In this document: positions 1 to 64,000 of the stretch, piece by piece
Position numbering within the stretch: position 1 is the first letter of the stretch
Layout: each line of letters opens with the position of its first letter
Source of the DNA: a virus
DNA length: 64,000 bases
Reading direction: 5' to 3' (one strand)
IMG/VR virus record: IMGVR_UViG_3300029922_000038
Coordinates: 1 to 64,000 of that record
The notes under the pieces: generated by a model
What the model saw: only the letters and a program-made list of their open reading frames with translations
The model's database searches: none
What the model was told of the DNA's origin: nothing
Program-made: the position numbers and the translations under genes

Positions 1-25
1 TTGAATTAAAATTGTGAAAGTCTAT

Positions 26-199
26 AACTAATTGAGAGTTAGGGAAAGAGAGTTGATTATCTAAAGATTTACATTAACTTTTAGTATGTAAGTGATTGAT
101 GAACAGCTTCATTACCTAACTCTTACTTAGTTTTCTTATCCTACTAAAAGCACTCTCTTACTATTAATAATAACACTTTCATATTGCAAGTGTTATTTT
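26..199 (+). ncRNA. Structured leader or small RNA with terminator
   Basis: There is no gene in the first 320 bases. AACTAA plus AGAGTTAGG (26-43) pair with CCTAACTCT plus TTAGTT (115-132). AAGAGAG (46-52) can instead pair with CTCTCTT (154-160); the two helices cross, so they form either a pseudoknot or alternative states. A perfect 10-bp hairpin (AATAACACTT at 169-178 with AAGTGTTATT at 188-197) followed by TTTTA looks like a terminator. The strand is assumed from the downstream genes. What is seen is the base pairing; function is unknown. Confidence 0.35.
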
Positions 200-320
200 A
201 CCAAGCTATTTCTAATACAATTTACTTGTATTATTAACATAAAACCAATAGTTTTTGCACATTCTATACAAAAATGGTGCATTCTACTCATTTTATTTAC
301 TCGTTTAATTAAACAATTTT

Positions 321-863
321 ATGAAAAACACTGAATCATCAGTAGTTTGTGCTTCTGTAGGTGAAAATACTACAAAGCCTGAATTTGACCAAGCACAACT
401 TCGTCAAACAACCACTACTTCTTATCCAACTAAGAAAGTAGGCTCTACAGTATTTGCAGAAGAAGACTTTGGTCTTCCAACCAATGATTTCGTTGGTACT
501 AAAGTAGCCTGGATTAACATTCCAAAAGGTAGTACCATTGAACAAGTTGCAGAAAATCTGGCAAAATATCCTAAGGCAAGACTTCAGAAACAACTATCCT
601 TTGAACCCATCCTAACAGATGATGACAAATGGGCTATCTCAAACATAGCAAATGTAACTGAAGAAACTTTTGCTGCTCGACAACTTGTTAAAAACAAAGA
701 CGGTGTTATCATGCTTGTTAATGGCAAGAAACAGTACAGGAAAATTGTATTCAGTGCTACTGGAGAACCAGATCTTGACTTACGTCATGCTGATGCATCT
801 ATTGCACATGTACAAGTTGCTGAACCTGCAATGGTTGAAACTACTGAAGAAGTAGTTGCTTAA
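321..863 (+). CDS. Hypothetical protein, probably abundantly expressed
   Basis: This 180-residue protein is not recognised. It has a Thr/Gln-rich N-terminus, a globular middle and an acidic tail ending VETTEEVVA. It has no signal peptide or membrane segment. The start follows the A-rich leader TTTAATTAAACAATTTTATG that precedes many genes here. Its codon use is more balanced (CCT, GCT, CTT) than the AT-driven neighbours, and a strong terminator follows at once, which suggests a highly expressed single-gene unit. The hexamer VQVAEP near its C-terminus recurs near the N-terminus of the protein at 11118. Confidence 0.85.
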   Translation: MKNTESSVVCASVGENTTKPEFDQAQLRQTTTTSYPTKKVGSTVFAEEDFGLPTNDFVGTKVAWINIPKGSTIEQVAENLAKYPKARLQKQLSFEPILTDDDKWAISNIANVTEETFAARQLVKNKDGVIMLVNGKKQYRKIVFSATGEPDLDLRHADASIAHVQVAEPAMVETTEEVVA

Positions 864-870
864 CTAAATT

Positions 871-910
871 AGAAGTTGACTGGTAGAAATACTGGTCAAC
901 TTCTTTTTTT
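871..910 (+). terminator. Intrinsic terminator
   Basis: A 15-bp stem (871-885 with 890-904, two G-U pairs) is capped by a GAAA tetraloop and followed by a run of seven or more T. It ends the 321-863 gene. The apex TAGAAATA recurs in other terminators of this phage. Confidence 0.85.
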
Positions 911-1008
911 TAATTTAACCTGATAATAGATCATTATTTATTATATGTTTAAAGAGTTTGCATATCAAATCTTTTCTGTAGATAGATCAGTTAAATCTAT
1001 CAAATTTT

Positions 1009-1110
1009 AACTATTCTATGTATAAAATAATTATACCTCACTATATTTGGGCTAATCATACATTTAATATAGCTATAATTAGGTTGATACCTGCATAGAA
1101 TAGTTTTTTT
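1009..1110 (+). ncRNA. Candidate small RNA with closing stem and T-tract
   Basis: AACTATTCTATG (1009-1020) pairs perfectly with CATAGAATAGTT (1094-1105), followed by seven T. The enclosed part holds GGGCTAATCATAC (1049-1061), repeated with one change in the next RNA candidate at 1330-1342. A separate hairpin, GATAGAT/ATCTATC, sits just upstream at 981-1001. There is no plausible reading frame in 913-1140. The role is unknown. Confidence 0.45.
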
Positions 1111-1140
1111 ATTACTTTAAACAAATAATACATCATTATA

Positions 1141-1305
1141 ATGAATACAATTATAAGAATACTCATATTATTAATTATTGTTTTCTCTTTTGATAATTGT
1201 TCTACTACTCATAAATGTAATAAAATACCTAAACATGGTAAATCATTACATGGAGTATGTAAACAAAATAAGAAATATGATTGGAATAATTATAACAAAT
1301 TTTAG
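1141..1305 (+). CDS. Small putative lipoprotein or membrane protein
   Basis: A 54-residue frame opens with the hydrophobic stretch IIRILILLIIVFSF followed by DNCSTTHK. This resembles a signal peptide with a loose lipobox Cys at about residue 20, then a basic Lys/Asn-rich tail. It lies between two structured RNA elements, and its ATG is preceded by an A-rich leader (TTTAAACAAATAATACATC). It is not recognised, and the small size keeps confidence moderate. Confidence 0.5.
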   Translation: MNTIIRILILLIIVFSFDNCSTTHKCNKIPKHGKSLHGVCKQNKKYDWNNYNKF

Positions 1306-1314
1306 TTAACTACA

Positions 1315-1443
1315 AAAATAAGTAAATAGGGGCTGATCATACCACATGTAATCGAAAAACATAGTACTTATTTTATACTATTAAGAGAAGGAAGCATGTT
1401 ATACTTCAAGTAGCATATACTTTAATGCGCTTAATAGTTTTTT
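1315..1443 (+). ncRNA. Candidate small RNA, two stems and T-tract
   Basis: AAAATAAGTA (1315-1324) pairs with TACTTATTTT (1365-1374), and ACTATTAAG (1377-1385) pairs with CTTAATAGT (1430-1438), followed by six T. The first loop contains GGGCTGATCATAC (1330-1342), nearly identical to the motif in the 1009-1110 element. The next gene starts 24 bases further on, so this could be an attenuator or an independent RNA. Confidence 0.45.
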
Positions 1444-1467
1444 ATTAACATTTAAACAACAAACAAA

Positions 1468-2037
1468 ATGCATATGAAAGCAAAAGACAAAAGTAAAAGG
1501 CTACATGGAACAGTTAAGCTCATTACTATAAAAGAAGAAGATTTGAAAGAAGGTAATGATTATATTTATTATACTTTACTATCTATTAAAATAGTCAAAT
1601 TATTAGCTATATTAGAACACGAGTATGTGCAAATAGTAGATAATAAGAGTAATTCAAGTATTGAAGCTATAAGTATTTTAAAAACTCTTGTAGTTGTACC
1701 TTTACATGAAGTAGCTACTAATAGTATTCCTATCAAACAATCTCAATGGAAATATGCTATTAATGAAATAGGTAAAGAAGTTGAGTTTGTAATACAAGAT
1801 AAATTTCCAACTAAAGAAGAATGGAATAAATTACCCGATGATGGTAAATCTTATTTAAAATCTTATAAACAAGCTAAAATCATTTCTTCAAAAGTTAATA
1901 AAGCTCAAGAAAGATATGAAAAAGCTATTAAAGAATTTAATGAAATACTTGATTATATAGAAGATGAAAATCCTCTTGAAGTAATAAGTAGAAATATAGT
2001 TAATATTCTTAAAATAGCAGCAGGAATAGAAGAATGA
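1468..2037 (+). CDS. Hypothetical protein, 189 aa
   Basis: The protein is not recognised. The N-terminal half is beta-rich (GTVKLITIKEEDL...VVVPLHEVA). Residues from about 110 are charged and helical (KAQERYEKAIKEFNEILDYIEDE), probably a short coiled coil. The start follows the leader ATTTAAACAACAAACAAA; a second in-frame ATG lies two codons later. It is soluble, with no signal peptide. It is the first of a run of small accessory genes. Confidence 0.8.
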   Translation: MHMKAKDKSKRLHGTVKLITIKEEDLKEGNDYIYYTLLSIKIVKLLAILEHEYVQIVDNKSNSSIEAISILKTLVVVPLHEVATNSIPIKQSQWKYAINEIGKEVEFVIQDKFPTKEEWNKLPDDGKSYLKSYKQAKIISSKVNKAQERYEKAIKEFNEILDYIEDENPLEVISRNIVNILKIAAGIEE

Positions 2038-2056
2038 AGACTTTTTTATTAGTGTT

Positions 2057-2127
2057 TTATAGGGATTGTGAGATAGGAAATATATTGAATACCTATTAAA
2101 CTAAGCTTGTCTTAGCGTCACCTATAA
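2057..2127 (+). ncRNA. Three-way-junction RNA candidate
   Basis: TTATAGG (2057-2063) pairs with CCTATAA (2121-2127). Inside are ATAGG (2073-2077) with CCTAT (2092-2096) and CTAAG (2101-2105) with CTTAG (2111-2115), a compact three-way junction. The rest of the 2038-2222 gap holds a weaker hairpin near 2134-2170 and no supportable gene. The function is unknown. Confidence 0.4.
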
Positions 2128-2222
2128 CTCTAACTAATATAAATACGCCCAAATTTGTATATTTATTAGGCTATAAATATTAGAAATATACATTTTTTAA
2201 CAATTTTAAACAAACAAAAACA

Positions 2223-2456
2223 ATGATAACAACAATAATTTTATGTATTTGTATTATACTATCAGTAAATACATTTAGATTTTTATTAACTTATTTACTT
2301 CAATCTTATTTTTATTATATATGTTTACCAGATTTATCTAAATTACATAATAGAGACAAGTTTGAAGAAATATATAAAAGTAACTTCAATGCTTTTATAA
2401 TATGGTTATTTATAGTTTCTATTCTTTGGTCAATATTCTATTATTTAACTCATTAA
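2223..2456 (+). CDS. Small membrane protein, two TM segments
   Basis: This 77-residue protein has a hydrophobic N-terminal segment (IIILCICIILSVNTF, extending into LLTYLL), a short polar loop (LHNRDKFEEIYKSN) and a second segment (AFIIWLFIVSILWSIFYYL). It is likely an inner-membrane hairpin. The family is not recognised. The start follows the leader TTTTAAACAAACAAAAACA. Confidence 0.75.
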   Translation: MITTIILCICIILSVNTFRFLLTYLLQSYFYYICLPDLSKLHNRDKFEEIYKSNFNAFIIWLFIVSILWSIFYYLTH

Positions 2457-2481
2457 TTATAACTTTTAAATAAACAAAAAC

Positions 2482-2706
2482 ATGGAAATATATAAAGAAG
2501 TAGTTACAGTAAGATTTTTATCTAAAGTAGTTAATGCAAACACAAAATTTACAAGAACTTATTGGGTAGAAGAAAAAGCTATAAATTGGTCTATTGGGAG
2601 AGTAGCTACAACACATAATAAGAATGGAAAATATGTAACTCCTGAATTATTTAAAGAACTTGAAGATAATTATCAACTTACAATTAAAAAAACAATAATT
2701 ATATGA
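2482..2706 (+). CDS. Hypothetical protein, 74 aa
   Basis: This small basic protein is not recognised. The start follows the leader AACTTTTAAATAAACAAAAAC. Its stop overlaps the next start (ATGA at 2703-2706), which implies coupled translation with the zinc-ribbon protein that follows. Confidence 0.7.
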   Translation: MEIYKEVVTVRFLSKVVNANTKFTRTYWVEEKAINWSIGRVATTHNKNGKYVTPELFKELEDNYQLTIKKTIII

Positions 2707-3212
2707 ATTTTGCTGAATATTTTTGTGAATTGAGTGTATTAGAACAACTAAGATTTGGAAGCTCTATGCTTGGTAAAACAAAAGAAGAGATAAAAGAAAT
2801 ACATAATAATATGGAGACTAAAAGATTAATTCTTAATTCTATACAATGTAAACATTGTTTAGATATAATAACTTCACATTCTGTTCATGATTATGTTACA
2901 TGTAAATGTGGTAAAGTATCAACAGATGGAGGGTTAGAATATCAACATATATCCTTTACTTCTAAGCTTGATTTTAAGAATTTAGCTGTATATTCAACTG
3001 ATACATTTGATAAAATAAGAGAATCATTTTCTTGGGGATCATATGGTAAATCAGGTAAAGAAGAAAAACATTGGATAATACTTAAAGATATGTCTGATAA
3101 TCATATTAAAGCTATCTTAATTACTCAAAAACAAATATCTGATTTTATTAGAAATTTGTTTATTAAAGAACAACAATATAGAAAAGATAATAATATAACA
3201 ATTAAAGAATAA
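2703..3212 (+). CDS. Zinc-ribbon-like protein
   Basis: This 169-residue protein contains CKHCLDIITSHSVHDYVTCKC around residues 50-70, then GKVSTDGGLEYQ. The CxxC...CxC arrangement is typical of a small zinc ribbon. I have seen similar HDxxxCxCGxxxxDGG domains in phage and bacterial hypotheticals. The C-terminal 40 residues are helical and charged (HIKAILITQKQISDFIRNLFIKEQQYRKD). A regulatory or nucleic-acid-binding role is only inferred. Confidence 0.75.
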   Translation: MNFAEYFCELSVLEQLRFGSSMLGKTKEEIKEIHNNMETKRLILNSIQCKHCLDIITSHSVHDYVTCKCGKVSTDGGLEYQHISFTSKLDFKNLAVYSTDTFDKIRESFSWGSYGKSGKEEKHWIILKDMSDNHIKAILITQKQISDFIRNLFIKEQQYRKDNNITIKE

Positions 3213-3216
3213 CTAT

Positions 3217-3348
3217 ATGAAAGTAAAAAATACATATAAACAAGTACCAAAGAATTACAAACCTTCTCAAACAGAAGAAAAAGTAATGAAAATATTAGTA
3301 TGTATGGCTATCCTAATGATATTGGGTAGTATTCTATCTAATATATAA
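3217..3348 (+). CDS. Small single-pass membrane protein
   Basis: This 43-residue frame has a basic N-terminal half (MKVKNTYKQVPKNYK) followed by a C-terminal hydrophobic helix (ILVCMAILMILGSILSNI). It starts four bases after the previous stop. It would be C-tail anchored if expressed. The gap 3349-3457 after it holds only weak hairpins. Confidence 0.5.
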   Translation: MKVKNTYKQVPKNYKPSQTEEKVMKILVCMAILMILGSILSNI

Positions 3349-3457
3349 GAAATATCTCTTTAAGGGAGTTATAACTGTTTTCATAAAACAATTGCTTTGT
3401 AAATTTACATAGAAATCTACATTTTTAACTTTAAATAACAATAAACAAAATAAACAA

Positions 3458-3775
3458 ATGAAACAAATTAAATTCTTAATACTACTATTTGTAGTAATGA
3501 TTGGATTATCTTCATGTGGTGAAGGACAAAATTCAAAAGCAATGTATATGGATAATAATAAGATTGTGATTATACATCATGCAAGAATAGACTCTATTAA
3601 AGCTCCATACAATATAGAGAAACTTGATAGTTTAGATATTACGCAAAGTAATTATAAAACTTTAAAAAGTGATTATCAATACTATTATGATGGGGATGCT
3701 GTTTTTCCAATAGTGTTAGGATGGATATTAGTAATAATTCTAATTATTGTATTGTTAGCAGTAGATGTAGAATGA
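3458..3775 (+). CDS. Putative lipoprotein with C-terminal TM helix
   Basis: The N-terminus is a clear lipoprotein signal (KFLILLFVVMIGLSSC, lipobox LSSC with Cys about residue 20). The middle is polar, and the last 25 residues form a hydrophobic helix (FPIVLGWILVIILIIVLLAV). A lipid anchor plus a transmembrane helix could span part of the envelope, as spanins do, but there is no direct evidence for that. The start follows a long A-rich leader. Confidence 0.7.
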   Translation: MKQIKFLILLFVVMIGLSSCGEGQNSKAMYMDNNKIVIIHHARIDSIKAPYNIEKLDSLDITQSNYKTLKSDYQYYYDGDAVFPIVLGWILVIILIIVLLAVDVE

Positions 3776-3797
3776 AGACATTAATTATAAGACTTGG

Positions 3798-3878
3798 AAG
3801 TAGAACTTATCAAGTAAAATTATAAAAGGATAGATATTAGAGTAATAATTGACAAGTAATACGTGGTTAGTTCTACTT
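3798..3878 (+). ncRNA. Inverted-repeat RNA element
   Basis: AAGTAGAACT (3798-3807) pairs perfectly with AGTTCTACTT (3869-3878) across about 60 bases. It is the first of two nested-looking elements in the gene-free gap 3776-4144. No reading frame is supported here. Confidence 0.3.
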
Positions 3879-3925
3879 GTACCATGAGTAATTAAGCCTT
3901 TAAGATGCTATCTGAATCCATTTAA

Positions 3926-4105
3926 GGTTCTGTATTATTAAACACAAAGTACAAGTGGTAATTTAAGTGTAAAACTAAGCCATGTATAATAATTATCTAC
4001 TAAGTAGATGTATGTTATAAGACAATCTAAAGACTATATTATATGTACATATCAATATAGGTGAGTCAACATCTTGCAAAGACTTAAATTATATAATACA
4101 GAACC
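3926..4105 (+). ncRNA. 180-nt structured RNA candidate
   Basis: GGTTCTGTATTAT (3926-3938) is a perfect 13-bp inverted repeat of ATAATACAGAACC (4093-4105). The enclosed 154 bases have no credible ORF but contain further short inverted repeats (for example CTACT/AGTAG near 4000). It lies 40 bases before the next gene. Its nature is unknown. Confidence 0.4.
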
Positions 4106-4144
4106 TATGAATGGTTATTTTTAAACTTTAAACAATAAAAACAA

Positions 4145-4438
4145 ATGAATACAGAAGATACTAATAAAATCCTTAATTGGATTAAAGAAGAAAGAGAAAA
4201 AATAACATCTCTTGAAAATATGGTTACTAAAGAAGTAGAATCAATATGTAAAAATTGTAAATATTGGTCATATAATAAAAATATAAATAAGAAACAATTT
4301 TCAGATTGTGATGGATTTAATTCCTCTGTGTCAGATGGTAAAGTTGATATAGAACTTCATGCTCTTGATGATTCTGGATTATATTCTGTAGTATATACAC
4401 ATGAATCATTTGGTTGTAATTTATTTCAATCTGAATAA
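4145..4438 (+). CDS. Cys-rich zinc-ribbon-like protein
   Basis: This 97-residue protein contains CKNCKYW (about residues 38-44), a later Cys in SDCDGF and a final GCNLF. This four-Cys layout (CxxCxYW ... C ... FGC) recurs in small phage proteins and probably binds one zinc ion. The N-terminal 30 residues are an amphipathic helix (NKILNWIKEEREKITSLENM). The function is unknown. Confidence 0.75.
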   Translation: MNTEDTNKILNWIKEEREKITSLENMVTKEVESICKNCKYWSYNKNINKKQFSDCDGFNSSVSDGKVDIELHALDDSGLYSVVYTHESFGCNLFQSE

Positions 4439-4440
4439 TT

Positions 4441-4677
4441 ATGGAAGAATTATTTAAAATAGGAGATATAGTAATTATAACTGAATTTCATGGTGGAGAT
4501 AAAGTAGGTACTACAACTGAAATATTAGAATGTGGAGGCTATTGCCCTTCTGCTAATGAAAATCAAATGACAGGTTCTTATGGATATTGGTTAAAACCAA
4601 TAGAAGAAGAATTTGATGAAAAAGGTGTACCTGTTAAGGCATATTATCAAACACAAGAAACTATTCAAAAAATATAA
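4441..4677 (+). CDS. Hypothetical protein, 78 aa
   Basis: This small acidic protein is not recognised. The opening LFKIGDIVIITEFHGGDKVGTTTEI looks like a small SH3-like or KOW-like barrel. It starts two bases after the previous stop, so the two genes are probably co-translated. Confidence 0.75.
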   Translation: MEELFKIGDIVIITEFHGGDKVGTTTEILECGGYCPSANENQMTGSYGYWLKPIEEEFDEKGVPVKAYYQTQETIQKI

Positions 4678-4682
4678 GATGT

Positions 4683-5480
4683 ATGAAAACTATTAAAAGT
4701 ATGCAAAAGGTTAGCACTGGAGAAATATTTTCAGTACTAATAACTGGTAATAACTGTAATTGGAACAATAACCACAATTGGGAAGTTGATAAAATGTTTA
4801 CTTTACCTTCTTCCTGGAAAGTTATCTATGAGGATGGTATACAAATTCCTGAAGGATGGAGATTATTAAAAATAGGAGAGATTAAATCTAAAGGGGATAG
4901 ATATGTACAAGATAGTGAAATAAAAGGTAGTAAAAATTTAGATTATTGGAATATTACTAATGATATAGGTATGAGTATAGAAAAAAGACATAAATATATC
5001 AGAAAAATAGAAACTACTGACTATCCTGTACTTACTAAAGAAACTGCTATTAACCCAAGAAGAGTTACAATAGATAATTGTAAAGTAGGAGATAAAGTAA
5101 TTCCAGGTAAAGATTTAACTTTAGATAATGTTTATAAAGAAACATTAGAAATATTTAAATATGAAACAAGAATTACTAAAATGAATTATGATACAGTTTG
5201 GATAGAAAATCTATATGGACAGTCTTGTATTTTAATGATTGGTAGAAACCAACATATTGATAAAGAACTTCTTTTATTCTTAGAAGATAAACAAGAATTA
5301 CAAACAAGTCACAATTTTAAAAACAATAATAATATTAAAAATGGAAACAAAGCTATCGTATATCCAGTTGTTGCAACTATCAGACAAGGAAAAAGAATTA
5401 CAGGACATCCAATATCTGGCAGCACAAGGAAATCTTCAATTACAAGCAGACATATTAGCTACAAACCAAGAACTTATTGA
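4683..5480 (+). CDS. PEGW-repeat protein with out-of-frame tail
   Basis: This 265-residue protein contains one copy of a repeat also found in the proteins at 8379 and 11497. The repeat has IPEGWRLLKIGE, then an aspartate/tryptophan middle, then a closing KYIRKIE segment, at about residues 57-115. The last ~46 residues are encoded by sequence that, in another frame, is the start of the next gene, and the encoded NNNNIKN corresponds to that gene's A-rich leader. One reading frame over, a TAA lies at about 5323, so the natural end is probably there and this frame has lost its stop by an indel. The function is unknown. Confidence 0.65.
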   Translation: MKTIKSMQKVSTGEIFSVLITGNNCNWNNNHNWEVDKMFTLPSSWKVIYEDGIQIPEGWRLLKIGEIKSKGDRYVQDSEIKGSKNLDYWNITNDIGMSIEKRHKYIRKIETTDYPVLTKETAINPRRVTIDNCKVGDKVIPGKDLTLDNVYKETLEIFKYETRITKMNYDTVWIENLYGQSCILMIGRNQHIDKELLLFLEDKQELQTSHNFKNNNNIKNGNKAIVYPVVATIRQGKRITGHPISGSTRKSSITSRHISYKPRTY

Positions 5481-5643
5481 AGCTAATCAAAGGTTATCAA
5501 ATTCAAAAGGAGCATTTCCTTTTAATTCTCAAAATATTCTAAATGCACAAGCAGATGTAGAATCAGCAACCAATGGTTTAGCTGCACTTAATGCTTTGCA
5601 AACAGAATTATTTCCAACTGTTACTACTGATGTAGCAGCTTAA
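5341..5643 (+). CDS. Small helical protein, 100 aa
   Basis: This protein is not recognised. It is Gln/Ala-rich and mostly helical (KEKELQDIQYLAAQGNLQLQADILATNQELIEANQRL), likely a coiled coil, and ends TTDVAA. The start follows the leader TTTTAAAAACAATAATAATA. It overlaps the upstream frame by 140 bases, but its composition and leader mark it as the real gene there. Confidence 0.75.
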   Translation: METKLSYIQLLQLSDKEKELQDIQYLAAQGNLQLQADILATNQELIEANQRLSNSKGAFPFNSQNILNAQADVESATNGLAALNALQTELFPTVTTDVAA

Positions 5644-5662
5644 ATCAATCAATTATAATGAA

Positions 5663-5694
5663 GGTAGGGTATATAGTAAAATATATACTCTACC
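5663..5694 (+). promoter_or_regulatory. Intergenic hairpin
   Basis: GGTAGGGTATATA (5663-5675) pairs with TATATACTCTACC (5682-5694) with one G-U pair and a six-base loop. No T-run follows, so it may be a processing or stability element rather than a terminator. It lies between two genes, and its presence argues against starting the next gene at 5658. Confidence 0.45.
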
Positions 5695-5720
5695 AAAGTT
5701 ATAATATAAATAATATAATT

Positions 5721-6149
5721 ATGAAATTAGATAAAAATCAAGTATCTGCAATTGCTAATAAAGTATTTACAGAACTTAATAAACCATATAAAGATAAATA
5801 TGGAGAATTGTATAATAAAAATGGATATGTAAAAAATCCAATTATTGTAAAATTGACTTTAGAAGATAAGAAATTAATAGAAGAGTATAGAAAAGTAAGT
5901 CTTAAAATAAATGCTAAATATCAAAAACCAGGTTTAGCAGATATAATTCAAGCTTCTACTATTCAACTTGAAAATAATATTAAAGGTAGAGTATCTCAAG
6001 AAATTACTAAAAAACAAAATGAGTTATTAAATAATCTATTACCTAAAGTAACAAGAGATCAAATAGAAGATGAAATATTTTTATCAATTATTGAAGGCGA
6101 TATTAAAGTAGAAAATTTAATAGCAAAACTTGTAAAACAATTTAAATAA
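5721..6149 (+). CDS. Hypothetical helical protein
   Basis: The protein is 142 residues long from the ATG at 5721. I chose that start because the upstream in-frame ATG at 5658 would translate through a strong hairpin. It is Lys-rich and mainly helical (KKLIEEYRKVSLKINAKY, SQEITKKQNELLNNLLPKVTRDQIEDEIF). It is not recognised. Confidence 0.7.
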   Translation: MKLDKNQVSAIANKVFTELNKPYKDKYGELYNKNGYVKNPIIVKLTLEDKKLIEEYRKVSLKINAKYQKPGLADIIQASTIQLENNIKGRVSQEITKKQNELLNNLLPKVTRDQIEDEIFLSIIEGDIKVENLIAKLVKQFK

Positions 6150-6157
6150 TATATTAT

Positions 6158-6325
6158 ATGGAAACTATAAAAGCTCTTATACAAGGAACTACTAATGATT
6201 ATGGTTTCTATAAAGTATATTATAACAAACAAAATGAAGTAAGATTTATTACTACTAAAGGAAAGATTGTAGTAGTAAATTCTTTACTTCATAAATATTT
6301 ATTTAAACAATTAAACAACAAATAA
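6158..6325 (+). CDS. Small hypothetical protein, 55 aa
   Basis: This small basic frame is predicted to be beta-rich (VYYNKQNEVRFITTKGKIVVVNSLL). It starts eight bases after the previous stop, and its own TAA directly abuts the next ATG (TAAATG). The tight packing supports it as a real gene. It is not recognised. Confidence 0.6.
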   Translation: METIKALIQGTTNDYGFYKVYYNKQNEVRFITTKGKIVVVNSLLHKYLFKQLNNK

Positions 6326-6517
6326 ATGAGTAGACAACATAGAACTGCAAGAAATATAAATGGAGCTATATTAGATAATTATATATATGCACAAACACAA
6401 TGTCATATAGATAATAGAATATGTAATAAGTCTACATTTTTACAAAAGAAACTTATTACTAATATTAATAAAGGTATTAGGGATAAAAACTGGAAATTAA
6501 AACATTCAATTAATTAA
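6326..6517 (+). CDS. Small basic hypothetical protein, 63 aa
   Basis: The protein is rich in Arg, Asn and Ile (MSRQHRTARNINGAILDNYIYAQ), which would suit nucleic-acid binding, but no motif is recognised. It directly abuts the previous gene. Confidence 0.6.
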   Translation: MSRQHRTARNINGAILDNYIYAQTQCHIDNRICNKSTFLQKKLITNINKGIRDKNWKLKHSIN

Positions 6518-6536
6518 CTTTTAAATAAACAACAAA

Positions 6537-6779
6537 ATGGAAGAAATTAAAAAGGTCTATTATGACCAAGCAGTAACTGAATATAAATGGAATAATCAGT
6601 CAAGAACTGAAACTCCAACCTTTATATCTGTTAGTCCTAAGAAACATCTTAGGGAAACTGAATTAGGATATGTAAATACTTCTGATAGAAGGTTTTTCAG
6701 AGATAGAAAGAATAATATTCTTTTTCATCCAATGATTAGTACAGTAATTAAACAAACACTTCATCAAATTAAGCATTAA
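6537..6779 (+). CDS. Small hypothetical protein, 80 aa
   Basis: This basic, aromatic-rich protein (YYDQAVTEYKWNNQSR, RRFFRDRKNNILFHP) has no recognised family. The start follows the standard leader AACTTTTAAATAAACAACAAA. Confidence 0.65.
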   Translation: MEEIKKVYYDQAVTEYKWNNQSRTETPTFISVSPKKHLRETELGYVNTSDRRFFRDRKNNILFHPMISTVIKQTLHQIKH

Positions 6780-6801
6780 ACAATATTAAATACTTTAAAC
6801 A

Positions 6802-6924
6802 ATGAATGAATTAGAAGAACAAATTAGAACTATGTCAACTGAAGAATTACTTGAATTACATACTTTTGTAACTGAAGAACTTCAGTCAAGAAAGGATTAT
6901 CTTGCAGATGAAGATGATGATTAA
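6802..6924 (+). CDS. Very small acidic protein, 40 aa
   Basis: MNELEEQIRTMSTEELLELH opens a 40-residue helical acidic peptide that ends DEDDD. It follows the leader TTAAATACTTTAAACA, and the tmRNA promoter follows directly. It is typical of small phage inhibitor-like proteins, but no function is assigned. Confidence 0.55.
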   Translation: MNELEEQIRTMSTEELLELHTFVTEELQSRKDYLADEDDD

Positions 6925-6940
6925 ATAAATTTAGGGATAG

Positions 6941-6971
6941 TTGGTAATTTCATCAACTATCTCTATCTTTG
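6941..6971 (+). promoter_or_regulatory. Bacteroidetes-type promoter of the tmRNA
   Basis: TTG (6941-6943), 20 bases, then TATCTTTG (6964-6971) match the Bacteroidetes primary sigma consensus (TTTG, about 19 bases, TAnnTTTG). The mature tmRNA 5' end lies 15 bases further on. Confidence 0.6.
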
Positions 6972-6985
6972 TAAACTAAAATAAT

Positions 6986-7337
6986 GGGGATGATATTGGA
7001 TTTGACAGTATTCAAAGGATAAATTTTGATATGCGTAGTTTAATAAATACTACTAAAACAGTATTAAAAGTCTTAATTGACAAATCATTAGTAAGTAAAT
7101 TAGCTGCTGAAGCAGTTGCTAATTGCAATTCAGATTCCAGAATCTATAAAACTGGCACTGTTGTAGAAACAGAAGCTTTTGAATTAGTAGCTTAAACTAA
7201 TTTAATCCTCTACTATACAGAGTAAGGTATAGATAGGTTTTGTAAATTTCTTAGCTTAAAAATTTATAAGAAGCATATTAATCCAAAATTAAAGTATGTT
7301 TATCTGGACCTGGGGTCGCAGCCCAGCATCTCCACTA
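6986..7337 (+). ncRNA. ssrA: Transfer-messenger RNA (tmRNA)
   Basis: tmRNA frees stalled ribosomes by adding a degradation tag. The 5' end GGGGATGATATTGGATTTGA is the classical tmRNA start. The 3' end has GGAC, a 5-bp T-stem (CTGGG/CCCAG) and CATCTCC, which pairs with GGGGATG, then A and CTA instead of CCA. The T-loop is GTCGCAG rather than TTCRANY. A reading frame ends with VVETEAFELVA and a TAA that lies in the loop of AATTAGT/ACTAATT, as tag stops do in helix H5. That frame is open back to an ATG at 7031, so the resume codon cannot be fixed by eye. A pk1-like fold (GTAGT/ACTAC, AATACT/AGTATT) lies near 7036-7066. Confidence 0.9.
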
Positions 7338-7371
7338 CAATTTATTGATAATTAATATATTATCAATAAAC

Positions 7372-7443
7372 AGTCTATTAGTTTAATGGTTAGAATAGGG
7401 GATTGTCTATCCCTTGATGAGAGTTCGATTCTCTCATAGACTG
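7372..7443 (+). tRNA. tRNA-Asp (anticodon GTC)
   Basis: The acceptor stem AGTCTAT/ATAGACT is perfect. The D-arm is GTTT...GAAT, the anticodon stem GGGGA/TCCCT has loop TTGTCTA (anticodon GTC at 7405-7407), the variable region is four bases, and the T-arm GAGAG/CTCTC has loop TTCGATT. The discriminator is G, and CCA is not encoded. It lies 35 bases after the tmRNA and is probably co-transcribed with it. Confidence 0.92.
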
Positions 7444-7480
7444 CAAAATTAGTCATTTGCGTAAGAATAAATAACTAAAC

Positions 7481-7550
7481 AAAATAGGATGCTTGTGAAT
7501 ATTAACAATAAACAAGCGTAAAACAATTGCGATATGACATCCTATTTTTT
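7481..7550 (+). terminator. Terminator-like closing stem (possible small RNA)
   Basis: AAAATAGGATG (7481-7491) pairs with CATCCTATTTT (7538-7548), and the T-run continues to 7550. The 46-base loop holds CTTGT/ACAAG. It ends the tmRNA-tRNA unit and has the same closing-stem-plus-T-tract design as the elements at 1009 and 1315. Confidence 0.6.
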
Positions 7551-7581
7551 AACTTTTAAACAATTTTAAATAACAAATATT

Positions 7582-7866
7582 ATGACAAAGAAAACTAAAG
7601 TAAAACCACAAGAAGGAGTAAATCTAACTCCTCAAAGATTAGATGATGAATCTTTTGAAGACTATCAAAAGAGAAGAGCCTATAATACTAAATGGACTAA
7701 ATGGAAATTAAGAGGTAACATTGTATGGATTTCTAAAAGATTAATCTTTAAGAAACATGAAGATGGAACTGTTGATAAAATTCCTGTAGGTTTCCAATTA
7801 GTACAAGGGCAGTTTATTACTAAAAGAGATGCTAAATATAGTGATTATGGACAGCTCCTTAATTAA
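7582..7866 (+). CDS. Hypothetical basic protein, 94 aa
   Basis: This Lys/Arg-rich protein (KKTKVKPQEGVNLTPQRLDDESFEDYQKRR) could bind nucleic acid, but no family is recognised. The start follows the leader TTTTAAACAATTTTAAATAA, typical of a first gene after a terminator. Confidence 0.75.
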   Translation: MTKKTKVKPQEGVNLTPQRLDDESFEDYQKRRAYNTKWTKWKLRGNIVWISKRLIFKKHEDGTVDKIPVGFQLVQGQFITKRDAKYSDYGQLLN

Positions 7867-7885
7867 TGAAGTAAATCTTAAAATA

Positions 7886-8101
7886 ATGAATAGCTCTTCT
7901 GGTAAAACAAAAGAGCTATTTATTCCTATTATTTTTTATGATAATAAAAATATGGCAAGAAACTTACCTTCTAAATATGGCAGAGTAGAGACATTAGACA
8001 AAAATGGTGTTATGGAAATACAAATATTTAATAATTCTTGGTTTTCAAAAGATTATGATAAGAAAGTAATAGCTTGGAGATATATAAATAATAATTTATG
8101 A
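7886..8101 (+). CDS. Hypothetical protein, about 71 aa
   Basis: The ATG at 7886 (MNSSSGKTKELFIPIIFYDN) follows an A-rich leader and does not overlap the previous gene. In-frame ATGs at 7829 and 7847 would overlap it, so the start is not certain. The stop overlaps the next ATG (ATGA). It is not recognised. Confidence 0.6.
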   Translation: MNSSSGKTKELFIPIIFYDNKNMARNLPSKYGRVETLDKNGVMEIQIFNNSWFSKDYDKKVIAWRYINNNL

Positions 8102-8373
8102 AAGCATTTCAATTAGGACATTATTATATTAATGAAACTGTACCAGATACTGTTTATAAAACTACTAATAGTAAAATATCAAATAGGGTATCTGTAATCT
8201 GGGAAGTAACAAAAGATCAATTAGGTTTAACTAAAGGAGAAATTGGTCAATTATTACAGTCTTTAAAAATTAAAACTGATTTTAGAGAAGCTACTAAAGA
8301 AGAAATAGAACAATGTTCTATTAAATTTAAACAAATAACATCAGTATTGGAATTAGAAAATATAAATAAATAA
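8098..8373 (+). CDS. Hypothetical protein, 91 aa
   Basis: This protein is not recognised. An N-terminal beta part (FQLGHYYINETVPDTVYKT) is followed by a helix-turn-helix-like region (VTKDQLGLTKGEIGQLLQSL). It is translationally coupled to the preceding frame by ATGA. Confidence 0.7.
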   Translation: MKAFQLGHYYINETVPDTVYKTTNSKISNRVSVIWEVTKDQLGLTKGEIGQLLQSLKIKTDFREATKEEIEQCSIKFKQITSVLELENINK

Positions 8374-8378
8374 AAATT

Positions 8379-9227
8379 ATGAAAATAGAAATTAATATAG
8401 ATAATATACCAGAAGATATTCAAGATTTTGCTAATATCTTTTGTAAATCTTTTGAAAAAGAATTAGATAAACAAAAAAAAGAAATCCCTTCTGGAATAAA
8501 ATTAGTACATAAAGACAATATAATTTCAAATCCTGGTTATGGATATTACTTTCTTAAAACTGGAGACAAGATAGAGAATAATGATTCTTTTTATTTTCAT
8601 AAAAATTGGGAACCTTGTTCTAATAGTAATATTACAAAAATATACCATCCTGATATTTACCTATTACATAGAAGAGCTATTCCTATTCCAACTGATTATA
8701 TATTAGTACCAGAAGGAGATGAAATACATTCTGATTATATGTGTATTAATCCTACAATAGATAATATTTGGACTAAATTAGATAAAGATTGTTGTAGAAG
8801 AATGTTATCTGGATATACTTATTGTAAACCAATTAAAAAAATATTTGATAGAACATGGTTTTTAAATGGTTGTCGTAAAACAAATATTTTAATTAATACA
8901 GATACTCCAGAAGAAGCTAATAAATTTAATAAATGGTTCTATAAAAACGAAGGTAAATTAAGGGCACTTCAAATATTAGAAGATAAAATAGCAGAAAAAA
9001 ATGGACATTGGAAACCTATTTTTGATAGAAATAATATGCCAGCTAAGTATTTATTTTCTTATGAGTATTTAAATAGTGAATCTACTTATGCTACTATTAA
9101 AATAAATTTAGTAAATTATTTACATGACTGCTCTAATTCTTTATATTTTAAATCTAAAGAAGTAGGATTAGAACTAATTGAAGAACTTGGAGAAGAATTT
9201 ATCAGGCAAGCTCTTGGGTTTGAATAA
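8379..9227 (+). CDS. PEGW-repeat family protein, 282 aa
   Basis: It shares a domain with the proteins at 4683 and 11497. Residues about 45-150 (GYGYYFLKTGDKIENND...NWEPCSNSNITK...YILVPEGDEI) align by eye with the middle of the 11497 protein (GYGYYLLKNGDLIISGD...KWYNSNNIT...VFIPEGWELV). The C-terminal ~100 residues are helical and acidic. A hairpin (TTTATAC/GTATAAA, 9239-9258) and a terminator follow. The function is unknown. Confidence 0.8.
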   Translation: MKIEINIDNIPEDIQDFANIFCKSFEKELDKQKKEIPSGIKLVHKDNIISNPGYGYYFLKTGDKIENNDSFYFHKNWEPCSNSNITKIYHPDIYLLHRRAIPIPTDYILVPEGDEIHSDYMCINPTIDNIWTKLDKDCCRRMLSGYTYCKPIKKIFDRTWFLNGCRKTNILINTDTPEEANKFNKWFYKNEGKLRALQILEDKIAEKNGHWKPIFDRNNMPAKYLFSYEYLNSESTYATIKINLVNYLHDCSNSLYFKSKEVGLELIEELGEEFIRQALGFE

Positions 9228-9295
9228 TTTAATACAGTTTTATACCTTTCTGTATAAAAAAAAGGGTATTTTCGTAAACCTGTTGTTTAAAGTTG

Positions 9296-9334
9296 AGTTA
9301 CACCTATCTATAATAGGGTAGGTGTAACTTTTTT
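9296..9334 (+). terminator. Intrinsic terminator
   Basis: AGTTACACCTA (9296-9306) pairs perfectly with TAGGTGTAACT (9319-9329), followed by six T. It ends the 7582-9227 gene run. Confidence 0.85.
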
Positions 9335-9363
9335 AAACTAATAATATGATAAATAACAATTTA

Positions 9364-9450
9364 ATATGGTGTAGTTATGCAGCTTCGAATGCTGTAACTA
9401 AGTGCGCAAAGAGGTTTAGTTTAATGCTAAAACAGCTATACTATATTTTT
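9364..9450 (+). ncRNA. Small RNA candidate with a T-arm-like hairpin
   Basis: ATATGGTGTAG (9364-9374) pairs with CTATACTATAT (9436-9446) using two G-U pairs, and five T follow. Inside is a hairpin with loop TTCGAAT closed by GCAGC/GCTGT, which is identical to a tRNA T-arm consensus, and a second hairpin TTTAG...CTAAA. The arm order does not fit an ordinary tRNA. The remaining bases of the 9228-9464 gap hold only the terminator above. Confidence 0.45.
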
Positions 9451-9464
9451 AATAAATAATAAAA

Positions 9465-9656
9465 ATGGAAGATAGAGAATTCTTTAAATGGATATATAGA
9501 TTTATATTAATGGTATTTATGATGTATAGTGGTATTGCTTGGTGTAATGGTACTATTAATGCCTATTATTGGTCTCAAGGAAGTTTATTTTTAACTTTTA
9601 TAGGTACTGTTTTAATTGGAATATTCGCAAGATTATCTTTAATAGGAGATTTTTAA
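9465..9656 (+). CDS. Small membrane protein, two TM segments
   Basis: This 63-residue protein has two hydrophobic helices (WIYRFILMVFMMYSGIAW and SLFLTFIGTVLIGIFARLSL). The family is not recognised. It may be a holin-sized protein by length and topology, but nothing else supports that. Confidence 0.7.
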   Translation: MEDREFFKWIYRFILMVFMMYSGIAWCNGTINAYYWSQGSLFLTFIGTVLIGIFARLSLIGDF

Positions 9657-9667
9657 AATACAATAAT

Positions 9668-9937
9668 ATGATAGTTTATTTAGGAGTAGATGAAAACGAA
9701 GATGAAGTAATGTTTTTTAGAAAAGCTAAAAGAAGTATTTCTACCTTTTGTGGTAAAACTTGTGGATATTGGAATATAGATTTTAATCAAGGTCTCTTAT
9801 TAGAAAAAGGAACTATTAAAGAAATATTAGGTTATCCAATTAATTGGGATGATGTTTTACATAGAACTCATATTGGGTTACAACAATTAAAAACTGTATT
9901 ACATGAAGCAACATGTAATAAAAGAGGTAAATTTTAA
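9668..9937 (+). CDS. Hypothetical protein, 89 aa
   Basis: The start at 9668 (MIVYLGVDENEDEVMFF) follows the previous stop after an A-rich spacer; an upstream in-frame ATG lies inside the previous gene. The 'IVYLGVDENEDEVMFFRKAKRS' opening and 'GTIKEILGYPINWDDV' middle have the look of the small phage proteins that sense or fold a beta sheet. It is not recognised. Confidence 0.7.
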   Translation: MIVYLGVDENEDEVMFFRKAKRSISTFCGKTCGYWNIDFNQGLLLEKGTIKEILGYPINWDDVLHRTHIGLQQLKTVLHEATCNKRGKF

Positions 9938-9958
9938 TTATGAAAATATTAATAACAT

Positions 9959-10222
9959 ATGAATTTTATAGAAATAATTACAGGAAAAAGATATAAAAGA
10001 AATAAATATATTAAAGAGAAAATGAAAGAATTTTCTGCTAATATATTAGATTTTAAAAATGGGGATGATTTAATTGATACAAAAGGATATGAATGTTGTA
10101 TTTCTGAAATATTAATAAATTCTATTGGAGTAATTATTACTCCAAAAACTGGAAGTGGTAGTTCTTCTTTACAATACTTTTCTATGAATGATTTTAATAA
10201 AAGATTTAAAAAGAAACTATGA
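9959..10222 (+). CDS. Hypothetical protein, 87 aa
   Basis: The N-terminus is basic (ITGKRYKRNKYIKEKMKEF) and the rest is beta-rich (YECCISEILINSIGVIITPKTGSG). It is not recognised. The stop overlaps the next start (ATGA at 10219). Confidence 0.7.
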   Translation: MNFIEIITGKRYKRNKYIKEKMKEFSANILDFKNGDDLIDTKGYECCISEILINSIGVIITPKTGSGSSSLQYFSMNDFNKRFKKKL

Positions 10223-10494
10223 AAATATTAATTACAACTTTAGAAACTTCTAAAAAGTTATCTAAACAAAATATAGGATTTACTAATTCTTATAATTGGT
10301 ATAAAATATGTCCTTCTATCCAAGGAACAGGATTAAGAAGAAACTATTATGTATTAGGATCTTTAACTTATATTCATACAATAACAGGAGAAAGAGTAAT
10401 AGAAATTATTTCTGCTTGGGATGAAAAAGATTTAAGACAATATCAAAATAGTAAGGAAATAAAATATAGGTGGTTTGAATTAACAAGTAACTAA
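10219..10494 (+). CDS. Hypothetical protein, 91 aa
   Basis: This basic, aromatic-rich protein (SYNWYKICPSIQGTGLRRNYYVLGSLTYI) has no recognised family. It is coupled to the preceding gene and followed after one base by the HAD phosphatase gene. Confidence 0.7.
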   Translation: MKILITTLETSKKLSKQNIGFTNSYNWYKICPSIQGTGLRRNYYVLGSLTYIHTITGERVIEIISAWDEKDLRQYQNSKEIKYRWFELTSN

Positions 10495-10495
10495 T

Positions 10496-11095
10496 ATGGA
10501 TAAAATTATATTTCTTGATATAGATGGGGTAATGAATTCTGAAAAAGCTTATAAAACAGATAATGAATGTAAATATAAAGAATTTAAAGAAGAAGGATTT
10601 AAAGAAGAAGGATTTAAAATACATCATTATCAAACTTTTGCAAGCTGGAGTAAAGAATATTTAAACGAACTTATTCAAATAACAAATGCTAAAGTTGTAA
10701 TTAGTTCTACTTGGAGGCATAGTGGAATAAATTATATGAAAGAAGTTTGGAAACTTGAAAATATGAAAGGTGATATTATAGGTATTACTCCATCTTTTAG
10801 AAGTGAAATAGATAAATATTCTATTCCAAGAGGTTGTGAAATAGAGGCTTTTTTAGATAATACTTTAAATTTTAGTCATATTAATTGGAGTAAAGAAAAG
10901 CAATTAGAATCTATGATTAAATCAAATATAGATAACTATATAATTCTCGATGATGATTCTGATATGTTATATAATCAAAGAAATCATTTTGTACATATTT
11001 TACCATCTCCAAGAAATAAAGAGGGTTTTAATGAAGAATATTATAAAGAAGCATTAAATAAACTTTCAAAAACAGTTATAGAACTTAATTATTAA
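10496..11095 (+). CDS. HAD-superfamily phosphatase (RNA-repair type)
   Basis: This 199-residue enzyme has motif I FLDIDGVMN (D7 nucleophile, D9), motif II VISSTWR and motif IV ILDDDSDM. The ...DGVMN...STWR...DDxxD pattern matches the HAD domain found in Swiss-army-knife RNA-repair proteins, where it removes terminal phosphates. It therefore probably dephosphorylates a nucleotide or RNA end in the cytoplasm; the substrate is not shown. A 15-bp tandem duplication encodes EEGFKEEGFK near residue 32. An RlaP-like nucleotidyltransferase lies at 18581, and the two may work in one repair pathway. Confidence 0.8.
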   Translation: MDKIIFLDIDGVMNSEKAYKTDNECKYKEFKEEGFKEEGFKIHHYQTFASWSKEYLNELIQITNAKVVISSTWRHSGINYMKEVWKLENMKGDIIGITPSFRSEIDKYSIPRGCEIEAFLDNTLNFSHINWSKEKQLESMIKSNIDNYIILDDDSDMLYNQRNHFVHILPSPRNKEGFNEEYYKEALNKLSKTVIELNY

Positions 11096-11117
11096 ACAAT
11101 TTTAAACAATAATAACA

Positions 11118-11447
11118 ATGGAAAACACAACAGTAGAAAACACAGTAGAAAGAGTACAAGTAGCAGAACCTATTAATTTAGTAGATAAACTTAAAGATAA
11201 GTTTATGCCTGGGTATTGGAAAACTAAAGAAATAAATGGAGAATCATCTATTATCAAAATGGATGATATGGAATTAGCTGATAAAATTAAAGCATTGAAA
11301 CATACTGAAAAACAAGCAGCTAAATATGCTAAATTACAAGAAATTCATATGAATAAATATGAAGAACTATTAATTAGTTTAAATAGTATAGATGGAATGG
11401 ATGAAGAACAAGTACTTGAAGCTATTAAAGTAGTAGTTACACAATAA
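11118..11447 (+). CDS. Hypothetical helical protein, 109 aa
   Basis: The N-terminus (ENTTVENTVERVQVAEPINL) is disordered and shares VQVAEP with the tail of the 321-863 protein. The remainder is helical (LADKIKALKHTEKQAAKYAKLQEIHMNKYEELLISL). The start follows the leader TTTTAAACAATAATAACA, and a strong terminator follows, so expression may be high. It is not recognised. Confidence 0.75.
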   Translation: MENTTVENTVERVQVAEPINLVDKLKDKFMPGYWKTKEINGESSIIKMDDMELADKIKALKHTEKQAAKYAKLQEIHMNKYEELLISLNSIDGMDEEQVLEAIKVVVTQ

Positions 11448-11456
11448 TTATATAAT

Positions 11457-11485
11457 AAGGAGAGATAGAAATATCTCTCCTTTAA
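11457..11485 (+). terminator. Intrinsic terminator with GAAA loop
   Basis: AAGGAGAGATA (11457-11467), GAAA, then TATCTCTCCTT (11472-11482) form a perfect 11-bp stem followed by TTTAAATTTT. It has the same TAGAAATA apex as the stem at 871. Confidence 0.8.
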
Positions 11486-11496
11486 ATTTTAATACA

Positions 11497-12663
11497 ATGA
11501 ATTATTTAAAAGAAATAGAAAAGAGTATAGAAAGAGCAAAGAAATTATTAGAAAATGCTCAATCTAAATTAGTAGAAGAAAAAGGTAAAGGAAAACCTAC
11601 ACCATTAGAAGGATATAAAATGAAATATTCTGGTGTAATTGAAGGAGGAGATTATTTATGGTATTCTAATAGGTGGGATCCTGCACGAAGAGCAATTGGG
11701 GAGCAAGTAGGATGGAGTAATTATGATATAGTTTGTACTCCTATTAATAAATCTATTCCAATTCCAGAAGGATATGAAGAAATATTTAAAGGATTTTGGA
11801 AACCTGAGGATATGTGGACAGAAAAGAATAATCAATATTCTTGGAGACATATTAATTTTGTATCACTTTCAGATATTAAAGAACATACTTCTAAAAGATT
11901 TATTAGACCTATTGCTAAAAAAGAAGATATTAAAGCTGGATATGGTTACTATTTATTAAAGAATGGAGATTTAATTATATCAGGAGATGAATTAATAATT
12001 AAAGATTTAAAATGGTATAATTCAAATAATATCACTTATGTAGATTTAAAAAATGGTATTAAAGCTTATAGAAGAAAAGTTTTTATACCTGAAGGATGGG
12101 AACTTGTATCTGAAAATGAATATGTTAAAAGATGGGATAAATGTTTTAATATACGCTCAAAAACTTTTGTTAATTGTGATCCTTTTCCTAATACTGAGGC
12201 TAATAAATATATGTATGCGGTTATTCGTAAAATAGAACCTAAAATAGTAGTTCCAGAAGGATATTATATAGAAAATGATCCTGAATATATTATTCAAGAG
12301 AATGATTTAGTAGTTAGCAAGATTACATCACTTTCTAATATATATCGGGAGAAACCACATATTTCATTGGGGAAATCTATTAGAAACTGTAAAAAATATT
12401 GGGATGGTTATTATTATATTGAGATAGCAAGACCTATTAAACATGAACCTACTATTGAAGAAATGAATAGGGAGGTTAGTTCATTTTTAAATACACTTTC
12501 TGGATATGGTTCTCCTAATTATTATCTTAATTGGGGGAGTTTAATAACTGCCTTACAAAAAGTATATCTTGATACTTGGCAGTATCATATAATAGAAGGT
12601 GATATTACTAAAACATTTAAGCATTTATATAACTTTGTTATAATAATTAATAAATCTAAATGA
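11497..12663 (+). CDS. Multi-copy PEGW-repeat protein, 388 aa
   Basis: An N-terminal coiled coil (EIEKSIERAKKLLENAQSKLVEEKG) is followed by about four copies of a ~75-residue repeat. The repeat hallmarks are IPIPEGYEEI, VFIPEGWELV, IVVPEGYYIE, then a GYGYY/LKNGD turn and a closing R-x-I segment. Single copies occur in the proteins at 4683 and 8379. The repeats look like small beta units and could bind a ligand or assemble, but no function is known. Its stop overlaps the DNA polymerase start (ATGA at 12660-12663). Confidence 0.8.
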   Translation: MNYLKEIEKSIERAKKLLENAQSKLVEEKGKGKPTPLEGYKMKYSGVIEGGDYLWYSNRWDPARRAIGEQVGWSNYDIVCTPINKSIPIPEGYEEIFKGFWKPEDMWTEKNNQYSWRHINFVSLSDIKEHTSKRFIRPIAKKEDIKAGYGYYLLKNGDLIISGDELIIKDLKWYNSNNITYVDLKNGIKAYRRKVFIPEGWELVSENEYVKRWDKCFNIRSKTFVNCDPFPNTEANKYMYAVIRKIEPKIVVPEGYYIENDPEYIIQENDLVVSKITSLSNIYREKPHISLGKSIRNCKKYWDGYYYIEIARPIKHEPTIEEMNREVSSFLNTLSGYGSPNYYLNWGSLITALQKVYLDTWQYHIIEGDITKTFKHLYNFVIIINKSK

Positions 12664-13790
12664 CTTATTGTTATGATATAGAATGTTACCCAAATTTATT
12701 TTGTGTAACTTTTATAGATATAAAAAATACAGATAATATCTTTCAATTTACAATATTTGAAGATATTAATGAATTGGAAGAATTATCTGTATTTATGAGT
12801 TCTGTTAAATGTTTAATAGGATATAATAGTCTTTATTATGATGATCTTATTCTAAAGTATTTACTTCAGAAAATAGATAAATTTGAAATGGATACTGATG
12901 GTCTTACCAAGAGACTATATAATTTATCACAAGAAGTTATATCTTTTCAAGGTTTTGGAAGACCTGATTCTGTTAAATATTTAAAGAATACTTATTTATC
13001 AATAGATTTAATGTCTATACTTGCATTTAACAAGTTAAAAATAGGGTTAAAACAAGTAGCTATTAATCTTAGATGGCCAAGAATACAAGATTTACCTATT
13101 CATTGGTCTTCTTATATTAAAGATAGAGAAGAAGCAAGAATAGTTCTTGATTATAATAAAAATGATACTGAAATAACTATTGCTTTATTCAATAAACTTG
13201 AGCCTGAAATAAGATTAAGAAATCAAATTGGCAATATTTATGAAGTTAAGATACTAAATAGTTCTAATGCTGATATTGGTCATAGATTACTTAATAAACT
13301 TTATAGTCAAGCTACTGGTTTAGATTTATCTGAATTTAAAGATTTAAGAACTGAAAGATATATTATTCCATTTAAGAATATTATATCTGATAAAATTAAA
13401 TTTATAACTCCTAATTATCAAAAATTATATGACTTCTTATATAATTATGTATTAGAAGTAGGACAATCAGATAATAAAACCCAAGATAAAGGTATATATA
13501 AACTCATTAGTAAAGGTAAAAGATATATTATTGGTACTGGAGGATTACATTCAGATAATCCACCTAAAATATATAATTCTACTGAAAACAGTAAGATAAT
13601 TTCAGCGGACGTAAATTCTTTTTACCCAAATATAGTTATAGAAGAGAAAGTTGTTCCAGAACATTTAGATAATAGATTCTTTAAATTATATAAAGAAATT
13701 ATAGATAGGAGAATAACTGCTAAAAAAGAGAAGGGTAGTAAAAGTGTTGAAGCTGAAACTTTAAAAATTGTGTTGAACAGTGTGTTTGGT
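12660..13790 (+). CDS. polB: DNA polymerase family B, exon 1
   Basis: Exon 1 gives 377 residues with the 3'-5' exonuclease and the first polymerase motifs. Exo I is YDIECYPN (D6, E8), Exo II is YNSLYYDD, Exo III is YNKND, and motif A is DVNSFYPNI (D317). It breaks off in motif B at LNSVFG, residue 377. The unspliced frame would add only three codons before a stop. Joining to 14878 gives NSVFG-KLG, the canonical motif B, in the same phase. The last exon base is T, as group I splicing requires. The spliced enzyme is 637 residues, compact for the family, and is the phage replicase. Confidence 0.9.
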
Positions 13791-13833
13791 TTGAAAATTT
13801 AAAAATAAATTAGGTTTATATTGAATTAAATAT

Positions 13834-13841
13834 TATCTTTG
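13834..13841 (+). promoter_or_regulatory. TAnnTTTG box before the endonuclease
   Basis: TATCTTTG followed by T lies 17 bases before the endonuclease ATG and matches the Bacteroidetes -7 element. No clear -33 TTTG sits at the usual spacing, so it is a weak call. It would let the endonuclease be made independently of the polymerase. Confidence 0.4.
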
Positions 13842-13858
13842 TAATATATAATTATATT

Positions 13859-14641
13859 ATGGAATACAAAGATTTAGATAAAAGTGGAGTTTATACAATT
13901 ACAAATATTGTGAATGATAAAAAATATGTAGGTAGTACAATAATGAGTTTTCAGAAAAGGTTTGCTCATCATTTATCTATGTTAAGAAATAATAATCATA
14001 AAAATAGATATTTACAAAATTCTTGGAATAAGTATGGAGAACAAAATTTTAAATTTGAAATTTTAGATATTTGTGAAAAAGAATTTTGTTTATCTACAGA
14101 ACAATATTGGCTAAATATATTAAACTCTACAAATAAGTCTATAGGATTTAATATAAATCCATTAGCAACTGGGCCAGATAAAAGTCCAGAAACTATTGAA
14201 AAAAGAAGACAATCTATATTAGAAAATTATAGAACTGGTAAAATGGTTTCTTTTTTTAAAAAAGGTTTTACTCCCTGGAATAAAGGACAAAAAATGTCAC
14301 AGGAACATTGTGACAAATTAAAATCCTCCGCAAAAGGAAGAACTATGTCAATAGAAGCTAAAGAGAATTTAATAAAAAATTATAGAAAAGATATGAATCA
14401 CATTCTTGTATATGCTCAAAATAATGAGATTATAGGAGAATGGAATAATATTTATGAGCTTAGTGAATATTCAGTTAATAATAATATATTAACTGAATTT
14501 ACTGGAAGATTTAAAAATGGAAGAAAAGGGAAGCCTATTCATTATTTAAGTGCATTTCATATACATAGAGCAGCTATAGGAAAAATTGATTCTTACAAAG
14601 GTCTTATTTTTAAATATAAAACAAGCCCCCTAATAGAGTAA
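13859..14641 (+). CDS. GIY-YIG homing endonuclease (intron-encoded)
   Basis: This 260-residue enzyme makes the break that spreads the intron. GVYTI (GIY) and KYVGS (YIG) lie at about residues 11-27, then the conserved Arg in FQKRF, and a catalytic Glu probably in LSTEQYWLNIL. Downstream are NUMOD3-like DNA-binding segments (GPDKSPETIEKRRQSI and PWNKGQKMSQEHCDKLKSS) and a NUMOD1-like segment (ILVYAQNNEIIGEWNNIYEL). All expected parts are present, so it is probably active. It lies wholly inside the group I intron. Confidence 0.92.
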   Translation: MEYKDLDKSGVYTITNIVNDKKYVGSTIMSFQKRFAHHLSMLRNNNHKNRYLQNSWNKYGEQNFKFEILDICEKEFCLSTEQYWLNILNSTNKSIGFNINPLATGPDKSPETIEKRRQSILENYRTGKMVSFFKKGFTPWNKGQKMSQEHCDKLKSSAKGRTMSIEAKENLIKNYRKDMNHILVYAQNNEIIGEWNNIYELSEYSVNNNILTEFTGRFKNGRKGKPIHYLSAFHIHRAAIGKIDSYKGLIFKYKTSPLIE

Positions 14642-14877
14642 TCTATTAAGGGAATTGGGTGAATTGCTGGAAAGCTAAGTAGAAATATAAGCTAATCAGC
14701 AGCCAAGCTAAATTTAAGTTAAAAGAATTTAGAAGGTTCAGAGACTACAGGGGTGAGCTTAACAATAATCTCCTGCACGAGTGCCCAACATCCTAAATTT
14801 AGGATGATGATATAGTCCGAGCTATATAGAAATATATAGAATATAGAGATAAAGAACTCTATAGATAACAAATACTG

Positions 14878-15660
14878 AAACTGGGGTTCGCACATTTTTG
14901 GCTATATGATCTTAATGCTCTTTATAAAATAACTATTAATGGACAATTGTTTCTATTAATGTTAATAGAACAATTAGAAGAAAATGGATTTGAGATAATA
15001 GGAACAAATACAGATGGACTGGAAGTAATAGTACCAAATAATAAAAGAGGATTATATGATTTTATTTGTAATCTATGGGAACATGATACTGGATTTGTAT
15101 TAGAATATGATATATATAGCAAAATAGTTATCAAAGATTGTAATAATTATATATCTATAACTGAAGAAGGTAAAATAAAAGAGAAAGGTAGTTTTCTCAC
15201 TAATAGGAGTAAAATATCACTTGTAGATGAACTAAAGAGAGCCTTTGATATGCCTATAATAGCAGAAGCATTATTTTTATATTTTATAGAACAAATACCT
15301 ATTTCAGAAACTATTAAAAATAATAAAGATATATATAACTTTTGTACTTCTCAAAAAGCAGGTAGTGAATTTGAAATAGAATACCATTATATAAAAAATG
15401 ATGATAATAATATTCCTACTAAGTTTATAGAGAAGATGCAAAAAACAAATAGATATTATATATCTACTAAAGGAGGGGCACTACTAAAAAAAAAGAATAA
15501 TAAATATACTTCAATGGCAGCAGGACTTACAATAGAGATATTTAATAACTATATAGAAAAAGATATGAAAGATTATAATATAGATTATAATTATTATATA
15601 TCTGAATGTAATAAAGTAATAAATGTAATAATGAATAATTTTCAACAAAGTTTATTTTAA
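14878..15660 (+). CDS. polB: DNA polymerase family B, exon 2
   Basis: Exon 2 opens AAA CTG GGG (K-L-G), completing motif B, and runs 260 residues to the TAA. Motif C is TNTDGLEV, with D423 as the catalytic aspartate where DTDS is usual. KFIEKMQKTNRYYISTKGG and the following lysines fit the thumb. An ATG at 14947 could make only a fragment lacking motif B and is not a likely start. Confidence 0.88.
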   Translation, partial: KLGFAHFWLYDLNALYKITINGQLFLLMLIEQLEENGFEIIGTNTDGLEVIVPNNKRGLYDFICNLWEHDTGFVLEYDIYSKIVIKDCNNYISITEEGKIKEKGSFLTNRSKISLVDELKRAFDMPIIAEALFLYFIEQIPISETIKNNKDIYNFCTSQKAGSEFEIEYHYIKNDDNNIPTKFIEKMQKTNRYYISTKGGALLKKKNNKYTSMAAGLTIEIFNNYIEKDMKDYNIDYNYYISECNKVINVIMNNFQQSLF

Positions 15661-15661
15661 A

Positions 15662-15868
15662 ATGGAATATTTTTTAATAGAGTTTAAACATGATTCTAAT
15701 TTTTTAGGATATGATGGGATTGGACAATTACTTATAAGGGCCAATTCTTTTAAAGAAGCTTGTGATAGAGTAGATGAATTTAGAAAACCAATGGAAAATA
15801 CAGCTATTGGATTCAAATGGGATGAATGGTTTAGAAATGCAAGAGATTTTGTAAACTTAACGATGTAA
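15662..15868 (+). CDS. Small hypothetical protein, 68 aa
   Basis: This small single-domain protein (YFLIEFKHDSNFLGYDGIGQLLIRANSFKEACDRV) starts one base after the polymerase stop. The alpha-beta pattern is plausible, but the family is not recognised. Confidence 0.7.
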   Translation: MEYFLIEFKHDSNFLGYDGIGQLLIRANSFKEACDRVDEFRKPMENTAIGFKWDEWFRNARDFVNLTM

Positions 15869-15880
15869 AATATAAATAAA

Positions 15881-16267
15881 ATGAAAAATACTTGTACAGA
15901 TGAATTAGAAATTAATGGTACTATCTATATTAAGAAAGATAAACAATTACCATTAGCAAAAGAATTAAACGGAATGAAATATGTTCTTGTAGTTTCTCAA
16001 GGTGGGGGAATACATATAGGATATATGGAAAAAGAAGATTACAGACCTTCTGGTAAATTTGTAACTCTTAGAAATACCAGAAGGATTAAATATTGGGAAG
16101 GTGCGGCATCTGTATCTCAATTAGCATTACTTGGAACATCAAAACCAGCATCATGCCAAATTTCAGTAGAATTAGACTCAAATGAAATTGGCAATATCTT
16201 AGAAACTATTATTGTATCAGAAGAAGCAAAAAATATTTTAAATTCAGTAGCTATATGGAAGAGATAG
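15881..16267 (+). CDS. Hypothetical protein, 128 aa
   Basis: This compact beta-rich protein (YIKKDKQLPLAKELNGMKYVLVVSQGGGIHIGYMEKED) resembles a family common in Bacteroides phages that is often followed by Gly-Tyr-rich tails. Its last 13 bases overlap the repeat-rich frame at 16255. No function is known. Confidence 0.78.
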   Translation: MKNTCTDELEINGTIYIKKDKQLPLAKELNGMKYVLVVSQGGGIHIGYMEKEDYRPSGKFVTLRNTRRIKYWEGAASVSQLALLGTSKPASCQISVELDSNEIGNILETIIVSEEAKNILNSVAIWKR

Positions 16268-16542
16268 TATATGGAAATGGGAATGGATATGAATATGGAT
16301 ATGGAAATGGAAATGGATATGGAAATGGAAATGGAGATGGAAATGGAAATGGAGATGGAGATGGAAATGGATATGGAGATGGAAATGGATATGGAAATGG
16401 ATATGGAAATGGATATGGATATGGAGATGGAGATGGATATGGATATGGAGATGGAAATGGATATGGAAATGGATATGGAAATGGATATGGATATGGATAT
16501 GGATATGGATATGGAGATGGAAATGGTGGGAATAAATATTAA
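16255..16542 (+). CDS. Gly-Asn/Gly-Tyr/Gly-Asp repeat protein
   Basis: After MEEIVY, almost all of the 95 residues are dipeptides GN, GY or GD, produced by an uninterrupted hexamer-like repeat (GGAAAT, GGATAT, GGAGAT). Its ATG overlaps the stop region of the preceding gene, so the two are coupled, possibly as the tail of one product after a frameshift. Such a chain is disordered and could be sticky or phase-separating. All three forward frames are open, so the frame choice rests on the start context and the family habit of Gly-Tyr tails. Confidence 0.55.
   Translation: MEEIVYGNGNGYEYGYGNGNGYGNGNGDGNGNGDGDGNGYGDGNGYGNGYGNGYGYGDGDGYGYGDGNGYGNGYGNGYGYGYGYGYGDGNGGNKY
16270..16527 (+). repeat. 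Trinucleotide/hexanucleotide repeat tract
   Basis: About 43 six-base units of the form GGA(A/T/G)AT with the third-position base varying run without interruption. The tract leaves open frames on both strands, which produces the Met-Glu/Met-Asp and Ile-Ser or His-Ile shadow proteins. Replication slippage would be expected to vary its length. Confidence 0.9.
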
Positions 16543-16560
16543 CAATTAAAAAAATAAATA

Positions 16561-17154
16561 ATGGAAAATATAAATCAAACAAAAACTCCTGTACAACAAC
16601 CAGCAGTAACTAATGTAGATGTTAAACCAACATCTAAATATTTAGCTGCATGGGGCTTACTAATACCTATAATTATAGGATTCTGTCTAATTTTCTTTAC
16701 TTCTTTAGGGGCATGGAAAGATGCAGGTATAACAATTGTTCTTTTATTGGGGTCAGGTATTTTAATTTATCATAAATATATAACAGAAGAATTTGATAAA
16801 ATGAGAAATGCTTATCTAACAGAAATTCATAATGCCCATACTGCAATATTTGAAATGGAGACAAGGCTAAGAGATGACTTATCAAAAGTAATTAATGATA
16901 TGTTAACTCAAGCTAATGAACATTTTACTGATATTCTTACAAAGATACATGAAGATATTCATGGTAAAGAAGAGAAAGTAGGAGAATTAGTAAATACTAT
17001 TGGGGAAGAAGTTAAAACTAAAGAAGAAGGAGTAGTAGGAGATATTACTAAAGAAGCTACAACTACTTTAACTGATGCGAATACTGTAGTTACTAATGCT
17101 AAAGAAGTAGTAGATAATACAGTATTACAAGAAGTAGAGCCAAGTAAAGACTAA
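16561..17154 (+). CDS. Membrane-anchored coiled-coil protein
   Basis: The order is a disordered N-terminus, two close TM helices (WGLLIPIIIGFCLIFFTSL and AGITIVLLLGSGILIYH), then about 120 helical acidic residues (FEMETRLRDDLSKVINDMLTQ...KEEKVGELVNTIGEEVKTKEEG). It is probably an inner-membrane protein with a cytoplasmic coiled coil. It overlaps the helicase start (TAATG), so it may tether part of the replication machinery; that is inference. Confidence 0.78.
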   Translation: MENINQTKTPVQQPAVTNVDVKPTSKYLAAWGLLIPIIIGFCLIFFTSLGAWKDAGITIVLLLGSGILIYHKYITEEFDKMRNAYLTEIHNAHTAIFEMETRLRDDLSKVINDMLTQANEHFTDILTKIHEDIHGKEEKVGELVNTIGEEVKTKEEGVVGDITKEATTTLTDANTVVTNAKEVVDNTVLQEVEPSKD

Positions 17155-18581
17155 TGACAAGAGATGATAGGCAAGAAGTAGGTATTCAAGCTTGGCTAAA
17201 AAATAAAGGAAAGGGTAGTTTTATCTATGCAACGGGTGTAGGTAAAACTATCTCTGCTTTAAAGATAATTAAGAGAAGTCAAATAAAAAGTAAAACTTTT
17301 AAAGTAATTGTTATTGTACCTAAGGTTAATCTTAAATCTCAATGGGAAGAAGAAGCTATTAAATTTGGGGTAAGCATAGAGGTATATGTAGTAAATACTA
17401 TTGTATTAAAGAAACAACATTTAGTATGTGATTTACTAATTCTCGATGAGGCTCATAGATTTGGTAATGATATAATTACAGCAGATATAAATACTTTTGT
17501 ACAAATATTTAATCTAATTTCTTATAGCTTTATTCTAAATCTTACTGCAACTATTGAAAGATTAGATGGGTTACATCAAATATTAATAGAACATGCTCCA
17601 GTAGTAGATACTATTACTATGGAAGAGGCAAGATCTAATGGATGGGTATCTGATTATGTTGAATTTAATTTAAGAATACAATTATTACCAATAGATAAGC
17701 ATAAGTATAAAGAAATCAATGATAGATTTAATAAAGCAAATGCTTGGATGTGTCATGATTTTGAAATAGCTAAAAAGGTATTATATGGTAATTGTGTATT
17801 CTTAAATGGAGAAGATAGAAATAAAGTAATTTCTCTAAATCAACCACCAATAGGTGTAGATGTTTCTGAAATAACTAAAGATAAAGAAACTAAAAATTAT
17901 ATTAGGATAGCTTCTAATGGTGCTTATTATTATAAACAAAACTTTGCTAAAGTCTATGCTAAACAAATGGGATTTGATGAAAAAGAAACACTTGCTCAAG
18001 CTGCTATTTTTCATAAATCTATTAGGGATAGAAAGAAGTTTTTATATGAATGTAAGGCTAAATTAATAGCAGCTAAACAAATTATAGAATCTTGTAATTT
18101 TAAAACTATATCTTTTTCTGAATCTACTAAATTTGCTACTGAATTAAAGAATTTACTTCCTGATATTTGTGTAGATTATCATACTAAAATAGAAAGTGAG
18201 AAAAGAGAAATCAATGGTAAATTAAAGAAAGTATCTGGTGCTAAAATAGCTAATCAAAATCTATATAATTTTAAAGAGAATGTAGGTAATATTAGAGTAT
18301 TATCAGCAGCAAAGGCACTTGATGAAGGGGCAAATATTCACGATGTTGAACTTGGGTTAATATGTAGTTATACTTCTTCTACTATACAAAGCACACAAAG
18401 GACAGGTAGGGTGGTTAGACTTCTTAAATCTGGAGCTAATAAGACAGCTATTATCATTAATATGTATGTGGAGAACTCACAAGAAGAAAAATGGTTAAGA
18501 AAAGCACAAGTAGGTAAACAAGGTATTAGAATGGCTAATAATGTAAATGATATTATACAATATATAAATAGTGTAAAATAA
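17154..18581 (+). CDS. SF2 DNA/RNA helicase
   Basis: This 475-residue protein carries motif I ATGVGKTISA (about residues 25-34), Ia VIVPKVNLKSQW, II ILDEAHRF (DEAH), III LNLTATIERL and VI QSTQRTGRVVR. These are the marks of a superfamily 2 helicase of the UvsW/RecG-like phage type that remodels forks or recombination intermediates. A large insert sits between the RecA-like domains. It is flanked by overlapping TAATG junctions on both sides, in the replication operon. Confidence 0.9.
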   Translation: MTRDDRQEVGIQAWLKNKGKGSFIYATGVGKTISALKIIKRSQIKSKTFKVIVIVPKVNLKSQWEEEAIKFGVSIEVYVVNTIVLKKQHLVCDLLILDEAHRFGNDIITADINTFVQIFNLISYSFILNLTATIERLDGLHQILIEHAPVVDTITMEEARSNGWVSDYVEFNLRIQLLPIDKHKYKEINDRFNKANAWMCHDFEIAKKVLYGNCVFLNGEDRNKVISLNQPPIGVDVSEITKDKETKNYIRIASNGAYYYKQNFAKVYAKQMGFDEKETLAQAAIFHKSIRDRKKFLYECKAKLIAAKQIIESCNFKTISFSESTKFATELKNLLPDICVDYHTKIESEKREINGKLKKVSGAKIANQNLYNFKENVGNIRVLSAAKALDEGANIHDVELGLICSYTSSTIQSTQRTGRVVRLLKSGANKTAIIINMYVENSQEEKWLRKAQVGKQGIRMANNVNDIIQYINSVK

Positions 18582-19678
18582 TGGAATTACCTGGTAAATT
18601 AATATTTAAAGCTATTGTAGGAAGTCAATCCTATGGTACCAATATAGCAACTTCAGATACTGATTATAAAGGAGTATATATTCAAAATGAAGATGATTTA
18701 CTATCATTTGGGTACAAGGAACAAATAGATTTTGGAAAAGATGAATATTATTATGAAGTAAGAAGATTTCTACAATTATTACAATCTGCTAATCCTACAG
18801 TCCTTGAATTATTATATTCTCCTAAAGAATGTATAATAGAAACCTCTGATATATTTAATTTAATAGTTGAAAACAGAAACAAATTTTTAACTAAAAAATG
18901 TAAATTATCTTTTGGTGGTTATGCTATTGCTCAAATTAAGAAAGCCAAAGGTTTAGATAAAAAGTTAAATTGGGATAAAGAAAGAATAGAGAGAAAAACT
19001 CCAATTGATTTTGTTTATTTATATGATAATGGAAAAACTATTTCTTTGGAATCTTGGCTAAAAATAGATAATAAAAAACAAGAATATTGTGGATTAGTAG
19101 GACTTGAACATTTTCCAAATTGCTTTGCTTTATATTATGATTATCATGCCCACTTTATCCATATAGATAAAGAAGTTAAAAGTAGAATATATAAAGAATT
19201 GTTCTTTAAGGGAATACAATTAGATGATAGCAATTCTATAAGAACATCTTCTGTACCAAAAGGTATGAACCCTCAAGCAATAGTATGTTTTAATAAAGAT
19301 GCTTATTCTATTCATTGTAAAGATTATAATGAATATATTAAATGGTTAGAAAATAGAAATACTCAAAGATATGTAGATACTTCTAAACATGGCCAACAAA
19401 TAGATGGTAAAAATCTACTTCATTGTAGGAGATTACTTGACATGGCTATTGAAATAGCTACTTTAAAAACTTTGAATGTTAAAAGACCAAATAGTGATTA
19501 TCTTTTAAAAATCAGAAAAGGAGAATTAAAATTAGAAGATATTATTAGTAAAGCTGAAGAGGATATTATAAATTTAGATACTATTTATTTTAATTCTGGA
19601 TTGCCAGAAGAAGTAAATAAAGAATTTATTAATAATTTATTAATAGAAATTAGACATAAATATAAAGATGTCAAATAA
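18581..19678 (+). CDS. RlaP-like nucleotidyltransferase (Pol-beta fold)
   Basis: The start GKLIFKAIVGSQSYGTNIAT followed by SDTDYKGVYI matches the GS-x-xYG and D-x-D catalytic motifs of the RlaP nucleotidyltransferases linked to RNA-repair operons. About 365 residues fit that family. It likely adds nucleotides to an RNA or other acceptor, but the substrate is unknown. A HAD phosphatase of the RNA-repair type is encoded at 10496. It overlaps the helicase stop by one base. Confidence 0.85.
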   Translation: MELPGKLIFKAIVGSQSYGTNIATSDTDYKGVYIQNEDDLLSFGYKEQIDFGKDEYYYEVRRFLQLLQSANPTVLELLYSPKECIIETSDIFNLIVENRNKFLTKKCKLSFGGYAIAQIKKAKGLDKKLNWDKERIERKTPIDFVYLYDNGKTISLESWLKIDNKKQEYCGLVGLEHFPNCFALYYDYHAHFIHIDKEVKSRIYKELFFKGIQLDDSNSIRTSSVPKGMNPQAIVCFNKDAYSIHCKDYNEYIKWLENRNTQRYVDTSKHGQQIDGKNLLHCRRLLDMAIEIATLKTLNVKRPNSDYLLKIRKGELKLEDIISKAEEDIINLDTIYFNSGLPEEVNKEFINNLLIEIRHKYKDVK

Positions 19679-19934
19679 AATTACTAAAACTAACTTCTAT
19701 GTCTACTATCTTTTAACAACTTTTGGCAATAAGATTAGAATTAGAAGTTGTTATACTAAAGGATTTACTATGAAAAGAGTATTAGAAGATTATATTTCTA
19801 TAAATGAATATGCAGAACTCAATAATACATCTGAATTATATGTACATATAGCTTTAGAGAATGGTAAATTTGATGCTTTAAGATTTAAAAATAAATGGTA
19901 TATTAAAAAAATAATTATATGGAAGACCAATTAA
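19668..19934 (+). CDS. Small HTH-like protein, 88 aa
   Basis: The first half is beta-rich (KTNFYVYYLLTTFGNKIRIRSC). The second (YISINEYAELNNTSELYVHIALENGKFDALRFKNKWYI) looks like an excisionase/MerR-type winged helix that reads DNA. It overlaps the nucleotidyltransferase gene by 11 bases. An internal ATG at 19770 would give only the second half. Confidence 0.65.
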   Translation: MSNKITKTNFYVYYLLTTFGNKIRIRSCYTKGFTMKRVLEDYISINEYAELNNTSELYVHIALENGKFDALRFKNKWYIKKIIIWKTN

Positions 19935-20314
19935 TTTTATTCCCTTTAGCCACTCTTGCAAAAGAGATAGGGTTTGAGGAACCTTGTGACCATTATTTTA
20001 CTGCAAGTAAAACTTTATGGAGTTGCTATGAAATGAAAAACTCAAATTCCCCGAATATTATTTCTGCCCCTACCCAATCCTTACTGGCAAGATGGTTTAG
20101 AGAGAAACATGGGGTGGTGGTATTACCTCTTATTGACGAAAGGCAATCAATCAACTTAATATGGAAGTATGTTATATATGACAATTCACCAGATATTATG
20201 AAGTTTGTTATACTTAGAAGCATTGATACATTTGAAACCTTTGAACTTGCGTATGAAGCAGGACTTTATGCTGCGGGGGAATATATTAAAGAACAACAAT
20301 TAAAAATAAAATAA
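19919..20314 (+). CDS. Conserved phage hypothetical, 131 aa
   Basis: The pattern 'LATLAKEIGF...Y......SAPTQSLLARWFREKHGVVV...TFELAYEAGLYAAGEYI' recurs in many Bacteroidetes phage and prophage proteins of unknown function. The sequence is clearly more GC-rich and uses more C-ending codons than its neighbours, suggesting a recent gain from a host or another phage. Confidence 0.82.
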   Translation: MEDQLILFPLATLAKEIGFEEPCDHYFTASKTLWSCYEMKNSNSPNIISAPTQSLLARWFREKHGVVVLPLIDERQSINLIWKYVIYDNSPDIMKFVILRSIDTFETFELAYEAGLYAAGEYIKEQQLKIK

Positions 20315-20514
20315 TGATAAGTAACGAAGGTAAAAACGCCTATAACCCACTTGGTTTAAAGGTTGGTGATAAAGTTGTATCTTATAAAGGTACACCAAAA
20401 GAACGCAAAGTTTTCATCAATAGGTTTTCTAAAAATCGAATATTCGCAATAGTTAGTAATTCGCTTACTGATAGTGAGGAATATTCTGTACCAATGGATA
20501 AGCTATCACAATAA
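20314..20514 (+). CDS. Small hypothetical protein, 66 aa
   Basis: 'NPLGLKVGDKVVSYKGTPKERKVFINRFSKNRIFAIVSN' suggests a small SH3-like barrel. It abuts the previous gene (TAATG) and shares its higher GC. It is not recognised further. Confidence 0.75.
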   Translation: MISNEGKNAYNPLGLKVGDKVVSYKGTPKERKVFINRFSKNRIFAIVSNSLTDSEEYSVPMDKLSQ

Positions 20515-20519
20515 ACACA

Positions 20520-20849
20520 ATGAGTAGTAAATTAAATTCAGACGAAGAACAGGAAAGATTGACTAATCTATGGATACCTAAAGAATCCATAATGGATAAC
20601 AGAATATTGTCAGCAAAAGAATGGAGAGATTTAAACTATACTAATTATGATTGGGTATATTCAGAGCCTCTTGAATTAATGCAAGAATATGGCAAATATT
20701 GTTTTGTAGAAGGCGTTAAAGACGCTCTGAAACTGGCAGCTGAGAAAGCTAAAACTACTTATTTCTCTAAATTTTCAAGAGGCACAGCAGTAGTTGACAA
20801 ATCTTCCATCCTAAATTTAAAAGATTCACCTGAACTTAAAATTGACTGA
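20520..20849 (+). CDS. Hypothetical protein, 109 aa
   Basis: This acidic helical protein (LSAKEWRDLNYTNYDWVYSEPLELMQEYGKYCFVEGVKDALKLAAEKAK) is not recognised. Its composition groups it with the more GC-rich stretch begun at 19919. Confidence 0.75.
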   Translation: MSSKLNSDEEQERLTNLWIPKESIMDNRILSAKEWRDLNYTNYDWVYSEPLELMQEYGKYCFVEGVKDALKLAAEKAKTTYFSKFSRGTAVVDKSSILNLKDSPELKID

Positions 20850-20850
20850 A

Positions 20851-21075
20851 ATGGAAGATAAAATTAATGATCTTATTGCTTTATTAGGAATTTTTCATGC
20901 AAAAACAAATTTATTTTTGTTATCTGAAAAAGAAATCCTACCTTTGTTACAGGAATTAGTACATTATGAAGTTACTTTAATTATGGTTCAAGAAGTATTA
21001 GAAAGAATTGAACTATTTGATTATGAAGAACTTCAACCAGTAGAAATAGAAGAGAGCTTCTACGAAGGTTACTAA
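20851..21075 (+). CDS. Small acidic helical protein, 74 aa
   Basis: The ATG at 20851 lies one base after the previous stop, so it is preferred to the upstream TTG at 20842. The protein is all helical and acidic (NDLIALLGIFHAKTNLFLLSEKEILPLLQELV). It is not recognised. A weak hairpin (GAAC...GTTC, 21075-21100) follows. Confidence 0.7.
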   Translation: MEDKINDLIALLGIFHAKTNLFLLSEKEILPLLQELVHYEVTLIMVQEVLERIELFDYEELQPVEIEESFYEGY

Positions 21076-21116
21076 GAACAACTATTTTGGATAGTTGGTT
21101 CACTAAAAACTAATGA

Positions 21117-21689
21117 ATGTTTTATAACGTAGAAAAGTTTGCAATGCTCTTAGTAAAGCATAAACTGACTCCAAATCAGTTTTTCTTTGCCTATCTTTTA
21201 CATGAAGGCAGGTATGATTTACTAAAGAAGTATTGTAACACAGAAACTGGAGTTGGTCTCTTTAAAGCTGAAGATATAAAAGTTTTAGAAGAAAGAGGAT
21301 ATATAGTAAATATCAATCAGATAGAGAATGGGTATCAACCTGCTTATATTGATTGTTTTATTTGTACCTCTACTTTTAAAGAACTTGCATTTTTAGAATA
21401 TGAAGAACCACTCCAGGAATTAATGGCAGTATACCCACATATATTGTCTATAGATGGTAGAAATTTTCCAGCTAAAAGTATTGACCCTGCTATACTTGGC
21501 CCTATTTATTTAAAGAATATCAAAGCAGATGTTTATAAGCATAATGAAGTTATAGAGTTAACTAAATATGCAGTAAAAAATAATCTTATTATGACAGGAA
21601 TAGATAAATATGTAAAATCAAGTATGTGGGAAGGTATTAAAGAAGCAAAAGAAAAGAATGTAGAATTTAATGGAATAATAGATATTTAA
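21117..21689 (+). CDS. Hypothetical replication-block protein, 190 aa
   Basis: The pattern 'NVEKFAMLLVKHKLTPNQFFFAYLLHEGRYDLLKKY' followed by 'FKAEDIKVLEERGYIVNINQI' looks like a winged helix as in replication-initiator or helicase-loader proteins. It lies shortly before the DnaB-like helicase, which would suit a loader, but this is inference from position and fold shape only. Confidence 0.75.
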   Translation: MFYNVEKFAMLLVKHKLTPNQFFFAYLLHEGRYDLLKKYCNTETGVGLFKAEDIKVLEERGYIVNINQIENGYQPAYIDCFICTSTFKELAFLEYEEPLQELMAVYPHILSIDGRNFPAKSIDPAILGPIYLKNIKADVYKHNEVIELTKYAVKNNLIMTGIDKYVKSSMWEGIKEAKEKNVEFNGIIDI

Positions 21690-21690
21690 A

Positions 21691-21933
21691 ATGAGTAAAA
21701 ATGTAAGAATAACAATTAATGATGAAAATGAAGAATATTTCACTAAATCTTTAACAGAAGAAGGATATGAGTGGACTAATTCTCAACTAATTAATCATTT
21801 TTTAACAGCTTTAAGAAAAATAGAAGAATCATCTAAAATGCAAATAGGAGCATTTGCTATTGCTTTAGCTAATCCAGATTATAAAGATGCTTTAAAATAT
21901 TTCTTAAATTCATCATATGAAAAAGCAGGATAA
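21691..21933 (+). CDS. Small hypothetical protein, 80 aa
   Basis: This protein (NVRITINDENEEYFTKSLTEEGYEWTNSQLINHFLTAL) may have a ribbon-helix-helix-like start. It is tightly packed between the upstream gene and the helicase. It is not recognised. Confidence 0.72.
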   Translation: MSKNVRITINDENEEYFTKSLTEEGYEWTNSQLINHFLTALRKIEESSKMQIGAFAIALANPDYKDALKYFLNSSYEKAG

Positions 21934-21936
21934 TAA

Positions 21937-22995
21937 ATGTCATATCAAGAATTAAGAAAGAAAATAGATGAAGGAATAGAAGGTAAGAATACTGGAATAC
22001 CTTTATGTCTTCCTAAAACTTCTAAATTTATAACAGGTATTCAAAAACAGATATATTTATTATTAGGTGCAACTACGGGAGTTGGGAAAACCGCCCTCAT
22101 AGATTATTTATATGTATTAAAGCCTTATGAATGGTGGTATGAAAATAAAGATAAAACTGATATTAAACTTCATTGGATTTATAATTCAATGGAGAGAAAT
22201 AAAGTTTATAAGTTAGCTAAATGGACTTGTGTAAGGCTCTATGAGAAGTATGGAATACTTATGGATGTCTCTGAACTTTTAGGCTGGGAGAAGACAGATA
22301 GAGTAGTAGAAATCAAAGATGCTCTTGATGAGTGTGAAGTCTATTTTACAGAGATGTTAAAACATATAGATATTTATGAAAATGCTGAAAATCCTACAGG
22401 TATTTGGAATAAACTTATTGCTTATGCTCTTAATAATGGACATGTAGAACAAGTATCAGAATTTAAAAAAGAATATAGAGAGAATGACCCTAATCTTATT
22501 ACTTTTATAGTTAATGACCACATTGGTAAACTTAAAAGAGAAAGAGGTTTTACAGTTAAAGAAACTATAGATAAGCATTCTGAATATATGGGATTAGCAA
22601 GGGATTTTTATAAATTTAATCCAATAGACATATCTCAATTTAATAGAGGGATTGCCGATAGTGAAAGATTTAAACAAGGAGATTTATCTCCAAGATTGGA
22701 AGATTTTAAAGAATCTGGGGCTCCGAGTGAGAATTCGGACATTATTTTAGCTTTATTTGATCCTGTTAGATATAAAGTTTTTGATTATAAAGGATATGAT
22801 ATTAGAAAATTTATGGATCAAAAAACAGCTTCAAGTAGGTACAGAGCCCTTTTTGTGCTAAAAAACACTTATGGGGAAGCTGATGTGAGTGTTTCTCTTA
22901 ATTTCATTGGAGAATGTGGAATATTCAAAGAAATTAAAAAAGCAGAAGAACTTAATAAAAATCCTGAAATGTACAAGGAATACACAATGGTATGA
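21937..22995 (+). CDS. DnaB-like replicative helicase
   Basis: This 352-residue RecA-fold ATPase has Walker A GATTGVGKTALI (about residues 47-58), a Walker B-like TFIVNDHIG, and the later SQFNRG (about residue 230) plus the ENSDIILALFDP segment seen in DnaB C-terminal domains. The N-terminal domain of full DnaB is missing, as is usual for phage versions. It unwinds the fork for the polymerase and pairs with the primase at 25322. It overlaps the next gene by ATGA. Confidence 0.88.
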   Translation: MSYQELRKKIDEGIEGKNTGIPLCLPKTSKFITGIQKQIYLLLGATTGVGKTALIDYLYVLKPYEWWYENKDKTDIKLHWIYNSMERNKVYKLAKWTCVRLYEKYGILMDVSELLGWEKTDRVVEIKDALDECEVYFTEMLKHIDIYENAENPTGIWNKLIAYALNNGHVEQVSEFKKEYRENDPNLITFIVNDHIGKLKRERGFTVKETIDKHSEYMGLARDFYKFNPIDISQFNRGIADSERFKQGDLSPRLEDFKESGAPSENSDIILALFDPVRYKVFDYKGYDIRKFMDQKTASSRYRALFVLKNTYGEADVSVSLNFIGECGIFKEIKKAEELNKNPEMYKEYTMV

Positions 22996-23243
22996 AACAG
23001 TTGACAAAAGAATTATTTGATAATATAGAAAAGATAATTGATAATTCTTCTCTATGTGTAAATACAGAATTACCATATGAAGGAATGATGATTAATGAAG
23101 ATGAAACAATATTTGAAAAAGAGAAATTATTTAACAAATTAAAAGAAGCAATTAATCAACATCAATTTAAACAAAAACAATTTTTTGAAGAAAAATCAAA
23201 TAAAATAAAAGACATATTGGCAAAATCACACAACGAATTATAA
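22992..23243 (+). CDS. Small helical protein, 83 aa
   Basis: This charged helical protein (KELFDNIEKIIDNSSLC, EKEKLFNKLKEAINQHQFKQKQFFEEKSNKIKDIL) is coupled to the helicase by ATGA. It is not recognised. Confidence 0.7.
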   Translation: MKQLTKELFDNIEKIIDNSSLCVNTELPYEGMMINEDETIFEKEKLFNKLKEAINQHQFKQKQFFEEKSNKIKDILAKSHNEL

Positions 23244-23245
23244 TT

Positions 23246-23389
23246 ATGGCAAAACATAGAGATAATAAACCAAGAATACATAGATATAAGGTAAGTGCAT
23301 ATAAGAAACTTATTAACAATAGAAGGTTAGAATGGTGCATAGATCAATTAAAAGAATATATAGAACGTAATAAAAATAAAAATGAGTGA
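23246..23389 (+). CDS. Very small basic protein, 47 aa
   Basis: The sequence begins MAKHRDNKPRIHRYKVSAYK and is rich in Lys and Arg throughout. It fills the gap between two genes and overlaps the next start by eight bases. Nucleic-acid binding is a guess from charge. Confidence 0.55.
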   Translation: MAKHRDNKPRIHRYKVSAYKKLINNRRLEWCIDQLKEYIERNKNKNE

Positions 23390-24032
23390 AATAAAAAGAG
23401 ACTATTATAAAGTCTTAGAGTTAGGGCAATCTGGTAAAGGAAAAACCTATTCTTTTGTTAATATGAATAGAGATACAACAGGCTTTTTGAATATTGAAAA
23501 TAAGCCTCTTCCTTTTAAGGGGACTTTTAAATATCATGATAGACCATTAAAATTCCAAGATGCTTTTGCCACTTTAATAGAATATGGTAAAAATCCTGAA
23601 ATAGATGCTATAGTAGTAGATTCTCAATCTGCATATTTTGATATGGTATTAAAAGAAGCAAGATTAACAAAAAAGAATTTTGATATTTGGAATATGTATA
23701 ATGATGAAATTGCAAAATTTCAAGATATGATTAAAAGAATACCAAAAGAAATATTTGTAACTGGACACTACGAACTTTTAAATATAGAAAGTTCTTGGGA
23801 AAAAAGAGCTAAAGTCCAAGGAAAAGCACTTGAAGGAATGGTGGAAAAAGATTATACTATGGTTGTATATGCAGATAATAAACTTGTAGATAAGAAATTT
23901 CAATACTTCTTTAATCTTGCAATGGAGGGAGGTTCTGCTAAATGCCCGCCAGATATATTTGGAGAAGGAATATATCAAATACCAAATGATTCTAAATATA
24001 TCTTAGAAAAGATAATTGAATTTACAAAGTAA
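23382..24032 (+). CDS. Sak4-like RecA-fold ATPase
   Basis: Walker A LGQSGKGKTYSF (about residues 13-24) and Walker B DAIVVDSQSA (about residues 73-82) with a 216-residue length fit the AAA_24/Sak4-type phage ATPases that promote single-strand annealing with SSB. An SSB gene (24652) and a RecB-like nuclease (33382) are present, a common set for phage recombination. Confidence 0.85.
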   Translation: MSEIKRDYYKVLELGQSGKGKTYSFVNMNRDTTGFLNIENKPLPFKGTFKYHDRPLKFQDAFATLIEYGKNPEIDAIVVDSQSAYFDMVLKEARLTKKNFDIWNMYNDEIAKFQDMIKRIPKEIFVTGHYELLNIESSWEKRAKVQGKALEGMVEKDYTMVVYADNKLVDKKFQYFFNLAMEGGSAKCPPDIFGEGIYQIPNDSKYILEKIIEFTK

Positions 24033-24046
24033 TTAATTAATTAAAA

Positions 24047-24631
24047 ATGAATAGTGGAGCAAAGCCATTTAGTATGGCAAATTATACTATTGCTAAGAAA
24101 ACAAATAGCAAAGTAAGTACAACAAGTACTAAAAAACTAAAACCTTATCAACTAAGGGCAAATATTGAGAAATCAATGTTTCAATTTTCTGATAGTTCAT
24201 ATGAAACTCTAAATTTAGAGCACAATGGGCTCACAATAGCATATGATAGTGAGACTGTATGTTTATGTATAGCATCAGAAAAAGATTCTAAATTCTACAA
24301 ACATAAAGGTACTTCTAATAAAGGCAGGTATTTTAAGAGCACTGCTTTAACAGACCTACTTAAAGAAAGAGGGCTTATAGTTGCAGATAAAAAAATCAAC
24401 TATTTCTCTTTAAGTAATGAAGGAATTGATGGTAATTTTGTTATCTATGAAATGTCAAATGTAGATATAGAAAAAGATAGTAATAAAACTATTGGGTATG
24501 TAGCTGCTGCTGAAGTAGAGAATACAGAATTAACAGAAGCAGAACTTGAAGCAAGACAAGATATGGAAGAAGCCTATGCTATGGAAGAAAGGGAAGATGA
24601 AGAAGATGAGTTTGAAGAAGAAATTGCATAA
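24047..24631 (+). CDS. Hypothetical protein with acidic tail, 194 aa
   Basis: The N-terminus is basic (AKKTNSKVSTTSTKKLKPYQLR), the middle is globular, and the C-terminal 40 residues are strongly acidic (EAYAMEEREDEEDEFEEEIA). It sits between the annealing ATPase and the SSB. The acidic tail could contact basic replication proteins. It is not recognised. Confidence 0.78.
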   Translation: MNSGAKPFSMANYTIAKKTNSKVSTTSTKKLKPYQLRANIEKSMFQFSDSSYETLNLEHNGLTIAYDSETVCLCIASEKDSKFYKHKGTSNKGRYFKSTALTDLLKERGLIVADKKINYFSLSNEGIDGNFVIYEMSNVDIEKDSNKTIGYVAAAEVENTELTEAELEARQDMEEAYAMEEREDEEDEFEEEIA

Positions 24632-24651
24632 TTTTAATAAATAATATATAA

Positions 24652-25311
24652 ATGTTTCAAGTAAATAAAGATACTGCTGGTGCAACTGGCGGAAATTTTC
24701 TACACGGTGGTATTAATGATAATATTGAATTTATTGGCTTTAGTAGGGCTAATACAAAAGAGGATGGTAGTGGAGTAGAATATACTGGTCTTACATTTAA
24801 TAATGGGGATCAAACTTATACTGCAAAATTATGGGATATTGATGAAGATAAAGTAAAAGCTAATCTTGTTAATTATCCAAGGGTTCATACAAGAGAAATT
24901 AAAAATCCTGATGGTACAGTTAAGTATGCTAAAGGAATAGATGTAACCCCTGATGCAGCAGTTGACCTTGCCAATAGGGAATATTCTTCTACTTTAGTAG
25001 CTATTCTTGATAAATTTATGCCAGCAGAGGATATAATTATTAATCCTACAAGCTATGAAGATCTTGTAAATCAAGCTAATACCCTTCTTGGTAAGAAAGC
25101 AATAGGGGTTAAACTTAGATTGAAGCTTGTATATAAGAATAATTACTTAACTTTGCCAAGGTTTGGATTTATAGAACTTATGAGTGTTAATCCACCTAAA
25201 GTAGTAGTAAATCCTCAATATGATGTAATTACTAAAAGTGTAGCAGAACCTACTACTGGTCATCCAGCAGATGCTGTCCCAGTTGCTCAAAATTCAGATC
25301 TTCCTTTTTAA
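24652..25311 (+). CDS. ssb: Single-stranded DNA-binding protein
   Basis: This 219-residue protein has a beta-rich body (FIGFSRANTKEDGSGVEYTG, TYTAKLWDID) and a flexible tail ending SDLPF, which matches the conserved SSB tip (D-x-I/L-P-F) that recruits repair and replication partners. It coats single strands at the fork. It is flanked by the annealing ATPase and primase genes. The body is divergent, so the call rests on the tail and context. Confidence 0.75.
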   Translation: MFQVNKDTAGATGGNFLHGGINDNIEFIGFSRANTKEDGSGVEYTGLTFNNGDQTYTAKLWDIDEDKVKANLVNYPRVHTREIKNPDGTVKYAKGIDVTPDAAVDLANREYSSTLVAILDKFMPAEDIIINPTSYEDLVNQANTLLGKKAIGVKLRLKLVYKNNYLTLPRFGFIELMSVNPPKVVVNPQYDVITKSVAEPTTGHPADAVPVAQNSDLPF

Positions 25312-25321
25312 ATAATAAACC

Positions 25322-26317
25322 ATGATAAATGTCTTTCCTAAGATAACAAAGTCTTTTATTCTTAATAGAATTACAGAAATAGAAATAATGGAGAGATATT
25401 TAGGTTTAAAAGTAGATACTAATAAACTATATAAATCTCCACTTAGAGTTGATAAACACCCCACATGTAAATATACATATTGGAATGGTAGACTTTATTT
25501 TAAAGATTTTAATGGTAGTTTTAATGGTGATTGTTTTAATGTTGTACAAAAAATACATAGTACTAATTTCTTAGATTCTTTATATATTATAGCAAACGAC
25601 TTTAATATATTAAAGAAACCTAAGAAAGAATTAGTAGAATATATATTTGATAAACCACCTGTTCAGGAAAAACTATCAATAGGTATTAAATCACAACCAT
25701 TTACAGATATAGATAAACAATACTGGGATTCTTATTTTATATCAGAACAATCATTAGAGAAATATTTTGTATATAGTTGTAAACAAGTATTCATTGGAGA
25801 GAATATTATTTATAATTATAGCAAGAAAGACCCAGCTTATGCTTATTACTTTGGTAATGGCAACTATAAAATTTATTTTCCATTTAGAAAGAAAGAAGAA
25901 AAAAGATTTATTAATAACTGTAATAATACTATTATTCAAGGGTATTGGCAATTGCCAAAGGAGAATAACTTATTAATTATTACTAAGTCTTATAAAGATG
26001 TTATATGTTTAAGTGAATTTAATATTCATTCAATTGCTCCTCAAAGTGAAACATGTGGGCTAACACATGGATTAATACGAGAGTTATCTCAAAGATTTAA
26101 AACTATTATAAGTTTATATGACTTTGATTTAACAGGAATAAGAGGGGCAAATAAATTATATAAAGAAGAAAATATAAAACCTATCTTTTTTACCAATGGG
26201 AGATTTAATTCTATAGATTATCAGGCAAAAGACTTTTCAGATTATTTGCATGATAATGGATTTTTAAAAACAAAAGAGTTAGTAGATGGTCTACTAACAC
26301 AAAAACTAATTAATTAA
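25322..26317 (+). CDS. DnaG-like primase
   Basis: The N-terminus (YKSPLRVDKHPTCKYTYWNG...FKDFNGSFNGDCFNVVQ) has the layout of the DnaG zinc-binding domain (SPFRxEKTPSF...DF...GDxFxxV) but lacks the four zinc ligands. Toprim-like motifs follow: LLIITKSYKDVICLSEF and SLYDFDLTGIRGANKL (D-x-D). At 331 residues it lacks a helicase-binding domain. It makes primers for the polymerase and belongs with the DnaB-like helicase at 21937. Confidence 0.8.
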   Translation: MINVFPKITKSFILNRITEIEIMERYLGLKVDTNKLYKSPLRVDKHPTCKYTYWNGRLYFKDFNGSFNGDCFNVVQKIHSTNFLDSLYIIANDFNILKKPKKELVEYIFDKPPVQEKLSIGIKSQPFTDIDKQYWDSYFISEQSLEKYFVYSCKQVFIGENIIYNYSKKDPAYAYYFGNGNYKIYFPFRKKEEKRFINNCNNTIIQGYWQLPKENNLLIITKSYKDVICLSEFNIHSIAPQSETCGLTHGLIRELSQRFKTIISLYDFDLTGIRGANKLYKEENIKPIFFTNGRFNSIDYQAKDFSDYLHDNGFLKTKELVDGLLTQKLIN

Positions 26318-26323
26318 TTTTTT

Positions 26324-26884
26324 ATGAGTTCTCGTAAAATTACTGTGTACTCTACACAGACTAATAAAAAGAGTGAAGTAAATACAGATGTAGCAACATG
26401 GGCAGAACTGCAAGCAGTAATGACAGATGCTGGTATTACCCATGAAGGTCTAACTGCAACAGAAAACAGGACAAAAACTAATTTGTCTTTAGGAGCAGCA
26501 GTTCTGCCAGAAGGAGAATTTGTTCTATTTCTTTCGCCAAGTACTAAAATTAAGAGTGGTACTTCTTGGAGAGATATGTCTTATAATGACATCAGGAAAC
26601 ACGCTACTTCAATTGGTGTATCTGGTTTAGGTACAACCGCAGAAATTGGTCAAAGGATTGAAAACTGGGAGAAAACTAACAAGAATACATCATCTTCAAA
26701 TGATATTCTTAATACTAAATTTCCTACAGTAGCTGCTAAACTTGATGCTTTTATTAAGCATACAGATAAACAATTTGCAGAAGTATCAGAAGCTGTTAAT
26801 AATAGTGATTATTTTGATAATACTCCTTTTGGAGAAGATGACAATTCTAATCTTGCAAATGAAGCTGCAAGTCTTGGATTGTAA
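26324..26884 (+). CDS. Ubiquitin-like protein fused to a SAP-like domain
   Basis: This 186-residue protein has residues 4-80 with the shape of prokaryotic ubiquitin-like proteins of the PRTRC-C type: KITVYS start, a TWAELQAVMTDAGI helix, LGAAVLPEGEFVLFLSPSTKIKSG end (G79). MSYNDIRKHATSIGVSGLGT...EIGQRIENWE (86-116) resembles a SAP/HeH DNA-binding helix pair. The tail is acidic and ends AASLGL with no diglycine. Downstream E2-like, JAB and E1-like genes support a conjugation role. The assignment is by eye from motif spacing and context. Confidence 0.62.
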   Translation: MSSRKITVYSTQTNKKSEVNTDVATWAELQAVMTDAGITHEGLTATENRTKTNLSLGAAVLPEGEFVLFLSPSTKIKSGTSWRDMSYNDIRKHATSIGVSGLGTTAEIGQRIENWEKTNKNTSSSNDILNTKFPTVAAKLDAFIKHTDKQFAEVSEAVNNSDYFDNTPFGEDDNSNLANEAASLGL

Positions 26885-26906
26885 TAAGTTTCATATTTTT
26901 AATAGT

Positions 26907-26938
26907 AAAATAGGGGTAGAAATGCCCCTATTTTATTT
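26907..26938 (+). terminator. Intrinsic terminator
   Basis: AAAATAGGGG (26907-26916) and CCCCTATTTT (26925-26934) enclose TAGAAATG, followed by ATTTTA. It would make the ubiquitin-like transcript more abundant than the genes behind it. Confidence 0.8.
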
Positions 26939-26951
26939 TAATATTTAATAT

Positions 26952-28496
26952 ATGTATGAATATAAAGCAGGAGATATAGTAAAAATAATAAATGGGAAAG
27001 GAAGTGATTTAGGTAGTATGCTAAATGGTAAAGAGGTTATATTAGATACTCAACCAGATGATGGCTATAGATTAGGTACAGATAGTAAATATAATCAAAA
27101 ATTAGTATTTTCTTATTTTGATAGGGATGGAGATTTAGTAGATTCATTATATTTTAGAGATGAAGATATAGAACTTGTAGGTTGGACATATATACCAGAT
27201 TATGAATTAATAAAAGATAAAAGGTTTAAATTAATAGAAACTGATTTAAATGAACAATTTGTTAATCCTAATTATATAAATAGTGAAGAAGTTTATAAGC
27301 ATGGACTTATAGAGTTAGATTCAAGAGGATATTTTTGTAGTTTTGGAGGATCTATGATTGATTTACAAATTAGAGTATCTTCAAATTCAGATAGCCCGAA
27401 TTATAATATTTTTAATGAACTTCAATATAAAGTAGAAATAAGATTAGATAATACTATTAAGATATTTTATAAAGAGCCTCAAGTAATATTTGATATTTCT
27501 ATTATAGAAGAATATAAAACTATATTTAATGATTATTTTAAAGAAGATTGTGAAATTAGAAAAATAAATAATATAGAATATGAATTTGTAATTCATTTTC
27601 CTGATATAATTATAAAAAATGAGTTAGATAAAACTCATCCAATTAAAGACTTATATGTATTTTTTAATCTTAAGGTATTACAAAATAATAGATTTGTCTT
27701 TATGAGAGAAAATCAATCAGATTATTATTTAAGTGGTTGTAGAGGAACAGTAACAGATAGAGAATATGCTGTAAAATATCAACATTCTCATTTATCTTCT
27801 GGTTATCATAATTCTAAATTTTGTTTAGGGACTGGCCCCATTTTAACTAATATTGCTGCATTTAATATGCGGAATGATAGTTTATTATTTGAAAAAATAA
27901 TGTTGGATATTATAGATTATATAAGTGTTGAAAGTATAGAAGGTACTCCATATATTGAATTTAAATGTGTTTATACCCCAAGAAATCAACAAAGAATTAA
28001 TATAAGTGATTTACAATTACGACAAGAATATCTAAATTTCTTATCTTATTATGATAATTTACCTGTATCTATTAGTAATTTAGAAATAAAAGTAGATGAA
28101 AATAATCCTGAATTTATTAAACAGGTATCTGCTATTACTAATTTTATAAATGGTCAGGAATCAGAAATACAAATTAGTAATAGCGATAAGAATAAATTAA
28201 TGTTAATATTTAAAAATGAAGAAGTTAGACTTAAAATTATTAAAGAAGAAAAAACAGATGAGCAAAATAAAGAGCAGCTACAAAGAGTTGCAAATACAAG
28301 AGTCCTCCAATATATCGCAAAAAAACTTAGTGAAGACTTATCAGACAAAGCCATTAGTGGAATTACCAGGAAGAGCGAAGCTGGTTATTTCACAGGAACT
28401 TTGGTTGAAGATACATCAACTTCACTTGAATGTAGGGAAAATAGAGTGGTCAGGAGTATTGTTTCTAAAAGTGGAAGGAAACTTACTAAATTATAA
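26952..28496 (+). CDS. Candidate E2-like protein, 514 aa
   Basis: An SH3/KOW-like start (YKAGDIVKIINGKGSDLGSM) precedes several hundred beta-rich residues. Around residues 277-295 lies YQHSHLSS...SKFCLGTGP. A His-x-His pair (H278, H280) close before a Cys-Leu-Gly (C291) is the arrangement seen in prokaryotic E2-like proteins. C291 is the candidate thioester cysteine. It lies between the ubiquitin-like and JAB genes, where an E2 is expected. The last ~240 bases overlap the JAB start in another frame, so its real C-terminus is doubtful. The E2 call is inference. Confidence 0.5.
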   Translation: MYEYKAGDIVKIINGKGSDLGSMLNGKEVILDTQPDDGYRLGTDSKYNQKLVFSYFDRDGDLVDSLYFRDEDIELVGWTYIPDYELIKDKRFKLIETDLNEQFVNPNYINSEEVYKHGLIELDSRGYFCSFGGSMIDLQIRVSSNSDSPNYNIFNELQYKVEIRLDNTIKIFYKEPQVIFDISIIEEYKTIFNDYFKEDCEIRKINNIEYEFVIHFPDIIIKNELDKTHPIKDLYVFFNLKVLQNNRFVFMRENQSDYYLSGCRGTVTDREYAVKYQHSHLSSGYHNSKFCLGTGPILTNIAAFNMRNDSLLFEKIMLDIIDYISVESIEGTPYIEFKCVYTPRNQQRINISDLQLRQEYLNFLSYYDNLPVSISNLEIKVDENNPEFIKQVSAITNFINGQESEIQISNSDKNKLMLIFKNEEVRLKIIKEEKTDEQNKEQLQRVANTRVLQYIAKKLSEDLSDKAISGITRKSEAGYFTGTLVEDTSTSLECRENRVVRSIVSKSGRKLTKL

Positions 28497-28659
28497 AGAT
28501 ATGGAGTTTACTGCTGTAGATATGTATCTTATGGATATAGGAGATGCGACAAGTACAGAGTTTGATTTCCAAGATACAGCTTGGCTAAATGCTTTTGATG
28601 AAAACCCAGATTTAATGGGATTAAAAATGGGATTATGTCACAGTCATCATTCAATGGCT
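28258..28659 (+). CDS. JAB/JAMM metallopeptidase, exon 1
   Basis: Exon 1 codes 134 residues and contains the metal-site Glu in KIEWSGVLF (E63) and the first half of the zinc motif CHSHHSMA (H128, H130). It stops at a group I intron after T28659. Read through, the frame would end two codons later. An in-frame ATG at 28216 is possible, but 28258 (MSKIKSSYKELQ) has the better context. JAB enzymes cleave ubiquitin-like tails from targets or process the precursor. Confidence 0.78.
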
Positions 28660-28688
28660 AAATATTAGTTATTTCAATAAATATTGTT

Positions 28689-28696
28689 TATATTTG
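28689..28696 (+). promoter_or_regulatory. TAnnTTTG box before the endonuclease
   Basis: TATATTTG then T lies 21 bases before the endonuclease ATG, matching the Bacteroidetes -7 element. The position is parallel to that of the box in the other intron. No clear -33 element is seen. Confidence 0.4.
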
Positions 28697-28717
28697 TACA
28701 TAATAAAATGTATAAAT

Positions 28718-29545
28718 ATGAAATTACTTTCAAAACAAGAAAAAGAAAAAATTGCAGAATTATATGATTCTGGATTAAATGCAGTAGAGATTAAAAGAGA
28801 GATGGGTTTAAAAAATCATCAACAAGTATATAATGTATTAAAATATTTACCTCAATATCAAGCATATAAATATGGTAGAGGGGATAATAGAAAATATACA
28901 CTAAATGAAGATTATTTTAAAATTATTAATTCAGAAGAAAAAGCATATATATTTGGTTTTATATGTGCAGATGGACATGTAGCTTTTAATAGACTAAGAA
29001 TATTAGTAGCAACAAAAGATAAAGATATACTTGAAAAAATTAGAGTATGTTTAGAGTCTTCTGATGAAGTAGAAGATGTAATTAGAGAATCCAGATTTTC
29101 TTATGGAAAAAGATTATTCTATCATTCGCAAATAGCATTTAATTCAATTAAACTTGCAAAAGATTTGTTAAATTTAGGATTAGATAGTAGAAAAACTTAT
29201 TCTTTATCATCAAAAATATTAGAAAATATTCCTCTTAATTATATGAAGGATTTTTTAAGAGGATATTTTGATGGAGATGGGAATGTTATGTATGGGAATA
29301 AATATAGTTCTGGTAAGAAATATCTTATTCAGATAGCTGGGAATAAAGAGTTTTTAGAAAATTCTTTTGGAAAATATTTTCCAACAACTAATAAGTATTA
29401 TTTTTTCCCTAAATCTATACAAACTTGGTGTTATAAACTATCATCTAAAGAAAATGTGAATAAATTTTTAGAATATATTTACAAAGATTCTACAATTTTT
29501 CTTAATAGAAAGTATAATATTTATAAAAATAATGTGGCCATTTAA
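28718..29545 (+). CDS. LAGLIDADG homing endonuclease (intron-encoded)
   Basis: This 275-residue protein has an N-terminal helix-turn-helix (KEKIAELYDSGLNAVEIKREMGLKNHQQV) and two LAGLIDADG-type motifs, FGFICADGHV and LRGYFDGDGNV, about 100 residues apart, each with its acidic catalytic residue. It is a complete monomeric enzyme of the LAGLIDADG_3/intein-like type. ATG 28718 is preferred to the upstream TTG at 28694. It sits inside the JAB intron. Confidence 0.9.
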   Translation: MKLLSKQEKEKIAELYDSGLNAVEIKREMGLKNHQQVYNVLKYLPQYQAYKYGRGDNRKYTLNEDYFKIINSEEKAYIFGFICADGHVAFNRLRILVATKDKDILEKIRVCLESSDEVEDVIRESRFSYGKRLFYHSQIAFNSIKLAKDLLNLGLDSRKTYSLSSKILENIPLNYMKDFLRGYFDGDGNVMYGNKYSSGKKYLIQIAGNKEFLENSFGKYFPTTNKYYFFPKSIQTWCYKLSSKENVNKFLEYIYKDSTIFLNRKYNIYKNNVAI

Positions 29546-29805
29546 AACACATTGAATTGCTGGAAACCTAAGTCTATTTATAGATATGGCAATCAGCAGC
29601 TAAGATTAATCTTATGATTAATAAAGTTCAGAGACTATCGAAAACACAGTTTAAAAACTGGAAGTTAGTAGAGTACATCCAAGTGGATGGAAGCGGTGTG
29701 ACTTTACACTTAGTAAAGTATGATATAGTCCGATACCACGTAACTACTGAAGTTACTATACCGAAAGGGTGGAAGTTGTCTAACGAACAACAGGTAAATT
29801 TATTG

Positions 29806-30603
29806 ACATTTTTTTCAGGTACAGATATAGGGCATTTACATTCTCAATCTCCAGATCATAATTACTTTCTATCTTTAATTGTTAATTTTGCGTGTGAACC
29901 AATTGCTAAAGTAGCTTTTGCTTCTACGCGAAAATTAGCTTCATCATCTTCTTTTAGTTTTAGAGATGATGAAGGGAATATACAATTTCAAGAAGATAAT
30001 AGTAATAAAGAAGAAGATATTACAGTAGTATTTAATTGTGATGTATTTGTAGAAATAGAACCTAAACTTCTTGATAGAATAGATGAATTAAAAGAAGCTA
30101 AGAAAAATAGGTATAAACAATTTACAAATAATTGGAATACTAAAAAACAAAATTATATTCATACTGATTTTGATTGGGAAAAATGGAAAGCTGAACAAAA
30201 TGGAGAAGGAATAGCTACTGTTTGGGATACTGAAGGTAAGAGATTAAATGCTACTGATATTCAAACGGAGTTTGATTTTAGTAATCATGAAAAACTTATT
30301 GCAGATTCACAAATAGAATATTTTACTAAATGTTTACTTGCTGATACTTATAATGATTATGAGAAAACAGTAGAATTATTAGTAGAAGATAGAAATGCTT
30401 GTGTAGATACAAATGCTGAAGCAAGACAATGTTGTATGGCCATGCACATGATGTATGATTCTGTTTTTCATGATGATACTTATTTTACTGAAGTCATGAC
30501 TAAAGTTATAGCTCTATTAGGTAAATATAAAAGTGATTTTACAACAAAGATGATTTCTATCATTAAACAAGAATTAAAAGAATATGTCAGCACAGAATTA
30601 TGA
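29806..30603 (+). CDS. JAB/JAMM metallopeptidase, exon 2
   Basis: Exon 2 opens TFFSGTDIGHLHSQSPDHNYFLSLIVN. Joined to exon 1 it gives H128-S-H130-x7-S138-x2-D141, a complete JAMM motif. The remaining ~235 residues include an acidic linker and a helical C-terminal region (CLLADTYNDYEKTVELLVEDRNACVDTNAEARQCCMAMHMM). The spliced protein is about 399 residues. Its end overlaps the E1-like gene by 20 bases, so the two are co-translated. The in-frame ATG at 29614 is inside the intron and not a real start. Confidence 0.8.
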   Translation, partial: TFFSGTDIGHLHSQSPDHNYFLSLIVNFACEPIAKVAFASTRKLASSSSFSFRDDEGNIQFQEDNSNKEEDITVVFNCDVFVEIEPKLLDRIDELKEAKKNRYKQFTNNWNTKKQNYIHTDFDWEKWKAEQNGEGIATVWDTEGKRLNATDIQTEFDFSNHEKLIADSQIEYFTKCLLADTYNDYEKTVELLVEDRNACVDTNAEARQCCMAMHMMYDSVFHDDTYFTEVMTKVIALLGKYKSDFTTKMISIIKQELKEYVSTEL

Positions 30604-31291
30604 TAGATTTAAAGATGCTCCTTGGTTCAAACCCCTTAAAGTAATTGTAGGGGGTGCTGGAGGTATAGGTTCCAATCTTATTTATCTCTTAGCTAAAATG
30701 CCATATCGAATTTATATATATGATTTTGATGTAGTAGAAGCACATAATAGTTGTCAAATGCTTGGAGGTTTTACTAATATAGGTAAGTTAAAAACAAGAG
30801 CAGTAAGAGAACTTGCACAAAAATTATCAGATAATTATGGTATTAGAGAGTTTGGAGAATATACTTCAGAAGGAATGGTAGACGATATTATGTTTGCTGG
30901 ATTTGATAATATGAAAGCAAGGAAGTTAATGTATGATAACTGGAAACAATATCAATTAACTAAAGTAGAAGAACCTGCTATAGAAGAACCTAAGAAAGAG
31001 GTTAATTTATTTGTAGATATGAGATTAGCAGCAGAAACAGGTATTATATATTTTATAGACTCTAAAGAAAGAATGGAAAGATATGAAGCTGAATTATTTG
31101 ATGATTCAGAAGTTCCAGATGAACCATGTACTTTTAGAGCTACTGCTCATGCTTCTATGTTAATAGCTTCTTATGCTGTTGCAGGGTTAGTTAATAAGGT
31201 AACTAATGTTGAATGGGGAATAGAGGCAAGAGAAGTACCATTTAAACTTAATTTTGAATTACCATTATTTAATATGAAAACAATTGTATGA
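30584..31291 (+). CDS. ThiF/E1-like adenylating enzyme
   Basis: This 235-residue protein has the nucleotide loop IVGGAGGIGSNL (G23-G29), the acidic YDFDVVEAHN (D47, D49, N55), GKLKTRAV (K70) and a candidate active Cys in EPCTFRATAHAS (C182). This matches E1/ThiF proteins that activate ubiquitin-like proteins with ATP. It lacks a separate Ub-fold domain, as in small prokaryotic E1s. It overlaps the JAB gene by 20 bases and the next gene by ATGA. Confidence 0.82.
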   Translation: MSAQNYDRFKDAPWFKPLKVIVGGAGGIGSNLIYLLAKMPYRIYIYDFDVVEAHNSCQMLGGFTNIGKLKTRAVRELAQKLSDNYGIREFGEYTSEGMVDDIMFAGFDNMKARKLMYDNWKQYQLTKVEEPAIEEPKKEVNLFVDMRLAAETGIIYFIDSKERMERYEAELFDDSEVPDEPCTFRATAHASMLIASYAVAGLVNKVTNVEWGIEAREVPFKLNFELPLFNMKTIV

Positions 31292-32316
31292 TAGAGCAAT
31301 TACATATAGAAAATAATTTTGGATTTATATTACAAAATCATGGCATTAAAGAAAGTAATTCTTATTGTGAATATGTTCCTTTTTATATATTAAAGCAGAA
31401 TACAGATTCTTTAATAAAATTAGAACAAGAGAATAGGCAAGGTATAGAAGAAATATATAATAATTTATATCATGAGTTTCAATTATGTCAAGATCAAACT
31501 TTTTCTCAATATTATACTATTGCTGAATTACCTGCTTTATTTCAAGAAAATGATATTATTAGTCATAGATTTAGATTAAGAAATTATGAAGAAGGAATAT
31601 ATTCTCCTTTTAATTTAGAAATAGAAGAAAATATAATTAGGCAATATGAAGATACTAAAAAATTTATATCTTTATTTTCATTAGTAATTCCTATTAAATA
31701 TGTACCTTATGTACAAATATGTTTAATGTTAGAAGAACCTATTGATTTAAGAGTATATGAATTTTGGATTAAAGAAGATTTTGATATTAAAGATTCTATT
31801 TATACTAATTATAGAAAACTATATAGAAAGTATTTATTACCTGATTTAAAAGAGAATAATGTTCCTATTGTAGTTAAAAAAGATATAGATAAAGAACTTT
31901 ATTTCTTTCCTGAAATGCCTAAATTTAAAAGAACTTCTGATTATGATAAATATGTAGAAGAACTTGTTAAAGATAGTATTATTAAATTAAGGATAGATAA
32001 TGGTATACAAGGTATTAATAATGATTTTCGTGTAACTTTTGAAAGTAATGATTATATATTAGAAGAAGGTACATTAAATGTTAATGGTACTACTTGGAGA
32101 ACTTTTAATAATTCTGGAGATAATTTAGTATCACAAATAATGAGTACTGATACTTATCAACCGTTAACTGCTGCAAGATTAGATTCATTTATATCAAATT
32201 TAACTTTTAATTCAAATAGTTCATTAGGTAGTAATATGCCCCCTGAAGAAAATCTAAATCATATTAATAATGAATTATATCAAGAAGCATTAAGGAGTAT
32301 GGAAACTTCTGAATAA
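31288..32316 (+). CDS. Hypothetical protein, 342 aa, possible readthrough
   Basis: This protein is not recognised. It is beta- and helix-rich and acidic, with no zinc or nucleotide motif seen. It is coupled to the E1-like gene by ATGA, so it may belong to the same system. After the TAA at 32314-32316 the frame stays open for 25 more codons of similar composition (EEQEIENGALEEEWYGIGFE) to 32394. Either the stop is a recent mutation or readthrough occurs. Confidence 0.78.
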   Translation: MIEQLHIENNFGFILQNHGIKESNSYCEYVPFYILKQNTDSLIKLEQENRQGIEEIYNNLYHEFQLCQDQTFSQYYTIAELPALFQENDIISHRFRLRNYEEGIYSPFNLEIEENIIRQYEDTKKFISLFSLVIPIKYVPYVQICLMLEEPIDLRVYEFWIKEDFDIKDSIYTNYRKLYRKYLLPDLKENNVPIVVKKDIDKELYFFPEMPKFKRTSDYDKYVEELVKDSIIKLRIDNGIQGINNDFRVTFESNDYILEEGTLNVNGTTWRTFNNSGDNLVSQIMSTDTYQPLTAARLDSFISNLTFNSNSSLGSNMPPEENLNHINNELYQEALRSMETSE

Positions 32317-32406
32317 GAAGAACAAGAAATAGAAAATGGTGCTCTTGAAGAAGAATGGTATGGAATAGGATTTGAATTAGGAGATGAATTTTAAAAATTA
32401 AATATT

Positions 32407-32538
32407 ATGAGAATTATAAAATATTTTAGTCATAGTTTTAAAAGTTCTATAAAACATAGAATTGGGTCTAATAAAACTAATACTGAACATCAGTATTATA
32501 ATATTTGGACTAATAAAACATGGCTTGAAAAACAATAA
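32407..32538 (+). CDS. Very small basic protein, 43 aa
   Basis: The frame begins MRIIKYFSHSFKSSIKHRIG. It is basic and rich in aromatic residues. It fills an otherwise empty 225-base stretch between genes and is followed three bases later by the next start. It is not recognised. Confidence 0.5.
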   Translation: MRIIKYFSHSFKSSIKHRIGSNKTNTEHQYYNIWTNKTWLEKQ

Positions 32539-32541
32539 CAG

Positions 32542-33159
32542 ATGGAATTAATAACAAGTATTGTTATTCCTAAATACATAAGACAAATACAAGTATCTAA
32601 ACATAGAAGAGCTACTTATTATAAAGTAGGAGAAAAGAAAATACCTAAAAAGTATGATACTTTCCCATTTGAAAAGTTTGGTAATACTTTGTTTTTATGT
32701 AATCCAGGAACTAAAACAAGAGTAATTAAAAATAGTAAATCTGTTGGTACTCCAAGATATTTAGCTATAAATGGTCAAAAATTCTATAGTGGTTTTGCTT
32801 CTGAACATGAAAGAATGGCAATTGTATATGGTCTAAAAGATTATTATGAAGAAATAATAACAGCTTTAGCACCAATAACTGTATTTCCAATATATATTAA
32901 ATATATATATTTTGCTAAAACTGAAATAGGTGATAGTATAGCAGATTTAGATAATTTATCTTACTGCTATACTAAAACCTTTCAAGATTGGTTAACTTTA
33001 ACTAAGAAGATACCAGAAGATAATACAAGATATATCAGAAGTTTTCAACCAGAAGTATTTCCAGTAGAAACTGATGAAGAAAGGAGATTAATTATATTAA
33101 TATATAAGTATAATCCTAATATTACAATTAAAGAATTAAAGAAATTAAATTTATATTAA
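32542..33159 (+). CDS. Putative RusA-like Holliday junction resolvase
   Basis: Residues near 130-185 (SIADLDNLSYCYTKTFQDWL then KIPEDNTRYI and ETDEERRLIILIY) follow the RusA layout: D-x-DN helix, an E-D pair, and a final beta strand. The N-terminal ~100 residues carry KKIPKKYDTFPF and other unknown segments. RusA enzymes resolve crossovers before packaging. The match is short and by eye, so it is tentative. Confidence 0.5.
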   Translation: MELITSIVIPKYIRQIQVSKHRRATYYKVGEKKIPKKYDTFPFEKFGNTLFLCNPGTKTRVIKNSKSVGTPRYLAINGQKFYSGFASEHERMAIVYGLKDYYEEIITALAPITVFPIYIKYIYFAKTEIGDSIADLDNLSYCYTKTFQDWLTLTKKIPEDNTRYIRSFQPEVFPVETDEERRLIILIYKYNPNITIKELKKLNLY

Positions 33160-33378
33160 ATGAAAAGAGAAACATTAATAAGAGCTAATGAAGTAGATAA
33201 TAAACTTAGAAGATGGGAAGCCATATTAGAAGGATGCACAAGAAAAGGTAGTCTTTCAGTAAATGACATTCATATTAATAATGTAACTTTAAATTCAATT
33301 GAATTATTTGCTATAGCAGATTTAGCTAAAGATAAAATTGCTCAACTTGAAATATTATTAACTGCTATAAAAGATTAA
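33160..33378 (+). CDS. Small helical protein, 72 aa
   Basis: MKRETLIRANEVDNKLRRWEAIL opens a mostly helical protein with a short beta middle. It directly abuts the previous gene and is followed by the nuclease after three bases. It is not recognised. Confidence 0.72.
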   Translation: MKRETLIRANEVDNKLRRWEAILEGCTRKGSLSVNDIHINNVTLNSIELFAIADLAKDKIAQLEILLTAIKD

Positions 33379-33381
33379 CAT

Positions 33382-34335
33382 ATGAATTATTTTGAAGTAA
33401 AAGCAATTAGCAATAGTGCTTTAAATGCACTTGACCCAGAGATGGGTGGAAGTCCTGCTAAATTTAAAAAATATATGGATGGAGTATATGAAAGTAAAGA
33501 ATCCCTTTCTTTGGAGAGGGGTTCTTTATTACATTCATGGTTAGAACATCAGGATAATTTTATAGTAGCAGACTTAGATAAACCTACTGGGCAAATGGGG
33601 GCTTATGTAGAGAGTTATTATAAGAATTTGATAGCTGGATATGATTCTGTATCTGCAAGTGAAATAGCATATGCAGAAGTAGGATTTAAGAGAGATAAAA
33701 TAGAAACAGTATTAAAGAAATTTACTGAACCTGAAAATGCTGAATATTTTCATTTTTTAGAAGAAGCTACTGGTAAAAATGTATTAACAAAAGCTACTAA
33801 AGAAATATTAGAGGCTTGTAAACAGTCTATACAAAATAATAAGATAGCTTGGGAATTAATTTGTAAACCTTGGCCACATAAAGAGAAAGAATTATATTGG
33901 TGTGATAATTTAGAATTACAGAGAAAAGTTAAAATAGATCATTTAACTATAGATAATAATAAAGGTATTATATGGCTTACTGATTATAAAACTACTTCTA
34001 AATCAGCTTATAATTTTAAAGATACTTTAGATTATTGGAGATATTATAGACAATTAGAATATTATAAAGAGGCCATACTGTCAGTTGATTCTCATACATA
34101 TTTTGTAGAAGATGATATTAAAGATTATACAGTTATTTGCAATATAATAGTTTGTGAGACATTTGGAGATTTTAATACAGTTGTATATAATATAAATCAA
34201 TCTTACTTGGATAAAGGTAGAGAAGAATTAGATTCTCTATTACAAAGAGCTAAATGGCATATAGATAATGATATTTGGAATCAATCTAAAGAAGAATATC
34301 CTCAAGGTTATATTAGCCTTTCTTTCACTAAATAA
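33382..34335 (+). CDS. PD-(D/E)XK exonuclease (RecB/Cas4-like)
   Basis: The sequence shows SNSALNALDP at the start, RGSLLHSWLEH (helix with His), KVKIDHLTI and WLTDYKTTSKS (D...D-Y-K catalytic core), then YRQLEYYKEAI (the Q/Y helix of RecB nucleases). At 317 residues it fits phage exonucleases that make single strands for a Sak4-type annealing protein, present at 23382. It may also degrade host DNA. Confidence 0.83.
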   Translation: MNYFEVKAISNSALNALDPEMGGSPAKFKKYMDGVYESKESLSLERGSLLHSWLEHQDNFIVADLDKPTGQMGAYVESYYKNLIAGYDSVSASEIAYAEVGFKRDKIETVLKKFTEPENAEYFHFLEEATGKNVLTKATKEILEACKQSIQNNKIAWELICKPWPHKEKELYWCDNLELQRKVKIDHLTIDNNKGIIWLTDYKTTSKSAYNFKDTLDYWRYYRQLEYYKEAILSVDSHTYFVEDDIKDYTVICNIIVCETFGDFNTVVYNINQSYLDKGREELDSLLQRAKWHIDNDIWNQSKEEYPQGYISLSFTK

Positions 34336-34342
34336 TTAAATT

Positions 34343-34816
34343 ATGAATTCTTTAAAACCTGTTTTATTTTTATTTATTAGTATTAGTATTATATTAGGTT
34401 TTTTATTATACCCCTATCATTTAAGTTATATTAAAGATAAACCTATTATAATTAATAATACCGATACTTTCTTTGTTATGAATGTTACTTGTTATAGAAT
34501 AACTAATTCTAAATGTTGGAATAATAAAAGTGCTTGTAATAAACCTATTAATAGAATTAACCCTATAGATAGTAAAGTTATAGCTTTACCAAGAGAAATG
34601 ATTAAGAAATATAATAAGAATGCTTATTTCTCTTATGGGGATAGCGTAGAACTAATAGGTAAAGACTTTATATATGCTGGAAAGTATATAGTAGGAGAAA
34701 CTACAGCTACTAATATACATAATAGTATAGATATAGAAGTAGGTAAAAGTAATAAAATAGGAGTTTGGAAAGGTATTTTCATTAAAAAGATTAAAAATAA
34801 TTTGATGGTTAACTAA
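34343..34816 (+). CDS. Membrane-anchored 3D/RlpA-like barrel protein
   Basis: An N-terminal TM helix (VLFLFISISIILGFLLYPYH) precedes a domain with FVMNVTCYR, KVIALPREM, GDSVELIG, KYIVGETTATNIHNSIDIEV. This resembles the 3D/double-psi barrel found in RlpA and other cell-wall proteins. It would face the periplasm and act on or bind peptidoglycan. It lacks the usual three Asp set in full. A GTTAACT/AGTTAAC hairpin (34808-34827) spans its end. Confidence 0.6.
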   Translation: MNSLKPVLFLFISISIILGFLLYPYHLSYIKDKPIIINNTDTFFVMNVTCYRITNSKCWNNKSACNKPINRINPIDSKVIALPREMIKKYNKNAYFSYGDSVELIGKDFIYAGKYIVGETTATNIHNSIDIEVGKSNKIGVWKGIFIKKIKNNLMVN

Positions 34817-34846
34817 AAAGAGTTAACTTTGAACAAAATATAAAAA

Positions 34847-35326
34847 ATGAGTACAAATAAGAAAGTAAATCCAAAAGTAGTGCAAGTAGCACAACCACAA
34901 AAAGAACAACCTTTGAATGGAGATCATAATCCAAATGGTATTAAAAAAGTAGATTTTAAACCTAATGATGGTATGATTATGTTTGATTATATTAAACCAC
35001 CAAAAGAAGGTGTAACTAAAGGGGGAATTGTTATACCTGAAAGTTTACAAAAAAGTTCTATATTAAAAGCTATAGTAGTAGCAGTAGGGGATGATGTAAA
35101 ATATGAAGTAGGAGATTTAATTGCCCTTATGCCAGCCCCTGACCACTGGGTATTATTTGAACATAGAAATTATAAATTCTTTCTTTGTTATAATAATATG
35201 ATATTTGGTAAATATACAGATGTCAAATATACTGAAGAAGAAGAATACCCAGTAGAATCTTCTATTTTGCAATTAGAAACTCCAGGTCTTATTCTACCAT
35301 TCTCTAATATACAAGGAGAAGCATAA
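34847..35326 (+). CDS. GroES-like co-chaperonin
   Basis: Residues about 38-125 show the Cpn10 pattern: DGMIMFDYIKPPKEGVTKGGIVIPES (mobile loop with T-x-GGIVIP), AIVVAVGDDVKYEVGDLIAL and YKFFLCYNNMIFGKY. A ~35-residue disordered Lys/Pro/Gln-rich N-terminus precedes it. It would cap host GroEL to fold phage proteins, as T4 gp31 does. The stop overlaps the next start (TAATG). Confidence 0.78.
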   Translation: MSTNKKVNPKVVQVAQPQKEQPLNGDHNPNGIKKVDFKPNDGMIMFDYIKPPKEGVTKGGIVIPESLQKSSILKAIVVAVGDDVKYEVGDLIALMPAPDHWVLFEHRNYKFFLCYNNMIFGKYTDVKYTEEEEYPVESSILQLETPGLILPFSNIQGEA

Positions 35327-35877
35327 TGGAACAAGGGGAGATTGCCCACTTGGTCATTGAAAGTACAAGAATAGCTAAAGAAAAAGGGTTTCATGAAAAT
35401 TTTAACCTTAAAGAAAAGCTATTCTTACTAATTTCAGAATTAAGTGAAGCTATGGAAGCAGATAGAAATAGTGAACATGCTATGTTGGATGAATATAAAG
35501 AGGCAAATGAGGATCCTCTTTTAGATTTTAATTCTGAATCATATGTTTACTATATTAAAGACACATTTGAGGCAGAATTAGCGGGTACATTTATAAGATT
35601 AGGACATATTTGTGGTTATCTTAATCAAATGCCTGTTATAATAGACAAATTCTATTTAGAAAATAAGAGAACATTTGCTGAAGCTTGCTTTGATTTATGC
35701 CCAGCTATACTTATGATTCATGTAGATAGGGTTAATCTAAATACTAATCTTAGTGTTATACTTACTTCACTTATACAAACATGTAATCAATTTGGAGTAG
35801 CTAATATACAAGAGTATATAGATTTAGAATTAAAATTCTTTGAAAGTAGACCTTTTAAACATAATAAAAAATACTAA
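35326..35877 (+). CDS. MazG-like protein, 183 aa
   Basis: This all-helical protein has ISELSEAMEADR (E-x2-E pair) and a later FEAELAGTFIRL, matching the MazG-type NTP pyrophosphohydrolase layout. The usual EELAD motif here reads EAELAGT, lacking the Asp. A weak or altered activity is therefore likely. It follows the co-chaperonin gene with a one-base overlap. Confidence 0.65.
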   Translation: MEQGEIAHLVIESTRIAKEKGFHENFNLKEKLFLLISELSEAMEADRNSEHAMLDEYKEANEDPLLDFNSESYVYYIKDTFEAELAGTFIRLGHICGYLNQMPVIIDKFYLENKRTFAEACFDLCPAILMIHVDRVNLNTNLSVILTSLIQTCNQFGVANIQEYIDLELKFFESRPFKHNKKY

Positions 35878-35878
35878 A

Positions 35879-36127
35879 ATGAAATTTGAAGATATTGGAA
35901 GTGGTTGGTTAAAAGATGCCGCTTATAGAAATTCTAAATTAACTAAAGATGAAATGAGAAGATCTATTCTAAAATTATCTTCTTTTAAAGATAAATTAGC
36001 AAGTGATTATGTAGAATTTGATCTTAGGGAAGAAGATGGGGATGAAATGATTGCCCATAAAAAAGTACAAGCAGTATTTGTAGAAGGGGTATTTTATATA
36101 CCTACAATAAATTATAATAAATGTTAA
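35879..36127 (+). CDS. Hypothetical protein, 82 aa
   Basis: The ATG at 35879 (MKFEDIGSGWLKDAAYRNSK) follows the previous stop by one base; the longer frame from 35840 would overlap. The mix is helical then beta. It is not recognised. Confidence 0.72.
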   Translation: MKFEDIGSGWLKDAAYRNSKLTKDEMRRSILKLSSFKDKLASDYVEFDLREEDGDEMIAHKKVQAVFVEGVFYIPTINYNKC

Positions 36128-36128
36128 T

Positions 36129-36389
36129 ATGAGTATATACATACAAAAAGAACCAGGACAAGTAGAAGCTATTCAGTTCACTGGATTAAATTTTAATGAG
36201 TGTGAAGAGTTTGCAGAAGGTATTATATTTCATATAGTAAGAACTCCTGGTGGAGAGAGATATGGTATTATTGATAATAAAAGAGTGAACCCTACAGATT
36301 ATATTGAAAGATTTGAATATGAAGGGGAAATGGAATATACTGTTTCAGATAAAGAAGATTTTGAACAATATTATAAATTATTAAAATAA
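36129..36389 (+). CDS. Conserved phage hypothetical, 86 aa
   Basis: The pattern 'KEPGQVEAIQFTGLNFNECEEFA...TPGGERYGIIDNKRVNPTDYIERFEYE...DFEQYYKLL' is a small beta-rich fold common in phages (vEAiQxTGxN ... GDyI ... F...Y). The function is unknown. It starts one base after the previous stop. Confidence 0.75.
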   Translation: MSIYIQKEPGQVEAIQFTGLNFNECEEFAEGIIFHIVRTPGGERYGIIDNKRVNPTDYIERFEYEGEMEYTVSDKEDFEQYYKLLK

Positions 36390-36393
36390 AATT

Positions 36394-36603
36394 GTGTTTC
36401 AAATAAGAGGCAAGGATTTTATAAGTGAAGAAGATAGTAATTCAGTAGTAGAAGTGAGTAAAATAGACATAACTAATATGGAATGGAAAAAAATTGCTGA
36501 ATTGCTTAATTTGAAACTTATAGATCCTTGTCTTTCTTTATATGAGAATATAGATGGAATATTTGTATTAGGTAAATATGGTTTTGTTAAACAAATAAAA
36601 TAA
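36394..36603 (+). CDS. Small hypothetical protein, GTG start
   Basis: The frame opens with GTG at 36394 (MFQIRGKDFISEEDSN) and codes 69 residues. There is no in-frame ATG near the start, so GTG is used. It overlaps the next ATG by one base (TAATG). It is not recognised. Confidence 0.65.
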   Translation: MFQIRGKDFISEEDSNSVVEVSKIDITNMEWKKIAELLNLKLIDPCLSLYENIDGIFVLGKYGFVKQIK

Positions 36604-36911
36604 TGACAAGAGAAGAATTTCTCCAAAGCGCAGATACTCTTTGGAGTGAAATAATGGTAGTTAATAAAGAAAAAGGTAGAGATTATACTGTAAATAGTGA
36701 AGATGCTCTTGCTAACTTTAAAGTTAGTGGAGAAGATTTTAACATAGAACCTATGAAAGTATTGGGTATATTAATGTCTAAACATGATAAAGCTATATAT
36801 TCATATATTAAATCAGGAGGACAGAATGAATCAGAACCCATAAGAGGAAGACTTCACGATAGTATTCTTTATAAATTTCTATTAAACGCTTTAATAGAAG
36901 AACAAATATAA
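36603..36911 (+). CDS. Nucleotide-metabolism-associated phage protein
   Basis: The pattern 'EIMVVNKEKGRDYTVNSEDALANF...EPMKVLGILMSKHDKAIYSYIKSGG...RGRLHDSILYKFLL' resembles a small family of helical phage proteins (K-x-x-DY ... nF ... K-x-x-R ... D-x-x-xY) near nucleotide modification genes. The function is not proven. The family match is by eye. Confidence 0.6.
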   Translation: MTREEFLQSADTLWSEIMVVNKEKGRDYTVNSEDALANFKVSGEDFNIEPMKVLGILMSKHDKAIYSYIKSGGQNESEPIRGRLHDSILYKFLLNALIEEQI

Positions 36912-36918
36912 TAATAAA

Positions 36919-37161
36919 ATGAGAGGAGTAATAGAGGTTTTTATGCAACCAAAAAAGAAGAAATTAACTTGTGATGGATATTATATGATACAAGATAGAA
37001 TGGGAGATTTTACACCTGATTGGTGTGATGGAACTATAAAACATAATCAATCTTATATATCTATATCTATAAATGATGGAGAATATAAAACAAATTGGCA
37101 TGATTGTAAAACATGTCATGAATATATAAAAGTATATGAACTTGATTTAGTAGAAGCATGA
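36919..37161 (+). CDS. Small Cys-rich hypothetical, 80 aa
   Basis: The sequence contains LTCDGYY, WCDGT and WHDCKTCHEYI. Four Cys with His could bind zinc. It is coupled to the next gene by ATGA (37158). It is not recognised. Confidence 0.7.
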   Translation: MRGVIEVFMQPKKKKLTCDGYYMIQDRMGDFTPDWCDGTIKHNQSYISISINDGEYKTNWHDCKTCHEYIKVYELDLVEA

Positions 37162-37367
37162 ATAATAAACAAATAGAAGATATATTATCTCTGAAAACAG
37201 AGAAGGATAGATTAGAAGATTTTTTATCTAAAAAACCAAATACTAATAAGTTAGATTGGGATTATGGTTCTCTATACCTAAACGAATTTCCAGTATTTAG
37301 AGATAGAATAAATACTCTTGTAAAATTTAGGATAGGTGAAATTAAAAATATATTAACCAAATTATGA
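37158..37367 (+). CDS. Small helical protein, 69 aa
   Basis: This charged helical protein (IEDILSLKTEKDRLEDFLSKK) overlaps its neighbours by four bases on both sides, so translation is coupled throughout. It is not recognised. Confidence 0.7.
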   Translation: MNNKQIEDILSLKTEKDRLEDFLSKKPNTNKLDWDYGSLYLNEFPVFRDRINTLVKFRIGEIKNILTKL

Positions 37368-37990
37368 GAAATATATTAACATTAATTGGATGGGGATTGG
37401 CTATTCTATTTTGTACATTATTTTTACTTAAATGTAATAACAATGTTACTACAAAATTAGAATATAAAAATCCTAAAGATTCTACTAAAATAACTATAGT
37501 GGATACTACTCATAAAAAACCTATTCTTATATATAAAGATAGTTTTATTAAAGGGGATACAAAATACATAAAAGGAGAAACTATATATCAAAAAGGGGAT
37601 ACAGTTTATATTCCCGTTAAGTCTATGTATTTGACTACTGGAGATACTTTAGCAATAGTAAATGATTATTATCTTAAAAAGATATTTAAAGGCACTTTTT
37701 CTGTAGATTCAGTAAATGTAACTTGGTATGATAGTGTATCTCAAAATAGAAGTTTAGGACATAAATTTGTTATACAAAACCTAAGACCTACTTTACAAAT
37801 ACCTACTGTTAATACTCACAAAAGAGTATTATATTTTGGTGGAAGTTTAGGTTGGTCTTTAAATAGTAGATTACCCTCATTGGCTCCTACTATGGTTTAT
37901 ACAGATAAACAAGAAAGAGGATTTGTATTATCTTATGATTTAATTAATAGAACTACTCAAATAGGAATAGTTGCAAAATTACATTTTTAG
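37364..37990 (+). CDS. Membrane-anchored extracytoplasmic protein, 208 aa
   Basis: An N-terminal TM helix (IGWGLAILFCTLFLL) ends in a Cys at residue 23 (KCNNN), so it may be a lipoprotein. A long Thr/Lys beta-rich part follows with repeated K-G-D/E-T steps (IKGDTKYIKGETIYQKGDTVYIP), and the end alternates like an outer-membrane strand. An envelope role such as lysis or surface change is possible but not shown. Confidence 0.68.
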   Translation: MRNILTLIGWGLAILFCTLFLLKCNNNVTTKLEYKNPKDSTKITIVDTTHKKPILIYKDSFIKGDTKYIKGETIYQKGDTVYIPVKSMYLTTGDTLAIVNDYYLKKIFKGTFSVDSVNVTWYDSVSQNRSLGHKFVIQNLRPTLQIPTVNTHKRVLYFGGSLGWSLNSRLPSLAPTMVYTDKQERGFVLSYDLINRTTQIGIVAKLHF

Positions 37991-38245
37991 ATGAGTAAGG
38001 CAGAATATGATTATAATAAATACTTTGAAGGGAGACCAGTAAATATATATTGGTATGAGACAGATGAATTATTTATGGAATGTCATTCTATTAATAAAGC
38101 AGCTTCTATATTAGGATGTAGTTCAGGTCAAGTTACAAAATGTTTAAACAATAAACCTAAAACAGAAGGTAAGAAAGCATTAAGTATAACTTCATCAAGA
38201 GGTACATTTTATGTAAAAGATAAGAAAGTAGAGAAAAATGGGTAA
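37991..38245 (+). CDS. NUMOD1-like DNA-binding protein, 84 aa
   Basis: The pattern 'IYWYETDELFMECHSINKAASILGCSSGQVTKCLNNK' matches the NUMOD1 helix unit (vYvYd...G....f.SI.eAak.lg.s...I.kcLn.k) usually attached to homing endonucleases. Here it stands alone with no nuclease. It could be a remnant or a small regulator. It starts one base after the previous stop. Confidence 0.65.
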   Translation: MSKAEYDYNKYFEGRPVNIYWYETDELFMECHSINKAASILGCSSGQVTKCLNNKPKTEGKKALSITSSRGTFYVKDKKVEKNG

Positions 38246-38531
38246 TATTAAAACTTCTAAAGTTACTTTTTTAAAAGGTGCAGTTGGTAATACTGAATGG
38301 TGGACTGAACATGATTGGGAAGAACATAGAAAGAATGTAATGGAGCTAAAAGCTATTGGGGAATATTTAAAACCAGTAGAAATAACTGTTTCTTGGACAG
38401 ATTTTCCAGAATCATTTAATATTACTAAAGAAGATCCTTCATTAGTATCTTATGGATATGGTCTTATAGATACTTCTGATTATTACCCAAGTAGAATGAT
38501 ATATTCAAATAAAAAAGAAGATGGAGAATGA
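38238..38531 (+). CDS. Hypothetical protein, 97 aa
   Basis: The sequence is acidic and aromatic (EWWTEHDWEEHRKNVMELKAIGEYLKPVEITVSWTDFPESF). It overlaps both neighbours slightly. It is not recognised. Confidence 0.7.
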   Translation: MGNIKTSKVTFLKGAVGNTEWWTEHDWEEHRKNVMELKAIGEYLKPVEITVSWTDFPESFNITKEDPSLVSYGYGLIDTSDYYPSRMIYSNKKEDGE

Positions 38532-38730
38532 AGATTTAAAAATTAGTAGTCTAAATAGTGAAATGTTACAATACAAAATAATTGGATATTTAAAAATATT
38601 AAAAAGTGAAAGAGTAAAAGCTATGTTTAAAGCCAACAATGTAAATTTAGGTATATTAGAAGAATTTATATATAGTTATAAAAAACATTTTGATATTAAA
38701 GAAGAAACTAATGGAAAAGCTAATATATAA
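38521..38730 (+). CDS. Small helical protein, 69 aa
   Basis: MENEDLKISSLNSEMLQYKI opens a charged helical protein that overlaps the upstream gene by 11 bases and the next by 20. It is not recognised. Confidence 0.68.
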   Translation: MENEDLKISSLNSEMLQYKIIGYLKILKSERVKAMFKANNVNLGILEEFIYSYKKHFDIKEETNGKANI

Positions 38731-38914
38731 AGATAAAGAATACTCTGATTGTATTTATACTAAACAAGATATTAAATTACCTTTTAGATTTAAACTAAAA
38801 ATACTATTTAGTGATTTATTACAAGTAGATATAAAAATATATACAGAAAAAGAAGTAGGGGAAGCTAAATCAGAGATAAACCTACATACATTTAAAAAAG
38901 ATAAAAAGAAATGA
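38711..38914 (+). CDS. Small hypothetical protein, 67 aa
   Basis: The ATG at 38711 (MEKLIYKDKEYSDCIYT) is chosen over the 38690 ATG, which lies deeper in the previous gene. The tail is Lys-rich. It overlaps the next start by ATGA (38911). Confidence 0.62.
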   Translation: MEKLIYKDKEYSDCIYTKQDIKLPFRFKLKILFSDLLQVDIKIYTEKEVGEAKSEINLHTFKKDKKK

Positions 38915-39336
38915 TTAACTATATAATATTTTGGGTATTGGCATTATTTACAATACTTGCAAATGCCCTATTTGATAAAAATGATGATATAAATAAGAAT
39001 ATTTATGTTAATCATTTAGAAGAAGGAATATTTAGTGGATTTATAATAGCTGTAATATGTTTTGCATGTTTTAGTTATGATATAGTAAATTTCCATAATT
39101 GGTATCCTTTTATATTTAATCTAAGTTTATATCTTCCTGTAAGGTGGATAGTATTTGACTTATTCTTAAATGATATAAGAAATAAGCCCCTTTTATATAT
39201 TGGGGAATTGAAACCTACAAGTTCAATAACTGATAAATTCTTACATTGGGTAGGAAAAGATTTTCAAATACCTATGAAACTATTACTATTAATAATAGTA
39301 ATTGTTGTAAATTTGTTAATAATTAAAAAAATATAA
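38911..39336 (+). CDS. Polytopic membrane protein, 141 aa
   Basis: Four hydrophobic segments are visible: IIFWVLALFTILANALF, GIFSGFIIAVICFACFSYDI, WYPFIFNLSLYLPVRWIVF and MKLLLLIIVIVVNLLII. It is probably an inner-membrane protein. The family is not recognised. A holin or superinfection-exclusion role is only a possibility. Confidence 0.75.
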   Translation: MINYIIFWVLALFTILANALFDKNDDINKNIYVNHLEEGIFSGFIIAVICFACFSYDIVNFHNWYPFIFNLSLYLPVRWIVFDLFLNDIRNKPLLYIGELKPTSSITDKFLHWVGKDFQIPMKLLLLIIVIVVNLLIIKKI

Positions 39337-39337
39337 A

Positions 39338-39517
39338 ATGACATTAAGTAAAGTAAGTACAGGAGTTGTACTATTTTTAATAGCTTTAGCTATTATACCA
39401 GCAGCAGTAAATTTTATGGATTACCCTAAAAATACATATGGGGGTTGGTGGACTGCTCCAGTATTAGCAGTAGTAATCTATTTTGCTTTTGCTATATTTG
39501 GTAAAGGAAAAGAATAA
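39338..39517 (+). CDS. Small membrane protein, 59 aa
   Basis: The frame begins MTLSKVSTGVVLFLIALAII and has two hydrophobic helices with a 'YGGWWTAPVLAVVIYFAFAIFG' second half. It is the last gene of the rightward block, starting one base after the previous stop. It is not recognised. Confidence 0.62.
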   Translation: MTLSKVSTGVVLFLIALAIIPAAVNFMDYPKNTYGGWWTAPVLAVVIYFAFAIFGKGKE

Positions 39518-39560
39518 TTAGCTATGCCCCATCAGGTATAAAACCTTCAGAATAGATTGA

Positions 39561-39582
39561 TTTATACCCTATAGGGTATAAA
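39561..39582. promoter_or_regulatory. Perfect 22-bp palindrome
   Basis: TTTATACCCTA followed by its exact inverse complement forms an uninterrupted palindrome in the gap between the two convergent blocks. GGTATAAAA also occurs just upstream at about 39534. Candidate roles are an operator or dimer-protein site. Confidence 0.5.
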
Positions 39583-39611
39583 ATTTGTCGCAAATATTTA
39601 CTACTTTTGCA

Positions 39612-39619
39612 ACAAAATA
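39612..39619 (+). promoter_or_regulatory. Possible TAnnTTTG promoter box
   Basis: TACTTTTG followed by C lies about 30 bases after the palindrome and about 70 before the terminator. It matches the Bacteroidetes -7 box, but no -33 element is clear. It would drive only a short RNA, since no gene follows on this strand. Confidence 0.3.
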
Positions 39620-39687
39620 TAAAGAAATCTGCCTTCAGTGAGAAGAATTGTTCGTAATTTAAGTGTGTTAAAAGTGGTAAAAGTGGT

Positions 39688-39713
39688 AAAAGGGGTTAGA
39701 AATAACCCCTTTT
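39688..39713. terminator. Bidirectional terminator between convergent blocks
   Basis: AAAAGGGGTTA, GAAA, TAACCCCTTTT is a perfect 11-bp stem with A-run and T-run flanks, so it works in both directions. It ends the rightward block and the leftward giant gene. The apex again is TAGAAATA. Confidence 0.9.
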
Positions 39714-39717
39714 ATTT

Positions 39718-42700
39718 TTAATATGTTTTAGTAAGTGATTCCTCTGTAGAAAGAACTTGGTCAGTAAGAGGTAAAGCCTTCTTCACAGCCCTTCCAATTC
39801 TTGATTGACCACTATACTCACCACCAGTTATTTTATCCTTACCAGTAGAAGCATATTGCCCTACAGCATGAAATATTTTACCAAAGTTAGTTACTGTTTG
39901 TACAGCAGGTATTACGTTCTTACTCATATCTACAAATGAACCTGGATTATAGTAAAATGAAAGTTCATCTAAATTCCTATGTAAGATATTAGACATATAA
40001 GTAAGCATCTTAGGATGATTTTTATCTTTATCTTTTTTAATAGCCATAAATGCAATCAGCATAGTTGACATTAACATCATCTCTTTAATATTAGCTCTCA
40101 TATTAGCAATATCAACAGGAGATAAACCATCTATTTCAGTATCTCTATTTAATAACTGATTTTTAGCTATTTTAAAAAATGATTGCATAGATTTAGTAAT
40201 GCTATTATTATTTGCCCTATACATATCTCTAATAGATAACCATCTTCCTTTAAATTCTCTACCTAAGTCTTCATCATAATAAGATTCTGCTAACCTATTA
40301 TTGAATGTATTAGGTATCCAGTTTCTAAATGTGAAAGCTAATCTACCAATTGCATTCTTTTTAGCTAATACTGCATAAGCATTATGGTAGTTACCGTGTA
40401 TAATTTCAGATAACTTTTTAACCCGTAAAGCAGCATCCTTCATTATCCTACTATCTTCTAAGTGTGAGAACTCTGGTTTAAATCCAGTACTTGTTCTTGC
40501 ATCCCATAAATTATAGAATTGTTGTTTACCTTTAGCATCAATATAATAAGTTTCTCCTTTATCATTAGATACAGGCATATGTAGAAGTGCAGCAACCATC
40601 ATTCTACCCTGACCTATAATTTCCTGATTCTTCATCATGAACATAAGCTTGTTCATAACTCCTTTTGCTTTAGATTGCCCTATTTCTTCAAATTCTCCAA
40701 TAGTGCCCATCTTTTGCATCATATCATTAAATTTGGCTCTTGTTTCTTTATTTACTGAATTAGTAATTAAACCAGCTTTCCTATATTCTTTAGTACTAAA
40801 ATCAGTACCATAAGAAGCATGTATTCTATTAGTAATACCAAGTAGCGTATGCCTTGTAATAGCCGCAAGTGGGTTCATTGCAAGTCTTGTAAATACAGTT
40901 GTATGAAGAAGTGCATCTATTGCTTTAGCTCCTGAAAATACTTTACCATTTTCATCAGGTTTACCTTCCATTTCTTCTGCTTTTCTATTACCATAGAAAG
41001 CATCTACACTATATTCTGCTCTTTCAATAGTATGTTTGAGGTCTTTATTACCTTTAATATTCTCTTGATTTCTAATAACATCTAAGCCATTAAGGATAGC
41101 ATCTTCAACTTCAGTTTTAACCTTAACTGCTGCTCCCATTTCTACATATTTCTTAAATATAGTAGGAATATCATCTAATCTATCCTCTTGTGAAAGCTTG
41201 TCTCCCATCATACCATTTCTTAATCTTGCAATGGGTTTATTAGTAGCAGGGTCAATAGCATCATTTGTATGGTCAACAGCATCTTTATAAAGAGTATCTT
41301 GAGCTTCTTTTTTTAATCTACCAAATACTCCATCTACATCAAATAAGTTTTTCATAAGAGGTCTTGCAAGTTCAGGTAAATCCGACTTCTTCATAGATTT
41401 ACCCATATCAAGATAAGGATCATATTTCTCTCTAAGTGAAAAAAGATATTTATAATATTCTTGTAATTTTGGATTACTCTCAAGTGCATTATATTTAGAT
41501 TCTACCCATTCATCATTTACTTTCTCTGGGATAAGATACTTTTGCCCCCCTTTTTTCCATAAGGCTTTTGTATTAGCTTCCCCATTCCTAATGTCATTTT
41601 CAGTAGAATATCTTATAAATGGACTATTTTCATGTTCCCATTCTTTTAATCTATCTGTTTTAGCTTTTAAGTAAACAGCTTCATTTTCAGATTTAGTTTC
41701 TCCAAATTCAATATCTAAAGTATTATCAAGATGTTTAATATAATTAGTTCTATCTTCTTCATACTTATCTAATAATTCTTTCTGTCTTGCATGAGAATCT
41801 TCACTAAATCTATCATCAGTTTCTCCATTTTTAACCTTATTAATATCTATCCTATATTTATTATTTAGTCTAAATAGACTCAATTCCCCTATTTTAGATT
41901 TATCTCCTTTATTAATTTCATCTTGAATTTCTTTTTCTTTAATATAATATTCAAGTCCAGTTCTTGTAATAAGTTCTTTCTTATTATCTAAGCCAGTTCT
42001 TGTAATCCTATCATGAAAATCTTTACCTAATGATTTAGTAAGGTCTTTATTATATTCTTCTAATTTCTTTTTAATATCATGACTTTCATTTTCTCCATCT
42101 TGTGTAGATTCAGATATATATCTTTGTACAAGTCTTTCATTTGCATTATGGGATAAACTACTATTTACAAATCTTGAACCTGCCCATCCAGTATCCTTAT
42201 CTGCATTAAACATATCTTCTTTATAGATATTACCAAAGGTATTATTACCTTCTTTAAGGGCAACTATTCTTTGAGCACTTAATAATCTTTTTTCTGCATC
42301 TGAAAACTTAACTAAGAATTTACCAACAGCTTCTGATTCAGGATTATCTTCACTATGGTCAAAACTCTTTAATAGTGAATCATATCCCCCCATATAAATC
42401 TTAGCTATTTTAAGATTATGAGAAGTAGGATTACCATTTATTAATTGATTAGCTTTAGTAAGATTATCATTAGACAAGGAGAGAACAGATTGTAAATCCT
42501 GTTTAGCTACTAATTTCTTAATTTGAACATTAATATTCTGCAAAGCTTCATCTTTAGCTGTTACTTCATTAGAAGTAATTACTTTTTGATTTTCCCAGGT
42601 TCTCTTTTGATTTTCTAATTGCATAAGTACTTTTCTAATACCAGGATCAGTAATAGAATCATATTTATCTTTCTTATTTTCATCTTTAAAAGAAGGACTT

Positions 42701-45700
42701 TCGGCAGTTAGATTTACATCTTCTAACTTTTTATTAAGAACTTCTTTTAATTTATTCCAATTCTCTTGAAAATCAGTCTTTCTACCTTCTAAATTATCTT
42801 CTACCCAATTTGCAATAGCTATTTTAGCCTTTTCTCCAGGAGTTGCATTTGGATTATCTAATACTGTTTGTTTATATTGTTCAGTTTTATTAATCTTACC
42901 ATATAAATTACTGATAATAGGATTTTTATCCCCTAATAGTTCTATAACTTTATTACCAGAACCCCTATCTACTTCTGATGGATTAGAAAGAGCATATTTA
43001 ATTTGAGATAGTCCAGTATCTATTTTTTCAGGTTCTACTATATTTTGTTTTTCTTTTTCCCCATCTAAAGAAGTAAGTTTTAATACATTAGATACTAATT
43101 CTGATAAAGCAGAGCCTTCTTTAAGATTAGGAAATACAATAGTTTTAATAAGGTCAACTATTCTTTGAAGAATAGATTTACCACCATATTCTAAATTATT
43201 AAGCTCTCTTTGTAATCTTGGATCAGATAAACCATAAGATATAAGTTCTCCTATACCATATTGCTTATTATCAGAACCTTTATCATGAGCATTATTAAAT
43301 ATATGGTCTAATAGAGCCTTAGTATTATCCTCTCCACCTACTTCAGTACCTCTATGTAACTGTATTTTATCTTGATTCTTATCTACAAATTCATATAATT
43401 TCTCTAATGATTTAATCGCAGTTACTTTTTTAATATCTGTAATTTTACCATCATAATAATCATGTAAATCTTTTAGAGTTAATCCATGTAAAGCTTCATG
43501 GAAGATGGTTTCTTGTTGCCTACCTTCATTTTCTTCTTCTAAAGGATTAAATTTAAGTGTAGTATCTCCACTTTCCTGACCTACATGAGCACTACCTTTA
43601 ACTTTGAGTGTAGTAAATTCATTTTTCATATCTCCTATTTTTGGTAAAATAAGAGAAGCTAATTCTTTATAAGCAGGAGTAGCAGGGTCTTCTATAATAG
43701 CCCTAAGTGTATCTTCTGTTTTACCTCCATCTAAATGATATTTTTGACCTAATTGATAAGCAGTAGGTAATTCTTTAAAATTAGTAGGTTGTTTTTCAGG
43801 AATATCTGCTCCAGGTAAAGTATTATTTTCTACTTTTTGATAGCTATCTATATTATTCTCTTTATATAAAGAATGATTTACATCTTTATCAAAACTATAT
43901 TCATACATATTACCAGTGCCAAGAGTATTTATCTTTTGATATACACCATCTTCTCTATCTTCATATAATCTATATTTATTAGATGTTTTAGAATATCTTG
44001 AAAGATACTTAGGTGCTTGCCATACATCATTAACTTTATCCCTTCTAAAAGATACCATATCATTAGAATCCAAATTCTTTAATTTAAAAGAATCTATATC
44101 CCCATCTTTACCTTTAACATCAGTAATTTGAGTAACATCTTGTTTAACCCTCGTTGCTTGAGTAGGATTATGTTGAAATACTTGTCTTTGTACTCTATTA
44201 AAAGCTAAAGAATCATTGAAATCTATTTTACCTTTTTCAGAAATAAGATTTTCTTTAGCCCAATCAATAGGAATATATTTAACAAAAGAACTTCTTGATT
44301 GTACTCCACCATTAAGATAGGAATAAGTAATTAAATCTTTTGCTATTTCTCTAACTTCAGGGTCTTTAGAATGAATAGCATTATACCATTTTAAACTATT
44401 ATCAAATGAAGTATTATCATCCTCTGCTTTTGCAGCATCATAATTAATTTCATCAGGATTACCATAAGATTTAGATAATTTAATACCAGAAGCTAATCTA
44501 TCTAACCAAGGATCTTTAGTTCTTGCTTCCATAACTCTGATGGCAAGGGATTTATTAGAATAAATTTTATTACCGTTTTCATCAAGAGTATATTCACTTA
44601 CATTTAATCTTTTTCTATCCCCCTCTATATCATTAGATATAAAACCTTCTTTAGTAAAAGAAGAAGCCTTCATATTAGTGTGCATGAGGTCATACACTTT
44701 AGAAGTAAGAAAGTTAGATTTACCCACTTCTTTTAGAAAACTATTTTCAAATCCCTCATAGGATTTAGTATAATAAGGAAATAATGTGCCTAATGTTTCT
44801 GCTGCATCTAATCCTGTTTTAATAATATTACCCTCTCTTGTCCTCTGCCCATCTTTAGCAAAAAATTCATTTCCACCATTAATATGAGGAAGGCCATCTT
44901 GAAGAATACTACTTATTTTTTCATTAGCTAATTTAACATCAGATATAGATTTACCTAACCCTTGTGAAGCAGGAGTCATAGCAGACTTTAAAGTTGTCAT
45001 ATCTCCAGCTATTTTATCATAAGCAATAAAGTTATAAAGTGCTTGATTTTGTACTTTAGTATCCCCATTAGTGAGAGAATCATTCATCTCCTGCCTTGAA
45101 AGAGCTTTTACTTCAGTAACTCCTCTACTTTTTAAATCAGCTAAAGTTTTATCTGTAAGCTGTCTTTTAGTAAGTTTATCTTCAAAAGATAATGTAGGAT
45201 CATTAAGAGATTCTAATTTAGATATATAATTTTCAATAGAAGGTTGTCTTAGAAAAGGTACAGTAAAAGTTTCATCAAATCCTGTTTTATTAAGTAATTC
45301 ATTAACTCCAAAAGTAAAAGTATTAATACCAGCTTTTGCAAGTATTTGAGCTTTAGCTTGGTCAACTGCTGATTGAAGTATTTCCCCTATATAAGAGGAT
45401 ATTGGTTTTCCATTAAACCCTTGTGTTTTATTAAGAATATATGCACCTTTTCTAATTTCACTATTATCATGATATATAGAACCATTATCTTGTTTAAATA
45501 AGACTGCATCATCATGGGTATTACCATTTTTATCTTCTAATCCTTGTGCAATATGTAGAGAAGTTTCTTGAGATAAAGTATGATTTCTAAGTGAAGAAGC
45601 TGCCATTGCAGTAATATCTTTACCTGCTTTATTATCTTTAAATACTTTATCTGTAGTACCCCAATAGAGAATGGAACCCTGTTTAGTATCTTTATTAATA

Positions 45701-48700
45701 AGGGCATCTATTCTATCAGATTCTGTTTTAAGATTACTAAAATCAGCAGGAGACATAGTTTTATTAAGTAACTCTTCAGAACCTGCTATTTTATGATTAA
45801 TATCTATAATCTTATTTTGTTTAGATTCTACTGTATCCTGATTAGAGTCTACTTTTGATAATTTACCATCTTCTTCTAAATCATAATTATAAGTAAGATT
45901 ATAAAGTTTATCAATATCAAAGTCAGACCCCATCTGTTTAACAATTTCATGGGGTACTAAAGCCATATCCTGATGACGTGGATCTAAATATCTAACTACT
46001 TTAAATCTCATTGTAGAATTATGTGGAAGGTGTGGTATCCTCATTCCTATATGAAAATGAAGTTCATCATCCATCATACCTTCTTTTGGAGTACCATCTT
46101 TATTTATATACTTAGTATAATCAAGTAAATTACCTTCTTTATCTTTAAATCTCCAAGGAAGTGCTATTTCAGAATATCTTGAATTATCTTTAGGGTCTAT
46201 TAATTGATAACCTAATCTTTTATATCCTACGGAAGAAGTCTGAATATATGAATGTCCTGGAAGTTGAATATCCATCAAATTATTACTTATAAGGGAAGTA
46301 ATCATAGGTTCAATCTTCTCTGCTTTAGTAGAATATGCCATATCAATAGCAAATTTACCAGTTGCAGAATTAATTTTAAGTGCAGCAAGTTCATTAGGAT
46401 TCCAGCCTAATGATTCTCCTTGTTTAATAAGATAGTTGCTTAGTTTAGTAAGATCTTTTAACTGACCATCTTTTACACCCCATTCTTCATTAAGTTTAGT
46501 ATGGGCATTATTAATTAACCATGAGTGAGCTTCATTATAAGGAGTTCTTAATTCTCCAATAGTAGTATCCCCAATTTTAAAATCATCTGATAAATCAGCA
46601 AATAAGTTTACCCTTTCTTGTGTAGGTTGAGCAATAGTATTATCATCATGATGAGGCATATCTTGCTGAATACCCCATCCCTCTCTTGGGATAGTTACAC
46701 TATTATTAGCAATTAAATCTTCTAAATTATCTACTATATTACCATCTTCATCCCATATAGAAATAGGAGATTGCATGCCTAATTTAGCACCAGATTCATA
46801 AATAGCAGAAGCTATATCATACTTCTCCATCATCTTTCTCAAAGCATCCATTGAATGACCTTCTGTAATATCTTGTGATAATACTGCTTGTGAAGTCTTG
46901 TTATAGATAGCTTTATTAATACCATTATCAATATCAGAAGAAGTATCAACTGGCTTATTAGGTTGTAAATGTATATCTTCTTCTGGGCTAAGTTCTATGT
47001 GATGACTACCATCTTCTACTGACTTATCTATCTTTGATATAATAGAGTTATAAATAGAAGGTTCTATTTTACCCATTTTATATTGCCCATATAAATATTC
47101 TTTTCTTGTAGAAAGTTCTTGAGCATCAGTAGCATTAATAGCATTCTTTTCTTTATATTGATCAAGGGTTTCATTAAGAACTTTACCATCTAAATCATCT
47201 GATATAAATTTAGGATAGAAATCTTTAAGATAAATAACTTTTCTTGTTTCTCCTTTACCAAAGTTAGGTACTTCTCTTGGTGCTATTTGCATAGCTGCTC
47301 TTTTATGAAAATTATCAAGGGTTTCTTGAATAGACTTTTTACCAAATTGAGCAGGATCATTAAATAAGGTAGCTAATAAATTAGCTTTATTTATAGCATC
47401 ATTTACTAAGAAATCAACTGCTGAATGTTTAATAACATCTTGTAATTTATCAGCTATATTTGTAGATGCGCTATTTTTAATAACATCTTGTTTATATGAT
47501 TTATCCCCAAGTATATCTTCTATCCCAGATTTATTATTAGATATAATGCCAGATTTCCTCCAATCTTCAATAGTCTGTTTAACCATTCCATCAAGTTCAG
47601 TTCTGATTATATCTTTTACATGATTCATAATATCATGTGCAAATGGTACTTGTGTCTCCTGTTTACCACTTATTTTATCAAATGCTTCAGGACTAACTTT
47701 AAATACTTCAGGATTTATTTTACCATTCTTTAAATATAATCCTATATCTCCAGGTTTTTCACTGATAGAATCATTCATTGAAGGGAATAAGAAGAATTTT
47801 AATCCTGCTTTTGCCCCAGTGTGATAGTTTTGTAGATATTGTTTTTTAGTAAAAGTTTTATCTTCTTCTTTAGTAGTAGTATCCTCTGCTTGTTCTATTT
47901 GTTTAGCTGTTTGCCTAACCCTATACATTTCTCCAGCAACAGCATTATAGAAATTATCTATAACATGTTCAGGGAAATTATATTTACCATCCTGAAAGTT
48001 CCAACCATCTATATTAACTTTAGCGTCATTAATACTTTGAGTCATAGATTTATCAGATAAAGTATATCCAGTAAATTTACCATAATTAGTACCTTGATTC
48101 TGAAATAAAACTAATTGTGTAAGTTGTCTTACTTTATCATTCATATCACCTTTAGTAATAGGATCTTCTTTAGACCCCCACATATCAGTAGTATCAAATA
48201 ATTTAATGACAAAGTTTTTAGCTCTTTCAGTATCCCTTACAAATGATTTAATAAGAGGATTGTTAGTAGCAAAAGCTGTTTGTTCAAGTTCTGCTGCCCT
48301 ACCAGTAGATTGTAAATTATTAAGAGTATCACTTTGATAAGTAGTCTTATTTATTAAGAATACACTATTCCCTTCTCCATTTCTATAAGAAGCCCCCCAA
48401 TTGTCACTTTCTTCTTTAGCTGCTGCTCTTGCAAGCATATTTAAAGATGAAGTTTCAGTAGAAAAAGGATTATTCTTATCAAATAAATCATCTGTATTCT
48501 TTTCATCACTCTTTAATCCAGCAAGTCTTTGAAAAATATAAATAAGTTTACCACTAAATATTTCTTTATCTGTTAAAGGTCTTTTAGTATCATCATTAGG
48601 ATTATATTTAATATTCTCCTTATCTCCACTTACATTTCTAAGCATTTTGGGGGTAACATCTATGCCTACTTCATTAAAATGTTTGGCAATATCTGCCATT

Positions 48701-51700
48701 TGTTCATCTGAATAATACCCATTTGGGGTAGCAGAATTAACTAATTTAGTATAACTATTAAGCAATTCTTTAGCTTTATCAGTATTTATTTGATAACCCC
48801 CTCTATTTTCTCCTGTTTCAGAAGATTTTATATATTCACTACCTAATAATTGATTTTTCCATCTTTCACTAATCCTATTAGTAAGACCACTTTTGCTTGC
48901 ATTTTGTATGTAAGCTGCCATTTCCCCCTTCTTATTATCTAAAAGTACAGAATCATAATCAGATAATTTCTTTCTAAAGTTAGTGTTAAACTCATTTATA
49001 AGTTGAATATCTGCTTTTTGAATATCCCCACCACCTGTTAATTTGTCATATAATGCTTTTAAGTTAGGATTTTTAGCTGCCAATTCTTGTAATTTGCCTA
49101 ATATATTATAAGAAGGTGTATCTACAAGGTGCATAAGTACCCTATTATAGAGTGCTGTATAATCCTGAAACTTTTGAGTACCTAAAATAGATTCTACAGG
49201 TTTACCTTCTTTATCCATTTCTGGTATAAAGTACATAAACTTTCTCATATTAGCAGAAGCACTATCTTTAGGATTAATCTTTAAAGATGCCCCATCGCTA
49301 TAATTAATTCCGGCAACTCTTTCTTCTTCAGATAGGGTTTCTCCTTTAATAGAAGTTTTAAAATTATTAAGATTTTGTTCTATTAAACTTTTAAACCCTA
49401 TAAAACCATCTTCTTTTGCATCCCAATGAGCAAGGGCAAGAGTTATAAAAGGTTTAGCAGAATCATTGGTAGTTTTAGAATTTAAACTATTTAAAAATAT
49501 ATCATATACATTATCAAAGGCATCTGCTACACTTTCTCCTTTATTATTAACCTGATCTAAGAAATGATAAGTAAGTTCATCTACTATCTGGCTTTGTTGG
49601 GATAGGGATACATTTTCTAACTTATAATCTTTTATATTTAAAGAAGGTACTGGGCTTTCAGCAGACAGAGTCTTATTAAGGGTAGTAATTACTTCATTGG
49701 TTTTACCCCTCTTTGGAGTAAATTGATGAGTAGTTTCTTCTACCTTAGTTGGTTCTACCCCTGCTACATGAGTAGTTATAGGTTCTTCAATAGGTTTAAT
49801 TTCAGATGGTAATATATCAGTATCAAAAGTAACAGTAGGTTGTACAAAGTAAGACCTACTACCATCTTTTTGTATAATAGGAGATAGATCTGTACTAAGT
49901 ATATTATTCTTTAATAAGAAATCCATATAATTAGGATAATTCTTAACTATATGTGAACCATTTTCATCTACTTGAGAATGGTTATATTCATCCTTAGAAT
50001 CAATAAGATCAGCTTTTACAGTATGGGTTTTACTATCAAGTACAGTAGTTATAGAAGTATTATGTTGGTCTAAATTATATTTAGATTCATCATAAGATTC
50101 TCCTTCTACAAACTTACCAGAAGTACCATAATTAATAATAAGTTTATCATTAACCAATGATATATTAAATGTTTGACTATTAAGTTTTAGGTTCTTAAAG
50201 TCATCACTTACATAAGTAAATTGTTTAATAAAATCTTGTAGCCCTTTTAAAGAACCTACATTATAACCATTAATAATAGTATTACCCTGATGCTTTAAGT
50301 ATGTATTAATAGCTCCAAGAATTAAACTTTTATCATTATTAGATATTTTTGCAATATCTAAAATATGCCCAAAATTAACATCTTGTACAGGAGTTTTAGT
50401 AACCATAACTACAGTACCAGCTATTGCTTGGTTAGTTATAGTTTTATCACTGCCTTGCAGTAACCCATTTGCTTTTACAATAGCTAATTCCCCATCTTCA
50501 AATCTATTAAGATTATTTTTACCAAATGCTTCAGTAGGGGTATTAGTAGTACCTTCTTCTAATATATTCCTATAACCAATACTTTTATCATTTATAACTG
50601 ATTTAAGCGTTTTACCTGGATTTTTTATTAACCAATCCCTTATTAAAGCATGTTCTTTAAATATACTTTCATTTCTATCTTTTAATTCATCACTTGTTCC
50701 AAGATTTTTATTTAGCCAATCTTTTGTATGGAGATATAAATCAGGTTTCCCCTCTTGTGTTATTTTAATAGGTACATTATATATATCTTCTTTATTGGCT
50801 TCATAATCTTCATGTTTAGTATCTAATGATAATTCTATTTCAGAACCCATTTCATAAGAACCAGGAGCAGACATTTGAATATATTTTTGTTCTATTTTAG
50901 GAGTTCCATCTTCATTAAAACTTCTTACTATTGTGTAATGTTCATTTCCTTTAGTATCTATAATAGTATCAACATGAAAATCTGCACTATGAAATGCCGC
51001 TTGTGCTCCTACATTAACTTGTTTACCTTCTTCATCAGTAAGAGGTTTACCAGTTATAGGATTAGTTATTTGACTTTTTTCTCCAACAGTAACATTTTTA
51101 TTAGTTACTTTTTCTTCCTCAATATTAGGATTTTTAACATCCCCTTTAATTATTTTATCTTCTGATACAGGGGATTTTATAAATCCACTATCTCCAAGAA
51201 ATCCTTCTGGATTACCTACCTGATTATCAGCTTCTGTAATTCCCTCTTCACTTGTTGGAGTTCCTTTTCCAATTGTTCCTTCAGTTTCATTAACTCCTGT
51301 ATTTTTTGTATCATCTTCTATTTCTGATTGTTTATTTGTTTTTTTAGTATTATCTTTTCTATCTAATTCTTCTACTCTATCTGTAATTACTTTTTTAACC
51401 TCTGGCTTTTCATCAGAAATTTCATTTGACAAATCTACTAATTTAGTTTTATTAGTTTCATTTTTAACTTCTTTTTTTAAATCTTTAACTCCTTGCTTAT
51501 TCTTTTCAACAATTGCTTGTTTAGTATCTTCAATATTTTTTTTAATAGTTTCAGGATCAGTTGCATCTCTAAACTTATCTCTTGAAATCTTTAATGAGTT
51601 TTCAAGTTCTGCCTTTAGGCCAGCTTTTTGTTTGGTAAAATGTTCAGCTAATGGGTCATCTACTTTAAATGTTCCATCAGTATTCTTTTCTAAATCAGGA

Positions 51701-53910
51701 TTCTTAGTTTCAATATCAGAAACAGATTGTGTTTTACTATCTATAAGTTCTTGAGTAGATTTTATTTGTTTTTCTAAAGAGTTTTTTATATTAAAATTAA
51801 GAGGATGGTTAGAATGACTATTATCAAACTTATCTTGTAATTCAGTTAATGTTTTATTAAGTTCTTCAATTCCACCTAAGTGTACATTTGCTTTAATGGC
51901 ATCAGGATTACCACCACTATATTTAAGTATATCCGTATTAACTTCAGAGAGTTTATCTCTTAATATCTTTTGCCTAAGAGCTTCTGTAAGGGCAATATCA
52001 TTATTAGGGAAAGCAGTTTTAACAGTATTATAAACAGCTTCTAAGTCTTTAGCTTTCTGTTTATATTCATCTGCTATTTCTTGTGGAGACATAGGATCTC
52101 CTGTTTGCTGATTTGTTTTAAAATCAGTAATACCTGCTTGTAAAAATTCATCTGGTTTCTTTTGCCCTTCTAAAGTAAGCTTATCTTGTAGAGACCTACC
52201 TAATCCAGCATCAAAATGAGCTTTTGCAAAATCAGCAAATTGTAATTTAGAATATATATCATAAGCATCATAATCTGGAGAAGATACTAATTCTCCAGTT
52301 TCAGGATGTACACTTTTTTGATTTAATGCTTCATTCTTTAGATTCTCCCACATATAATGGGTAGTAGCATCTTTTAATACTTTCTTACCTTGTTCATCTG
52401 TAACAGTAGTACCATCTTCATTTTTCTTATATATGTCTTCTCCAAAGAATTTCCCTACTTTATCTTTATAAGTATCTATTATTGCTTGATGATCAGTAGG
52501 TTCTTCATGTTCAAATGCTGCAAAAGGTAATCCTAATAAAAAACCTTGCAGCATTGTACTTGCATATTTAGGGTCTGAAAAATGTGAAAGAAGTTGTTGA
52601 AATACTTGAGCAGTAGCACCAAGGACATCAGTTCTTTCTTCTGACCTTTCTTCAGATACATCATTAATAGCTTGTTGTACACCCATTTTAGGGACTTGTA
52701 CAAGAGCATTTTTAAATAATTTACCTGTTTTAAGTGCCCCCTGTTCAAACTTATTTACACTTTGATTAGCTACATCTTCTTCTACATCTGAACCAAGTTT
52801 TCCTTCAAGTTCAGATAATATTTGACTACTTAATTTAGGACTTTTAAATAGAGAGCCATATTGAAATTCTGCTAATGGCAGCATAGCCATATTAAGTACA
52901 AAAGACTCTTTACCCGCAGCTAATGCTTTTTCTTGTATTTGGTCATTAGATAACTTTTGTTCATCTGGTAAACTATCATTTTTTTGTTTAAGTTGTTGTA
53001 GAACATCTATATATTCCCCTCTACCCATAAAACCAGCCATTGTATAAGCATTTATAGTAGAGGCTACATGTTTAGGTAATTGATTTAAGAATTGGGCTAC
53101 ACCTCTTGTAACAGGGTTTACACTTTCAGCAGAACCTTCAACAGATGATTTTAAAAGGGTAGAACCTAAATCAGAAATAGCAGATTTAGCTACCCCTGTT
53201 GACCAAACATTTACTCCTCCAGTTTCAGCGGCTTCACTTAATCCTTCTATAGCTTTTGTACCTTGTAAAGCTTTACTGCCTAAGCCTACCATACCTAATT
53301 TAGATACTAAAGCACCTGCCCCTAAACCTGTTAGCCAAGCAGAACCTATAAAAGAACCACCTTCCCCAAGTAAATCCCCAAATATAAATTTATTAGATAT
53401 AAGATTATCTAAAGACATAGAGGATTCTTGTTGAGTAGTAGTAGTTTGATAAATAGGAGTAGCATTTTCAGTTGCCTTATTTATACTTTCCCCCCATTGA
53501 ACTAATGGATTATCAATTACCTTACTAAAATCCATAGTAAGTAATCCTGGAATAGCTCCTGCAATATACCCAGCAGATTGTACTAAATTACCTGCCGTTT
53601 TACCTAATGCTCTCCCAAGACCATTTAGAGCTGCTTCTGGTGTAGTTTGATTATTAGCTCTTGCATCATTTAAACCAGAGTTTACAAATACTCCACCAGG
53701 AAGTTTTTTAGAATAATCATTTACATCTAAATTATAAACACCTTGTTTATCAGAAACATTTGGACTTTGATTAAATAAGTCAGTTGACTTTAACAAACTT
53801 GTTAATGGTGTACCATTAGAAGTATCAGTATTTTCAGGATTTGGTTTTTCAGGATCAGTAGTTACAGGAGTTGTATCTACTGGTTTCAATAGTGAATTTA
53901 TATCTGCCAT
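39718..53910 (-). CDS. Giant virion RNA polymerase fusion protein, 4730 aa
   Basis: VKQMGSDFDIDKLYNL at residues 2663-2667 is the double-psi-barrel DFDID motif that binds catalytic magnesium in crAss-like virion RNA polymerases. Those are about 2200 residues in phi14:2; here about 1300 residues more lie before the core and 2000 after it. Glycine/alanine hydrophobic stretches (about 100-280) may help membrane passage, a Lys/Glu linker covers about 720-920, and HEALHG at 3471-3476 is a zincin-like H-E-x-x-H site. The virion polymerase is injected to transcribe early genes. Only three bases separate it from the next upstream gene. Smaller frames on either strand here are shadows. Confidence 0.9.
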   Translation of the reverse strand: MADINSLLKPVDTTPVTTDPEKPNPENTDTSNGTPLTSLLKSTDLFNQSPNVSDKQGVYNLDVNDYSKKLPGGVFVNSGLNDARANNQTTPEAALNGLGRALGKTAGNLVQSAGYIAGAIPGLLTMDFSKVIDNPLVQWGESINKATENATPIYQTTTTQQESSMSLDNLISNKFIFGDLLGEGGSFIGSAWLTGLGAGALVSKLGMVGLGSKALQGTKAIEGLSEAAETGGVNVWSTGVAKSAISDLGSTLLKSSVEGSAESVNPVTRGVAQFLNQLPKHVASTINAYTMAGFMGRGEYIDVLQQLKQKNDSLPDEQKLSNDQIQEKALAAGKESFVLNMAMLPLAEFQYGSLFKSPKLSSQILSELEGKLGSDVEEDVANQSVNKFEQGALKTGKLFKNALVQVPKMGVQQAINDVSEERSEERTDVLGATAQVFQQLLSHFSDPKYASTMLQGFLLGLPFAAFEHEEPTDHQAIIDTYKDKVGKFFGEDIYKKNEDGTTVTDEQGKKVLKDATTHYMWENLKNEALNQKSVHPETGELVSSPDYDAYDIYSKLQFADFAKAHFDAGLGRSLQDKLTLEGQKKPDEFLQAGITDFKTNQQTGDPMSPQEIADEYKQKAKDLEAVYNTVKTAFPNNDIALTEALRQKILRDKLSEVNTDILKYSGGNPDAIKANVHLGGIEELNKTLTELQDKFDNSHSNHPLNFNIKNSLEKQIKSTQELIDSKTQSVSDIETKNPDLEKNTDGTFKVDDPLAEHFTKQKAGLKAELENSLKISRDKFRDATDPETIKKNIEDTKQAIVEKNKQGVKDLKKEVKNETNKTKLVDLSNEISDEKPEVKKVITDRVEELDRKDNTKKTNKQSEIEDDTKNTGVNETEGTIGKGTPTSEEGITEADNQVGNPEGFLGDSGFIKSPVSEDKIIKGDVKNPNIEEEKVTNKNVTVGEKSQITNPITGKPLTDEEGKQVNVGAQAAFHSADFHVDTIIDTKGNEHYTIVRSFNEDGTPKIEQKYIQMSAPGSYEMGSEIELSLDTKHEDYEANKEDIYNVPIKITQEGKPDLYLHTKDWLNKNLGTSDELKDRNESIFKEHALIRDWLIKNPGKTLKSVINDKSIGYRNILEEGTTNTPTEAFGKNNLNRFEDGELAIVKANGLLQGSDKTITNQAIAGTVVMVTKTPVQDVNFGHILDIAKISNNDKSLILGAINTYLKHQGNTIINGYNVGSLKGLQDFIKQFTYVSDDFKNLKLNSQTFNISLVNDKLIINYGTSGKFVEGESYDESKYNLDQHNTSITTVLDSKTHTVKADLIDSKDEYNHSQVDENGSHIVKNYPNYMDFLLKNNILSTDLSPIIQKDGSRSYFVQPTVTFDTDILPSEIKPIEEPITTHVAGVEPTKVEETTHQFTPKRGKTNEVITTLNKTLSAESPVPSLNIKDYKLENVSLSQQSQIVDELTYHFLDQVNNKGESVADAFDNVYDIFLNSLNSKTTNDSAKPFITLALAHWDAKEDGFIGFKSLIEQNLNNFKTSIKGETLSEEERVAGINYSDGASLKINPKDSASANMRKFMYFIPEMDKEGKPVESILGTQKFQDYTALYNRVLMHLVDTPSYNILGKLQELAAKNPNLKALYDKLTGGGDIQKADIQLINEFNTNFRKKLSDYDSVLLDNKKGEMAAYIQNASKSGLTNRISERWKNQLLGSEYIKSSETGENRGGYQINTDKAKELLNSYTKLVNSATPNGYYSDEQMADIAKHFNEVGIDVTPKMLRNVSGDKENIKYNPNDDTKRPLTDKEIFSGKLIYIFQRLAGLKSDEKNTDDLFDKNNPFSTETSSLNMLARAAAKEESDNWGASYRNGEGNSVFLINKTTYQSDTLNNLQSTGRAAELEQTAFATNNPLIKSFVRDTERAKNFVIKLFDTTDMWGSKEDPITKGDMNDKVRQLTQLVLFQNQGTNYGKFTGYTLSDKSMTQSINDAKVNIDGWNFQDGKYNFPEHVIDNFYNAVAGEMYRVRQTAKQIEQAEDTTTKEEDKTFTKKQYLQNYHTGAKAGLKFFLFPSMNDSISEKPGDIGLYLKNGKINPEVFKVSPEAFDKISGKQETQVPFAHDIMNHVKDIIRTELDGMVKQTIEDWRKSGIISNNKSGIEDILGDKSYKQDVIKNSASTNIADKLQDVIKHSAVDFLVNDAINKANLLATLFNDPAQFGKKSIQETLDNFHKRAAMQIAPREVPNFGKGETRKVIYLKDFYPKFISDDLDGKVLNETLDQYKEKNAINATDAQELSTRKEYLYGQYKMGKIEPSIYNSIISKIDKSVEDGSHHIELSPEEDIHLQPNKPVDTSSDIDNGINKAIYNKTSQAVLSQDITEGHSMDALRKMMEKYDIASAIYESGAKLGMQSPISIWDEDGNIVDNLEDLIANNSVTIPREGWGIQQDMPHHDDNTIAQPTQERVNLFADLSDDFKIGDTTIGELRTPYNEAHSWLINNAHTKLNEEWGVKDGQLKDLTKLSNYLIKQGESLGWNPNELAALKINSATGKFAIDMAYSTKAEKIEPMITSLISNNLMDIQLPGHSYIQTSSVGYKRLGYQLIDPKDNSRYSEIALPWRFKDKEGNLLDYTKYINKDGTPKEGMMDDELHFHIGMRIPHLPHNSTMRFKVVRYLDPRHQDMALVPHEIVKQMGSDFDIDKLYNLTYNYDLEEDGKLSKVDSNQDTVESKQNKIIDINHKIAGSEELLNKTMSPADFSNLKTESDRIDALINKDTKQGSILYWGTTDKVFKDNKAGKDITAMAASSLRNHTLSQETSLHIAQGLEDKNGNTHDDAVLFKQDNGSIYHDNSEIRKGAYILNKTQGFNGKPISSYIGEILQSAVDQAKAQILAKAGINTFTFGVNELLNKTGFDETFTVPFLRQPSIENYISKLESLNDPTLSFEDKLTKRQLTDKTLADLKSRGVTEVKALSRQEMNDSLTNGDTKVQNQALYNFIAYDKIAGDMTTLKSAMTPASQGLGKSISDVKLANEKISSILQDGLPHINGGNEFFAKDGQRTREGNIIKTGLDAAETLGTLFPYYTKSYEGFENSFLKEVGKSNFLTSKVYDLMHTNMKASSFTKEGFISNDIEGDRKRLNVSEYTLDENGNKIYSNKSLAIRVMEARTKDPWLDRLASGIKLSKSYGNPDEINYDAAKAEDDNTSFDNSLKWYNAIHSKDPEVREIAKDLITYSYLNGGVQSRSSFVKYIPIDWAKENLISEKGKIDFNDSLAFNRVQRQVFQHNPTQATRVKQDVTQITDVKGKDGDIDSFKLKNLDSNDMVSFRRDKVNDVWQAPKYLSRYSKTSNKYRLYEDREDGVYQKINTLGTGNMYEYSFDKDVNHSLYKENNIDSYQKVENNTLPGADIPEKQPTNFKELPTAYQLGQKYHLDGGKTEDTLRAIIEDPATPAYKELASLILPKIGDMKNEFTTLKVKGSAHVGQESGDTTLKFNPLEEENEGRQQETIFHEALHGLTLKDLHDYYDGKITDIKKVTAIKSLEKLYEFVDKNQDKIQLHRGTEVGGEDNTKALLDHIFNNAHDKGSDNKQYGIGELISYGLSDPRLQRELNNLEYGGKSILQRIVDLIKTIVFPNLKEGSALSELVSNVLKLTSLDGEKEKQNIVEPEKIDTGLSQIKYALSNPSEVDRGSGNKVIELLGDKNPIISNLYGKINKTEQYKQTVLDNPNATPGEKAKIAIANWVEDNLEGRKTDFQENWNKLKEVLNKKLEDVNLTAESPSFKDENKKDKYDSITDPGIRKVLMQLENQKRTWENQKVITSNEVTAKDEALQNINVQIKKLVAKQDLQSVLSLSNDNLTKANQLINGNPTSHNLKIAKIYMGGYDSLLKSFDHSEDNPESEAVGKFLVKFSDAEKRLLSAQRIVALKEGNNTFGNIYKEDMFNADKDTGWAGSRFVNSSLSHNANERLVQRYISESTQDGENESHDIKKKLEEYNKDLTKSLGKDFHDRITRTGLDNKKELITRTGLEYYIKEKEIQDEINKGDKSKIGELSLFRLNNKYRIDINKVKNGETDDRFSEDSHARQKELLDKYEEDRTNYIKHLDNTLDIEFGETKSENEAVYLKAKTDRLKEWEHENSPFIRYSTENDIRNGEANTKALWKKGGQKYLIPEKVNDEWVESKYNALESNPKLQEYYKYLFSLREKYDPYLDMGKSMKKSDLPELARPLMKNLFDVDGVFGRLKKEAQDTLYKDAVDHTNDAIDPATNKPIARLRNGMMGDKLSQEDRLDDIPTIFKKYVEMGAAVKVKTEVEDAILNGLDVIRNQENIKGNKDLKHTIERAEYSVDAFYGNRKAEEMEGKPDENGKVFSGAKAIDALLHTTVFTRLAMNPLAAITRHTLLGITNRIHASYGTDFSTKEYRKAGLITNSVNKETRAKFNDMMQKMGTIGEFEEIGQSKAKGVMNKLMFMMKNQEIIGQGRMMVAALLHMPVSNDKGETYYIDAKGKQQFYNLWDARTSTGFKPEFSHLEDSRIMKDAALRVKKLSEIIHGNYHNAYAVLAKKNAIGRLAFTFRNWIPNTFNNRLAESYYDEDLGREFKGRWLSIRDMYRANNNSITKSMQSFFKIAKNQLLNRDTEIDGLSPVDIANMRANIKEMMLMSTMLIAFMAIKKDKDKNHPKMLTYMSNILHRNLDELSFYYNPGSFVDMSKNVIPAVQTVTNFGKIFHAVGQYASTGKDKITGGEYSGQSRIGRAVKKALPLTDQVLSTEESLTKTY

Positions 53911-53912
53911 TT

Positions 53913-56081
53913 TTATTGATTTGTGGTTAAGTACAGTTTATTTCTTACATCTGTTTGACTTAATCCATTATAAGGTACATATTTTCCATCTGAATCTTTA
54001 TAAGTAACTGGTTTTCCATCACTGCCATAAAGAGTATATACTTCTTGAGTTTTTCCAGTAGGATTTTTAATCTTTGACTTATTCATATAAAATCCTTCTC
54101 CAGACATTCCATTAATATTTAGATCAAATTTTCTACTATCCCCATAGCCACCTTGACCCTGATAATCATCTTCTAATTTATCATTAATGACATTACCAAA
54201 AGCAGCATGGGAACTCATATTTAACCCTCTTTGATAATTTGCTCTTTGAGAAACATCATCTTGCTTATAATATTTTTTCATTAAATAATTACCTACTGTT
54301 GCTTCATCTTCTGTATTCTTAGGATAAATAGGTACAGTGGCTACTGTTCTTTCATTCTTATCTTTTATAGTAAGTTGATGGGCATAGATACCATCAATAG
54401 GTTGATCTAATGCGGATACATGTAATGTACCACCTTCTTTTGGCATTTTATCATTAACAAATTGGTCTAATTGAGTACCATCAGGAAGTATATAATTAGT
54501 AGAATTTTCAGTTACCCTTTTAGTAAGTGGTTCATTTACATCTTTATCAAAAGTAGTTCCTGTTAATACATTTGCAGTATATGCTTTTGGATTACTATTT
54601 TGTACTTCCATACCACCCTTAGATAAATAATCTTTTGTCTGTTGAACAGTTTGATTATAAAATCCAAGTAAATTAGGATTACTTTTAAATCTATCTGTCC
54701 AATTATATCCTTTATTTACAGCAGCTTCAAATTCTCCATATGTAGGTTGATTAGGATTATTACCAAAATCTCCATTTTTACTAAGAGTAAGCATAGTTTG
54801 ATATGCTTTTTGTAAAGCATTTTTACCATCTGAACTGTTTGCATATTGATTGGCTGCATTTTTTAATGTAGAATTTTGAATATCTACAATATTTTGAAGT
54901 TCTTGTCTTCTTTGTCTATCTTGGGGATTACCAGATTGTCCATTATTAGTAAGAGTATTAAGATTTTTAAGCTCTTCCTGATTAGCTTTTACTCCTGCTT
55001 GAATTTGATCTCCTGTTTGAATAGAACCAGCAGTAGCTGCATTTTCATTAGGAAATATTAGATCTGGATTATCTTTTTTATCTTGTTTATTTTTTTGTGC
55101 TTCTTCCCAAGCAGGATCAAATCTCCAACTTCTTTCTACATTAGTAAATCCATATTTATTGGATGCAAAATTAGCACCTTCATTCATTCTTCTTTGTGGG
55201 TCTAAATAATTAATAAATTGATTATCTGAAAGATTTGGATGTTTAGCTCTTAATTCATTTGCATAATCTTCTGGTTTTTCTTTACCTGAAAGACCATTAG
55301 TAGCAATATATGATTCTAAATTAGGATATTTAGAACCTGGATTATTTAATCTTGTATCTTGATTAAGGTATGAGTTTACTTCAGGGTCAGCATTTAATGC
55401 TTTTAAAGCGGCATCTCTAATTTCAGAAGGGCTTGCAGATTCTACTGTTTTTTGAGTATATACTTGTGCCCCACTTGGAAGAGTACTTAATACTGGAATA
55501 CTTTGATTTTTATCTGATTTCCAACCTTCAATTAATTTAGCTGCTTTCTCATCAATATTAACTTCTTTTGTTGGAAGAATACCACTATATCTATTATATA
55601 CACCATTAGCACCACCATCCCCAATACCTTGATAATTATGTTCTGCTTCTGCTTTTAATTTACTTCCTGTTTCTGGACTAATGTTTCCCTTAGTAACTGC
55701 ATCATCAACTTCTTTATAATAAGCACTTGTAGAGGCTACATTACCTTGCATAGCTGCAAGTCTACCCATAGTCATATCTTTATGTATTCTATTGGTAATC
55801 ATTGATACTTGTGGGCCTATCTTCTCATATGCTCCATTATTATCTTTAACTGTTTGTGCTAATTGGTCAGTATATCCACCTAAAATTTTATTTCTTTCAG
55901 GTATATCCTGATCTTTTGCATCTACATGTAATAGATTATCTTCATCATATAATGCCTTATTGGCACTATATTTATCATCTAATGTTTTACCTAATACAGC
56001 AAGTTCATCAATAGGGGCAGGTATATAATTACTTTTATATTGGTTATATGTAAAATCATCAAAATTTATAGGTTGCTCCAT
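53913..56081 (-). CDS. Virion-associated protein, 722 aa
   Basis: This long, mainly helical, Asn/Gln/Lys-rich protein (NFDDFTYNQYKSNYIPAPIDELAVLGKTLDDKYSANK at the start) has no catalytic motif. It lies between the giant RNA polymerase and the GG-motif protein, where crAss-like phages encode capsid cargo proteins ejected with the genome. The role is inferred from position. Gaps of one to two bases to both neighbours show an operon. Confidence 0.75.
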   Translation of the reverse strand: MEQPINFDDFTYNQYKSNYIPAPIDELAVLGKTLDDKYSANKALYDEDNLLHVDAKDQDIPERNKILGGYTDQLAQTVKDNNGAYEKIGPQVSMITNRIHKDMTMGRLAAMQGNVASTSAYYKEVDDAVTKGNISPETGSKLKAEAEHNYQGIGDGGANGVYNRYSGILPTKEVNIDEKAAKLIEGWKSDKNQSIPVLSTLPSGAQVYTQKTVESASPSEIRDAALKALNADPEVNSYLNQDTRLNNPGSKYPNLESYIATNGLSGKEKPEDYANELRAKHPNLSDNQFINYLDPQRRMNEGANFASNKYGFTNVERSWRFDPAWEEAQKNKQDKKDNPDLIFPNENAATAGSIQTGDQIQAGVKANQEELKNLNTLTNNGQSGNPQDRQRRQELQNIVDIQNSTLKNAANQYANSSDGKNALQKAYQTMLTLSKNGDFGNNPNQPTYGEFEAAVNKGYNWTDRFKSNPNLLGFYNQTVQQTKDYLSKGGMEVQNSNPKAYTANVLTGTTFDKDVNEPLTKRVTENSTNYILPDGTQLDQFVNDKMPKEGGTLHVSALDQPIDGIYAHQLTIKDKNERTVATVPIYPKNTEDEATVGNYLMKKYYKQDDVSQRANYQRGLNMSSHAAFGNVINDKLEDDYQGQGGYGDSRKFDLNINGMSGEGFYMNKSKIKNPTGKTQEVYTLYGSDGKPVTYKDSDGKYVPYNGLSQTDVRNKLYLTTNQ

Positions 56082-56082
56082 A

Positions 56083-58452
56083 TTAATTCAAATTTTGCGT
56101 TTGGTTAGGGTAAGCAATTTTCATTTTAGCTTTTAAAGCTGCTGATAAAGTAGGCCAAGATTTTTCAAGTCCTGTCCTATCTAATTCTCCTTCATTGTTA
56201 AATATACCAGCTACAATTAATGCTTTTTTACTATCGGCATCTATTAAATCTTGGTCATGATTTTGATTATAATATTTAGTAGCAGCGTCATCAACATTAT
56301 TAGAAAGTGATTTGTTAATAGACATTAATCTTGCTGTTTTTAAATAATTATAATCATTAGTAGTTTTATTATTACCTTGGTCTATCCCACTATTTTCAAG
56401 TACTTGTTGGTTATCTATACCATTTTTATAATTAGCAGCATTTGCATATACTTTATTCTTTTCATCTTGTGATTTAGAATATAAATCTCCAGCAGTTGCC
56501 CTATATACACTTCCTGAATTAGTTCTACCAGCAATAGCATTAAGAGTACCTCTTGCACTATTGTTAATATCATCTAATTGAGGTTGTATTTCTAATCTAT
56601 TATTAAGAGCAATATGATTATTTAATACTGGATTTGCGTATTTAGGAGTATTTGCAGTTAGTATAGCATTTGTGATATTAGAAGCATAAGGAATTAATTT
56701 CTTAGCATCAAATCCATTATTAGTAGTATTTGGATTAGAAATTCCTACTGGGCCTACCATAGCAGGAGTTAATCCAGCTAAAGAGGGATTTTGATTTCCA
56801 AGAGGATTAGTATCTACAGGTCTTACAGGAGACCAACTATTATATCTATTCTGTGTATCAATTGGATTAACTTCTGGATATATATTACCATTAGTTATAT
56901 TATTTGCATATATAGAGGGAGTATCAGCATTAATAGGTTGACCAGTTCTTGTATCTAAAGTATTACTATTAGTACTAATTGTTTGAGCAGGGCCAACATA
57001 CCCATTCATTGATAAATCTGTTAAATCTGGTTGGCTGTTAGGTAATACTGGAGACCAAGTAGTTCCACCATCATCAAATTTACCTACATACCCACCTTCA
57101 GCAAATTTTCTATTTGCAAATTGTTGTCTTTTATTCTGATCAGATTTAAGATTAGATTCTATCTCTTTTCTTTTAATAAGGTCAGCACCTATATATTTAC
57201 TTCTCATATGGGCAGGTATAATAGTATTACCTTTTTGAGCAATAGTATTACCTTGTGGGTTCATAGAACCATCATTAGGATGTTTAGGTTTATTACTAAA
57301 ATCAGTTATCATTCTACCACCTTTAGTTTCAAGTTCATTCTTTTCTACATTAATAGTAGTATTTGGGGATACTTGCCCCCCATTAGCAAATTTATTGCCA
57401 TATGCAGGAGGAGGAAGATTTTGAAGAGTATTTTGAGGTTGCATAGCTTTTAATTTCTCTTGCTGAACATCATAATCATTTTTACCTTTAAAAAAGCCAC
57501 CTATACCACCTACAAGAGCACCACCAATAGCACCTATGGGGACAGATAATCCAGCAGTTAATGGAGCAAGTGCTAATCCAGCAGTAACCCCTGTAGCAGC
57601 ACCTGAAAGTGCTCCAGTAGCTGCATCTGCTCCTTCTATACTACCACCATCATCAAATTTATAAACCTTACCTCCTTGAGCAAATAAAGGGTTAGTTTGA
57701 GGTAATCTATATGCCATAGCTGCTTGAGGAGACATTACACCAGCTTTTTTTAATCTATTAGCTCCTTGTTCAGCTATTACATTCATAGAATTACCTATTT
57801 GAATAGGGGTATTAGGAAGATAAGGTTTAGATAGAGAAATATTAGACATTGGTTGTACATTACCACCATCTGCCCTAATCATATTTTCTTCAGGGTTAGG
57901 GAAAGTTATAGATGGCCCATTTAATCTATTATTTTCATACCAAGGAGCTTGTTTACCAAAAGATCCTGGATTAGAAGACATTGGTATAGGAGTACTTGCA
58001 TTATAGTCAGGAGTATATTTAACAAAATTATCACCATCCCAATGACCTTTTGGTAAATCCTTAACCATATTTGCATATTGGCTTTCGTTACTAAAAGTTT
58101 CATGGTTAGGCTTCTTAAAAGTATCTGGAAAATGTCCATTTCCACCATCCCTATTAATACCTGCTAAGAAAGCACCTTTATAATCATAATCATAACCATT
58201 ACCCTCTTTATCAAAATCACTAACTCCATTTTTATTTAACCAATTCTGATAAGTATCATGATATTTTTCGTCTAATGGGGTATCAAATGTTTGAGTAGGA
58301 AGGTTTTTTAAATCTTTTAATGATGTAATAACACCACCATCTGCAAATAGTCTTTGTTTCTTAGGTTTACCAGCAGCAAAAGGTTGATTACCAAAGAAGT
58401 TCTGGTCTACTACTCCACCAGCATCATATTTTTTTAGTTTTTTTAGTTTCAT
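56083..58452 (-). CDS. GG-motif repeat virion protein, 789 aa
   Basis: At least eight copies of a short motif [FYR]-[AD]-x-G-G-x-[VI] are scattered through the chain (DAGGVV, FADGGVI, RADGGNV, FAQGGKV, FDDGGSI, FANGGQV, FAEGGYV, FDDGGTT). A small-residue hydrophobic region (ATGALSGAATGVTAGLALAPLTAGLSVPIGAIGG) near residue 280 looks membrane-active. The rest is Asn/Pro-rich and flexible. It probably is a cargo or tail protein; the motif may be a docking signal. No enzyme domain is seen. Confidence 0.75.
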   Translation of the reverse strand: MKLKKLKKYDAGGVVDQNFFGNQPFAAGKPKKQRLFADGGVITSLKDLKNLPTQTFDTPLDEKYHDTYQNWLNKNGVSDFDKEGNGYDYDYKGAFLAGINRDGGNGHFPDTFKKPNHETFSNESQYANMVKDLPKGHWDGDNFVKYTPDYNASTPIPMSSNPGSFGKQAPWYENNRLNGPSITFPNPEENMIRADGGNVQPMSNISLSKPYLPNTPIQIGNSMNVIAEQGANRLKKAGVMSPQAAMAYRLPQTNPLFAQGGKVYKFDDGGSIEGADAATGALSGAATGVTAGLALAPLTAGLSVPIGAIGGALVGGIGGFFKGKNDYDVQQEKLKAMQPQNTLQNLPPPAYGNKFANGGQVSPNTTINVEKNELETKGGRMITDFSNKPKHPNDGSMNPQGNTIAQKGNTIIPAHMRSKYIGADLIKRKEIESNLKSDQNKRQQFANRKFAEGGYVGKFDDGGTTWSPVLPNSQPDLTDLSMNGYVGPAQTISTNSNTLDTRTGQPINADTPSIYANNITNGNIYPEVNPIDTQNRYNSWSPVRPVDTNPLGNQNPSLAGLTPAMVGPVGISNPNTTNNGFDAKKLIPYASNITNAILTANTPKYANPVLNNHIALNNRLEIQPQLDDINNSARGTLNAIAGRTNSGSVYRATAGDLYSKSQDEKNKVYANAANYKNGIDNQQVLENSGIDQGNNKTTNDYNYLKTARLMSINKSLSNNVDDAATKYYNQNHDQDLIDADSKKALIVAGIFNNEGELDRTGLEKSWPTLSAALKAKMKIAYPNQTQNLN

Positions 58453-58456
58453 AAGA

Positions 58457-61400
58457 TTATCTTAATACCTTTCTAAATATATGGGTAATATCATACAAAG
58501 ATAGTTTAAAATTGTTAGTATTATTAAATATAAAGCGAGTTACTATATAATTATCTGTAAATCTTTTCTTTAGATTATAGTTTTTAGAAGAACTCACGTT
58601 AATAGGATTTTTATTAGAATCAAAGAAAGGAAGAGCATAATTAACTACTAAATCTCTAAACTTATTAATATTCCAAATCCCCCTTACATAAGAAGAAGTA
58701 CCTCTATTTGTAATAGGTACTAATCCAGAAGATTGATAACTGTTATAAATAATTACATCATCAAAAGTAGCTATTTGTAAAACACCATTGTTATCTATGC
58801 ACTTAGTATCTAATAGAATAGATTGAGTTTGTTTATGTCCTTGTGTAGAATCAGTAAGAAGTGCATTTTCCACATATGGGGAACCCCCAGACTTATTATT
58901 CATTTGACCATAATTACCCATTCTATTAAGGGTAGCTTCTACTATAAAAGGGTAAACAGTACCAAAACTACCATATGGAGCACTATGGTGGAGTACTACA
59001 TGATTAGCATTTCCAGGAGTTACATAAGGTACAGAATAAAAATTGAGTGAATTATACATAAACATAGGACTATAATCATGAAAAGATGTCCATGATTTAG
59101 TATCTAATGAATATGAAAGGGTAAAACTATTATTTACAAAATAAGAAGTATTATCTAATGAAAGTAGATTAGCATAGATAGTAACTAACCCTAAAAATGG
59201 ATCCATGTAAGTAGTAGACCATGAATCTGGGCCTTGAGTACCTTCAGTTTCTGACCATACATAGAAATAACCATTTGTATAATAAAATTGATTAGGGGAA
59301 GGATTAGTAGAAGAGTTATATAATCCAGGATTTACAAGTGTGTAATCTTTCTTATAAACAAGTATTCTTCTATATTTAGCATCATAAGCACATGAATAAC
59401 CTATACCATTAGGAACCCACCCATTTTCAGGAATTAATTTAGCAAGTGAATCTAAACCATTTATTTGCTGGGCAATAGAAAAATAAGCGTTATTTAGAAA
59501 GAAAGATCTCATACCAACTTCTGATATTCTTTCATCTTCTCCAGTAAATAAAAAAGCTTCACATCTACGAGTATCTATTGAAAAATAACCTTTTGGTGTT
59601 AATATATTAGCATATGCAGTAGGTAATCCTAAATAACCATCTTCAGATGATTTAAGTTCAATGGGAGTTTGTTCTAAGAAAGCCCCTGTACCTACATTAA
59701 CAGTACCTTCAGTAGTACCAAACTTTAATTCATCTGTTGATATTACATAAAGCGTATTTTCAAGATGTATATAAACCCTATTATGATCTACCCATATATC
59801 TTTAATATTACCTTTCTCTCTTGGCATATCCTTATAATTATTTATAAGAAATTGTCTATAAGCATTAAATACATCTTCATCTCCTCTCATAACAGAATAA
59901 GCTATTCTATTAAGAAGTTGATTTTCTTCACTTATATTAAGTGGTTTTGGTATATATTGAGTTACTGTATTTTCAGCAGAATAATCTATATTATAAGCAT
60001 AAAAATTATCTACTGTTACAGGTAATTCTAATATTGTACCACTTGGAGAACCAGAATAAATTCCTGTCTTTGGGTAATATGATTTAGCCATAGAATTATC
60101 TACGGGGTTCATATCTGCCCCACCATTTCTAAGAGATACATTAACTGTAGATTCAATAGGTACATAGTTAATAGCTGCAATAAAAGTTTTTGTACCGTTT
60201 ACAAGACCTGATTCAACAGTAGAAGATGCAAAAGTAGTAGCATCTCCTTGTACACTTCTTCTAAAATAGAAATTTGATATAAAAGTATCTCCTTGACTAT
60301 TTAAAACAGTATATGAATTAATACCTCCTGAAGTAAGTGCAGCATAAGTAGCGATAGATGCTGGTGTAGGTAAAAATACTGTTGCTCCAGCATACATATA
60401 ACTAAGCTGGTCTAATGTATTATATTGGGCACTATATTCTTTCTTTAAATTAGTAATATAATAAGCTGCCCAATTTCCAGTATTTACGGTTGAGGTAATA
60501 ACACCTTGGCCAGAAGCAAATGGGTTTCCTGTAATATCATAAGCATGAGAAGGAACAGCAGTTAATCCAAATTGAGGAGTAGTTGCTGATGCAACGCCAT
60601 CTCCACTTAATACTTCATCTGGATAATTTAATTGATTATATGGAGTTCCTGCACCAGAAGTATCAATAGACATAAAAGAAGGCCCACCATCATTATTAAT
60701 AAAAACTCCACTTGGAGAACTTAGTACTTCAACAGAACTATTTGCTTGTATTTGTTTAACTGTATTTATTAATCTCTTTTGTTGAGCATGGCCATTTGAT
60801 AGGGGATATATATTAATTCCTGTAATTGGCCCAGTAACTTGGGCAAGACCTACTTGAAGTGGCCTATTTACTACACCTGGATCTGTTAAAAAATGAGATG
60901 TATTAGCTATTAGCCCACTATATAGATGAACATCTGCATTATTAAATGCTGGATCATTCTGTGTAGCATAAGCAATATACTCATTAGATAAATAATCAGG
61001 AATTACTTGAGAAACAGTATTAAATCTATCTTCTGGGCTAAAAAAAGAAAATTGATTTTTAATATCACCAAAATAAGAACCAAGATAAGTATTTACGCAT
61101 TGTGTTCTACCAGAATAAGGAAAACTATTAATTACATGTCCTCCAGAGGCTCTTTCAGTAAAATTAAATAATGCCCCCTGCATAAGAATACTTTTATTGG
61201 AGGAATTTCTTTGAACTCTTACAATAGAGTATCCTGTTATTTTATTAAGTAAAACAGTAGGAAGATTAATATTTGTAATATTTAATCTAAGTATCCTTCC
61301 TATTCTTTCAGTAACATTATTAGAACCATCTCTTGTAACCCTATAATGAGGACTTTTAGCAATAGATGGCATTCTATGATGTCTAACAGGAGTACCCGCA

Positions 61401-62785
61401 AGTGATCCCCATTCTGCTGTATTTGGATATAATTCTGTTGATTGCCAATAAGCAAGTAGATTAGTATTACCTGAAACTTCTGTATCTGCTGTATTATAAG
61501 CTTTCCAAGTAGGACATCCAGCACCATAAATAGTATCTGTTACAGTACCATCATCTCTTCCAGGAATTAATGCTCTACCTGGAATATGATAAGCATAACT
61601 ACTTGTAGCATCATCAAAATGCCAAACAATAGCAAGAGCATATACTTCATCCTTCATATAAGAACGAGAATCATTATTTATGGATTCTCCATCCATTGCT
61701 CCTGGATTATTATAAGCACTTTTATAATTAACCGTATCACTATCAAGATTAAATTCTTCAGTATAATAATATACTTTTATTTGATTAGCTATTTGCTGAT
61801 ATTCAATATCTGTAGTTTGAGTTAAGCCACCAAGTATGAGTGTATTATTTAATTGAGATATAGTATTAGCTGTACCATAAGTAGAATAAGTTTGAGTAAC
61901 TGCACTTACTGTGGTAGGTATTAAAGTAGCAGTATTAGTAACTTGATAGGTCGTATTAAATAAAGAAGAAGATACTGGTATATTAGGTGTTTGATAGTAA
62001 GTTTTAACACCGTTTATACTTTGTATAATAATAAGATTATAATAAGCTATATCCCCACCTAAATTAGATATAGCAAAAGTAATAGCTTTCTCAGTAGCCA
62101 AACCACTTTCAGCACCATCATAATCATAGTTATCTAATGAATTAAGATTAATATCAGAGGTTGGCTTATTAGTAATAGAAATAGGGTCACACACAAACAT
62201 ATAGTTTGATGGTTGAAAGTCACTATTTAAAACCTGAATAGTTGCTTGGTAAGAACCTGCTTCTAATTGTCCACTACCATCCTGAACAGAATCTAAGGAT
62301 ACTTGAGGCCATACACTTAAATAAAATAAAGATAAATCTTCTTGCGTAATTGTAGAAGCATCAAAATTATCTATATTTAGATATGATGGTGGATTAAAAC
62401 CATCTGTCCAATAAATTTCTCTTTCATTATAGTCATTTATATAAAATGTACCTCTTATTTGATGAAGTGGAGAGAAGTTTAATAAGTCAGATGAAAAAAT
62501 GATAGATAAATTACCATAATTATCTACTAACGCTATCTTAGAAGCAGGAGTTACCGTAGAATATCCTATATAGGATAAAAAAAGTATTGTATTTCCATCC
62601 CCAAAGTTTATCTTACCTATTGGGGTAAAATCAGCAGGTAAATTGGCAAAATTAGAATAACCTTTCTCATTTGTAAGGTTATAATTGCCTTGTTCATCAT
62701 AAATTACTGCATTTCTGGCATCACTCCAAAACCCAGGTGGTACAAATCTACTATCTCCATCTACCCACAGTCCTTTATTAAGCAT
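58457..62785 (-). CDS. Large tail structural protein, 1442 aa
   Basis: The N-terminus (MLNKGLWVDGDSRFVPPGFW then SDARNAVIYDEQGNYNLTNEKG) is the signature start of tail proteins in crAss-like and related podophages, often annotated stabilization or muzzle protein. The remaining chain is beta-rich, Asn/Ser/Thr/Tyr-rich and repetitive (INDYNEREIYWTDGFNPPSYLNI), consistent with propeller-like folds. It builds the short tail below the portal. A TAnnTTTG box lies 22 bases before the start. Confidence 0.82.
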   Translation of the reverse strand: MLNKGLWVDGDSRFVPPGFWSDARNAVIYDEQGNYNLTNEKGYSNFANLPADFTPIGKINFGDGNTILFLSYIGYSTVTPASKIALVDNYGNLSIIFSSDLLNFSPLHQIRGTFYINDYNEREIYWTDGFNPPSYLNIDNFDASTITQEDLSLFYLSVWPQVSLDSVQDGSGQLEAGSYQATIQVLNSDFQPSNYMFVCDPISITNKPTSDINLNSLDNYDYDGAESGLATEKAITFAISNLGGDIAYYNLIIIQSINGVKTYYQTPNIPVSSSLFNTTYQVTNTATLIPTTVSAVTQTYSTYGTANTISQLNNTLILGGLTQTTDIEYQQIANQIKVYYYTEEFNLDSDTVNYKSAYNNPGAMDGESINNDSRSYMKDEVYALAIVWHFDDATSSYAYHIPGRALIPGRDDGTVTDTIYGAGCPTWKAYNTADTEVSGNTNLLAYWQSTELYPNTAEWGSLAGTPVRHHRMPSIAKSPHYRVTRDGSNNVTERIGRILRLNITNINLPTVLLNKITGYSIVRVQRNSSNKSILMQGALFNFTERASGGHVINSFPYSGRTQCVNTYLGSYFGDIKNQFSFFSPEDRFNTVSQVIPDYLSNEYIAYATQNDPAFNNADVHLYSGLIANTSHFLTDPGVVNRPLQVGLAQVTGPITGINIYPLSNGHAQQKRLINTVKQIQANSSVEVLSSPSGVFINNDGGPSFMSIDTSGAGTPYNQLNYPDEVLSGDGVASATTPQFGLTAVPSHAYDITGNPFASGQGVITSTVNTGNWAAYYITNLKKEYSAQYNTLDQLSYMYAGATVFLPTPASIATYAALTSGGINSYTVLNSQGDTFISNFYFRRSVQGDATTFASSTVESGLVNGTKTFIAAINYVPIESTVNVSLRNGGADMNPVDNSMAKSYYPKTGIYSGSPSGTILELPVTVDNFYAYNIDYSAENTVTQYIPKPLNISEENQLLNRIAYSVMRGDEDVFNAYRQFLINNYKDMPREKGNIKDIWVDHNRVYIHLENTLYVISTDELKFGTTEGTVNVGTGAFLEQTPIELKSSEDGYLGLPTAYANILTPKGYFSIDTRRCEAFLFTGEDERISEVGMRSFFLNNAYFSIAQQINGLDSLAKLIPENGWVPNGIGYSCAYDAKYRRILVYKKDYTLVNPGLYNSSTNPSPNQFYYTNGYFYVWSETEGTQGPDSWSTTYMDPFLGLVTIYANLLSLDNTSYFVNNSFTLSYSLDTKSWTSFHDYSPMFMYNSLNFYSVPYVTPGNANHVVLHHSAPYGSFGTVYPFIVEATLNRMGNYGQMNNKSGGSPYVENALLTDSTQGHKQTQSILLDTKCIDNNGVLQIATFDDVIIYNSYQSSGLVPITNRGTSSYVRGIWNINKFRDLVVNYALPFFDSNKNPINVSSSKNYNLKKRFTDNYIVTRFIFNNTNNFKLSLYDITHIFRKVLR

Positions 62786-62807
62786 CTATAATTAGAAAAT
62801 ATAACTA

Positions 62808-62815
62808 CAAATATA
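62808..62815 (-). promoter_or_regulatory. TAnnTTTG promoter box for the tail gene
   Basis: On the minus strand TATATTTG then T stands 22 bases before the 62785 start, in the only sizeable gap (65 bases) of the late block. No clear -33 element is present. Confidence 0.4.
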
Positions 62816-62850
62816 ATGAAAATATAATTATGAGATATAAATATTATTTA

Positions 62851-63552
62851 TTAAAAAAGCCCACCATGAAAATCTATATGTTCTCTTTCTTCAAGACCTT
62901 TACCAAAGTTATGGTTAGGATGAGTTAGAGGTACTAATCTTTTCCAGCTATTTATAAAAGCTATCATTTTAGGCTTATCTGGTAAAGATCCTTTAAACAT
63001 AGCTTTTCTTACATATGAGTCATACATTTCCTTTGCCTCTTTAAAGTTAAGTGCTGGATGTTTATAACCTAACCCTATTAATTTTAATATACAATAATAT
63101 AAACAAGCTTCATTAAAAAGATACATATCTGGTATCATAAGATAACCATTTTCATCTAATTCATGTGCTTCATATGATATTTGAAAAGTTACACATTCCT
63201 CATCTGTTTTAATCCAACCAGGTTCTATAGTAAATCCTTTAGGAGAGTGATTATACATATCATCTTCTGATTGTATATCTCTTTGATTGGTAAAATCACC
63301 AGTAGAATAGTTCATTGGCCTATGATGATGCCCTAAGTTATTAATTTTAATACAATTAATAGGGATTTCAACTCTATGATCATGGGAAGTAAATGTTTCT
63401 TCTATTGTAATAGTTTGCCCACATATGCCAACATCTTCCATAACTTCTCCAATCCACTCAATAGCAGGAAGTATAAGCCCATCATCAAATTGTTTAAAAT
63501 CTCTAAATAATTTAGCTATTACTGTATAAGAGGATACTAATTGATAAATCAT
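62851..63552 (-). CDS. Tail ring/head-tail adaptor-like protein, 233 aa
   Basis: IYQLVSSYTVIAKLFRDFKQ...GLILPAIEWIGEVMEDVGI starts as P22 gp4-like adaptor and ring proteins do (helices that clamp below the portal). It then has beta strands with HHHRPMNY and a helical NFKEAKEMYDSYVRKAMFKG segment. It overlaps the upstream gene by ATGA. The call rests on gene order and the helix pattern, not on a unique motif. Confidence 0.65.
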   Translation of the reverse strand: MIYQLVSSYTVIAKLFRDFKQFDDGLILPAIEWIGEVMEDVGICGQTITIEETFTSHDHRVEIPINCIKINNLGHHHRPMNYSTGDFTNQRDIQSEDDMYNHSPKGFTIEPGWIKTDEECVTFQISYEAHELDENGYLMIPDMYLFNEACLYYCILKLIGLGYKHPALNFKEAKEMYDSYVRKAMFKGSLPDKPKMIAFINSWKRLVPLTHPNHNFGKGLEEREHIDFHGGLF

Positions 63553-63962
63553 ACTATTTCTTTTTTAACTTTTGGTATTCTAATTATTCTTTTTTGCAAT
63601 TCAAATCTTTCATTAATCATAGTAACCTTATTAAATATCTCTCTCATTCTTGGCATAGAGCCCTTAGTACCTCTTACCATTCTTAATCTATATAGTTTAC
63701 CATGTTTGATATTGGTTTTCTTTTTATTCCAATATAATAAAGGAAACCATTTATCAGTATAATAAATAATTATAGGTTTTCCTTCTTCATCTCTTGGTAC
63801 TTCCCCATTTATCCTTGTTTTATTAGTAGTTGGCCAATCAGGTTTAGGTTTAGCTGGATTTCTTTCTATTCTTTTTATTTGAAGAAAAGTAAGATTGTTC
63901 CCCATATAAAACTTTTTACCAGTAAATAGAACCTCATCCATTATTTTATCAGAGAAATCCAT
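63549..63962 (-). CDS. Hypothetical structural protein, possibly cut by the edge
   Basis: The frame from the ATG at 63962 codes 137 residues (KKFYMGNNLTFLQIKRIERNP...YYTDKWFPLLYWNKKK). Upstream codons stay open to the window edge, so the true start may lie outside. It is basic and beta-rich. Its position before the adaptor gene suggests a head or connector protein. It is not recognised further. Confidence 0.65.
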   Translation of the reverse strand: MDFSDKIMDEVLFTGKKFYMGNNLTFLQIKRIERNPAKPKPDWPTTNKTRINGEVPRDEEGKPIIIYYTDKWFPLLYWNKKKTNIKHGKLYRLRMVRGTKGSMPRMREIFNKVTMINERFELQKRIIRIPKVKKEIV

Positions 63963-64000
63963 ACATAGTTTTTTATAGGTATAAAAATCTATAGTAATAG

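Follow-up and report, generated by a model that had tools for sequence, protein, structure and literature searches.

Introduction

Phage-encoded tmRNAs are well known (PMC4131195, PMC9004378, PMC11915505), and in other phage lineages they are found in the mycobacteriophage Bxz1 group, in Bacillus phage G and in Melnitz (PMC4131195, PMC9004378). It has been proposed that phages carry them to keep ribosomes working and to recycle host protein (PMC9004378). The commonest tmRNA tag length overall is 10 residues (PMC11915505). The searchable papers mention phage tmRNAs without discussing the length of their tags, and no paper on long phage tags was found among the openly available papers searched, which is no proof of novelty.

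Among crAss-like phages, the gut Suoliviridae cr114_1, cr125_1, cr10_1 and cr50_1 carry tmRNA genes that are already annotated as SsrA. Unlike the gene described here, these are permuted two-piece genes with tags of 12–14 residues (GNFYVTDYTRIAA type). That the RF00023 matches in gut crAss phages are cross-hits to tRNAs is ruled out, since annotation and ARAGORN identify the majority of the top matches as genuine permuted tmRNAs. A tag core DYT recurs in the permuted genes (L451–L454, L132–L135, L137; tags GNFYVTDYTRIAA, GNTSYVMDYTRLAA, DNYNVVDYTHVA), and inside one of them (L453) ARAGORN also calls a tRNA-His.

Closer in form is the one-piece tmRNA of Cellulophaga phage phi14:2 (Crassvirales, Steigviridae; NC_021806.1 from about position 4031; L457 701-1172), the tag of which, GNDTDNTQLKANMTVVHNILNGSDALIGSSVQKLAMVA, has 38 residues and a hydrophobic end in VA, like the tag of our gene. 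Both genes fall under the Rfam cut-off, phi14:2 just so with a score of 46.0, but the phi14:2 tag is unrelated in sequence and belongs to the ANM tag family, and the T-loop is canonical. The best full-length match is a tmRNA on a crAss-like contig with a crAss-like TerL (L047, IMGVR_UViG_3300046011_006653), which is 59.9% identical over RNA positions 69–352 and has a tag of 39 residues ending in ELELV; it differs by a canonical T-loop and a score of 92.8 bits, and the similarity between the two tags is not significant (71/300 shuffles as good). The tmRNAs of Bacteroidota bacteria (GENNYALAA type) have the same D-domain form TTTGACAG, a resume codon near RNA position 94–100 and an unencoded CCA, but a canonical T-loop and, in 86 of 99 cases, a 9-residue tag.

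A divergent one-piece tmRNA gene in a crAss-like phage

The window, i.e., the whole stretch of 64,000 nucleotides that was analysed, belongs to a virus record of 89,352 bases. Its TerL, portal and MCP match crAss-like PHROGs (phrog_6681 with E 1e-122, phrog_6547 and phrog_11589) and a 1442-residue protein has a crAss muzzle domain (crAss_MUZ, E 1e-41), from which follows that the phage, as judged from its proteins, is a divergent member of Crassvirales. The phage order and the TTTGACAG D-domain together suggest that the host is probably a member of Bacteroidota. The genetic code is standard: opening TAG or TGA yields almost no extra coding coverage, and this rules out stop-codon reassignment. 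No other record found has a TerL more than 46% identical to that of the phage, except for one identical fragment. Searches with DNA polymerase or with TerL singly returned no relative or just this fragment, and in the scanned collections there was none by T-loop or by exact 5' end. Alignment-guided TerL searches gave relatives at 41–46% identity; among 97 such records, many of them fragments, a full tmRNA occurs only in G043 and an RNA with only the tRNA-like domain in G009. The collections hold no close relative. Elsewhere in the window there is a group I intron at 14593–14839 (Rfam, 121 bits), the 5' part of which is overlapped by an open reading frame (13859–14641) that encodes a GIY-YIG endonuclease domain.

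The gene has 352 bases (Table 1). ARAGORN calls a tmRNA at 6986–7335, and in 150 shuffled copies of the window with dinucleotides preserved (9.6 Mb) it calls none. The RF00023 model covers 6986–7337 over its full length (model positions 1–374; 29.4 bits, E 3.6e-10), and the fold of the whole RNA is better than 100 of 100 shuffles (z −3.0). The gene is collinear and one-piece, and the match to the permuted model RF04321 is restricted to the shared 3' domain. The initial annotation had read this stretch as a phage-encoded tmRNA, and the ARAGORN call, the full-length alignment and the empty shuffles bear this out: the gene is a real tmRNA of a divergent one-piece form. The elements named there are all in place, i.e., the loop GTCGCAG at 7315–7321, ACTA at 7334–7337, FELVA followed by TAA, KLAAE, and ATG at 7031. 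The covariance search suggested as a check gave a divided answer, since the model aligns over its full length with a small E value but the score is short of the curated gathering score of 47 bits, so that a search at this threshold misses the gene. The score is also lower than that of all relatives scanned (46–98 bits). The shortfall is a matter of annotation cut-off and no biological feature, and it has a practical consequence, in that the cut-off passes over both this gene and that of phi14:2.

Table 1. Features of the tmRNA gene and its surroundings (window coordinates)
Feature	Position	Strand	Basis
One-piece tmRNA gene (ssrA)	6986..7337	+	ARAGORN; RF00023; shuffles
Acceptor stem, 5' strand GGGGATG	6986..6992	+	pairs with 7327-7333; sequence, RF00023 alignment
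D-domain ATATTGGATTTGACA	6993..7007	+	sequence; Bacteroidota pattern comparison
PK1: GUAGU/ACUAC (7035-7039/7049-7053) and UUAAUA/UAUUAA (7040-7045/7062-7067)	7035..7067	+	pseudoknot scan; RF00023 alignment
Tag reading frame, 38 codons, resume codon GAC	7079..7192	+	PK1 spacing; RNA position
P5-like hairpin AATTAGCTGCTGAAGCAGTTGCTAATT, -9.4 kcal/mol, with LAA|E at the would-be end of a 10-residue tag	7098..7124	+	aligned with P5 by RF00023
Hairpin or pseudoknot enclosing stop TAA 7193-7195	7179..7205	+	folding; pseudoknot scan
Pseudoknot-like element 3' of stop	7208-7232	+	47/500 shuffles as good; weak singly
Pseudoknot-like element 3' of stop	7241-7274	+	31/500 shuffles as good; weak singly
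T-arm, stem CTGGG/CCCAG, loop GTCGCAG (7315-7321)	7310..7326	+	sequence; phage tmRNA ends; collections
Acceptor 3' strand CATCTCC, discriminator A73, then CTA (CCA unencoded)	7327..7337	+	sequence; Bacteroidota comparison
tRNA-Asp (gtc), immediately downstream, CCA likewise unencoded	7372..7444	+	ARAGORN; Rfam search

The tRNA-like domain

The acceptor stem is paired at all positions, the discriminator A73 is the A at 7334, and the stem contains G3-U70, the wobble pair read by alanyl-tRNA synthetase. The D-domain (GGATTTGAC) is followed by no anticodon arm but by the long helix P2 as a joint. Its form TTTGACAG is the common one in Bacteroidota, and the pattern GGGGNTGNNNTGGNTTTGACAG matches almost exclusively Bacteroidota in genome_contigs. 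The tRNA-like domain together with P2 is stronger than in 497 of 500 shuffles (3/500 as strong), while the P2 duplex by itself is equalled by 46 of 1000.

The T-stem has five perfect pairs, but its loop departs from the TTCGANN consensus, with G at position 54 and C at position 58 where the consensus has T and A. Neither base is found in any of 119 other phage tmRNA ends, these being the matches to a T-arm pattern left open at positions 54 and 58, and a T-arm with this loop has no other match in viral_contigs and genome_contigs. The loop, which had been singled out as odd from the letters alone, is therefore one of a kind in everything scanned. Another non-consensus form, ATCGATA (A54), occurs in the phage tmRNAs of L029 and L038.

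The 3' end ACTA, which had been contrasted with ACCA, is on the other hand no special feature. In the 99 Bacteroidota tmRNA genes, A73 is mostly followed by bases other than CCA, and the gene is an ordinary one without encoded CCA, as are these and the adjoining tRNA-Asp. The mature RNA probably consists of 6986–7334 with CCA added after transcription.

PK1, the resume codon and the tag

PK1 is compact. In the pseudoknot scan, 32 of 500 shuffles gave a pseudoknot as good as PK1 taken by itself; RF00023 aligns the same stretch with PK1. The position of the resume codon in a tmRNA is set by PK1 at a fixed distance. From this follows that the tag has 38 codons from GAC at 7079, and not the 54 back to ATG at 7031 over which the initial annotation had found the frame open; this ATG is ruled out as a start, as it sits in helix P2 just 5' of PK1. 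The GAC lies 11 nucleotides past PK1, at RNA position 94. In 90 bacterial tmRNAs, nearly all from Bacteroidota, and 29 phage tmRNAs this gap is mostly 10–12 nucleotides, and the resume codon is at RNA position 94–100 in most Bacteroidota tmRNAs. GAC is the first tag codon elsewhere too (L002, L066, L351, L408 and L040). The tag so defined is DKSLVSKLAAEAVANCNSDSRIYKTGTVVETEAFELVA, with the small hydrophobic end ELVA within FELVA and the in-frame stop TAA at 7193–7195; the pseudoknot zone around the stop (7170–7218) is equalled by 2 of 500 shuffles.

ARAGORN places the start at RNA position 121, giving a tag of 29 residues. This is ruled out, since the start would be 38 nucleotides after PK1 instead of the usual 10–12. 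The call is 27 nucleotides too late here and late also in other long-tag RNAs, so that annotation practice is affected by misplaced tag starts in many of them.

Long tags in bacteria and other phages

Among 99 Bacteroidota tmRNAs the tag has at most 10 residues in 92, 9 residues in 86 and more than 16 in only 3. The predicted tag of 38 residues is about four times the usual Bacteroidota length, and the idea of a longer tag than normal, raised from the letters alone, has held. In other Crassvirales and Bacteroidota phages, tmRNA tags have 26–39 residues with sequences conserved within families. A scan for phage tmRNAs with a Bacteroidota-type 5' end gave mostly long tags that fall into families conserved in protein sequence, exemplified by the ANMNKVFSLL, TMTFEDAMAFV, ETLGLVRE, SQSERVEEG and IMSIPTSL types. 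Tag families of about 21–39 residues, each conserved as protein, are represented by L348, L350, L380, L056, L351, L346, L354, L368, L370, L382, L393 and others; short host-like tags (GENNYALAA, GETNYALAA) are few among the ARAGORN-called tmRNAs of the scan. A strong crAss-like TerL is present in 16 of 38 tmRNA-bearing records examined. Judged by these sequences, long tags appear to recur among the tmRNAs of this phage group, and the window phage is not alone in having one.

The ANM family is the best sampled. With corrected starts, its tags have 30–38 residues in 19 loci, and among its cultured phages phi14:2 has 38 residues, Flavobacterium phage Fpv1 35 and Calle_1 30. The tmRNA genes of phi14:2 and Fpv1 are absent from annotation; the Fpv1-type tmRNA (L458 701-1115) is matched in 29 Flavobacterium phage records. 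When codons differ between family members, the difference is synonymous in 201 of 661 cases in the tag frame, the counts for the two remaining frames being 108 of 670 and 57 of 662; this enrichment fits selection on the peptide, in a test complicated by overlapping RNA structure and by relatedness. The window tag lacks the ANM motif, which in this family goes with a downstream hydrophobic segment, and it has no significant similarity to any of 14 other tags. L113 and L116, which BLAST ranks highest against the 3' half of the gene, were rejected: they have the T-arm in common with it, but a 5' half as in one-piece tmRNAs is not convincingly present.

Proposed function and alternatives

Directly visible in the sequence are the tRNA-like ends, PK1, a frame of 38 codons that opens 11 nucleotides past PK1, and, within a hairpin further on, a TAA that closes this frame. 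We think it probable that the gene gives this crAss-like phage a functional, if divergent, one-piece tmRNA with a 38-residue tag. The host AlaRS would charge the RNA via G3-U70, and the host SmpB would bring it to ribosomes stalled on broken mRNA; a search of the phage record for an SmpB of its own found none. Translation would resume at GAC 7079, and the stalled protein would gain the tag ending in FELVA, marking it for proteolysis of ClpXP type. Most likely, the phage tmRNA would then replace or supplement that of the host during infection and rescue ribosomes. As to tag length, which is the least certain step, the preferred reading is that a degron-like C-terminus is kept while a family-specific spacer or binding segment changes adaptor, protease or rate.

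In E. coli ClpXP, the terminal Ala-Ala is most important and degron length affects engagement (PMC7652416). FELVA differs from this key dipeptide, so that weaker degradation is possible, and a Val-Ala end on a tag of 38 residues could alter the degradation rate or the protease used. The suggestion in the initial annotation that rescued peptides are redirected away from host proteases is not supported: the end FELVA is similar to those of other phage tags (ELALA, ELELA, EVAVAA and ELAFAV), which makes this reading disfavoured. More tentatively, and with less than even probability, one may propose that Bacteroidota phages, crAss-like ones included, have repeatedly evolved family-conserved tags of 26–39 residues that give rescued proteins another fate than the host 9-residue tag, through adaptor, protease or slower turnover; the window phage would then have one of the longest tags and, in structure, the most divergent one-piece RNA among those compared, with a T-loop that functions although the T54-A58 pair is missing. 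Long family-conserved tags suggest phage-specific selection on the tag itself, and not a mere loan from the host, and cultured long-tag phages (phi14:2 on Cellulophaga baltica, and Calle_1) make the question testable.

Against a working tmRNA stand the lack of a close relative, the lowest Rfam score, a T-loop off the near-universal consensus and the lack of a similar tag. One way to account for the low score, the T-loop and the LAAE is decay, in which drift has altered both the stop codon and the T-loop of an RNA no longer in use. However, pairing is perfect in the acceptor and T stems, PK1 and the resume spacing are intact, and the frame is open with a normal end, which makes decay quite improbable. 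Rather more credence, though still well short of an even chance, can be given to a recent loss of the stop codon. In the ancestor, a 10-residue tag DKSLVSKLAA would have ended at a stop in P5, as in E. coli, and after a change from TAA to GAA, ribosomes would now read on through P5 and across the PK2 region as far as the stop in the later hairpin; such an RNA, with its lengthened tag, may still be functional. The internal KLAAE, which had been noted as a normal LAA-stop turned into LAAE, is exactly positioned for this: the LAA codons 7100–7108 are codons 8–10 and GAA 7109–7111 is where the tag would have stopped, in a hairpin aligned with P5 that 17 of 1000 shuffles equal in stability when the first 60 nucleotides are considered (75 of 1000 when the entire tag region is). 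The canonical tag is one base change away, and G043, a phage with a TerL 42% identical, has a tag of 16 residues. Yet tags of 30–39 residues are common among related phages and carry no LAAE remnant, so that a recent stop loss is not needed; and the extension leads to ELVA, an end of the kind seen in phage tags. When 129 other tmRNAs were read beyond their stop, 37 were open for at least 28 codons, so that the 28-codon extension here could be open by chance, and 5 ended in A preceded by A, V, L, M or I, but none did both, a conjunction that was chosen after inspection of the data and is suggestive only. Whether or not a stop was lost, today's tag most probably has all 38 residues.

The same base enters in another way if the consensus or assembly of this metagenomic contig is wrong at 7109 and masks a canonical DKSLVSKLAA tag. 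The two readings differ by this single base and no second record over the site was found in the scanned collections, but at least two further errors would be needed for the T-loop, and long tags are normal within the group; such an error is very improbable. Hardly more probable is that the RNA serves as a sponge for SmpB and so blocks trans-translation in the host. This has been proposed for an RNA of mycobacteriophage DS6A that consists of the tRNA-like domain only (PMC4131195, PMC11915505) and is reported to inhibit tmRNA. A sponge needs neither PK1 nor resume site, frame or stop, all of which the window gene retains. In favour of the sponge, besides DS6A, is the domain-only RNA of the crAss-like relative G009, which resembles that of DS6A. 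This 77-nucleotide RNA (L221 1501-1577; G009:C1:17310-17386, IMGVR_UViG_3300030333_005071) lies directly 3' of the TerL gene on a crAss-like contig, and matches both ends of RF00023 with 46.4 bits and has no tag; an RNA of the same kind is seen at L150 2456-2532.

Follow-up and report, generated by a model that had tools for sequence, protein, structure and literature searches.

In the papers that we found, bacterial ubiquitin-like (Ub-like) conjugation belongs either to host defence (CBASS and Bil) or to operons, on plasmids and elsewhere, whose role is unknown; phage Ub-like genes belong to tail assembly. In the lambda-type tail modules, TAPI is a Ub-like protein with a conserved glycine and TAPK is a JAB peptidase, and a cut has been proposed at the glycine (PMC1779556). 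The same paper lists, in row 6d, an operon whose E2 carries a histidine downstream, not upstream, of the cysteine (PMC1779556, Iyer et al. 2006). From its composition and a shared Cupriavidus member, we infer that row 6d is probably the PRTRC system. The PRTRC system of plasmids comprises a ThiF (TIGR03736), a JAB (protein A), an E2 of the Prok-E2_D family (protein B) and a Ub-like protein (protein C). Literature searches of a partial collection turned up no description of a complete Ub-like gene set in crAss-like phages, although one may exist elsewhere.

Here, the whole of this chemistry appears as a conserved unit of a human gut phage family that includes the cultured phage crAss001. The window, by which we mean the entire stretch analyzed, comprises positions 1 to 64,000 of the 89,352-bp virus contig IMGVR_UViG_3300029922_000038 (IMG/VR). 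With a probability of roughly 0.68, we read its cassette as a self-contained, phage-encoded, PRTRC-like system of Ub conjugation and deconjugation, with replication and repair proteins as the most likely targets. As the original prediction had stated, the four parts lie in sequence on one strand (Table 1), and the JAB and E1 genes overlap, by 20 nt (30584-30603). The plus-strand ORFs are those of the Ub-like, E2-like, endonuclease and E1 genes as tabulated, together with 28216-28668 and 29614-30603. The gene that follows had been described as coupled to the cassette; it does have a positional counterpart in six relatives, at 12-20% identity. It is thus linked by position and weakly conserved, and may be a substrate or partner, as the original prediction had proposed.

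Table 1. Features of the cassette region (positions in the window).
Feature	Position	Strand	Basis or remark
DNA primase, directly upstream of Ub gene	25322..26317	+	phrog_12622 DNA primase, 2.6e-44
Ub-like protein gene	26324..26884	+	186 aa
Invariant Gly79 codon	26558..26560	+	proposed cleavage/conjugation point; 67/67 homologs
E2-like protein gene	26952..28496	+	514 aa
JAB (JAMM) exon 1	28258..28659	+	EWSG glutamate and HSH; alignment with intact homologs
Group I intron in JAMM motif	28660..29805	+	Rfam RF00028, ligated exons, IGS pairing
LAGLIDADG homing endonuclease ORF, intronic	28694..29545	+	Pfam PF14528, 3.9e-10; phrog_4645 endonuclease, 3.9e-45
Internal guide sequence (IGS) AATGTGGCCATT	29531..29542	+	pairs with 5' exon AATGGCT and 3' exon ACATT
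JAB (JAMM) exon 2	29806..30603	+	S-x2-D and C-terminal region
ThiF-type E1 gene	30584..31291	+	235 aa; predicted catalytic Cys182
Downstream coupled gene	31288..32316	+	counterpart at same position in homologs

The source record encodes phage major head protein, terminase and portal families, whose PHROGs we take to be assigned to crAss. Together with giant structural ORFs and a replication block like that of the Steigviridae, these families support the crAss-like assignment of the original prediction, and we read the genome accordingly. The cassette lies within a DNA-replication block together with genes for primase, helicase, nuclease and resolvase, and the structural genes are on the other strand. 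This placement bears on a possible role in virion assembly, in which the cassette would process proteins much as TAPI and TAPK do. The tail modules likewise combine a phage Ub-like protein with a JAB, but they form a different gene module and lack the E1 and E2-like genes found here. Given that difference and the company of replication genes, we regard a virion role as very improbable.

The Ub-like protein consists of a beta-grasp domain (residues 1-79, ending in KIKSG) and a helical tail of about 107 aa. Pfam and PDB profile searches with Ub queries returned nothing useful. AlphaFold2 modelled residues 1-70 with pLDDT values of 95-98 and an element order of E-E-H-E-E, and the top Foldseek matches of the model were mostly ubiquitin, ISG15, NEDD8 and SUMO, with a probability of 1.00. 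On the strength of this model and its matches, the kind of check that the original prediction had proposed, the Ub (beta-grasp) fold of the 26324 product is confirmed.

Among the homologs, which are roughly 20-30% identical to the window protein, Gly79 is present in 67/67 and the preceding Ser78 in 64/67. This is the C-terminal glycine of the domain and, in most members, not of the protein, since a tail of 53-217 aa follows it. Two loci, L011 and L012, encode near-identical short Ubs that end in MAAGY or MAAGH, one residue past the equivalent glycine. At a third, L057, the frame stops two residues past the glycine and resumes further on; this gene may be split by a separate insertion. The tail of the window protein has, by eye, a SAP/HeH-like segment near its start, one other member has a Pfam SAP match, and a C-terminal acidic-hydrophobic motif recurs in 36 of the 67 proteins (1.1 expected). 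Because such features are conserved, the tail is perhaps more than a mere propeptide. It probably serves in docking or DNA binding, whether the JAB releases it or it is retained.

The JAMM peptidase of the original prediction is not a single ORF: its motif becomes complete after two exons are joined. ORF 28216-28668 contains the EWSG glutamate and H-S-H before it reaches a stop, and S-x2-D is encoded by ORF 29614-30603, whose first 64 codons are intron. A group I intron of 1,146 nt thus sits between the H-x-H and S-x2-D parts of the motif. Joining 28659 to 29806 restores HSHHSMATFFSGTD with the exact H-x-H-x7-S-x2-D spacing and gives a protein of 399 aa; the start codon of exon 1 is uncertain (28216 or 28258). 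Searched separately, the two pieces have no Prok-JAB match in Pfam; once joined, they give a Prok-JAB match that spans the junction but is weak and falls under the curated cut-off (E=0.022). The Glu, His, His, Ser and Asp residues of the JAMM motif are kept in all intact homologs.

The intron core lies at 29490-29750 (Rfam RF00028, 54.5 bits, E=1e-12). A U.G pair is usual at the 5' splice site of group I introns, and the window has one there; the pairing between IGS and exons is 12/12, which 9 of 2000 shuffled junctions equalled. The intron is therefore predicted to splice, and expression of an active deconjugase in this genome should depend on it. The original prediction had overlooked the intron.

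Insertions also occur in relatives. The JAB gene of Flavobacterium phage Fpv1 contains about 1 kb of inserted sequence that the nearly identical Fpv3 lacks. At loci L059 and L032, related introns split the JAB motif exactly after its first H, ahead of SH; in L068 the E2 gene is interrupted at the corresponding point, between H and SH, by a related intron that is 82-85% identical in matched stretches. A single family of mobile introns has thus exploited the same His-Ser-His codons in two genes of one cassette. A second JAB site, a few codons further on (between MA and TFF), is common to the window and L037 and is occupied by a different intron type. As in other phage group I introns with LAGLIDADG ORFs, we find an RF00028 core, an IGS that matches the exons and insertion in the codons of a conserved motif. 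Unlike in those introns, two sites fall in JAMM codons and one in the HSH codons of an E2 gene, and the two intron types of this cassette differ in ORF orientation.

The ThiF/E1-like enzyme predicted at 30584 was confirmed (Pfam ThiF, E=1.1e-10). Its profile matches MccB, UBA5 and Cap2 in the PDB, with MccB best by score. GxGGI, DxD, Lys70, Arg113 and Cys182 are present in 72/72 homologs. The conserved cysteine of PRTRC ThiF proteins falls at the position of Cys182 in 10/10 sequences. Of the plasmid matches, one alone, a PRTRC ThiF, covers most of the E1.

The conserved core of the E2-like protein spans about residues 195-345 and includes H278-S-H280 and C291-L-G293, a pattern (HSH-x10-CLG) similar to the classical HPN...CL motif of E2s. 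At an overall identity to the window protein of roughly 20-30%, Ser279, His280, Cys291, Gly293, Glu327, Ser328 and Gly331 occur in 66/66 homologs and His278 in 64/66; these residues are numbered from the earlier start codon (514-aa protein), not from the later one used in the conservation count. In the structure model, which is weak outside the core (about 200-340), strands, HxH, cysteine and two helices follow the order of a UBC fold. Foldseek comparison of this model with the PDB gave no match, and no E2, while BFVD gave only crAss-like homologs. Pfam, PDB profile and profile-profile searches likewise returned no E2 match, and Prok-E2_B references sought in the genomes of one phylum were not found. 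Against the PRTRC B profile the cysteines align, at a non-significant 0.5% that we do not use as proof. The original prediction had named this protein a candidate E2. Its motif is indeed present and conserved, but no profile or fold search recognizes an E2; of the two folds on which that prediction turned, Ub was found and E2 was not.

These negative searches raise the question of whether Ub, JAB and E1 could work without a true E2, by sulfur transfer or direct transfer. The 26952 product would then be a partner of another fold, such as a substrate, a scaffold or a different cysteine enzyme. ThiF-family enzymes also carry out sulfur transfer, and the closeness of the E1 to MccB fits such a scheme, as does the failure to match any E2 by fold or profile. 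Against it stand the invariant HxH-x10-C-L-G motif and the UBC-like order of strands and helices. The gene also occupies the E2 slot of PRTRC, and an E2-like gene is unexpected in a pure sulfur-carrier operon. We consider a pathway without an E2 unlikely, and the 26952 product is, from its motif and predicted topology, likely an E2.

The four genes travel together. E1 relatives, found in viral contigs with an alignment query after a single-sequence scan had given no match, occur in crAss001 and other Steigviridae (Crassvirales), in Flavobacterium Fpv phages and in 73 IMG/VR loci. A megablast search of the cassette region against phages gave no match. Profiles of the four proteins located all four genes in 66 of the 73 E1 loci, the other seven having E1 near the contig start. 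Of the 78 loci added by a separate, JAB-seeded scan, 69 have the order Ub-E2-JAB-E1, and contig ends cut the remaining nine. Among uncut loci this order is universal (66/66 in the E1 set and 69/69 in the JAB set, two sets that share many contigs). Because it recurs in all of them, a chance origin is excluded, and the cassette is a genuine gene set. Moreover, the invariance of key residues at such low overall identity speaks for active proteins that work in a single pathway. The primase lies directly upstream in annotated Steigviridae relatives as well, and genes for uracil-DNA glycosylase, resolvase, exonuclease and dUTPase follow the cassette.

We rejected a host-encoded origin, since in a collection of bacterial and archaeal genomes an E1 of this kind was found on only three short contigs, which are probably phage contigs in MAGs. 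ThiF matches in jumbo Xanthomonas and Moraxella phages were also set aside, as they have no annotated cassette alongside. In crAss001 the cassette corresponds to gp79-gp76; the Ub and E2 genes are annotated as "hypothetical protein" and the JAB and E1 genes are partially named, so the pathway is easily overlooked.

The seemingly complete kit, which includes no E3, its fixed order and the conservation of predicted catalytic residues suggest that these phages would run a protein-tagging pathway of their own. The Ub-like protein would be made as a precursor, and the JAB metalloprotease would cleave it after Ser-Gly79 at the end of the beta-grasp domain. The E1 would then adenylate the exposed glycine and form a thioester on Cys182, from which the Ub would pass to Cys291 of the E2-like protein and on to a lysine of the target. 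The JAB would also remove the tag from the target. Because the operon lies in a DNA-replication block, replication and repair proteins would be the most likely targets, a suggestion for which gene neighborhood is the sole basis.

The original prediction had instead named host or virion proteins as possible targets. It had also suggested that the cassette may counter host Ub-like defences, which could work, for instance, by charging or stripping the conjugates of a host type II CBASS or Bil system. Genes for counter-defence tend to be small and accessory and to vary, whereas this cassette stays together at every locus examined, across many lineages, and within the replication block. The phage E1 is weakly similar to the PADLOC E1-E2 and BilD models, a generic ThiF similarity, but the other parts match no PADLOC model. 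Host systems of like chemistry do exist (PMC10097602). A counter-defence role, though possible in principle, appears improbable to us. A core role for the tagging pathway is favored by its replication-module setting, by a gene order that does not change and by the absence of the variability seen in defence genes.

More speculatively, abundant gut and aquatic phages may reversibly tag DNA-replication proteins through a core Ub-like pathway of their own, in analogy to ubiquitin and SUMO tagging of PCNA, with its catalytic codons repeatedly colonized by introns; we offer this only tentatively. With the cassette present in crAss001, a PRTRC-like function becomes testable in a laboratory phage-host pair.

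Among described systems, type II CBASS (Cap2/Cap3) and Bil share E1, E2 and JAMM chemistry acting on the C-terminus of a Ub-like protein or target. The present cassette differs in being phage-borne rather than host-borne, in having neither CD-NTase nor effector, in encoding E1 and E2 as separate proteins and in resembling those systems, weakly, through its E1 alone. PRTRC is closer, as the original prediction had proposed, and this likeness holds for gene order, ThiF and protein A. Indeed, hhalign gave 98.3% for phage E1 against PRTRC ThiF and 93.3% for phage JAB against protein A; Ub against C and E2 against B stayed below 1%, and all pairs other than E1-ThiF and JAB-A below 2%. The likeness does not extend to the C and B profiles or to the other PRTRC genes: ParB and E genes are neither annotated nor matched beside the cassette in the window and its annotated relatives, no F was seen, and the PRTRC E profile has no match among the four phage proteins. 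Unlike PRTRC, the phage cassette has no F between Ub and E2, its JAB has a large extra C-terminal region, and its E2-like protein places HxH before the cysteine, where the row 6d E2s do not (PMC1779556). PRTRC plasmids nonetheless carry the same succession of genes, C (Ub), B (E2), A (JAB), then ThiF, the last two being coupled. Their Ub also has a single glycine near its end, followed by a tail in some copies, and they too occupy a mobile-element setting, where some copies adjoin ssb. Because E1, JAB and gene order are shared and C and B are not matched, we describe the cassette as PRTRC-like rather than as a member of PRTRC.

The group I introns that interrupt cassette genes in relatives L068, L059 and L032 (table) belong to one family, with 82-85% identity in matched stretches, and those of L059 and L068 carry a LAGLIDADG ORF on the opposite strand. 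The JAB gene of Flavobacterium phage Fpv1 contains a 1-kb insertion (L002:7052-8108) that is absent from the otherwise near-identical Fpv3 (L008), and the two genes are a natural intron-plus versus intron-minus pair.

Group I introns and other features in the window and in relatives
Feature	Location	Detail
Group I intron, E2 gene	L068:4230-5364	between His and Ser-His codons
Group I intron, JAB gene	L059:5598-6650	between His and Ser-His codons
Group I intron, JAB gene	L032:6157-6452	between His and Ser-His codons
Group I intron, additional to JAB intron	window 14593-14839	Rfam 121.2 bits
Predicted tmRNA	window 6986-7444	adjoins tRNA-Asp
Two tandem E2-like ORFs	L155:4947-7056	

The second intron in the window scores above the JAB intron in Rfam. 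It is flanked by ORFs 13859-14641 and 14947-15660, and its core holds no obvious endonuclease ORF. The window also encodes a predicted tmRNA, unusual in a phage, whose tag ends in ELVA.

At L006:5332-6255 and L033:4322-5257, the Ub-like protein's tail seems to include a segment resembling the ribosomal L7/L12 C-terminal domain: one member of the Ub alignment has this Pfam match (3.1e-10), placed in these loci by eye. The E2 gene of L155 is possibly duplicated.

In Fpv1, the product of the gene downstream of the cassette ends in EDLPF. The protein from the window's upstream gene (24652-25311) ends in SDLPF, a terminus similar to the acidic tip with which single-strand DNA-binding proteins end.
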